A DNA stretch of 32,707 nt from Porticoccaceae bacterium (GTDB taxonomy: Bacteria > Pseudomonadota > Gammaproteobacteria > Pseudomonadales > Porticoccaceae), in contig JAQWGK010000046.1 in assembly GCA_029238255.1 (NCBI GenBank), positions 1-32,707 of the forward strand. The letters run 5' to 3'. Position numbers and translations under genes: made by a program. Within the stretch, counting starts at the first letter, position 1. Each line of letters begins with the position of its first letter. Positions 1-32,707 of this stretch are shown here, piece by piece. The notes under the pieces are model-generated. The model searched no databases, was not told the DNA's origin, and saw only the letters and a list, made by a program, of their open reading frames with translations.

Positions 1-187
1 GTTTGACGATCTGTTCGGCCATATGATCATCACCCTGCGTAGTCAGTGTTAAACGCGACAGAGTGTCATCATCCGTAGGGGCAACCGTCAAAGTGTCGAT
101 ATTATAACCGCGTTGGGCAAATAGACCGACAACTCTTGAAAGAGCTCCAGATTCATTTTCTAAAAGAATAGAGATTATCCGTTTCAT
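1..187 (-). CDS. ilvH: Acetolactate synthase small (regulatory) subunit, N-terminal part
   Basis: This is the beginning of the regulatory subunit of acetohydroxyacid synthase, which binds valine and activates the catalytic subunit in isoleucine/valine/leucine synthesis. Only about 62 codons lie in the window; the rest runs off the left edge. The translation starts [20 protein letters not shown] and continues through [19 protein letters not shown], the hallmark first ACT domain with its ligand-binding loop around the early Asn/Glu/Gly residues. The ATG overlaps the ilvI stop codon by one base (TAATG), so translation is very probably coupled and the two subunits are made together. IlvH rather than IlvN is chosen because the partner is IlvI-like and the N-terminus matches IlvH. 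Confidence is high despite the truncation. Confidence 0.95.
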
Positions 188-1923
188 TAGGTTCTCTCCG
201 TCTTGTTCAACCACAGATCACGCATCGAACCACCGGGCATTTGCATCGGGTAAACGTGCTCAGAGCGATCAACATCAATATCCATAAATACCACCCGATC
301 TTTAATCGCAAAGCATTCACGCATCTTTTCTTCGAGCTCATCAATATGGGTGATTTTCATACCCACATGGCCATAGGCCTCGGCCAGCTTGACAAAATCT
401 GGCAGCGAATCCTCGTAGACGCTCTCGGAGTAGCGGCTGCTGTAATTCATATCCTGCCACTGACGAACCATACCCAGAGCAGCATTGTTTAGATTGATAA
501 TTTTTACCGGCAGATTGTGCTGACTGCAGGTGGACAGTTCCTGAATATTCATCTGGATACTGCCTTCACCGGTTACACAGGCAACCGCTTTATCCGGAAA
601 TGCCAACTGGCAACCCATGGCGGCAGGCAGACCAAAACCCATGGTCCCAAGACCACCGGAATTGATCCAAGTACGCGGCTTATCAAACAGATAATACTGA
701 GCGGCAAACATCTGATGCTGACCCACATCGGTAGTAATAATCGCCTCACCACCAGTGATCTTGTAAAGCATCTTGATCACATCCTGAGGCTTAATGCAGT
801 TGCCCGAGCTCTCTTCATAGCGCGACGCGGTATAGATACCTTTGTCCGCACGCCACTGATCGAGCTGCGCCCACCACTCGGCTATAGCCTCTGCATCCGG
901 CTCAATTGCCATCTGCTCACTGAGACTGTTCATTTCATCGAGAACCGCCGTACAGGTTCCAACAATAGGAATATGCGCTTCGATATTTTTCGATACTGAC
1001 GTCGGATCAACATCCACATGAATAATCGTCGCATGGGGACAGAACTTATCCAGATCGTTGGTAACACGATCATCAAAGCGCGCGCCAATGGCGAAGATAA
1101 CATCCGCATGGTGCATTGCCGTGTTGGCTTCAAAAGTACCGTGCATACCGAGCATACCCAGATACTGACGGTCAGTGCCCGGGTAGCCACCCAGACCCAT
1201 CAGAGTATTGGTCACCGGAAAATTCAGCTTCTGCGCCAGAGCAGTCAGCTGCTCAGAGGCATTATCCAGAACCACACCACCGCCGGCGTAGATAACCGGA
1301 CGCTTGGCTTCAATAAGGGTTTTAACCGCACGTTTAATCTGCCCGCGGTGACCCTTATCAGTGGGCTGATAAGAGCGCATCTTAACCTGATCCGGATAGC
1401 TGTAAGGCACCTTGTAGCTGGGGTCGGTAACATCTTTGGGGATGTCGACAACAACCGGCCCCGGGCGACCCGTGGAGGCAATATAGTAGGCCTTGGCAAT
1501 AGTCTCGGCGATATCTTCAGCGCGAGTGACCAAAAAGCTGTGCTTAACAATAGGACGTGAAACACCGACCATATCAGTTTCCTGAAAGGCATCCTGACCA
1601 ATCTTGGTCAGCGGAACCTGTCCAGAGATAACCACCAGAGGAATCGAATCCATATAGGCAGTGGCAATACCAGTAATAGCGTTGGTTGCGCCCGGACCAG
1701 AGGTCACCAGAGCGGTACCCACTTCACCGGTAGAGCGAGAGTAGCCATCAGCAGCGTGAACCGCAGCCTGCTCATGGCGAACCAAAATATGATGTACGTC
1801 TTCCTGTCGATACAGGGCATCGTAGATATGCAGCGCAGCACCGCCGGGGTAGCCCCAGACGTTCTTGATGCCTGCATCTTTTAGCGCGCGGATTAAAATT
1901 TCACCGCCGGAATAGAGTTCCAC
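187..1923 (-). CDS. ilvI: Acetolactate synthase large (catalytic) subunit
   Basis: This is the thiamine-diphosphate enzyme that condenses two pyruvates to 2-acetolactate, or pyruvate plus 2-oxobutyrate to acetohydroxybutyrate. The 578 residues have the usual three domains. The ThDP-activating glutamate is E51 in [13 protein letters not shown]. The central domain contains GMLGMHGT and GARFDDR. The C-terminal ThDP/Mg motif runs from GEGSIQMN to NLNN; the canonical GDG is GEG here, a conservative change I also associate with pseudomonad enzymes. The C-terminus WLNKTERT is almost the same as E. coli IlvI (WLSKTERT). The start is GTG at 1923, preceded by AGGA with about six bases of spacing. It is followed with a one-base overlap by ilvH. 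Confidence 0.97.
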
Positions 1924-2152
1924 AATAAGTCCTCACAAATAATGATATTTGGGACGTTTCGCAGTGGCAATAGGCTGTTACATCAGAAGAGACGCCGCAA
2001 TTGCGGCAAGTTGCAGTCACACGGGTAAGTGCTTTTTGACTGTAGCTGGCACATTGGATACTGGTGCCTTCGCTCTTGATGACCAGCGGCATGGGTAACG
2101 CCAACCTGGTACTTTGTCCAAATTTCTGTAGCAATACGCACAGAACTCGCGC
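1924..2152 (-). promoter_or_regulatory. Long untranslated leader of ilvIH
   Basis: Between the predicted promoter and the GTG of ilvI lie about 230 transcribed bases, long for a simple 5' UTR. They include a perfect 14-base palindrome, GCCGCAATTGCGGC at 1994-2007, which has no U-run after it. An in-frame open stretch (ATG near 2091) reads through the leader and contains several Cys codons, but it runs into the ilvI start and shows no run of Ile/Val/Leu codons like a classical ilv leader peptide. I see nothing else in this gap apart from the upstream region of the divergent gene at 2277. A regulatory leader is inference. Confidence 0.35.
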
Positions 2153-2180
2153 AATTTAACACTTTTCGAACATTTTTCAA
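2153..2180 (-). promoter_or_regulatory. Sigma-70-type promoter for ilvIH
   Basis: On the minus strand a -35 box TTGAAA (2175-2180) is followed after 16 bases by a -10 box TAAATT (2153-2158). Both resemble the sigma-70 consensus (TTGACA/TATAAT) and the pair lies upstream of ilvI in the divergent gap. It has not been tested; the alternative is a promoter closer to the gene. Confidence 0.45.
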
Positions 2181-2276
2181 AGCACTACGAATTAATTTCT
2201 GCATAACCCCAATTCTAAAATCTATACTTCAATTAACGGACAACCTTTATGGATAGACTTTTTACAGGGATAGAGA

Positions 2277-2762
2277 ATGAAATCAGCCTTATTAATCAGC
2301 GGCCTGATCGCGCTCAGCAGTATTTCAATTCCCGCTCTAGGGGATAAATATTACAAGTGGATAGATAGAGACGGGGTCACCCATTACAGCGAAACAAGGC
2401 CGGCAAATACAGCCACAACTTTAATTAGGGTAAAAGCCAGTACTGCCAAAAAAACCGATAACCTTAGCTCATCAGAGTTGATTGAAAACAGCCAAAGTAC
2501 ATTAGTAGAAAATTCGCTGATAACAGATCACAGACAAGAACAACAAAACTCCCAAACCCAAAAACTCAGCGAAGAGAAGCTCGCCCTGCAGCGCAGTAAC
2601 TGCGCTAAAGCGAGCAATAAATTAGCTGCACTGGAAAATGCTGGACGGGTTCGACAGTTGGACGAGCAGAGTGGCGAGTATCGCTATCTGCCCGATAGTC
2701 AAAAACTCGCCGAAATCTCTAAGATGCGTCAGTACTTAAAAGCCAATTGCCGCGGCAGATAA
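2277..2762 (+). CDS. Exported DUF4124-domain protein
   Basis: This is a 161-residue protein of unknown function. Residues 1-22 form a Sec signal peptide (charged Lys, long hydrophobic stretch, likely cleavage after ALG). The mature part opens with DKYYKWIDRDGVTHYSETRP, the DUF4124 signature (aromatic-Lys-Trp ... Gly-Val-x-His-Tyr-Ser). The rest is Ser/Gln/Glu-rich and low in complexity, and ends with a short segment bearing two Cys residues (NCAKASNK and NCRGR) that could form a disulfide in the periplasm. The ATG at 2277 follows AGGGA. The gene is divergent from ilvI and converges on panD with only 13 bases between the stops. It is not an obvious member of either pathway. The domain call is firm; the role is unknown. 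Confidence 0.8.
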   Translation: MKSALLISGLIALSSISIPALGDKYYKWIDRDGVTHYSETRPANTATTLIRVKASTAKKTDNLSSSELIENSQSTLVENSLITDHRQEQQNSQTQKLSEEKLALQRSNCAKASNKLAALENAGRVRQLDEQSGEYRYLPDSQKLAEISKMRQYLKANCRGR

Positions 2763-2775
2763 AACGATAGATGGA

Positions 2776-3159
2776 TTACTCGGCGAGCTGGGTGGGAATA
2801 GTATTGGTTGAACGCTCAACGGTATTGTCGGCATTGAGATAGACCAGCTTGGGCTTGTGTTGCTCCGCTTCCTGAGCGGTGAGCTGACCGTAGGTAGCAA
2901 TAATAATTCTGTCGCCGACCTGACACTTGCGAGCCGCAGCACCGTTGATCGAAATAATGCCCGACCCGGGCTCGGCAACAATAATATAGGTGGTAAAGCG
3001 CTCGCCATTGGTGACGTTGTAGATATCAATCTGTTCAAATTCCTGCATCCCTGACATTTTCAGTAAGTCCGCATCAATGGCACAGGACCCGTCGTACCAG
3101 AGCTCCGCCTGGGTAACAGATGCCATATGTAATTTAGCTTTTAAAAATGTAGATAACAC
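2776..3159 (-). CDS. panD: Aspartate 1-decarboxylase precursor
   Basis: This enzyme makes beta-alanine from L-aspartate for pantothenate and CoA synthesis in the cytosol. It is a pyruvoyl enzyme made as a proenzyme. The self-cleavage site Gly24-Ser25 is visible in YDGSCAID, with downstream [15 protein letters not shown] and ISINGAAA as in E. coli PanD. The length of 127 residues is normal (E. coli 126). The start is GTG at 3159 with GGAG seven bases upstream. It lies about 100 bases downstream of panC, whose product uses the beta-alanine, so the two probably share a transcript. Pyruvoyl enzymes of this type often need the PanM/PanZ maturation factor in enterics; none is seen here. Confidence 0.97.
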
Positions 3160-3260
3160 TCACAATCTCCGTTTAAATTTCTTTTAGCTTATCAAGCAAA
3201 TTTAGATCAGTCGCCTGACTATTATCAGCGAACTATTATCCCCGAGCTACCATCAGCGCA

Positions 3261-4109
3261 TTAAAGATTAATACTTAAATTATCGATCAGACGAGCCGCA
3301 CTGGTAAAAATGGCGCCTAGAATGGTAATTTCAAGATCATCTTCAGCCGCGGGATTTAAAGTTCTGCTGTTGCTAACTGTAATATAGTCGGTTTTAAATC
3401 CGGCATCAGCAACCCGTTGAATTGCCGTCGACTCCAACTCAGTAAAGTTGCGCGCGCCACTCTTAATCTGCTCGGCAATCCACTCCAGACTCTGCTTGAG
3501 CACAACCACATTGGGTCGCTCTTCGTCGGTGATATAGGCATTCCGTGAGCTCATCGCCAAACCATCGGCCTCGCGATGGATCGGTGCCGCGGTGATCTGC
3601 ACCGGCATACACAGATCCTCAGCCATACGGCGAATTACCGCCAACTGCTGATAGTCTTTAATACCAAAGATAGCCTCATCCGGCTGCACAATATTGAACA
3701 GCTTGGTAACCACCGTGGTCACCCCTTCAAAATGCCCCGGGCGGCTAGCACCGCAGAGTACATCGGTCATACTCGGGCAGATCACACGACTCTGAGTATC
3801 GAGCCCATTGGGGTACATCTCAGTATCGTCGGGATGAAAAAGATAGTCACAACCGGCATCGCGAAGTTTGTCGCAATCGAGTTGGTAGGTGCGCGGGTAT
3901 TTATCCCAGTCTTCATTGAGACCAAACTGCAGTGCATTGACGAAGATAGAGCAGACAACAATATCGCAACTGCTGCGAGCCTGTTTAATCAGCGCCAGAT
4001 GACCATCGTGAAGGTTGCCCATGGTCGGCACAAAACCGATCCGCAAGCCATCGAGTCGATTGACTCTTAAAACATCTCGAAGACCACTGACGGTGTGAAA
4101 AACTCTCAT
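3261..4109 (-). CDS. panC: Pantothenate synthetase (pantoate--beta-alanine ligase)
   Basis: This enzyme joins pantoate to beta-alanine with ATP to give pantothenate. It belongs to the cytidylyltransferase-like fold. The HIGH-like nucleotide motif [10 protein letters not shown] is at residues 28-37. Other family blocks are [10 protein letters not shown] (usually SIFVNPLQFG; the Pro is Ala here), [27 protein letters not shown] and SSRNAYIT near the KMSKS-equivalent. The length of 282 residues matches E. coli (283). The ATG at 4109 has only a weak upstream GAG. It lies 63 bases after dnaB and before panD. panB, the usual third partner, is not in this window, so pantoate supply is encoded elsewhere or is not visible. 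Confidence 0.96.
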
Positions 4110-4172
4110 GATTAACTATCTCAGCTATAGAGGCTTATATTGTGGGCTTAATTTAAGGGTTTGAGTTAAACG

Positions 4173-5621
4173 TTATTCTTCGACGAAGTAATCGCCAGCC
4201 AGATCTTCAAATCTGGTGTATTTACCCAGAAACGCCAGACGACAGGTGCCAATCGGGCCATTTCTCTGCTTGCCGATAATAATTTCAGCGCTGCCCTTGT
4301 CGGGACTATCTTCGTTGTAAACCTCATCGCGATAGAGAAAGACAATAACATCGGCATCCTGCTCAATCGCACCAGATTCCCTCAGGTCCGAGTTGATCGG
4401 ACGTTTGTTGGGTCGCTGCTCAAGATTACGACTGAGCTGCGATAGTGCAATCATCGGGCATTCATATTCCCGCGCCATATTCTTTAATTCACGGGAAATC
4501 TGCGAGATCTCCTGAACTCGACCTTCACCCGGGTTACTACCACTCATCAACTGCAGGTAATCGACCATAATCATGCCCGGCTGAGCCTGCTTGTTAAGCG
4601 CTTCCATATCCGCCGGAGTATCCGCACCGTGCTCCTTATGCCAGGCCTGACGCAGCTGCTCTACCCGCTCGCGGGTAAACTGCTTAATTTGGTTGCGCAT
4701 CTCGAGGGGCGTAATACCAGAGGTATCATCGATAAATAGTGGACGGTCTTTAAGGCGCTGGGCGGCACTGCTAAGGCGCGGCCAATCATCTTCGGTAAGG
4801 TTACCCGAGCGCATACGAGTTTGGTCTATCTTTCCGATCGACGACAGCAGTCGAATAATCAACTGACTGGCGGGCATCTCCAGAGAGAACACCAACACCG
4901 GTCGGTCTTGATGCAATGTGGCGTGCTCGACCATATTCATGGCAAAGGCGGTCTTACCCATGGAGGGTCGACCGGCGACAATCACCAGATCGGAATGCTG
5001 CCAACCCGAGGTCATACCGTCGAGATCTTTAAAACCGGTGCTCAGGCCTGTGATATCAGCATCGTTTTTAAACAGCTCATCAAGGCGTTCAACCGCCTCT
5101 TTAAGCAGCGAGTTAACTTCTTTAAAACCGCCTTTTTTGGGGCGATTTTCAATAATTTCTTGGAGTCGGCTCTCCGCTTCGGCGAGCAATTTCGAGCTGT
5201 CCCAACCCAACGGATTGTAGCCTTTGCGAACAATATCGCTGGCCGCGCCAATCAACTGGCGGACAATTGAGCGCTCGAGAACAATCTGGGTATAGGCCTG
5301 AATATTGGCCGAACTCGGGGTGCTGCTGGCAAGGTCTACCAGATACTCAGCGCCACCAATACTGGCCAGTTCATTGCTGTTCTGCAGTGATTCGCCGAGA
5401 GTAATCGGATCGAAGGGCTGGCCGGCCTCGGCGAGGCTGGTCATCGCGTTAAAGATTAACTGATGGTCTGTATTGTAAAAATCGCTGTCGGCGATAACCG
5501 CAGCAATCGAATCGAAGGCATCATTCTTCAGCATCAAACCGCCAAGCACGGCCTGCTCTGCCTCTACCGAATGAGGGAGAGGCTGACTGGCGGCTGGCTC
5601 TGCAAACAATGCTTCGTTCAT
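4173..5621 (-). CDS. dnaB: Replicative DNA helicase
   Basis: This is the hexameric 5'-3' helicase at the replication fork. The N-terminal domain (about 14-165) starts LPHSVEAEQAVLGGLML, followed by a linker helix and the RecA-like ATPase. Walker A is GRPSMGKT at 217-224, Walker B is IMVDYLQL at 351-358, and DLRESGAIEQDAD with the arginine finger region follows at 412-424. The length of 482 residues is somewhat greater than E. coli DnaB (471). Residues about 318-346, containing QAWHKEHGADTPADMEA, form an insertion relative to the E. coli sequence, where only a few residues separate this helix from the Walker B strand. No intein blocks are seen. The gene follows the ribosomal operon terminator and precedes panC. 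Confidence 0.97.
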   Translation of the reverse strand: MNEALFAEPAASQPLPHSVEAEQAVLGGLMLKNDAFDSIAAVIADSDFYNTDHQLIFNAMTSLAEAGQPFDPITLGESLQNSNELASIGGAEYLVDLASSTPSSANIQAYTQIVLERSIVRQLIGAASDIVRKGYNPLGWDSSKLLAEAESRLQEIIENRPKKGGFKEVNSLLKEAVERLDELFKNDADITGLSTGFKDLDGMTSGWQHSDLVIVAGRPSMGKTAFAMNMVEHATLHQDRPVLVFSLEMPASQLIIRLLSSIGKIDQTRMRSGNLTEDDWPRLSSAAQRLKDRPLFIDDTSGITPLEMRNQIKQFTRERVEQLRQAWHKEHGADTPADMEALNKQAQPGMIMVDYLQLMSGSNPGEGRVQEISQISRELKNMAREYECPMIALSQLSRNLEQRPNKRPINSDLRESGAIEQDADVIVFLYRDEVYNEDSPDKGSAEIIIGKQRNGPIGTCRLAFLGKYTRFEDLAGDYFVEE

Positions 5622-5670
5622 TTCTTAAATTACTGACCTAATTGTGCTGACAAAATAGTGCGGAGATACA

Positions 5671-5709
5671 AAAACGGCACTGCATCTTATTCAGAAGCAG
5701 TGCCGTTTT
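5671..5709 (-). terminator. Intrinsic terminator of the rpsF-rplI operon
   Basis: A perfect 13-bp inverted repeat (5671-5683 with 5697-5709, arms AAAACGGCACTGC and its complement) encloses a 13-base loop that can pair further (TCT/AGA). On the minus strand it ends in a run of five T just after the stem, 31 bases beyond the rplI stop. The plus-strand orientation has four T and may also work, but no plus-strand gene ends here. Confidence 0.88.
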
Positions 5710-5739
5710 GCAATAAATTTACCCGGATTTATCGGGGAT

Positions 5740-6189
5740 TTATTCAGCTTCAACAATGATGCTGATGTTTTGAACAACATCTACATGCAGTTGACACTCA
5801 ACAGTAAACTCGCCAACAAAACGGATAGGACCTTCTGGCATGTTGATTTCACTCTTGTTGATATCACCACCAGCAGCAGCAATTGCCTCTTCCAGTTCGC
5901 GGACACCCACTGAACCGAACAGCTTGCCTTCATCACCAGCAATTGCAGTGATAGTGATTGCACCCAAGCCTTCGAGCAACTTAGCTCGGCCTTCAGCGCG
6001 AACCAACTTGTCAGCTGCATTGGCTTCGAGTTCTGCACGACGCAGTTCGAATGCCGCAGAGTTTGCTTCAGTAGCGAAAACAGCTTTGCCCTGTGGAATC
6101 AGGTAGTTGCGGCCGAAACCAGCTTTAACATTAGCTCTGTCACCAATACCACCCAACTTACCAATTTTTTCTAAAAGAATGACTTCCAT
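5740..6189 (-). CDS. rplI: Large-subunit ribosomal protein bL9
   Basis: This ribosomal protein binds 23S rRNA near the base of the L1 stalk. The 149 residues equal the E. coli length. The N-terminal domain begins MEVILLEKIGKLGGIGD and contains GRNYLIPQGKA; a long connecting helix rich in Ala/Glu/Arg follows, then the C-terminal rRNA-binding domain with KLFGSVG. The ATG at 6189 follows GAGGA with seven bases of spacing. It is the last gene of the rpsF-rpsR-membrane protein-rplI operon and is followed by a strong terminator. Confidence 0.98.
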   Translation of the reverse strand: MEVILLEKIGKLGGIGDRANVKAGFGRNYLIPQGKAVFATEANSAAFELRRAELEANAADKLVRAEGRAKLLEGLGAITITAIAGDEGKLFGSVGVRELEEAIAAAGGDINKSEINMPEGPIRFVGEFTVECQLHVDVVQNISIIVEAE

Positions 6190-6215
6190 CTTTATATCCT
6201 CGTTTCACACTTGGC

Positions 6216-7085
6216 TCAAGAGTTGCGATTTTTAAAGGCCGCAAGCCTAGAGCGTAAATTCAATATGCTATCAATCAACCCAAGACCGACTAGCACAGCA
6301 CCTGTGGGGCCAACAAAAAACAACCCGAAGTACATTAATCCAAGCCAGTGTGCGCCCATCCCCATCAATTTGACACTTGAGTGAACCACAGCCACACCGG
6401 CAATTAACAACGGCAGTGACAACAACTCAACCCAGGGTCTGTACTCAATGGGCAAACTCACACCAGCAATAACTAAAGCAATTAAGATAACGGCAACCGG
6501 CTGATCTAATCTAAATCCGTGAAATTCCTCTTGGAATCCGCCGGGATTAAATAGCAACGCCTGCCACCATCTAGCAACAAACAGACCACAGGCTGCAGTG
6601 GAACCAATTAACCAGGCAACCAAGCCCAGTACAAAAGTTCTATCGGGAGCAAAGTTAAGCTGATCCGATATTTCTGCCTGTGCACTTATCTGTGCAAAAA
6701 ACTCTGCGATCTTGGCAACTGCAAAATCTACATCAGCACTGGCAATAGCGCCAAACAAGATGGCCGCTAATGCGCTGGCTAATCCTGTGGCAATTAATGC
6801 CCACTGCCAGGATGCGGTACTGCGTAACACATTGGCTACTGCTGAGATAACGACCAGTGCCGCCAAGGGTACCAGTACGATCAGAGGGCTGACATCACTG
6901 GCCATATACAGCGCCAGCCAGGGCAATACTGCCCAAAGTGTAACAATCAAACTTTCTGAACTATCTTTTCGCAGTGCTACCAGGCCAATTGTTGCCGGAC
7001 TTACCAGAGGCAACAACCAACCAAAAAAAGCCACACCACATGCCTGAGCACGCCCGCGCATAATAATTTCAGCAAGGGCTCGCAA
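6216..7085 (-). CDS. Multi-pass membrane protein of the rpsR-rplI interval (DUF2232/YybS-like)
   Basis: This is a hydrophobic protein of 289 residues with roughly eight predicted membrane spans and unknown function. It resembles the conserved hypothetical found between rpsR and rplI in pseudomonads: the start MRALAEIIMRGRAQA and the internal ARWWQALLFNPGGFQEEFHG are the recognisable blocks. The start is taken as TTG at 7085, because AGAGG lies eight bases upstream and the family N-terminus begins there; the first ATG is codon 9. Spacing to rpsR is 15 bases and to rplI 26, so it belongs to the ribosomal operon. Enterics have priB in the rpsF-rpsR gap; no priB is present here. The family assignment is from memory of gene order and is moderately sure. 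Confidence 0.7.
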   Translation of the reverse strand: MRALAEIIMRGRAQACGVAFFGWLLPLVSPATIGLVALRKDSSESLIVTLWAVLPWLALYMASDVSPLIVLVPLAALVVISAVANVLRSTASWQWALIATGLASALAAILFGAIASADVDFAVAKIAEFFAQISAQAEISDQLNFAPDRTFVLGLVAWLIGSTAACGLFVARWWQALLFNPGGFQEEFHGFRLDQPVAVILIALVIAGVSLPIEYRPWVELLSLPLLIAGVAVVHSSVKLMGMGAHWLGLMYFGLFFVGPTGAVLVGLGLIDSILNLRSRLAAFKNRNS

Positions 7086-7100
7086 AGTTCTAACCTCTAA

Positions 7101-7328
7101 TTACTTATGACTATCAGTGTAAGGCAGCAACGCAATATAGCGAGCGCGCTTAATAGCTTCTGATAGTTCACGCTGATAGCGTGCTTTGGTTCCAGTGATA
7201 CGGCTAGGAACAATCTTGCCGCTCTCGGAAACATAGCCTTTCAGCGTATCTAAATCTTTATAATCAATTTCAGGAGCACCTTCGGCACTGAAACGACAAA
7301 ACTTACGACGACGTACAAACTTAGCCAT
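7101..7328 (-). CDS. rpsR: Small-subunit ribosomal protein bS18
   Basis: This ribosomal protein pairs with bS6 on the 30S platform. The 75-residue product begins [17 protein letters not shown], with [20 protein letters not shown] and the RNA-binding [19 protein letters not shown] block. It has a normal length. The ATG overlaps the rpsF stop by one base (TAATG), and a GGGAG ribosome site lies inside the rpsF end, so synthesis of the S6-S18 pair is translationally coupled. Confidence 0.98.
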
Positions 7329-7816
7329 TATTCTTCTCCCTCTTTCGCTTCAGACTGCTCTTCAACAGCTTCTTCTGCAGGCTTCTCTGCTTCTGCTTTA
7401 GCCTTGGCTGCAGCATCTTCAGCCGCTTTAGCTTCATCAGCTTTCTGCTTGGCAGCAGCGCGACGCTCACGGGCTTCTTTATCAGCCTTGTCAGCATTCT
7501 CAGCTTTCATAATCGGAGACTCAGCGGTAACCGCTTCATCGCGACGGATAACCAGGCTGCGAAGAACAGCGTCGTTATAACGGAAAGTAGAGTTAAGCTC
7601 GTCGAGGGCTTCCTGACCACATTCAACGTTCATCAGAATGTAGTGAGCTTTGTGAATTTTGTTGATTGGGTATGCCAGTTGACGGCGGCCCCAGTCTTCT
7701 AGACGGTGGATCTTGCCTTCGCCCGCTTCGATAGAAGCAGTGTAGCGCTCGATCATACCGGTAACTTGTTCGCTCTGGTCCGGATGGACTAGAAATACGA
7801 TTTCATAGTGACGCAT
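7328..7816 (-). CDS. rpsF: Small-subunit ribosomal protein bS6 with long acidic/Ala-rich tail
   Basis: This is the bS18 partner on the 30S platform. Residues 1-100 are the standard fold ([18 protein letters not shown], then [20 protein letters not shown]). From about residue 105 the protein continues as a charged tail rich in Ala, Lys and Glu, ending GEE, making 162 residues against about 131-135 in E. coli. The E. coli tail is extended with glutamates by RimK at a terminal Glu-Glu; the same ending is present here, so modification is plausible but unproven. The ATG at 7816 follows GAGGAG with five bases of spacing. It is the first gene of its operon. Confidence 0.97.
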
Positions 7817-7844
7817 TGTATCTCCTCAAGGGTTAAAAGCTTCC

Positions 7845-7900
7845 CACTAACGACATTAGGCCGCTGTAGTGAAGCAAGGAGTGCCCGGATATATACCCGG
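7845..7900 (-). promoter_or_regulatory. Structured rpsF 5' leader (possible S6:S18 autoregulatory site)
   Basis: The transcript upstream of rpsF can fold into two hairpins. One is at 7885-7900 (CCGG arms extended by a G-U and A-U pairs). The second is at 7845-7871 (CACTA/TAGTG outer stem, an unpaired CAG, then an inner CGGC/GTCG stem). Many bacteria control rpsF through an S6:S18-binding leader with a bulged stem near the start. The position fits, but I cannot confirm the conserved CCG bulge, so the regulatory role is inference. Confidence 0.35.
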
Positions 7901-7917
7901 ACGCTGTAAGGCGCGCT

Positions 7918-7946
7918 ATTGTAGAGAGTTGCCCTGCCCGTTGCAA
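7918..7946 (-). promoter_or_regulatory. Promoter of the rpsF operon
   Basis: The -35 box TTGCAA (7941-7946) and -10 box TACAAT (7918-7923) are separated by exactly 17 bases on the minus strand. The start region AGCGCGCC is GC-rich, the discriminator type seen at growth-rate- and ppGpp-controlled ribosomal promoters. This makes it the best-looking promoter in the window. Confidence 0.75.
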
Positions 7947-7965
7947 CAGGCATTTTTAGCCTGTT
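7945..7965. repeat. Inverted repeat abutting the rpsF promoter
   Basis: A perfect 7-bp inverted repeat AACAGGC...GCCTGTT encloses a seven-base A/T loop and overlaps the edge of the rpsF -35 box. On the minus strand it could close off transcription from the gene at 8002-8619, though no long U-run follows, or it could be a protein-binding dyad. The role is undecided. Confidence 0.4.
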
Positions 7966-8001
7966 TTGTGGGCTTTTTTAAGAACAGTTTTATCTGGAGC
8001 T

Positions 8002-8619
8002 TTAACGAGGATTGTCAGCCTTTTCGTGGGCTGCATTAGCGACTGATTCAGAATAGCGACCAAGACTTAGTATTGAAAGAACATCGGTGCGTGGCCGCTC
8101 CAGAACTGAGGTGATTGCCATCTCCTCAAACGCCACCACAATATGAAAAATAATGACCGCCTGAAAGAATAGATCCCAGTCGAGCAAGATCAATGTATAA
8201 AAGGCCGGCGCCATAAGCACAGCAGCAGTCTTGGCGCCCAGAGTATGATAGCTGGGATACTCACCAAATTTGTTCATCGCATGGACGACCGGAACTATAA
8301 AAGAGAGGGTTGCAGCGATCAGGAACCACAGCTGCTCAGCAAACACCTCAGGCCAGATCCAGTAGAGCCCCAGAATCATCGCACCGTAGGTCAGCACATC
8401 ACCCCAGCTATCCAGCTTTGCGCCGAGATCGGTTATTTGATTTAACTTTCGCGCCAGATAACCATCGAAGACATCACTGAGTAACGAGACCGCGAGAACC
8501 ATTAAAAAGGCCTGCGCTTTGGTATTAATAGCCAGACCGATCAGAACTGGCACCAACACCAGCCTTGTCATGCTCAGCATATTGGGCACTGAGTATATTG
8601 TTTCTGTTTTCCGATCCAT
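8002..8619 (-). CDS. CDP-alcohol phosphatidyltransferase family membrane enzyme
   Basis: This is an inner-membrane phospholipid-synthesis enzyme that transfers a phosphatidyl group from CDP-diacylglycerol to an alcohol. Counting from the upstream ATG, the family motif D-x2-D-G-x2-A-R...G-x3-D-x3-D is complete: D51, D54, G55, A58, R59, G68, D72, D76. About six hydrophobic spans surround it. The acceptor (glycerol phosphate, serine, inositol or other) cannot be told from the sequence, so no symbol is given; it is not clearly PgsA. Two ATGs lie close together at 8625 and 8619. GAGGG abuts the first directly but is six bases from the second, so 8619 is preferred (205 residues). A TATAAT lies at 8696-8701. 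The gene stands between rlmB and rpsF. Confidence 0.82.
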   Translation of the reverse strand: MDRKTETIYSVPNMLSMTRLVLVPVLIGLAINTKAQAFLMVLAVSLLSDVFDGYLARKLNQITDLGAKLDSWGDVLTYGAMILGLYWIWPEVFAEQLWFLIAATLSFIVPVVHAMNKFGEYPSYHTLGAKTAAVLMAPAFYTLILLDWDLFFQAVIIFHIVVAFEEMAITSVLERPRTDVLSILSLGRYSESVANAAHEKADNPR

Positions 8620-8695
8620 TGCCATCCCTCGTCCAATAGACTCTTAACTAACTTTCCCTGTTGACATTTCAAGCTTATATTACAGCTTATCTATA

Positions 8696-8701
8696 ATTAT
8701 A
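8696..8701 (-). promoter_or_regulatory. Consensus -10 box upstream of the CDP-alcohol transferase gene
   Basis: A perfect TATAAT on the minus strand lies 77 bases before the chosen start, in an AT-rich stretch. No good -35 box is seen at 16-18 bases, so this is a weak promoter candidate. Confidence 0.3.
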
Positions 8702-8799
8702 TACTTTTCCATATTTACGATAATTAGCATAGCTTAAAAACAACGAAAATTTGGCCTAAACAAAAAAATCGTCAATAACTTTCAATCAGTTGACCGACA

Positions 8800-9531
8800 T
8801 CAACCCCGCCGCTGACGCACAATCTCAAACAGGCAGACGCCAGTGGCCACCGACACATTTAAACTGCTGACTTCTCCAGCCATAGGCAGCTTAGCCAGAA
8901 AGTCGCACTGCTTGCGGGTCAACTGCCGAATACCTTTACCCTCAGCACCCATCACCAGTACCAGCGGACCTGTCAGATCCAGATCATAGATAAACTGCTC
9001 CGCTTCCCCTGCAGCACCCACCACCCAGGCACCCTGCTGCTGAAGCTTATCCAGCGTTCGGGTCAAATTAGTCACCATAACCAGAGGTACGCTCTCCGCA
9101 GCTCCACAGGCAACTTTTGTCACCACCGGCGTCAGCCCCACCGAGTTATCCTTGGGCACAATAACCGCATGAACCCCGGCACCATCCGCAGAGCGAAGAC
9201 AGGCGCCAAGATTATGAGGATCGGTTACACCGTCGAGAACCAAAAACAGTCCCTCACCAGCCTTTTCTTCTGCCAGTTTTAAAAGATACTTTTCATCGTA
9301 GGTCTGGCCCGATTCACAGAGCGCAATCACCCCCTGATGGCGACCCTCGACCTTATCATCGAGATTTTTAACCGTCGCCCACTGCAGAGTTACCCCGTGC
9401 TGCTCCGCCAGTTTATGAATCTTTTGCAGGCGATCATCCTGTCGTCCGCGCTGCACATGAAGCTCCACAACTCGCTGAGGCGCTGACTTAAGCATGGTCT
9501 GAACAGCATGTATGCCGTAAATCCAATCCAC
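8800..9531 (-). CDS. rlmB: 23S rRNA (guanosine-2'-O-)-methyltransferase RlmB
   Basis: This SPOUT-class methyltransferase modifies G2251 of 23S rRNA using SAM. Residues 1-75 are the SpoU substrate-binding domain (MDWIYGIHAVQTML). The knotted catalytic domain carries motif 1 NLGACLRSAD (107-116), motif 2 VMGAEGKG (193-200) and motif 3 SSLNVSVATGVCLFE (222-236). The length of 243 residues equals E. coli RlmB. The start is GTG at 9531, supported by GGGAG six bases upstream. Often this gene follows rnr; here a 90-base divergent gap and the RDD gene are upstream instead. A TACAAT at 9566-9571 on the minus strand may be its -10 box. Confidence 0.95.
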   Translation of the reverse strand: MDWIYGIHAVQTMLKSAPQRVVELHVQRGRQDDRLQKIHKLAEQHGVTLQWATVKNLDDKVEGRHQGVIALCESGQTYDEKYLLKLAEEKAGEGLFLVLDGVTDPHNLGACLRSADGAGVHAVIVPKDNSVGLTPVVTKVACGAAESVPLVMVTNLTRTLDKLQQQGAWVVGAAGEAEQFIYDLDLTGPLVLVMGAEGKGIRQLTRKQCDFLAKLPMAGEVSSLNVSVATGVCLFEIVRQRRG

Positions 9532-9621
9532 TAAATTCTCCCGATGGGTTTTCTATTGATTGCGCATTGTACTGGCTTTCGGCAAAATTCGAAGATGAAT
9601 CCCATTGATAAGCAATAATTT

Positions 9622-10128
9622 ATGACTGACAGCCCTGAACAAACAATTAATCAACCGACTCACCAGACCAACTCAAAACTGCCCAGTGCCAATTTGGCCC
9701 GACGACTGGCAGCGCTGATCTACGATGCTTTTTTACTCTTTGCCATCACCCTCGCCTACGGACTTTTCCTGCTACTGATAAAAGTTATTTTCAATGGCAC
9801 TGAAGGATTGGAAGAAGTCCAGCCCGGCCCGATTCTGCAATGGCTTATTACTGCCGGATTGCTAATCACTCTGGCTAGCTACTACTTTGTATGCTGGCGC
9901 AAACAGGGTCAGACTCTGGGCATGAAATCCTGGCGCTTAAAACTGCAACAGCCGGACGGTTCTACAGCCACCCCCGAGCAATGTATTAAACGCAGCATTA
10001 TGGCAACCCTATCACTGGGGATATTTGGTGCCGGCTATCTCTGGTGTCTAATTCCACCGGCCAAAGCCACGCTCCATGATATCTATAGCGGCACCGAAGT
10101 GGTGTTACTGCCACCGACAAAAAAATAG
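9622..10128 (+). CDS. RDD family inner-membrane protein
   Basis: This is a small membrane protein of 168 residues and unknown role. The RDD signature is complete: LARRLAALIYDAFLL near residue 25, GQTLGMKSWRLKL near 98, and LHDIYSGTEVV near 152. About three to four membrane spans are visible (residues 35-57, 72-90, 128-147). Some RDD proteins have been proposed to be Na+/H+ antiporters; nothing in this one decides that. The ATG at 9622 lacks a clear ribosome site. It precedes glpK by 29 bases and may be co-transcribed with it. Confidence 0.85.
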   Translation: MTDSPEQTINQPTHQTNSKLPSANLARRLAALIYDAFLLFAITLAYGLFLLLIKVIFNGTEGLEEVQPGPILQWLITAGLLITLASYYFVCWRKQGQTLGMKSWRLKLQQPDGSTATPEQCIKRSIMATLSLGIFGAGYLWCLIPPAKATLHDIYSGTEVVLLPPTKK

Positions 10129-10157
10129 CGCTGTCTAAATAAACGACGAGGATCGCC

Positions 10158-11663
10158 ATGACCAGAATAACCAGTAATCAAAAAGACAAACTTGTACTGG
10201 CTATGGATCAGGGCACCACCTCATCGCGAGCTATTCTATTTAACAGCCACTATGAAATTGTCGAACAGGCTCAGTGCGAATTTAAACAACACTTCCCCAA
10301 TTCCGGTTGGGTTGAGCACAGCGCTCAGGATATCTGGCAAACCAGTCTCGATACGGCAAGAGAGGCGATCGCCAACGCCGGGGTCAGCCCTGAACAGATT
10401 GCCAGCATAGGCATCACCAATCAGCGTGAAACCACTGTGCTCTGGGATCGACAAACTGGCGAGCCAATCCATCATGCCATTGTCTGGCAGGATCGGCGCA
10501 CCGCAGATCTCTGCGACAATCTTAAAGCTCAGGGTCTCGAACCCCTGGTCAGCAGTAAAACCGGCCTGTTACTCGACCCCTACTTTTCAGCGACAAAAAT
10601 CGCCTGGTTACTGGACAATGTTTCCGATGCTAGAGATAGAGCCGAGCGCGGTGAACTGGCCTTTGGCACCATGGACAGCTGGTTGCTATGGAATCTAACC
10701 GGCGGCAAATCCCATGCGACCGACGCCACCAATGCCTCGCGCACCCTGCTCTACAATATTCATCGCGGCGAATGGGACTCAGAGCTATTAAAGGTTTTCA
10801 ATATTCCATCCTCAGTATTACCAGAGGTCAAAGACTGCGCAGCGGATTTTGGCAGCACGGATTTATTTGGCAGCCCGATTGCCATTATGGGTATTGCCGG
10901 TGACCAGCACGCCGCCACTCTGGGACAGGCCTGCTTTGAAAAAGGCATGCTTAAATCCACCTATGGCACCGGTTGTTTTGCACTGCTCAATACCGGCGAG
11001 ACTGCAGTAAGCTCAAGCAACAGATTACTCACCACCATCGCCTATCAACTGGATGGCAAAGTCACCTATGCCCTCGAAGGCTCGATCTTTATTGCCGGAG
11101 CTGCCGTTCAGTGGCTGCGCGATGGACTGGGCATTATCGACTCCGCCAAACAATCTGGTGAACTGGCAGCAGAGGCCGACGAACAGCAGGATGTCTATAT
11201 GATCCCGGCGTTTACCGGACTCGGCGCGCCCTGGTGGGACCCCAAAGCACGCGGCGCATTAATCGGCTTAACTCGCGGCACAGGCCCAGCGGAAATATCT
11301 CGCGCAGCACTGGAATCTGTCTGTTATCAAACCTTGGATTTACTCAACGCCATGCACGCCGACTGGCAACAGGATGCACAAACCGTTCTCCGTGTCGATG
11401 GCGGTATGGTCGCCAGCGACTGGACCATGCAGCGACTCGCAGATATTCTGCAGGCACCCATTGATCGTCCGGTGATTGTAGAGACCACCGCATTGGGCGC
11501 TGCCTGGCTGGCCGGATCTCGAGCCGGTGTATGGCCAGACCAAAAAGGCTTCGCCGAGAGTTGGCGACTCGATAAACACTTTGACCCACAGATGGACGAG
11601 CAACAGCGCAATCAAAAAGTCGCCGGCTGGAACGATGCGATCCAGCGCGTACTTGTCGACTAA
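10158..11663 (+). CDS. glpK: Glycerol kinase
   Basis: This enzyme phosphorylates glycerol to sn-glycerol 3-phosphate with ATP. It is a 501-residue FGGY-family kinase. Motifs seen are [12 protein letters not shown] (phosphate loop), [12 protein letters not shown] (glycerol site), [13 protein letters not shown] with the catalytic Asp, [25 protein letters not shown] and VDGGMVASD. Compared with E. coli, the loop before GIAGDQ is about four residues shorter and lacks the Gly-Gly-x-Arg that binds fructose-1,6-bisphosphate, so that allosteric control is probably absent (inference). The ATG at 10158 follows GAGGA. glpF, glpD and glpR are not next to it; its upstream neighbour is the RDD gene. Confidence 0.97.
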
Positions 11664-11715
11664 ATAACCTTATACTCTTGTCCCCCATATAGCGCAGAGG
11701 CCTAGAGCTTAAAAT

Positions 11716-12564
11716 ATGTTGTCTTACCGTCACAGTTTTCATGCCGGCAATCATGCCGATGTACTGAAACATACAGTTCAGTCTCTAATCCTGCAGTCCC
11801 TTAAAGTAAAGGATAAAGCCTTCGTCTATATCGACACCCATGCCGGTGCCGGCTGCTACGACCTGCACTCTAAAGAGATGGACAAAACCGGCGAGTATCT
11901 GGATGGCATTCAGCGCTTGTGGCAGCAGGATTGCCCCGCTGCGCTACAACCCTATCTGGCTATTATTAAAGCCCTAAACAATGATAGTGATGGCCAACTG
12001 CAAAGCTACCCCGGCAGCCCACTACTGGCAAAAGAACTCTGCCGCCGTCAGGATCGACTGCGACTCAGTGAACTGCACCCGGCAGACTTTCCACGCCTGC
12101 AATCATTATTTGAACAAGATCGTCGCACACAGATAACTAAAATCGACGGCTTCGCCAACCTTAGAGCTGCACTGCCACCTATAGAGCGCCGGGGAATGGT
12201 GTTGATAGACCCGCCCTACGAACTCGACCATGAATACAGCGATGTGGTCAAAGGGGTGATGGATGGTTTAAAGCGCTGGGCCAGCGGTACCTTTGCTATC
12301 TGGTATCCGGTGGTTCACAGCAAGGATGTGAGTTTTCTGGAGCGCAAATTCAGCGCCGCGGAATTGCCGGCGACACTGCAGATCGAACTCAATGTACTGC
12401 CCGCCAATAATCGCTATGGGATGACCGGCTCGGGAATGATTGTTATCAATCCGCCGTGGAAATTGAAGCAGCAGATGGAAGATCTTCTGCCCTGGCTGAC
12501 AACCACACTCAGTCAATCCCCCGAGGCGGGATACAAACTAAAATGGCTGGTTAGGGAATCCTAA
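11716..12564 (+). CDS. rlmJ: 23S rRNA (adenine2030-N6)-methyltransferase RlmJ
   Basis: This SAM-dependent enzyme methylates A2030 of 23S rRNA. The 282 residues (E. coli 280) begin with the family block MLSYRHSFHAGNHADVLKH. The SAM motif is DTHAGAG at 40-46 and the catalytic N6-adenine motif is DPPYE at 165-169. GMTGSGMIVINPPW near the end is also typical. The ATG at 11716 has no strong ribosome site. It starts 52 bases after glpK and converges on trhO with seven bases between the stops. Confidence 0.96.
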   Translation: MLSYRHSFHAGNHADVLKHTVQSLILQSLKVKDKAFVYIDTHAGAGCYDLHSKEMDKTGEYLDGIQRLWQQDCPAALQPYLAIIKALNNDSDGQLQSYPGSPLLAKELCRRQDRLRLSELHPADFPRLQSLFEQDRRTQITKIDGFANLRAALPPIERRGMVLIDPPYELDHEYSDVVKGVMDGLKRWASGTFAIWYPVVHSKDVSFLERKFSAAELPATLQIELNVLPANNRYGMTGSGMIVINPPWKLKQQMEDLLPWLTTTLSQSPEAGYKLKWLVRES

Positions 12565-12571
12565 GAGAGAA

Positions 12572-13570
12572 CTACTGATCAGATTCCTGAGAGCGCGCAC
12601 GACTTGCATTCTTAAGCGCTTTCTTTTCAGTTCTGCGACGCTCAGTTGCCTCCTGAGCGGCATTGCCAATATGTTCCTCACCGCGTTTTTTGGCCAGCGC
12701 TACCTGCTTCTGACGCTCGGCAAAACGCTGCTTCTGCTCATCATCCACAGTGCCATAACAGTGGTGGCAGGAAAGCCCCTCCTGATAGTGCAGATGGTCT
12801 TTCTCCTGCTCGGTAATTGGCATACGGCAGGCGTGACACTGATCGTAAGAACCTCTTTTCAGATCGTGATCCACAGCTACGCGATTATCAAACACAAAGC
12901 ACTCACCAGACCATAGGGTCTGCTCTTTCGGCACCTTTTCTAAATATTTTAAAATGCCGCCCTCAAGATGGTAGACCTGATCAAAGCCCTGCTCTTTCAT
13001 ATAGGCCGTGGACTTTTCACAGCGGATACCGCCGGTACAGAACATCGCAACTTTTTTGTGCTTTTCTGGGTCGAGATTATCTTTCGCCCAAGCCGGAAAT
13101 TCACGGAAGGTTTTAGTCTTTGGGTCCACCGCATTTTCAAAGGTGCCAATCTCTACTTCGTAGTCATTGCGAGTATCCACTAATACCACATCCGGATCGG
13201 AAATCAGCGCATTCCAGTCTTCCGGCTTCACATAGGTGCCCACAACCTGCTTGGGGTCTATACCCTCAACACCCATGGTGACAATTTCATTTTTAAGCTT
13301 AACCTTGGTGCGATAAAAAGGTATCTCGGAATGGTAAGACTCTTTGGTATCTATATTTTCCAGACCCGGCTGCTGGCTCAGCCACTTTAGCAGCGCGTCG
13401 ACCCCTTCACGGGTACTGGAGACAGTGCCATTAATACCCTCTTTCGCCAACAGCAAAGTGCCAAACACATTGTTCGCGGTCATAGCGTTCAGCAGAGGCT
13501 CACGCAGGGCTGCATAATCTGGCAGTGTGACAAACTTGTAGAGTGCGCAGGAGACATATTGTTCGGACAT
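12572..13570 (-). CDS. trhO: tRNA uridine(34) 5-hydroxylase, rhodanese type
   Basis: This enzyme (formerly YceA) hydroxylates U34 of certain tRNAs using oxygen, a step toward the cmo5U wobble modification. Residues 1-95 form the N-terminal UPF0176 acylphosphatase-like part ([17 protein letters not shown]). The rhodanese domain covers about 115-215 with active-site loop [12 protein letters not shown]; the catalytic Cys is C178 and C184 lies in the same loop. A C-terminal segment has CxxC...CxxC (CHACRMP and CHHC) that probably binds zinc. The tail is Lys/Arg/Glu-rich. The ATG at 13570 follows AAGG with six bases of spacing. A TACAAT -10 candidate lies at 13632-13637. Confidence 0.94.
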
Positions 13571-13960
13571 AAATTACCTTGGAAATATTACCGCGTTAGC
13601 AAAATCTATTGGACTGATATTTAGCCGAGGCATTGTAACAAATCAAGAATAGCTTCGGCAGATATCGAACAGATCAAAATGCAGACAAAAAATCATCCAT
13701 ATAAGCGCAATCAAACTGAAACAGTTTTAAGGCTACTATTACAGTGTATTTCCAGTGCACTTAAATGGTTCAAAGGAAAATAATAGAGTCCATTTGAAGA
13801 GATAAAAGCATTTTATTGGTGCGTTTTAGGGCTAGTTAACTGGCAGCCCTGCAGGGAGATCAAGGCATTTAGCTACAGGTGCCGCAGATACTAGGTTTAG
13901 GCACAAAACTTGCAGTTAACTTGCATACAAACTTACAGGCCAAATGAAACTAATTCACCA
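13571..13960. other. Divergent intergenic region between trhO and the oxygenase gene
   Basis: This gap of about 390 bases holds the likely trhO promoter at its left end (TACAAT on the minus strand at 13632-13637). There is a 10-base palindrome CCCTGCAGGG at 13847-13856, and two copies of ACTTGCA shortly before 13930. The open frame of the oxygenase extends back to a TTG at 13910. I see no RNA gene, no convincing intrinsic terminator and no other coding signal. Confidence 0.5.
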
Positions 13961-15088
13961 ATGAATAACCTTCAAATCCAACCAACTTCGCAATCAATTT
14001 ATCCAGCACGTCAGGACCCATCAGTAATGGCCAGCTCAGAGAAAAATTCTATCCGGAAAAGCCACTCAGCGGTATCAGTTAAACCCGCCAGAAAAAGCCA
14101 ATCTGAGCGCACCATTCCACTGATCGATCTGTCCAACTTTTCACGGCGCAGAGCAGAGATCAGCAAACAGCTTTGGGATGCGGCCACCAATTACGGTTTC
14201 TTCCAGCTGGTTAATCACGGTATCCCAACCAAGGATATTGATTTTGCCTTTATTCAGGCGAGCCGATTTTTTGATTTAACGGAGAGTGAAAAAACCAAAT
14301 TTTCCCTGCGCAAATTTAAAAATGCTGGCTGGGAATCTCGCAAGCAGGTGCGATCATCAACCGGAGTTGCAGATCAGAAAGAGTCCTACCAGATAATCCA
14401 GCCAAGAATGAGAGGCCTGTGGCCAGTTGAGTCACAGCTTCCGGGTTTTAAGGGACAGTTACTGGCCTTTGAAAAGTCCTGCTGGTTTTTAAGTATGCAA
14501 CTGATGGGCTGCTTTGCTGAAAAATTAGGCCTGCAGAAAGATTTCTTTACTCAGGCCCATAATCCAGAGCAGTCCGATTACCAGAGTACCCTGCGTTTGT
14601 TGCACTACTATGCCAGTAGCGATAAAACCCCGGGGGCCTCAGAGCCAAAAGACTCAGAGCTATGCGCTTCTCAGCCTAAGCACCAGTGGTGGGCCGGTGC
14701 CCACACCGACTATGACTGCTTAACCCTACTGTTCCAGCGCAATCATCAGCGCGGACTGGAAATTTGCTGTGAAGAAAAACAGGAAACCCAGACCTGGGCG
14801 CCAGTGACCCCGGATGAAGGCCTAATCACCTGTAATATTGGCGATATGTTAATGCGCTGGAGTGACGATAAATTGCGCTCCACTCCCCACCGAGTAGCCA
14901 TGCCCGAAGGCAGCGGCTCCTTTGATGACCGGCATTCTATGGCTTTTTTCTGTCAAGCCAATGGCCGACAGACGATTTATGGCCCCGAGGGAAAATACCC
15001 CCCTATTAGCGCCAAAGAGTTTCTTAAACAGCGTCTGGCAACCAATAGTCCAATCAGCAGTCCAAATAATAGTCAAAAAACACAATAA
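13961..15088 (+). CDS. Isopenicillin N synthase-like 2-oxoglutarate/Fe(II) oxygenase
   Basis: This is a non-haem iron oxygenase of the isopenicillin N synthase/ethylene-forming enzyme superfamily; the substrate is unknown. The N-terminal DIOX_N part starts at IPLIDLSNF and contains YGFFQLVNHGIP. The double-stranded beta-helix has GAHTDYDCLTLL giving the iron ligands His and Asp, STPHRVAMP giving the distal His, and RHSMAFF giving the R-x-S pair that binds the 2-oxoglutarate carboxylate. The core is preceded by a Ser/Lys-rich extension. The start is uncertain: ATG 13961 (used here, 375 residues), ATG 14027 with AGGA ten bases upstream, or TTG 13910. It is not a cofactor-free relative, because all ligands are present. 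Its neighbour downstream is the GH16 lipoprotein, with no obvious link. Confidence 0.85.
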   Translation: MNNLQIQPTSQSIYPARQDPSVMASSEKNSIRKSHSAVSVKPARKSQSERTIPLIDLSNFSRRRAEISKQLWDAATNYGFFQLVNHGIPTKDIDFAFIQASRFFDLTESEKTKFSLRKFKNAGWESRKQVRSSTGVADQKESYQIIQPRMRGLWPVESQLPGFKGQLLAFEKSCWFLSMQLMGCFAEKLGLQKDFFTQAHNPEQSDYQSTLRLLHYYASSDKTPGASEPKDSELCASQPKHQWWAGAHTDYDCLTLLFQRNHQRGLEICCEEKQETQTWAPVTPDEGLITCNIGDMLMRWSDDKLRSTPHRVAMPEGSGSFDDRHSMAFFCQANGRQTIYGPEGKYPPISAKEFLKQRLATNSPISSPNNSQKTQ

Positions 15089-15107
15089 ATTAGAGCGCGC
15101 ACGATTT

Positions 15108-15147
15108 GGTTTTGGCTGTGAACATGCGGGGAAATTCAGCCAAACCC
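15108..15147 (+). terminator. Hairpin downstream of the oxygenase gene
   Basis: Arms at 15108-15118 and 15137-15147 pair at 10 of 11 positions (GGTTTTGGCTG with CAGCCAAACCC) around an 18-base loop. It starts 20 bases after the stop. No U-run follows, so it may stabilise the 3' end or act with Rho rather than being a classical terminator. Confidence 0.4.
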
Positions 15148-15269
15148 ATGGGATATAGAGGCTAAAACACAGACTAAATGCCCCATTTATCGCACAGAGT
15201 ATGCCTATCGACGTATAAGGATATATTTCTTCTGCAAGGGGTGTAATCTGCCGCCTCGAAAACGCTCTA

Positions 15270-15345
15270 TTTCTCCAGACTCTGATTCTGATTCTAAATC
15301 TGGAGAAAATATTAAATAAAAAAAATATTTACCCAATAGGTAAAT
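15270..15345 (+). promoter_or_regulatory. Two dyads upstream of the GH16 gene
   Basis: A perfect 10-bp inverted repeat TTTCTCCAGA...TCTGGAGAAA (15270-15279 and 15299-15308) has a 19-base centre containing CTGATT twice. It is followed, after an A/T-rich run, by a perfect 7-bp dyad ATTTACC-CAATA-GGTAAAT (15327-15345). The second lies just before the ribosome site AAGGGG (15351-15356). They could be regulator operators or structures in the 5' leader. The spacing suits control of a glycan-responsive gene, but this is inference. Confidence 0.45.
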
Positions 15346-15363
15346 TGTTCAAGGGGAAACATT

Positions 15364-17076
15364 TTGGCTTACAGCAAAGCAAAGATACTGTTACTACTGG
15401 TCTTATCCCTAGCCCTAACCGCCTGTGGCGGCGGTGGTGGAAGTAGCAGCGATAACACTAACACTGGTAACAACAATTCTGGCAGTAACAATTCTGGCAG
15501 TAACAATACTGGTAACAACAATTCTGGCGGTAGCAGCAATAACGGCGGAAATACCAGCACAGACACTGTTAATCCGGTTATTGCCCTTACCGGCGAAGCC
15601 ACAGTTATTCTTGAAACGGGACAATCCTTCTTCGATCAGGGTGCAACTGCAAACGATAATGTTGATGGGTTTCTTACACAAAGCATAACCACAACAGGTT
15701 CAGTTGGCAGCGCAGCCGGTACCTATACCCTGATTTATAGCGTTCAGGACAGTGCTGGTAACAGTGCCAGTGTTACCCGAACAGTTATCATTCAGGCGCC
15801 TGACAACAGCTCTGGCAATGGATCAAATACTGGCGGCAGTAGCGAACCCAGTCAGATCAATATGATCGAAGGGTTTGGCGGTGCAGTGTATGAGGAAAAC
15901 ACCTCGACTTACACTTTCCCATCGGGTACAGAAAATTGGGCCGGTTTTGCCAATATGAACTTTGATGTCTACCCCTTTTCTTTTGCTGATGGCGGCACCA
16001 TCAACTTTACAGCAGCCATCCCGGCTGGCAGCAGTGCGACCCGCGTTTACTTTCGCTTTGAGCGCTTACCTTTCCCGGATGTTGATCCTGCATTTAATCT
16101 GGATTCGGTACTGATCAGTGGAGAAGCTGAGCTGGAGTACACAGTAACCATTCCACCCCAGCCTGAGACTAATACCTTTTCATCATTCCTGATGTATGTA
16201 GTCGAGCGCGACTCTCCGGTTATTGTTAAAAACATCACCGTGACCGATGACCCAGGTGACGCTGATACTGGTGGTAATGGCAACACAGGTGGCGATAACA
16301 CCACTGGTGGCGGCAGCGCTACAGTTAAAGCGATCAACTCCAACAACTGGTTCCATCAGACTATCCTACCCAATGGCTGGGGCTGGTTTAATAATGAGCA
16401 ACAGCATTACACCGACCGAATTGAAAACTCCCACGTCAGCAATGGCAGCATGAAAATTGTTGCCATTAAAGAGAGCTTTAGAGATCAGGGACACACCAAA
16501 GATTTCACCTCGGCACGACTCAATTCAAAGTTCGCGTTTAAATATGGCCGTGTAGAGGTTAGAGCAAAGTTGCCTACGGGTGCTGGCACCTGGCCGGCAA
16601 TCTGGACACTGGGTAAAAACATTAGTGAGTACGGTGCGTACTGGCAAACTCAGGGCTTTGGCACTACCGGTTGGCCAGCCTGTGGCGAGATCGACATTAT
16701 GGAGCACTGGGGCAACAACCAGAACTACGTTCAGAGTGCCATGCACACTCCATCTAGCCATGGCGGTACCATTAACCATGGCGGACAATACATTAGCACC
16801 GCCTCCACACAGTTCCATGTTTATGAAATGGATTGGAACAGTGATCGCATCATCTTTAGTGTGAATGGTAATGAGCACTACAGATACGCGCCCACGGTTA
16901 AAAATGCTGACACCTGGCCCTATGATGCAGAGCAGTATCTAATACTAAATGTTGCCATACAGGACAATATTTCAAATAGCTTTAGTCAGAGCGCCATGGA
17001 GATTGATTACATCAGAATCTATTCAGAAAATGCCAGCTCTACAGCTCCACCGATCTGGTCTGATGAATTTGAATAG
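15364..17076 (+). CDS. GH16 laminarinase-type lipoprotein with apparent circular permutation
   Basis: This is a predicted surface lipoprotein that cleaves beta-1,3-glucans. The start is TTG at 15364 with AAGGGG seven bases upstream. The signal ends in the lipobox LTAC, with lipidated Cys21. Next come a Gly/Ser/Asn linker (22-67) and an Ig-like Cry22Aa/DUF5011 domain (about 68-144). A second linker leads to a beta-rich module (about 165-295; WAGFANMNFDVYPFSF, TFSSFLMYVVERD) that resembles accessory sugar-binding domains of marine laminarinases. A third linker precedes the GH16 fold (about 320-570). The catalytic motif is GEIDIME with E442 nucleophile, D444 and E447 acid/base. The strand W-S-D-E-F that normally opens GH16 is missing before residue 320; PPIWSDEFE instead forms the last nine residues. 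A strong terminator follows. Confidence 0.9.
   Translation: MAYSKAKILLLLVLSLALTACGGGGGSSSDNTNTGNNNSGSNNSGSNNTGNNNSGGSSNNGGNTSTDTVNPVIALTGEATVILETGQSFFDQGATANDNVDGFLTQSITTTGSVGSAAGTYTLIYSVQDSAGNSASVTRTVIIQAPDNSSGNGSNTGGSSEPSQINMIEGFGGAVYEENTSTYTFPSGTENWAGFANMNFDVYPFSFADGGTINFTAAIPAGSSATRVYFRFERLPFPDVDPAFNLDSVLISGEAELEYTVTIPPQPETNTFSSFLMYVVERDSPVIVKNITVTDDPGDADTGGNGNTGGDNTTGGGSATVKAINSNNWFHQTILPNGWGWFNNEQQHYTDRIENSHVSNGSMKIVAIKESFRDQGHTKDFTSARLNSKFAFKYGRVEVRAKLPTGAGTWPAIWTLGKNISEYGAYWQTQGFGTTGWPACGEIDIMEHWGNNQNYVQSAMHTPSSHGGTINHGGQYISTASTQFHVYEMDWNSDRIIFSVNGNEHYRYAPTVKNADTWPYDAEQYLILNVAIQDNISNSFSQSAMEIDYIRIYSENASSTAPPIWSDEFE
15472..15531 (+). repeat. Four 15-base tandem repeats in the GH16 linker
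   Basis: Four in-frame copies of a unit like AACAATTCTGGCAGT (15472-15486, 15487-15501, 15502-15516, 15517-15531) encode NNSGS/NNTGN-type pentapeptides. The first two copies are identical. Such a short tandem array can change copy number by slippage and alter linker length without a frameshift. Confidence 0.85.
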
Positions 17077-17102
17077 CCCTTGTTTTTAGAGTGATTGATA
17101 GA

Positions 17103-17142
17103 AAGCCCCTTGCAGCCAGCCGGTTATAAGGGGCTTTTTTTT
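17103..17142 (+). terminator. Intrinsic terminator of the GH16 gene
   Basis: A perfect 9-bp stem (AAGCCCCTT at 17103-17111 with AAGGGGCTT at 17128-17136) and a 16-base loop end in eight T (17135-17142) on the plus strand. It starts 26 bases after the GH16 stop. Its U-tract overlaps the stop codon of the convergent speB gene by two bases. The minus-strand direction lacks a U-run. Confidence 0.93.
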
Positions 17143-18034
17143 ATCTCAGGGTTTCTCGCTCAACTATACCCATCATCTTATAAGCCAACAGTGCCGCGGA
17201 AAATTGGTAGCCATGGAAGCCTGCAATAGGCGCAAACTCGGTGATATCCATACCAATAATATTGCGCTGCTTAACCACAGACTCAAACAGTCCAAGGGTT
17301 TGATACCAGCCCAAGCCACCGGGTACAGGGGTGCCGGTTGAGGGAAAGATAGTTGGATCCATGCCGTCAATATCCAGAGTAAAAAACACATTGTCGGGAA
17401 AATCATCCGGCAGATCGAATGACTGAATATTCTTGGGTACCAGAATATCCGCATCCAGATGCCCTACCCCATAGACCTTTCGAGTGTCCCTCTCCTCCTG
17501 ACAGAACGCCCGAACACCCAGCTGAAACAGCGGGATATCCAGATCGACAATACGCTTCATCACCGAGGCATGACTGTAGGGATTGCCCTCATAGGCATCA
17601 CGCAAATCTGCATGGGCATCAATTTGCACCACACCAAAATCTTCAATACCCGCGTCTATAAGCCCTTTGATAATACCGTAAGTCACCGTGTGCTCACCGC
17701 CCAGCCCCACCGGAAAACCACCGGCTTTAATGAGCGCTGTCGTCGCCGCAGCAATCCGATCAATCGCCTGCTCTGGCGTGCCGCTAACATCCACAGGGGG
17801 ATGGGTGTAAATGCCTTTTTCACTGGGATTACTTTTGCCGTCCCAGGTCTCCAACTGCCAGGAGGCCTCAAGGATAGAGGCCGGGCCATCGGCCGTCCCT
17901 CCACCGTAGGAAACCGACTCTTCGAGAGGCATAGGCAGGATATGGAAAAAAGCCTGTTCAGGTTTGGGATGCTTAAATTCCGAACCCAAAAATATCGGAT
18001 AACCGGGGGCTGCTAGTTGATCAAACTCTGACAT
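17141..18034 (-). CDS. speB: Agmatinase
   Basis: This Mn-dependent ureohydrolase turns agmatine into putrescine and urea. From the chosen ATG, the metal ligands are H115 in GGEHTVTYG, D139/H141/D143 in DAHADLRD, and D221/D223 in DIDGMDP; SHASVMKRI is the usual substrate-side block. The 297 residues are close to the family norm (about 305). The ATG at 18034 is preferred over an upstream in-frame TTG at 18070, because a GAGAGAGA ribosome site lies just before it and the family N-terminus fits. It is the last gene of the polyamine operon, 42 bases after nspC, and completes the arginine-agmatine-putrescine route started by speA. Confidence 0.94.
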   Translation of the reverse strand: MSEFDQLAAPGYPIFLGSEFKHPKPEQAFFHILPMPLEESVSYGGGTADGPASILEASWQLETWDGKSNPSEKGIYTHPPVDVSGTPEQAIDRIAAATTALIKAGGFPVGLGGEHTVTYGIIKGLIDAGIEDFGVVQIDAHADLRDAYEGNPYSHASVMKRIVDLDIPLFQLGVRAFCQEERDTRKVYGVGHLDADILVPKNIQSFDLPDDFPDNVFFTLDIDGMDPTIFPSTGTPVPGGLGWYQTLGLFESVVKQRNIIGMDITEFAPIAGFHGYQFSAALLAYKMMGIVERETLR

Positions 18035-18076
18035 TTTTAAATCTCTCTCAGGTGATTTTTTTCGGTGCAAACCGGC

Positions 18077-19246
18077 TTAGGATAAACGCTGTTTAAAATC
18101 ATTGTAGCCAAATTCCCTGACCAGTCTCAGCTCGTCAGTCCGGGAATTCCAACTGGCGATAGCGGGCAGACCAACACCGTTAAAGGTCATGGTTTTAACC
18201 ATGGTGTAATGGGCCATATCGTCAAACATCAGACGCTGACCTATCTCTAGTGGCGCATCAAAGCTGTAGTCACCCATCACATCACCGGCCAGACAGGTTT
18301 GGCCGCCAAGGCGATAATTAAAGGCTTTGTGATCCTTTTCCCCAGCATTAAAAATATCGGCACGGTAAGGCATTTCCAGAGTATCCGGCATATGGCAGGT
18401 GGCCGAGCTATCCAAAATTGCCAGCGCCATTTCATTGAAAGTGGTATCCAAAACCTCAGTGACCAAAACCCCACTATGTAAAACAGCGGCTTCGCCCGGT
18501 TCCAGATAAACCTGTACAGCATACTTTTCCTGAAAATCCACAATCCGTTTAATCAGTGCGTCTACTGGATAGTCGGCGCGAGTAATATGGTGACCACCGC
18601 CAAAATTAACCCATTCCATTTTGTGCAACAGATCGCCGAACTGCTGTTCAACAACCGCCAGCGTGCGATCCAATGGCGCAAAATCCTGCTCGCAGAGGGT
18701 GTGAAAATGGAGCCCGCTAATACCGGTCAAATCCTGATCGGCGAACTCACTTTTAGGGATACCCAGACGGGAACCCGGGGCACAGGGATCATAGATCGGT
18801 GTGGTTCCCTCGGAGTGCATAGGGTTAATGCGCAGACCAAATTTCAATTCCGGACGCTCTGCTCTGGCCTGCTCAATCAACGGCTGAAACCGCTGCCACT
18901 GCCCCAGAGAATTAAACACCACATGATCGGAAATCTGCATTATCTCCGCCAGCTCATCCTCTTTATAAGCTGCACAGAAGGTATGCACCTCCCCGCTAAA
19001 TTCACCACGACCCAAGCGCGCTTCGTAGAGGCCGCTCGTACAGGTGCCACTCAGATAGCGATCAAACAGCGGCGCCAGACTAAACATTGAGAAGGCTTTT
19101 AAGGCCAACAGTACCTTGGCACCAGACGCCTGCTGCACGCGCTGCAAAATACGCAGATTGTTTTCAACCGCTACTTCGTCGACCACAAAGCAGGGCGATG
19201 GCACTCGTTTGGGGTCAAAGGTTTCAAAGGTTTTACACTTGATCAT
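18077..19246 (-). CDS. nspC: Carboxynorspermidine/carboxyspermidine decarboxylase
   Basis: This PLP enzyme of the alanine-racemase-fold decarboxylases removes CO2 from carboxyspermidine or carboxynorspermidine to give spermidine or norspermidine. The N-terminus VPSPCFVVDEVAVENNL, the PLP lysine K50 in LLALKAFSM, HFHTLCEQ, the phosphate-binding WVNFGGGHHIT, YLEPGEA and GDVMGDYSF are NspC landmarks. The 389 residues are a usual length. The ATG at 19246 has only a distant GGAAG. It follows the dehydrogenase gene by 17 bases, and that enzyme makes its substrate. Because speA and speB supply putrescine, spermidine is the likely main product; norspermidine would need 1,3-diaminopropane, whose genes are not seen here. 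Confidence 0.95.
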   Translation of the reverse strand: MIKCKTFETFDPKRVPSPCFVVDEVAVENNLRILQRVQQASGAKVLLALKAFSMFSLAPLFDRYLSGTCTSGLYEARLGRGEFSGEVHTFCAAYKEDELAEIMQISDHVVFNSLGQWQRFQPLIEQARAERPELKFGLRINPMHSEGTTPIYDPCAPGSRLGIPKSEFADQDLTGISGLHFHTLCEQDFAPLDRTLAVVEQQFGDLLHKMEWVNFGGGHHITRADYPVDALIKRIVDFQEKYAVQVYLEPGEAAVLHSGVLVTEVLDTTFNEMALAILDSSATCHMPDTLEMPYRADIFNAGEKDHKAFNYRLGGQTCLAGDVMGDYSFDAPLEIGQRLMFDDMAHYTMVKTMTFNGVGLPAIASWNSRTDELRLVREFGYNDFKQRLS

Positions 19247-19263
19247 CGGCGTTTGGCTTCCCG

Positions 19264-20472
19264 TTAGAGCAAATCAAAATCAGGGTCTTCAATCACCTTC
19301 CATGAAAGCCCGTGCTGATTCATATCATCCATAAAGGCATCGGGATCCATCTGCTCAATATTCCACACCCCGGGTTTCATCCACAGACCCTGAACCATTA
19401 ACTTGGCACTGATCATGGCCGGTACACCGGTCGTATAGGAGATCGCCTGAGACTGCACTTCGCGATAGCAGTCCTGATGATCCTTAATATTGTACAGATA
19501 GACGGTTTTTTCGCGGCCATCAGAAATGCCCGTTACCACACAGCCAATACAGGTTTTGCCGGTGGTTCTCGGCCCCAGAGTCGAGGGGTCTGGCAGCAGC
19601 GCCTTGAGAAACTGAATAGGGACAATCTTCTGACCCTGAAACTCCATCGGCTCAATGCCGGTCATACCCACATTGCCCAACACCTCAAGATGCTTTAAAT
19701 AGCTTTCGCCAAAGCTCATCCAGAACTGCGCCTTTTTAATCGTTGGGAAATTAAGCGTCAGGGATTCCAACTCTTCGTGATACATACGGTAGATATCATA
19801 ACTACCAACCCCTTCAGGGCAGGTAAAAGGCTGACTGGTGGACATCGCCGGCGTGGAAACAAATTCGCCGTTCTCCCAGTGCCGACACTCGGCCGTCACT
19901 TCACGGATATTGATCTCCGGATTAAAGTTGGTGGCAAAGGGGTAACCATGATCGCCGCCGTTAACATCAATAATATCCAGCGTATGAATTTCATCGAAAT
20001 AATGCTTTGCGATATAGGCGGTAAAGACATTGGTCGCACCGGGATCAAAGCCACAGCCCAGTAGCGCCATAAGACCGGCATCGGCAAAGCGCTGCTGGTA
20101 GGCCCACTGCCAACTGTACTCAAACTTTGCAGTGTCCAGCGGCTCGTAATTGGCGGTATCCATATAGTGTACGCCCGCTCCGAGACAGGCATCCATAATG
20201 GTCAGATCCTGATAGGGCAAGGCGACATTGATCACCATAAAAGGCTTTACCCGCTCAAATAGGGCTACCAGTTCAGGCACCTTATCGGCATCCACAGCGG
20301 CAGTTTCAATACTGCGGCCATAGCTCTGATGAATCTGCTCGGCAATTTTTTTACACTTGCTCTCGGTGCGACTGGCGAGCACTATTTGGTCGAATACATC
20401 GCCCATCTGCGCGCATTTATGGGCCACAACCTGACCCACACCACCGGCACCAATAATGATAATTTTAGCCAT
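19264..20472 (-). CDS. Carboxynorspermidine/carboxyspermidine dehydrogenase
   Basis: This NADPH-dependent enzyme of the saccharopine-dehydrogenase (LYS1-like) family reductively couples aspartate beta-semialdehyde to putrescine or 1,3-diaminopropane. The Rossmann motif is IIGAGGVGQVVAHK (6-19). Other blocks typical of the polyamine branch, as opposed to lysine enzymes, are YMDTANYEPLD, LLGCGFDPGATNVF, DVNGGDHGYPFATNF and TTGVPAMISAKLM. The length of 402 residues is normal. The ATG at 20472 follows speA by 11 bases and nspC follows after 17, a tight operon. Saccharopine dehydrogenase is the main alternative, but the nspC neighbour argues strongly against it. Confidence 0.94.
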   Translation of the reverse strand: MAKIIIIGAGGVGQVVAHKCAQMGDVFDQIVLASRTESKCKKIAEQIHQSYGRSIETAAVDADKVPELVALFERVKPFMVINVALPYQDLTIMDACLGAGVHYMDTANYEPLDTAKFEYSWQWAYQQRFADAGLMALLGCGFDPGATNVFTAYIAKHYFDEIHTLDIIDVNGGDHGYPFATNFNPEINIREVTAECRHWENGEFVSTPAMSTSQPFTCPEGVGSYDIYRMYHEELESLTLNFPTIKKAQFWMSFGESYLKHLEVLGNVGMTGIEPMEFQGQKIVPIQFLKALLPDPSTLGPRTTGKTCIGCVVTGISDGREKTVYLYNIKDHQDCYREVQSQAISYTTGVPAMISAKLMVQGLWMKPGVWNIEQMDPDAFMDDMNQHGLSWKVIEDPDFDLL

Positions 20473-20483
20473 AATTTTCTCTT

Positions 20484-22388
20484 CTAATTCTCTCGCTCGT
20501 AGTAGGTATAACCCTGCATACTGGCTCTAAAAGCCTTGATCATCTGCTGGCGCTCGGCCACCGAAATTCGTCCCTGCTGCACCGCCCGCTCTGCGGTATT
20601 GCGGTAACTCAGCTCCAGCTGCTTCGGCTCATACTCCACATAGCTCAATACATCCGCGATGGTGTCACCGATCATCTCTTTAACAAAATCAAAACTGCCA
20701 TCGCGGTTTAAACGCACACTGACAACATTGGTATCGCCAAATAAATTATGCAGATCACCCAGTGTCTCCTGATAGGCGCCGACCAAAAAGACTCCTAAAT
20801 AGTATTCCTCACCAACTTTTAACGGATGCAGAGGCAGGGTTTTTTCCGGCTCGGTAAGACCGATAAAATTATCGATCTTGCCATCGCAATCGCAGGTAAT
20901 ATCCGCCAGTACCGCCTGTCGAGTCGGCTCTTCGTCGAGGCGATGAATGGGCATAATCGGGAACAGCTGATCGATGGCCCAGATATCCGGCAGTGACTGA
21001 AAGAGACTGAAATTGCCGTAGTAAATATCCGCCAGTGACAGTTTTAACCCGGCCATACTCTCCGGAACCTGTTCCATAGTATCCAGGGCATCGGCAATAT
21101 TGTGCAGCACATCGAGAAAGATATTCTCGGCGCTGGCGCGACAGCGCAGATCAATCTGTCCGGCCTTAAATCCATCGCGAATCTGATTGCGGTACAGATG
21201 AACCTGTTCATAGCTCTGCTCAATATTATCCGTTGTCAGATAAGTGGAGACATTGCGCAGCTTTGCCAGCAGCGGATGCTCATCCGCCTGAGCTAAACTT
21301 TTACTACTCGATTCAAAAGTCGTCGTGTCGAGAATATTGAACAGCAACACCGAGGCGTAAGCCACCACCGCCCGACCTGACTCGGTGACAATCACCGGAT
21401 GGGCAACAGACTCATTGTCGAGGGTCTGCTTAAGCGTTTCGACAAGGGTTTCGCAGTACTCTTCAAGGCTGTAGTTGCGACTGTGGTTATCCTCACTCTG
21501 AATACCCGAGTAATCCACCGCCAGCCCACCGCCAAAATCTATATGGGTCAGCGCGGCACCCTCGCGCACCAGATCCACATAGTAGCGACTGGCTTCAATC
21601 ACACCGTTGCGAATATCCCCGAGACTGGGAATCTGTGATCCCAGATGGCAGTGCATCAGTTTTAGACAGTCGAGCATCTGCTCCTGTCTTAGGCTATCCA
21701 CCACATCAATCAACTGAGTAGCAGTGAGACCAAAAATACTTCTATCACCACTGGTCGAATTCCAGTGGCCGCTGACCTGAGAGATCATCTTGATACGAAT
21801 ACCAATCATTGGACGAATATTCATCGCCCGACTGCGCTCAATAATAATCGGCAGTTCAGAGGGTGTTTCAATGACAAAGAAACATTCAAAGCCGAGCTTA
21901 GTGGCCTGCAAACCGAGGTCGATAAATTCCTCATCTTTATAGCCATTACAGATAATCAAGCGACCGGGCTCCAGAGAAGAGAGCGCAATAATCATCTCCG
22001 GCTTACTGCCCACCTCAAGCCCGTGGTGATAGCGTTCACCAAAGTCGGCGATCTCTTCAACCACCTGCGCCTGCTGATTGACCTTGATTGGGTAAACGCC
22101 ACGGTAGGGCTGGGTATAAGAGGCATTGGCTATAGCGCTAGAAAAAGCTTCGCTAAGGCGTTGAATCTGTGCATCGAGAATATTTTCGACCCGCAGCAAC
22201 ACTGGCATCTGTAAATCCCGATCGACCATACCCTTCACTATATCCACCAGTGCAACTTCGGTGTTGAGGGTTTTTGCGGTTACATGACCGGCATCGGAAA
22301 GACCAAAATAGTCATTTCCCCAGCGCTCAATTCCGTAAAGATCAGCAGACTGTTTCGCCTGCCAGGGTTGTTTTGTTTTCTGATCCAT
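20484..22388 (-). CDS. speA: Biosynthetic arginine decarboxylase
   Basis: This PLP-dependent enzyme converts arginine to agmatine, the first step of the cluster's polyamine route. The 634 residues have the alanine-racemase-like PLP barrel with K102 in VYPIKVNQQAQVVEE, HCHLGSQIP and THIDFGGGLAVDYSG, the long insertion typical of bacterial SpeA, and DITCDCDGKID with the conserved Cys near the C-terminus. The start is taken as ATG 22388 with GGG seven bases upstream; an in-frame TTG four codons earlier is possible but weaker. It is the first gene of the operon. A hairpin in the upstream region (22481-22502) may be regulatory. Confidence 0.95.
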   Translation of the reverse strand: MDQKTKQPWQAKQSADLYGIERWGNDYFGLSDAGHVTAKTLNTEVALVDIVKGMVDRDLQMPVLLRVENILDAQIQRLSEAFSSAIANASYTQPYRGVYPIKVNQQAQVVEEIADFGERYHHGLEVGSKPEMIIALSSLEPGRLIICNGYKDEEFIDLGLQATKLGFECFFVIETPSELPIIIERSRAMNIRPMIGIRIKMISQVSGHWNSTSGDRSIFGLTATQLIDVVDSLRQEQMLDCLKLMHCHLGSQIPSLGDIRNGVIEASRYYVDLVREGAALTHIDFGGGLAVDYSGIQSEDNHSRNYSLEEYCETLVETLKQTLDNESVAHPVIVTESGRAVVAYASVLLFNILDTTTFESSSKSLAQADEHPLLAKLRNVSTYLTTDNIEQSYEQVHLYRNQIRDGFKAGQIDLRCRASAENIFLDVLHNIADALDTMEQVPESMAGLKLSLADIYYGNFSLFQSLPDIWAIDQLFPIMPIHRLDEEPTRQAVLADITCDCDGKIDNFIGLTEPEKTLPLHPLKVGEEYYLGVFLVGAYQETLGDLHNLFGDTNVVSVRLNRDGSFDFVKEMIGDTIADVLSYVEYEPKQLELSYRNTAERAVQQGRISVAERQQMIKAFRASMQGYTYYEREN

Positions 22389-22480
22389 AATCTGACCCAA
22401 AATCTAATCTAAAACCCAAATTAACTGCTTTGATCGTTTAAAACAGCGCAGCGGTTAATCGAAAAATAAGCCTGTTTCAA

Positions 22481-22502
22481 TTTGGCGCAATTCTGCACCA
22501 AA
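22481..22502 (-). promoter_or_regulatory. 22-base dyad upstream of speA
   Basis: On the minus strand TTTGGTGC-AGAATT-GCGCCAAA forms an 8-bp stem with one G-U pair and a six-base loop. It lies about 95 bases before the speA start. It might be an operator or a leader hairpin. The remaining sequence from 22389 to 22556 shows no clear promoter pair. Confidence 0.4.
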
Positions 22503-22556
22503 CAATAAGCTGAAAGCTATATTTATTTACGCTGAATAGGTTAATCACAGGTACGT

Positions 22557-22577
22557 AAAAAGACCCCCAAAGGGGTC
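22557..22577 (-). terminator. Intrinsic terminator of lapA-pyrF
   Basis: On the minus strand GACCCC-TTTG-GGGGTC (22562-22577) is followed at once by five T. It begins 28 bases after the pyrF stop and separates pyrF from the polyamine operon. Confidence 0.9.
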
Positions 22578-22605
22578 AATTTTTAGTAGATATTATTTAG
22601 CGGGA

Positions 22606-23313
22606 TTACAGGGAGTTATTGATCTGTATAAGGGTCTGCAATGGATCTGCAGACTGGGTGATGGGACGGCCAATCACCAGATAGTCACTGCCCAGGGCAA
22701 TTGCATCCACAGGTGAGACAATTCGACGCTGATCGTCGGCCGCACTATCTGGCAGGCGGATACCCGGGGTAATTAACTGAAAGTCTGAGCCCAGCGCGGC
22801 TTTTAAGGCACTGGCTTCACGGGCAGAACAGACCACACCGTCAAGACCACAGTTCTTGGTCAGCCCGGCAAGGTGTAATACCTGCTCACTGGGGCTGCGC
22901 TGAATACCTATCTCCTGCAAGTCGGACTCATCCATACTGGTCAGTACAGTGACACCAATTAACAGCATCGAACTGCCCTGCTGCTCTAGCGCCTGCTTGG
23001 CCGCACTCATCATACGACTGCCACCGGAGGCGTGAACATTGGTCATCCACACACCCAGATCCGCCGCTGCACAAACCGCCTTGGCAGCAGTATTGGGAAT
23101 ATCGTGAAATTTCAAATCCAAAAATACATCGAAGCCGCGATCGACCAGAGACTTAACCAATACCGGGCCGGCAGCGGTAAATAATTCTTTACCAACTTTG
23201 ACTCGACACTGAGTTGGGTCGAGCTTTTCTACCAAGCTCAGCGCAGCCTGCTGATTATCAAAATCGAGGGCAACAATAACTTTTGAATGAGTGTTGGAAT
23301 CCAGTGCGGCCAT
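22606..23313 (-). CDS. pyrF: Orotidine 5'-phosphate decarboxylase
   Basis: This enzyme catalyses the last step of UMP synthesis, decarboxylating OMP. The 235 residues start with VIVALDFDN. The catalytic charge network is DLKFHD (D66, K68, D71), followed by IPNT. Later blocks are [37 protein letters not shown] and [11 protein letters not shown] with the phosphate-binding Gly-Arg. The length is standard. The ATG at 23313 has a weak ribosome site. It lies seven bases after lapA, so it depends on the lapA promoter. In E. coli and pseudomonads lapB sits between these genes; here it does not. Confidence 0.97.
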
Positions 23314-23320
23314 AAGCCAA

Positions 23321-23569
23321 TTAGTCCTTTTTAAGAGCGCGAGCCAACTGGCGCCGATAGTAAGTAATAAGTACTGAGCTAGCTAATAGCCCGAGTAGAC
23401 AGCCGACGGTTAAAAAAATCATCAACCACAGACCGAGACTCATGGTCAGGCTCTGCAAAACAATAAAGTCCACATCGACCAGCTGGTTATTTTCCATAGC
23501 GAACATAGCACCGACAACAATAATCGCCAGAACCAATATAAATTTTATCAACATCCACAGCGCGCGCAT
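23321..23569 (-). CDS. lapA: LapA-domain (DUF1049) inner-membrane protein
   Basis: This is a small protein of 82 residues linked in E. coli to lipopolysaccharide assembly control together with LapB. It has two membrane helices (about 5-25 and 43-66) joined by the conserved [16 protein letters not shown] loop and followed by a basic tail ([13 protein letters not shown]), the standard LapA layout. The ATG at 23569 follows a strong AGGAG with six bases of spacing. The gene has its own promoter and is followed directly by pyrF. The TPR partner lapB is missing from its usual position next to it, so the gene's role here rests on domain identity alone. Confidence 0.88.
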
Positions 23570-23633
23570 CGAAAGCTCCTTTTTGTCTTAACCCTCTTAT
23601 TTAAAAGAGGTAGTACAAAATAATCTGATCGCC

Positions 23634-23662
23634 ATTGTACTCGCTGGCCATCGACTCGACAA
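23634..23662 (-). promoter_or_regulatory. Promoter of lapA-pyrF
   Basis: On the minus strand TTGTCG (23657-23662) and TACAAT (23634-23639) are separated by 17 bases. They lie between the rpmE terminator and lapA. A CCTCTT/AAGAGG hairpin (23593-23610) lies in the leader that follows. Confidence 0.6.
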
Positions 23663-23694
23663 AAAATCCACAGAAAAATTGACTAAAAAACAAT

Positions 23695-23735
23695 AAAAAA
23701 AATGCGCCACAGGAAAAACCCGAAGCGCATTTTTT
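23695..23735 (-). terminator. Intrinsic terminator of rpmE
   Basis: The stem arms AAAAAATGCGC (23697-23707) and GCGCATTTTTT (23725-23735) pair perfectly. On the minus strand the hairpin is followed by an eight-T run, about 41 bases after the rpmE stop. The plus-strand side has six T, so it could stop transcription both ways. Confidence 0.88.
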
Positions 23736-23776
23736 GTATTCCAGAATTTTGCTGTTGAAAGCAGCCTTCCAGAACT

Positions 23777-23986
23777 TTACTTCTTGGCAGAACCAAAACG
23801 CTTGTTAAAGCGATCAATTCGACCACCGGTATCAGCAACTTTCTGCTTACCAGTGTAAAACGGGTGACATGCTGAACATACGTCTAGGTAGAGCGCTTGT
23901 TCGCGTGTTGAACCAACAGCAATAACATTGCCACAGCTGCAGGTCGCTTTTAATTCGTGATAGGCTGGGTGAATCTCTGTTTTCAT
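23777..23986 (-). CDS. rpmE: Large-subunit ribosomal protein bL31 (zinc-binding form)
   Basis: This ribosomal protein lies at the 50S-30S bridge region. The 69 residues [20 protein letters not shown] onward match bL31. The four zinc Cys are present (C16, C18, C37, C40), so this is the zinc-containing C+ form rather than the YkgM/RpmE2 zinc-free paralogue. The start is placed at the second of two adjacent ATGs (23986), because GGAG lies six bases from it but only three from the first, and bL31 begins MK. It is a single-gene unit with its own promoter and terminator, divergent from priA. Confidence 0.96.
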
Positions 23987-24117
23987 CATATACTCCAATT
24001 TGCATGCCGCCACCTTATCAATCAGCTGATAGAATGTTCCGGTAAATTAACCACTAAACCAGAAAACAAACAATCCAACTCACGTATGGCACGGCAGGCC
24101 ATTTCTAAAGAGCGCGG

Positions 24118-24145
24118 ATTCTAGCAGAAATAGACCTGGTTACAA
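24118..24145 (-). promoter_or_regulatory. Promoter of rpmE
   Basis: On the minus strand TTGTAA (24140-24145), 16 bases, then TAGAAT (24118-24123) is followed by a GC-rich start region CCGCGC, as at other ribosomal promoters. It leaves an untranslated leader of about 125 bases, which includes an ATCAGCTGAT palindrome. Confidence 0.6.
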
Positions 24146-24165
24146 AAGGAATTCTCAACTTTATT

Positions 24166-26373
24166 ATGCTGGCTTCAAAACCTTTAATTATTCGCGTTGC
24201 GATACCCTCGCCATTGCGTCGCAGCTTTGATTATCTGGTTCCCGACAGTTTGGCAGAATCGCCGCCCCAAAGGGGTTGCCGGGTAAGTGTTCCGTTCGGC
24301 AAGCGCGAAGTGGTCGGACTGGTTATTGAATGCACTGACAGTAGTGATTTTGCGCTGGAAAAGCTCAAGCCAATCAGCGCTATTATCGACAGCCAGCCAC
24401 TGCTGCCGGAATCCCTGTTTAAACTGTTTATCTGGGCCGCCAATTACTACCAGCATCCAATCGGTGATGCACTGTTTAGCACCCTGCCAGTATTGCTGCG
24501 CAGTGGCAGTGAACTGCCGGAAATAGAGATTGCCAACTGGCGCGCCACCACATTAGGCAAAGGACTGGGTCCAGACTCCCTAAAACGCTCACCGCGACAG
24601 CGAGCGCTGATGGACGACCTGCTGGCAGAGCCACTGATCCGCGAGGACTTATTGCTTGAAACCCATAACCGCGCCGCCCTTAAACAGCTCAGGGAAAAAG
24701 ATCTGATTGAGCTGGTTATGCAAAAGCCCGAACCTGTGGCGCTCAACAATTTGCTCAGAGAACAGCCGCTGACACTCCATAAATCGCAACAGCAGGCGAT
24801 GGATGCGATTGAATATCACGGCTTTAAAAGCTTTTTGTTAGACGGGGTTACCGGCAGCGGCAAGACCGAGATCTATCTGCAGGCAATTGAGAAAATTCTT
24901 CGCTATGGCCGTCAGGCACTGATTTTAATTCCCGAAATCAGCCTTACACCGCAGACTGAAAAACGCTTTCGCGATCGCTTTAATGTGCCACTGGTAACCC
25001 TTAACTCCGGATTGACCGATAAAGCCCGACTCGAAGCTTGGGCGCGTGCCAAATCTGGCGAGGCACAGATTATTCTCGGTACGCGCTCGGCGATCTTTAC
25101 CCCGCTCAAAGATCCCGGGCTGATTATCCTCGATGAAGAGCATGATCAGTCCTATAAACAGCAGGAGGGCTTTCGTTACTCGGCACGAGATCTCGCGGTT
25201 ATTCGCGCGAAACAGGAAAACATTCCGATTATTCTCGGCTCTGCCACCCCCTCACTGGAATCCCTGAATAACTGCAACCAGCAGCGCTATCAGCATCTGG
25301 TTTTAGAGACCCGTGCAGGCAGTGCTGTTCCACCAAGCTGGGCGCTGGTGGATCTAAAAGCCGAAACCCTCGAATGCGGTATTGCTCGCTCAACACTGGC
25401 CGCTATCAAAGAGACTATCAGTAAAAAACAACAGGTACTGGTTTTCCTCAACCGCCGGGGCTTTGCCCCTACCCTGCTCTGCCACCAGTGCGGCTGGGTT
25501 GCCGAATGCCGCAGCTGCGATGCGCGGCTAACTGTTCACCGCGCCCGTGGTCGCCTGATATGCCACCACTGCAACTACCAGCAGCGCAATGTACACCAGT
25601 GCCCAAGCTGTCAGGGCAAAGAATTAATTGCCGCCGGCGAAGGCACCGAACGCAGCGAAGCCTGGTTACAGCAATGTTTTCCAGAGACACCCGTTCTGCG
25701 AGTCGATCGCGATAGTACCCGCAACAAAGGCGCTATGCAGAAGGTCTTTGACACAGCCAACAGCGGCGAACCCTGCATACTGGTCGGCACCCAGATGCTC
25801 GCCAAAGGCCATCACTTTGCCAATATCACTCTGGTAGTTGTGCTGGATGCAGACAGCGGTCTATTTAGTGCCGACTTCCGCAGCCATGAACGTATGGGTC
25901 AGTTACTGGTGCAGGTGGCCGGACGCAGTGGCCGCGGTTCCAGTGCCGGTAAAGTGATCGTGCAAACCCACCAGCCCCAGCATCCGCTTTTGCAGCTGCT
26001 GATTAATGAAGGCTACAGTCAGTACGCAAAATTACTGCTCGACCAGCGTCAGCTTACTCAGCTGCCCCCCTATAATCAGATGGCGATTATTCGCGCTGAG
26101 TCAAACAACCCCAACCAGGCCGAAAAGTTTTTAAGGGCAGCGCGCAATCTGGCCGAAACGATTGCCCCACCCACACCCAATCTGAGTTATCTGGGACCAC
26201 TTCCGGCACTGATGGAAAAGCGCGCCGGGCGCTTTCGCTTTATATTCCAACTTAGCGGCCAGCGCCGAGCAGACCTGCAGCAACTGCTCTCCGCCCTCTG
26301 CCCGCAGCTGGAGAGACTTCCGGAAGCTCGTCAGGTGCGCTGGTCTATAGATGTTGACCCTCAGGAACTCTAG
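24166..26373 (+). CDS. priA: Primosomal protein N', replication restart helicase
   Basis: This 3'-5' helicase recognises stalled forks and reloads DnaB. The 735 residues match E. coli (732). The 3'-end-binding domain is N-terminal (about 1-105). The helicase has Walker A GVTGSGKT (227-234) and the DEEH box (323-326) followed by YKQQEGFRYSARDLA, the aromatic-rich loop. Eight zinc-binding Cys are at 439, 442, 448, 451, 466, 469, 479 and 482. GTQMLAKGHHF and AGRSGRG mark the second helicase lobe. The ATG at 24166 has no close ribosome site. It is divergent from rpmE. There is no priB in this window, so restart probably relies on a PriA-PriC or PriB-independent route (inference). Confidence 0.97.
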   Translation: MLASKPLIIRVAIPSPLRRSFDYLVPDSLAESPPQRGCRVSVPFGKREVVGLVIECTDSSDFALEKLKPISAIIDSQPLLPESLFKLFIWAANYYQHPIGDALFSTLPVLLRSGSELPEIEIANWRATTLGKGLGPDSLKRSPRQRALMDDLLAEPLIREDLLLETHNRAALKQLREKDLIELVMQKPEPVALNNLLREQPLTLHKSQQQAMDAIEYHGFKSFLLDGVTGSGKTEIYLQAIEKILRYGRQALILIPEISLTPQTEKRFRDRFNVPLVTLNSGLTDKARLEAWARAKSGEAQIILGTRSAIFTPLKDPGLIILDEEHDQSYKQQEGFRYSARDLAVIRAKQENIPIILGSATPSLESLNNCNQQRYQHLVLETRAGSAVPPSWALVDLKAETLECGIARSTLAAIKETISKKQQVLVFLNRRGFAPTLLCHQCGWVAECRSCDARLTVHRARGRLICHHCNYQQRNVHQCPSCQGKELIAAGEGTERSEAWLQQCFPETPVLRVDRDSTRNKGAMQKVFDTANSGEPCILVGTQMLAKGHHFANITLVVVLDADSGLFSADFRSHERMGQLLVQVAGRSGRGSSAGKVIVQTHQPQHPLLQLLINEGYSQYAKLLLDQRQLTQLPPYNQMAIIRAESNNPNQAEKFLRAARNLAETIAPPTPNLSYLGPLPALMEKRAGRFRFIFQLSGQRRADLQQLLSALCPQLERLPEARQVRWSIDVDPQEL

Positions 26374-26409
26374 GGGGTAATTTTAGTGCTAATTTTAATC
26401 GTAGAAGGT

Positions 26410-26437
26410 TTGCCTAAGCACAATAATCCCCTACAAT
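26410..26437 (+). promoter_or_regulatory. Promoter of the SPOR-domain gene
   Basis: TTGCCT (26410-26415), 16 bases, then TACAAT (26432-26437) lies in the 90-base gap after priA. An AGCTC...GAGCT pair (26441-26457) follows and would partly bury the GGAG ribosome site of the next gene in a hairpin. Confidence 0.55.
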
Positions 26438-26463
26438 CCCAGCTCTTAATTGGAGCTCTATAA

Positions 26464-27000
26464 ATGCCGCAAGAATACAAAAGATCCTCTGGCCGCTCGA
26501 CCAAAAAGCAGCCAGCCAAACAGAATTCGTCGCTGCCGACATTTCTATTTGGTATGGTTTTTGGAGCCCTGCTAATGAATTTTGCACCGGCATTATTAAA
26601 AACTGCACCCACTGCCACCACCGCAGTTGAGGACGTGACCGAAAGCGTAAAAGCCGAAGCCTCTGAACTGAAGTTCGACTTTTACACCCTGCTGAAAAAG
26701 ACTGAAATTATTGTTCCCAACGATGAATCCACAGAGACTCAGGATGTTGGAAACGAAGAGGATTCCACCTATCTGCTGCAAGCGGGCTCTTTTAAAGTTG
26801 CCAGTGATGCAGAAGCCCAGCGAGTTAAATTACTGCTGTTAAATCTAAGTGCCACGGTAGAAACCGTCGGTATTGGAAGTGGTGAGAAATGGCACCGTGT
26901 TCTGGTCGGCCCGTTTACCGATGCCTCGAGCATGGCCAGCGCCCGCGCCAAGCTGTCTGAAAATGCCATTGATAGTCTGCTGCTTAAACGTAAGCTTTAA
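26464..27000 (+). CDS. FtsN-like SPOR-domain membrane protein
   Basis: This is a bitopic inner-membrane protein predicted to bind denuded septal peptidoglycan. The 178 residues have a basic cytoplasmic N-terminus (1-23) and one membrane helix (24-45). A periplasmic linker follows with FDFYTLLKKTEIIVP (71-85), a block shared by FtsN-like proteins of pseudomonads. The C-terminal SPOR domain (103-178) contains YLLQAGSFKVASDAEAQ and HRVLVGPF. The ATG at 26464 follows GGAG with eight bases of spacing. It stands directly after priA. In many relatives argS lies between these two and hslV-hslU follow; both are absent here. I have not named it ftsN, because several SPOR proteins share this layout. Confidence 0.88.
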   Translation: MPQEYKRSSGRSTKKQPAKQNSSLPTFLFGMVFGALLMNFAPALLKTAPTATTAVEDVTESVKAEASELKFDFYTLLKKTEIIVPNDESTETQDVGNEEDSTYLLQAGSFKVASDAEAQRVKLLLLNLSATVETVGIGSGEKWHRVLVGPFTDASSMASARAKLSENAIDSLLLKRKL

Positions 27001-27101
27001 GTCTAACGTCAGATAGATCAGCGCGGCAATAGTGGGTTACACTCTGGTATAGAATTAATTTTAAAAGCTAATTATTCAAAATAATAAAAACAGAGCCGCC
27101 C

Positions 27102-28571
27102 ATGACCAGAGCCGTTGTAAAACCTAGCCTTCTAGACGCACTTATTCCCGTAGTACTCCTAATCTCCATGCTCGCCGGAACCGTCTATGTATTTGGTCTC
27201 GACTCCTTTGGTCCCAATCTGGTTGCACTGATTCTCGCCGCTGCAGTAGCCGCACTTATAGGTATTAAAAATGGCCTGAGCTGGAAAGTTATCGAAGCGG
27301 GCATGATCGACACCATCACCATGTCACTGCACGCCATACTGATACTGCTGATGGTCGGTGCCCTGATTGGCAGCTGGATACTGGCCGGCACAGTACCGAG
27401 CATGATCTACTACGGTGTTGAATTAATATCACCCAACTACTTTTATGCCACTTCCTGTCTGGTCTGCGCGCTGGTCGGATTTAGTATAGGCAGCTCATGG
27501 ACCGTCGCCGGCACCCTTGGCATCGGCTTTATGGGTATAGCCGCGGCACTGGATCTATCCCTGCCAATCAGCGCCGGTGCGATAATATCCGGCGCCTATT
27601 TTGGCGATAAACTATCGCCGCTCTCGGATACCACCAATCTGGCAGCTGCTGTTTCAAACAGTGATTTATTTGCCCATATTGAACATATGCTATGGACCAC
27701 AGCGCCGAGCTTTATTATTGCCCTGACCGTATTTTTTATTCTCGGTTTTGGCAGTGGATCCTCTGTTCAGGTAGAAGATATAGAGCTGTTGCAAACAGCT
27801 ATGCAAGACGCCTTTGTTATCAACCCTCTAATGCTAGTGCCATTGGTACTGCTACTGGTTATGGCCGTCAAGAAACAGCCTGCCCTGTCGACACTGATAG
27901 TCGGCGCACTGGTTGGCTGTGTATTTGCTGTCGCCTTCCAATCCTCTGCGGTTATCGAACTGGCAGGAGATAGTAGCCTTAATAGTATTGCGGCAAGCTT
28001 TAAAGGCCTGCTCAGTGCCATGTTCCTCGGCTATAGCTCTGATAGCGGCAACCAATCACTGGATGCACTGCTCTCCAAGGGGGGTATGAGCAATATGCTG
28101 ACCACGGTCGGCCTGATTATTAACGCCATGGCCTTCGGTGGCGCAATGGCCCGCACTGGCCTATTAGAACGATTAGTAGAGGCCGCTCTCAGTAAAGTTA
28201 AATCTGCCGGCGGTCTTATCACAACTACCGTCGCCTCCTGTATTGGCACCAATATTCTCGCCGCCGACCAGTATCTGTCGGTGGTTATTCCCGGGCAGAT
28301 GTTTGCCAATGCCTACCGCAAAAGAAACCTTAAACTGATCAACCTATCGCGAACTCTGGAAGACTCCGGCACCCTGACCTCGGCCCTGATTCCCTGGAAT
28401 ACCTGTGGCGCCTATATGTCCGCCACTCTGGGTGTCAGCACCTTTCTCTATGCGCCCTATGCAGTGTTTAATATCTGTTGCCCAATTATTGCGATTATCT
28501 ATGGCTTCTATCAGATAAAGCTTCCCGTAGAGACAGACAAAGAGACAGAGACTGCGGTGGCGAACAGCTAG
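27102..28571 (+). CDS. nhaC: NhaC-family Na+/H+ antiporter
   Basis: This is an inner-membrane secondary transporter that exports sodium (or exchanges a metabolite) for protons. The 489 residues contain about eleven to twelve hydrophobic segments. The family block GAYFGDKLSPLSDTTNLAAA with its acidic and polar residues is complete, as are GFSIGSSWTVAGTLG near 130-145 and the C-terminal ALIPWNTCGAYMSATLG. The ATG at 27102 has a weak GAG upstream. The next gene starts one base after its stop, so the M28 enzyme gene is almost certainly in the same transcript. Members of this family may also exchange organic acids (malate/lactate type), which cannot be excluded. Confidence 0.92.
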   Translation: MTRAVVKPSLLDALIPVVLLISMLAGTVYVFGLDSFGPNLVALILAAAVAALIGIKNGLSWKVIEAGMIDTITMSLHAILILLMVGALIGSWILAGTVPSMIYYGVELISPNYFYATSCLVCALVGFSIGSSWTVAGTLGIGFMGIAAALDLSLPISAGAIISGAYFGDKLSPLSDTTNLAAAVSNSDLFAHIEHMLWTTAPSFIIALTVFFILGFGSGSSVQVEDIELLQTAMQDAFVINPLMLVPLVLLLVMAVKKQPALSTLIVGALVGCVFAVAFQSSAVIELAGDSSLNSIAASFKGLLSAMFLGYSSDSGNQSLDALLSKGGMSNMLTTVGLIINAMAFGGAMARTGLLERLVEAALSKVKSAGGLITTTVASCIGTNILAADQYLSVVIPGQMFANAYRKRNLKLINLSRTLEDSGTLTSALIPWNTCGAYMSATLGVSTFLYAPYAVFNICCPIIAIIYGFYQIKLPVETDKETETAVANS

Positions 28572-28572
28572 C

Positions 28573-29493
28573 ATGACAAACGCGGCGCAATGGTTAATAA
28601 CAGCTCTCTGTTGCCTGGGTTTTACAAGCAGCGCTTACTGCACAGCAGAAGCCGAAAAAAACCCTGTTTTTAACGGTGAGCTAGCCCTGCAACATATTGC
28701 CAATCAGGTAGATTTTGGGCCGCGAATTATCGGCCATCCGGCCAAACAGCAGACCCTCGACTATATTCGCGAACGGCTATTGCCCGAGGCCGACAAACTG
28801 GTGGTGCAGCCATTTCAGCGCCACGGTCTCACCGGCAATAATATCTGGGCAAGTTTCTACCCCGTTGATAAAAGCCCATCTGCACGCCGAAGAATTATGC
28901 TCGGCGCCCACTGGGACACCCGCCCTATCTCCGATAAAGACAGCGATAGAAAACTGGCAGCGGAGCCGGTGATTGGTGCCAATGACGGTGGCTCCGGTGT
29001 TGCGGTACTTTTGGAAATTGCCCGCTTACTCAGCAACCAGCGTGCGCCCGTTATTGTAGATCTGGTATTTTTTGATCTTGAAGATATGGGGGAAATTAAT
29101 AATCTGCCATTCTCGATTGGCGCCACTGAATTTGTCCGAAAAAATCGCTTCTATCGCCCCGCAGCTGGGGTTGTAGTGGATATGGTCTGCGACCGAGATC
29201 TGGTTATTCCCCGAGAGGGCTATTCCCGCGATAGCGCCCCCGCACTGCAGAATAAAATCTGGGATATTGCCGCAGGCCAGCAGGCAGAGGCCTTTGTCGA
29301 TATCGATGGCAATTATGTCAATGATGACCATCTGCCGTTTTTAAAGGCCGGATTGAAAGTGGTCAATCTTATTCACTCACCCTTTCCGCAATCCTGGCAC
29401 ACCAGCGGAGACAGTATTGAGCGCTGCAGTAGCAAAAGTTTGCAGCAGGTTGGCAATGTACTCGTAGAATTGATTTACACTAAAGCTAAATAG
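28573..29493 (+). CDS. Exported M28-family zinc enzyme, glutaminyl cyclase-like
   Basis: The 306 residues have a signal peptide (1-23) and an M28 fold. The metal and catalytic pattern is LGAHWDTRP (H113), GANDGGSG (D138), FFDLED (E170, D171), VVDMVCD (D203), NDDHLPF (D251/D252) and SWHTSGD (W275, H276). E-D in place of the peptidase E-E, DDHLPFL, and SPFPQSWHT are the pattern of animal-type glutaminyl-peptide cyclotransferases, whose bacterial members act on N-terminal Gln in the periplasm. A general M28 aminopeptidase is the alternative. The start is ATG 28573, one base after the nhaC stop. A second exported hydrolase gene follows after 39 bases. Confidence 0.85.
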   Translation: MTNAAQWLITALCCLGFTSSAYCTAEAEKNPVFNGELALQHIANQVDFGPRIIGHPAKQQTLDYIRERLLPEADKLVVQPFQRHGLTGNNIWASFYPVDKSPSARRRIMLGAHWDTRPISDKDSDRKLAAEPVIGANDGGSGVAVLLEIARLLSNQRAPVIVDLVFFDLEDMGEINNLPFSIGATEFVRKNRFYRPAAGVVVDMVCDRDLVIPREGYSRDSAPALQNKIWDIAAGQQAEAFVDIDGNYVNDDHLPFLKAGLKVVNLIHSPFPQSWHTSGDSIERCSSKSLQQVGNVLVELIYTKAK

Positions 29494-29532
29494 GCCCGCT
29501 TAATAATTCATTAGAAAATTTTAGGAACGGTG

Positions 29533-30876
29533 ATGAAAATAAAACAGCTTTTCCAGTTAGCCCTGACACTAACATTTTCTCTGGGCAGCATACTCGCCCA
29601 TGCCGACCTTAAAGACAGTGATCTAGCGGCCTCTATTAATGCCGATTACAACAACCGTCTCGGCGATCTGTTTATCCACTTTCACCGCAATCCGGAACTC
29701 AGTTTTATTGAATTTAAAACCGCCAAAAAACTCGCCAGCGAACTGCGCAGCAGTGGCTTTGAGGTCACCGAAAAAGTGGGTGGCACCGGCATAGTCGCGA
29801 TTCTAAAAAATGGTGATGGCCCTCTGGTGATGATGCGCGGTGATATGGATGCCCTGCCAATCAAAGAGAAATCTGGCCTCGCATACGCCTCCACAGCGAC
29901 CCAGACAGACCCGGTTACCGGCACTGAAGTCCCAGTTATGCACGCCTGCGGCCACGATGTGCATATCACCAGCCTTATTGGCACTGCGCGACAGATGTCC
30001 GCACGTATGGACCAGTGGTCCGGCACATTAATGCTGATCGGCCAACCGGCGGAAGAGCGCATTCAGGGAGCCAAAGCGATGATGGATGACAATCTGTGGC
30101 AACGTTTTGGGCAACCGGATTATGCCCTCGCCTTTCATGTTGCCGCAGGCTTGCCCGCAGGTCTGGTCAATGTTCAGGAGGGATCGCCATTTGCCGGCTC
30201 GGATAGTCTGGATATTATTGTTCACGGTGTCGGTGCCCATGGCGCATCACCCCATGCCGGCAAAGACCCGATACTGTTGGGCAGTCAAATTGTTGTCGCC
30301 CTGCAGACGCTGGTATCTCGAGAACTGCCACCCCGTGAACCGGGCGTGGTTACCGTGGGTTCTTTTCACAGTGGCACCAAGCACAATATTATTTCCGACC
30401 GCGCCCATCTGCAGCTCACCGTTCGCAACACTAATCTGGAGACCCGCGAGACGCTGTTAAAAGGGATAAAACGTATTGCAGAGAATTTGGGTCGTGCGGC
30501 GGGACTTCCCGAAGATAAGTTGCCAGAAGTAATCTATTCAAAATCATCGACACCCCCCACCGTCAATAACAGCTCGCTGGTTCGACGACTTAAAGCGGCC
30601 TGGCAGGAAGAGCTGGGCGATGATCAGGTCGTTTCCCTGAGTTCACAGGGTATGGGGGCTGAAGACTTCCCCTATTTCACCACCGAGCCGGCCATTCCCA
30701 GTGTCTATTTTTCCATTGGCGGCACCAGTATCGCCGACTATCAAGCGGCATCCAATGGCGGCCCGGCTATCCCTTCACACCATAGCCCACTGTTTAAAAT
30801 AGATCCTCAGCCCGCAGTAACCCGAGGGGTTCATGCCACGGTGATAGCGCTGATGGATTTAATGCCGGCTGATTAA
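29533..30876 (+). CDS. Exported M20-family amidohydrolase
   Basis: This is a zinc amidohydrolase of the M20D branch (hippurate hydrolase / indole-acetyl-amino-acid hydrolase / HipO-like) that splits N-acyl amino acids or related amides. Residues 1-24 are a signal peptide ending AHA, so the enzyme is periplasmic, unlike most family members. The metal sites are MRGDMDALPI (D104), HACGHD (C139, H141) and GQPAEE (E174, E175). The dimerisation lid has GVGAHGASPHAGKDP and MGAEDFPYF supplies a late ligand region. The start is ATG 29533 with AGGA six bases upstream, preferred over the preceding GTG codon. It follows the M28 gene by 39 bases and converges on the CoA-transferase gene. Confidence 0.9.
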   Translation: MKIKQLFQLALTLTFSLGSILAHADLKDSDLAASINADYNNRLGDLFIHFHRNPELSFIEFKTAKKLASELRSSGFEVTEKVGGTGIVAILKNGDGPLVMMRGDMDALPIKEKSGLAYASTATQTDPVTGTEVPVMHACGHDVHITSLIGTARQMSARMDQWSGTLMLIGQPAEERIQGAKAMMDDNLWQRFGQPDYALAFHVAAGLPAGLVNVQEGSPFAGSDSLDIIVHGVGAHGASPHAGKDPILLGSQIVVALQTLVSRELPPREPGVVTVGSFHSGTKHNIISDRAHLQLTVRNTNLETRETLLKGIKRIAENLGRAAGLPEDKLPEVIYSKSSTPPTVNNSSLVRRLKAAWQEELGDDQVVSLSSQGMGAEDFPYFTTEPAIPSVYFSIGGTSIADYQAASNGGPAIPSHHSPLFKIDPQPAVTRGVHATVIALMDLMPAD

Positions 30877-30902
30877 TCCCGTTTAAACTCTTGGCTATTT
30901 AA

Positions 30903-32108
30903 CTACTGACTATCCGCCACAACCCCACTGCTCTTGAGATCAGCTATCTGCTCTGAGTCGAGACCCAGCCCCTGCAGAATTTCATCAGTGTGGCTGGCAA
31001 TCTCCGGACCCGGCCAGTCTGTATTACCGGGCGTATTGGCCAACTTTGGCATAATCGCCGGTATCTTTAAGGGCTGACCATTGATCTCCACCTGTTCAAA
31101 GAGACCGCGCTGTTTAAAGTGCTTATCGACCATCATATCGGCAACATTGTAGACCGGACCACAGGGTACCCGGTGCTGCTCAAGAATTTCCATTGCCCCA
31201 GCCAGAGACTGGCCTGCACACCAGTCAGTTAAAACCTGATCGATTTCCGCTTCGTGGACAACCCGCTGGGCATTTCTGGCATATTGACTGTTCTCAGCCA
31301 TATCCTCACGACCCACAGCCGTCATCAGCCGGGCAAAAATTGAATCCCCATTGCCGCCAATCACCAGATACTTATCGTCTGCACATCTATAGGTATTGGT
31401 GGGCACAATGCCGGTTACTGTGGTGCCAGAGGGCTGACGGACAACATCGGCACCATCGTACTCAGGCACCACCGCTTCAAGAAGATTAAACATCGACTCA
31501 TAGAGCGCCACATCGACAACCTGCCCGCCATCACCGCGATCTCTTGAACGCAGCGCCATCAATATGCCCAGCACGGCATGGAGGCCGGAAATAGTATCCC
31601 CTAAACTGAGATTAGGTCTTACCGGGGCCTGATCCGGATAGCCGTTGACGTAGCGAAAACCACTAATCGCCTCGCAGGCGGAAGCAAAACCAGCTTTTTC
31701 CGCATAGGGCCCGGTCTGGCCATAGCCGGAAATTCGCGCATAGATAAGGTCCGGGTTATCCGCTCGCAGTGACTCTGGGTCCAGACCCCAGCCTTCAAGT
31801 ACACCGGGGCGGAAGTTCTCCACCACTATATCGGCGCTCTTCAGCAGCTGCTTAACCAGATCTCGCCCCTCAGGGGTTTTAAGATCCAGAGAGATACATT
31901 TTTTATTGCGTCCCAGGCTCCGCCACCACAGGGAAGTGCCATCCTTAACTTCGCGCCAGTTGCGAATCGGATCGCCACCCGGAGGCTCAACCTTAATCAC
32001 CTCAGCCCCAAAATAACCGAGCATACAGCCGGCAAAAGGGCCCGCTAAAAGCTGCCCCAATTCAATAACCCTTAATCCCTGCAGTGGTTTATTCACCTTC
32101 TCCCCCAT
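30903..32108 (-). CDS. Class III (CaiB/BaiF-family) acyl-CoA transferase
   Basis: This enzyme moves CoA between carboxylic acids (Frc/CaiB/BaiF family). The 401 residues contain VIELGQLLAGPFAGCMLGYF, GAEVIKVEPPGGDP, RNKKCISLDLKTPEG, DIVVENFRPGVLEGWGL and YARISGYGQTGPY. D171 in SLGDTISGLHAVLG is the aspartate that forms the acyl-anhydride intermediate. Substrates cannot be told from sequence: formyl-, succinyl-, carnitine- and itaconyl-type members all look like this. The ATG at 32108 lacks a clear ribosome site. Both neighbours are on the opposite strand, so it appears to be a single-gene unit; no dehydrogenase, decarboxylase or acyl-CoA ligase is adjacent to suggest a pathway. Confidence 0.92.
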   Translation of the reverse strand: MGEKVNKPLQGLRVIELGQLLAGPFAGCMLGYFGAEVIKVEPPGGDPIRNWREVKDGTSLWWRSLGRNKKCISLDLKTPEGRDLVKQLLKSADIVVENFRPGVLEGWGLDPESLRADNPDLIYARISGYGQTGPYAEKAGFASACEAISGFRYVNGYPDQAPVRPNLSLGDTISGLHAVLGILMALRSRDRGDGGQVVDVALYESMFNLLEAVVPEYDGADVVRQPSGTTVTGIVPTNTYRCADDKYLVIGGNGDSIFARLMTAVGREDMAENSQYARNAQRVVHEAEIDQVLTDWCAGQSLAGAMEILEQHRVPCGPVYNVADMMVDKHFKQRGLFEQVEINGQPLKIPAIMPKLANTPGNTDWPGPEIASHTDEILQGLGLDSEQIADLKSSGVVADSQ

Positions 32109-32407
32109 ATTTCTGTACTCTTATAACGCCCTAAATAGCGGAACTAAACAGTCACTTTAAAAAACTGCCATTGGAATGGAATCTTATTCATCAGGGTATA
32201 AACTATAGATGTACGCCTGTGAATTAAAGAACAACAGTAGCTAAAATAAAAAAATAAACGCCGCAGACTATTTTAAAAGCAGTTTTTGAAGAGAGTATAC
32301 AAAAAGCCACGAAATCCGCTTTGAAAAATATCGACAATGGAACCGGCAGGGATATGCCTACTCTAATTTTCAACGTTAATATTTAGAGCTAATTTTGGGA
32401 GCGCCAT
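32109..32407. other. AT-rich divergent intergenic region
   Basis: This stretch of about 300 bases separates the CoA-transferase gene from the TPR gene. A weak plus-strand promoter pair TTAAAA (32273-32278) and TATACA (32296-32301), 17 bases apart, could serve the TPR gene. A TATAAG-like box near 32121-32126 on the minus strand could serve the CoA transferase. I see no RNA gene and no convincing hairpin. Confidence 0.4.
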
Positions 32408-32707
32408 ATGAGACCCAGCAGCAGAGCGATCAACTATAGGCCACCGCAGAGCATAGATCTGGTGATAACTATGTTTCTCTGTATGTTTGCTATAGCTCTA
32501 AGCGCCGAGTCAGCCGCTCAAACCATCACTACAGAGATTCCGGAAAGCGACCCGATCAGCGACTATCTGGAAGCCATAGAAACAGCCGAGGCCGAGACCA
32601 GCGCCTATTCTGCAGAACTTTCCGATCTCTACTTTGGCCTCGGGAAGTCACATTTTTCCAAACGTGAATATGAGAGTGCACGTCGCGCCTATCAACGGGG
32701 CATGCAG
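32408..32707 (+). CDS. Exported TPR-repeat protein, N-terminal 100 codons
   Basis: This is the start of a gene cut by the right window edge. The ATG at 32408 follows GGGAG with six bases of spacing. The first residues MRPSSRAINYRPPQ are basic, a hydrophobic stretch (DLVITMFLCMFAIALSA, about 17-33) follows, and ESAAQ supplies a plausible signal cleavage region. The mature part is acidic and reaches a helix pair, YFGLGKSHFSKREYESARRA, that fits a tetratricopeptide repeat. The frame stays open for all 300 bases. The function cannot be told; TPR lipoproteins and periplasmic scaffolds are the obvious classes. Confidence 0.75.
   Translation, partial: MRPSSRAINYRPPQSIDLVITMFLCMFAIALSAESAAQTITTEIPESDPISDYLEAIETAEAETSAYSAELSDLYFGLGKSHFSKREYESARRAYQRGMQ

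What the first reader, a model, noticed from the sequence alone, without database searches (positions are those of the whole stretch)
16318..17076. GH16 laminarinase domain appears naturally circularly permuted
Seen directly: the catalytic motif GEIDIME is present, but the opening GH16 strand (W-S-D-E-F, normally about 10-25 residues before the INxxNWxHQT block) is absent upstream. The domain starts abruptly with AINSNNWFHQT after a Gly/Asn linker. The protein then ends with APPIWSDEFE and a stop. The last residues therefore are the missing first strand. In GH16 jelly-rolls the two chain ends lie close together, so moving this strand is structurally feasible. Natural permutation is known for the Fibrobacter succinogenes GH16 lichenase, and permutation by duplication with loss of both ends would leave exactly this arrangement. 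A truncated second GH16 module is the other reading.
Basis: partly seen in the sequence, partly recalled or inferred. Interest (0 to 1): 0.72.

Follow-up and report, generated by a model that had tools for sequence, protein, structure and literature searches.

The report
Circularly permuted marine laminarin-degrading enzyme
In a group of ocean bacteria, an enzyme that probably digests the algal sugar laminarin carries the first strand of its fold at the end of the chain, and the close relatives found in that group share this swapped order, so it looks like an inherited natural rearrangement rather than a broken gene.

Summary
The GH16 domain of the 570-aa ORF at 15364-17076 lacks the opening LVWSDEF strand in front and carries PIWSDEF at its C-terminus.

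It is not a one-off. Of 109 unique near-complete GH16 domains, 44 have the motif only at the C-terminus, 64 only in front, one has a variant in front, none has both. The 44 come from SAR92/Porticoccaceae or Pseudomonadales/Proteobacteria MAGs; the 46 close canonical ones are Bacteroidota. Of 69 domains from Bacteroidota genomes, partly the same ones, none has it C-terminally. Eleven permuted frames are little more than a leader plus the domain, so a truncated second module does not explain them.

D-E-F of the moved strand is invariant in 44 of 44 with synonymous codon changes. AlphaFold2 makes the tail an ordered strand; its exact slot was not measured. Catalytic residues are intact.

Best reading: a GH16 laminarinase with a natural one-strand circular permutation. 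One origin is possible but unproven. Natural permutation in GH16 is known (Fibrobacter lichenase), so this is a new variant of a known kind.

The parts
15364..17076 (+). CDS, 570 aa, modular probable lipoprotein with a circularly permuted GH16 domain (TTG start)
15364..15423 (+). probable lipoprotein signal peptide ending in LTAC (residues 1-20)
   Evidence: read from the sequence; lipobox rule recalled, no predictor run
15580..15792 (+). Ig-like domain PF16403 (residues 73-143)
   Evidence: E 9.3e-20
15799..16317 (+). unnamed module (residues 146-318) that recurs many times in the same genome; perhaps carbohydrate-binding (inference)
   Evidence: no family; no PDB relative
16330..17022 (+). 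GH16 core without its first strand (residues 323-553)
16687..16704 (+). EIDIME catalytic motif; E442, D444 and E447 invariant in the 44 aligned permuted sequences; E442 aligns with the position mutated in ZgLamA E269S
   Evidence: title of 4bow
17023..17055 (+). 11-residue connector SENASSTAPPI (residues 554-564) from the old C-terminus to the moved strand
17056..17073 (+). moved first strand, W565-S-D-E-F-E570
17074..17076 (+). stop codon; an inverted repeat followed by T's lies downstream at about 17103-17142
   Evidence: by eye; the consensus scan does not list it

Best explanation
The domain is a natural circular permutation of a GH16 laminarinase. The first strand of the jelly roll (LVWSDEF in ordinary relatives) is encoded after the last one and joined to it by a connector of 6-11 residues; the new N-terminus lies in the former loop between strand 1 and the AINxxxW segment. 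The chain folds to the usual jelly roll, with the C-terminal strand filling the slot of the ordinary N-terminal strand, and the intact EIDIME site cleaves beta-1,3-glucan by the retaining mechanism of the family. Shown: the strand order, its conservation, its restriction to one bacterial family in the samples searched, intact catalytic residues, a confident model with an ordered tail. Inferred: the exact slot of the strand, activity on laminarin, and a one-time origin (perhaps tandem duplication and loss of both ends) in the SAR92/Porticoccaceae line, in a gene shared by transfer with Bacteroidota.
For: 44 of 109 unique domains have the motif at the C-terminus only, none has both. 39 of 112 genomes of the window's family have a match at E <= 1e-40, and each of the 39 shows at least one C-terminal motif in the flanks read. 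Canonical controls in the same genome: L009 and L012. Doubling test with canonical and shuffled controls. Profile against profile: permuted columns 3-234 match canonical columns 13-244, leaving the two ends over. D-E-F invariant in 44 of 44 with codons GAT 26/GAC 18, GAA 22/GAG 22, TTT 35/TTC 9. Eleven compact frames of 277-293 aa hold a leader-like start and the permuted domain. AlphaFold2: mean pLDDT 93.1, pTM 0.90, last block 94, strand 245-247. Nearest solved structures are ZgLamA, TM 0.81-0.82.
Against: No coordinates, so contact of the tail with the slot was not measured. The moved strand is 3 residues long in the model against 6 (2-7) in the canonical model, and the canonical model has one further short strand (37-39) that the permuted one lacks. 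Foldseek in sequence order gives TM 0.82 for the permuted and 0.90 for the canonical model against ZgLamA; some loss is expected because the moved strand cannot align in order, but I could not separate this from other differences. The moved piece is short, so single score gains are small and the best shuffled tail reached 10.0 bits. Free trees need 3 or 4 changes, and 0% of 200 bootstrap trees put the permuted rows on one side of a branch. No biochemical data.
Confidence: 0.91

Rival explanations
1. Truncated second GH16 module: the C-terminal WSDEF is the remnant start of a tandem GH16 domain cut off by a stop, and the first module has simply lost its strand.
For: Neighbouring GH16 genes and fusions occur here, and such a cut would leave this arrangement at the moment of origin.
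Against: The arrangement is kept in 44 sequences, with connectors of 6-11 residues and D-E-F invariant despite codon changes; 11 frames are compact; in several proteins Asp-rich repeats of TSP3 type (label recalled) follow the motif. A relic would decay.
Confidence: 0.04
2. A conserved C-terminal tail with another role (for example sorting or docking) that merely resembles the first strand, the jelly roll lacking that strand.
For: 32 of 44 frames end within 3 residues of the motif, as a terminal signal would.
Against: In 12 of 44 the chain goes on beyond the motif; the tail matches the profile positions that are missing in front; the model makes it an ordered strand.
Confidence: 0.04
3. Permutation is real, but arose several times or was reversed, instead of having one origin.
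For: Free trees need 3 or 4 changes; 0% of 200 bootstrap trees show one; two main connector lengths exist, 11 (23 of 44) and 7 (18 of 44).
Against: One clade is not rejected, p-AU 0.368; in the larger set the tree holding them together has the higher log-likelihood, by 11.46 (p-AU 0.631). The permuted domains share one cut region and one bacterial family. The backbone is poorly resolved.
Confidence: 0.2

Closest known systems
Zobellia galactanivorans LamA (GH16; PDB 4bq1, 4bow, 4bpz)
   Same: Best sequence match (E 2.2e-60) and best fold match (TM 0.81-0.82, 45-46% identity) among solved structures; nucleophile position aligned.
   Different: The match begins at chain residue 28, leaving an N-terminal part in front; the window domain has no such part and carries the strand at its end. 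The ZgLamA N-terminal letters themselves were not shown by the calls.
Bacteroidota GH16 laminarinase-like proteins (for example L017, L023, L026)
   Same: Nearest canonical relatives, up to 73% identity in the best segment; same core and catalytic motif.
   Different: WSDEF-type motif at the N-terminus.
Fibrobacter succinogenes 1,3-1,4-beta-glucanase, the known natural circular permutation in GH16 (Tsai et al. 2003; only its title seen, in reference lists)
   Same: Naturally permuted GH16 jelly roll.
   Different: A lichenase; from memory its cut lies deeper in the chain and moves a larger segment, whereas here one strand of about 10 residues moves.
Engineered permuted Bacillus glucanases (1cpm, 1ajk, 1ajo; passage of PMC2395249)
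   Same: Show that the fold can be made with new ends at positions 59, 84 and 127.
   Different: Man-made; other cut sites.

Membership tests
GH16 (Pfam PF00722) | Profile match above the curated cut-off | tested here: met
   75.3 bits against a cut-off of 22
GH16 (Pfam PF00722) | E-x-D-x-x-E catalytic motif | tested here: met
   GEIDIME; E442, D444, E447 invariant in 44 sequences; motif definition recalled
GH16 (Pfam PF00722) | Jelly-roll fold | tested here: met
   Model pLDDT 93.1; the 50 PDB hits listed are by title laminarinases, glucanases, carrageenases, a porphyranase and O-glycanases
GH16 laminarinase | Hydrolysis of laminarin | not testable with these tools
   No assay; inferred from ZgLamA-like relatives
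Natural circular permutation | Same elements in rotated sequence order relative to homologues | tested here: met
   models agree but for one short strand
Natural circular permutation | Better match after self-concatenation | tested here: met
   +2.1 to +10.1 bits in 44 of 44; -3.2 to -3.1 in 46 canonical controls
Natural circular permutation | Moved segment superposes on the original slot | not testable with these tools
   No coordinates given; the second structure aligner was not on the machine
Fibrobacter-type permuted lichenase | Same cut site | not tested
   Difference stated from memory only

The most novel reading that the evidence does not exclude
A whole bacterial family of laminarinases was permuted once and the move is adaptive: the closing strand comes last off the ribosome and through the membrane, so the jelly roll latches only when the chain is complete, and in the fused proteins (L093, L110, L111) the strand can be exchanged between modules. 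That would be a strand-complementing design rather than a neutral accident.
Probability: 0.12. Interest if true: 0.78.

Novelty: new variant of a known kind. Interest (0 to 1): 0.56.

Why it matters
Natural circular permutations of enzymes are mostly known from comparisons of distant proteins. Here a set of 44 permuted domains stands beside close unpermuted relatives (up to 73% identity in the best segment), so the cost or benefit of moving one strand can be measured directly. It sits in SAR92-type bacteria: two permuted genes (L013, L070) lie on a contig of a MAG named X_MB111, and a MAG of that name is listed in PMC10108472 among four of six highly expressed SAR92 MAGs with laminarin loci (passages; that they are the same MAG is inferred from the name). 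The moved piece, about 4-6% of the domain, lies below the 20% (or loosened 10%) size limit that one structural survey of permutations set (PMC2395249, passage), so such small permutations may be overlooked. A domain search alone reads these proteins as GH16 with a ragged start.

Tried and rejected
Truncated second module: rejected because of the conserved family, the compact frames and the repeats that follow the motif. Sequencing or frame error: rejected, 43 other unique domains have the same order. N-terminal strand hidden upstream: the motif search in the 45 residues before each permuted core finds nothing, and in compact frames the core follows a leader-like start. Intermediate with both strands: none in 109 or 69 domains. 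One origin: neither shown nor rejected. Literature: searches found no paper; others (5 papers; 5; 1; 1) and the looser (10 of 32 listed) show none that by title and start of abstract describes a permuted laminarinase; the library lacks most subscription journals, so this is no proof that none is in print. Promoter and terminator scan: nothing that bears on the question.

Rows dropped before counts: 13 partial domains, among them pieces from permuted genes (L106, L115, L116, which show the C-terminal motif, and L117, an N-terminal piece) and L062, a canonical one from a MAG labelled Bdellovibrio; 4 partial domains. One row (second domain of L068) has MSDEF in front, missed by the search pattern, and was counted as canonical in the tree. 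Six rows lack the pattern: five show variants in front (YADEF, WEDNF, WEDSF) and one starts at a contig end. The 69 domains overlap the first survey in part.

Full report
What is there. The ORF at 15364-17076 encodes 570 aa: a probable lipoprotein leader, an Ig-like domain (PF16403), a module without a family name, and a GH16 domain (PF00722, E 5.2e-21). The GH16 domain begins at KAINSNNWFHQT and ends ...IDYIRIYSENASSTAPPIWSDEFE-stop. The opening strand of ordinary GH16 proteins, LVWSDEF, is absent in front and present at the very end.

A second copy in the same genome. The genome (2.21 Mb in 79 contigs) holds four GH16 matches. One, L002, is 77% identical over the domain, has the same order, and after WSDEFN runs on into Asp-rich repeats (TSP3 type by recall). 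Two others, L009 and L012, have the canonical order, with LAWSDEF and LVWADDF in front.

Survey. One scan of genome contigs gave 59 loci. Of 112 genomes of the window's family, 39 have a match at E <= 1e-40; in each of the 39 at least one C-terminal motif was read. At E <= 1e-60 the order sample gave 8 of 390, all in the window's genus, and the class sample 1 of 369, the window's own genome. From the loci 109 unique near-complete domains were cut out, 13 partial ones being dropped: 44 have the motif at the C-terminus only, 64 in front only, one has a variant in front, none has both. The named records with the permuted form are SAR92, Porticoccaceae, or Pseudomonadales/Proteobacteria MAGs. The 46 close canonical rows are labelled Bacteroidota, while 11 of the 19 distant canonical rows are from the window's own family. 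In 395 genomes of a Bacteroidota order, 59 matched at E <= 1e-60; with three genomes reached through loci, 69 domains, overlapping the first survey in part, were classified: 63 in front, 0 C-terminal, 0 both, 6 without the pattern (five variants in front, one contig end).

Is the tail the missing strand? Profile against profile, permuted columns 3-234 align with canonical columns 13-244, leaving canonical 1-12 and the permuted tail over. Setting each permuted domain end to end with itself raises its score against the canonical profile in 44 of 44 cases (2.1 to 10.1 bits) and lowers it in 46 canonical controls. Shuffled tails reach the gain of their own sequence in 5 of 2200 trials, the largest shuffled gain being 10.0 bits. 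In the tail D, E and F are invariant in 44 of 44 while their codons vary, and the connector before them varies. This is what selection on a structural strand would give.

Structure. AlphaFold2 on the window domain with 43 permuted relatives gives pLDDT 93.1, pTM 0.90, a last block of 94 and a strand at 245-247, the W-S-D of the motif. A canonical relative (L017) modelled in the same way has a strand at 2-7 (LVWSDE) and then the same list shifted by ten residues, except for one short strand at 37-39 that the permuted model lacks; the moved strand is also shorter, 3 residues against 6. The best PDB hits are ZgLamA for both (TM 0.82 and 0.90).

Function. The GEIDIME motif is intact and its first glutamate aligns with the position mutated in ZgLamA E269S. 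E442, D444 and E447 are invariant in the permuted set. A beta-1,3-glucanase acting on laminarin is the likely role; specificity was not tested. The window neighbours are a 2OG-Fe(II) oxygenase, polyamine genes and housekeeping genes, not a laminarin locus. In 9 of 43 loci that hold a permuted domain a distant canonical GH16 lies on the same strand, in three of them in the same open frame (L093, L110, L111); many of the loci are short, so this is a lower bound.

Origin. On the first tree the permuted rows need three changes of state, of which well supported branches force one; 0% of 200 bootstrap trees show a single change. One clade is not rejected (p-AU 0.368). On a larger set the free quick tree needs four changes, but the tree holding the permuted rows together scores higher (p-AU 0.631). 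A single origin fits but is not shown. Neighbouring close copies exist in both groups (L016 permuted, L017 canonical), so duplication followed by loss of both ends is plausible; no intermediate was seen.

Place among known things. Natural permutation in GH16 is known from the Fibrobacter lichenase (title seen in reference lists), and engineered permuted Bacillus glucanases exist (passage). The present case differs in enzyme type, in the bacteria that carry it and, as I recall the Fibrobacter case, in the cut site and the size of the moved piece. Searches of the open library listed no description of a permuted laminarinase. I rate it a new variant of a known kind.

Noticed in passing
15799-16317: The module before the GH16 domain (residues 146-318) recurs at many other places in the same genome, several times in tandem inside long open frames (C3, C52, C62), yet has no Pfam, NCBIfam or PDB relative at the thresholds used.
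   Followed up: partly
L009:79-3603: A very long canonical GH16 protein of the same genome has a C-terminal region after its GH16 domain that resembles a CotH-type kinase (label recalled, not tested).
   Followed up: no
L118 (G057:C6): Pieces of a decayed permuted GH16 copy with in-frame stops lie just upstream of an intact permuted one.
   Followed up: no
L110, L111: A canonical GH16 is joined through a linker of about six residues to a permuted GH16 in one 996-aa open frame.
   Followed up: partly
L019, L024, L025, L063: In these four Bacteroidota relatives about nine extra residues sit between the WSDEF-type motif and the core, in the loop where the permuted family is cut; this loop seems tolerant of change.
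   Followed up: no
17141-22400: Downstream minus-strand genes look like a polyamine cluster: an arginine decarboxylase (Pfam), and agmatinase-like and carboxynorspermidine-type enzymes (by eye).
   Followed up: partly
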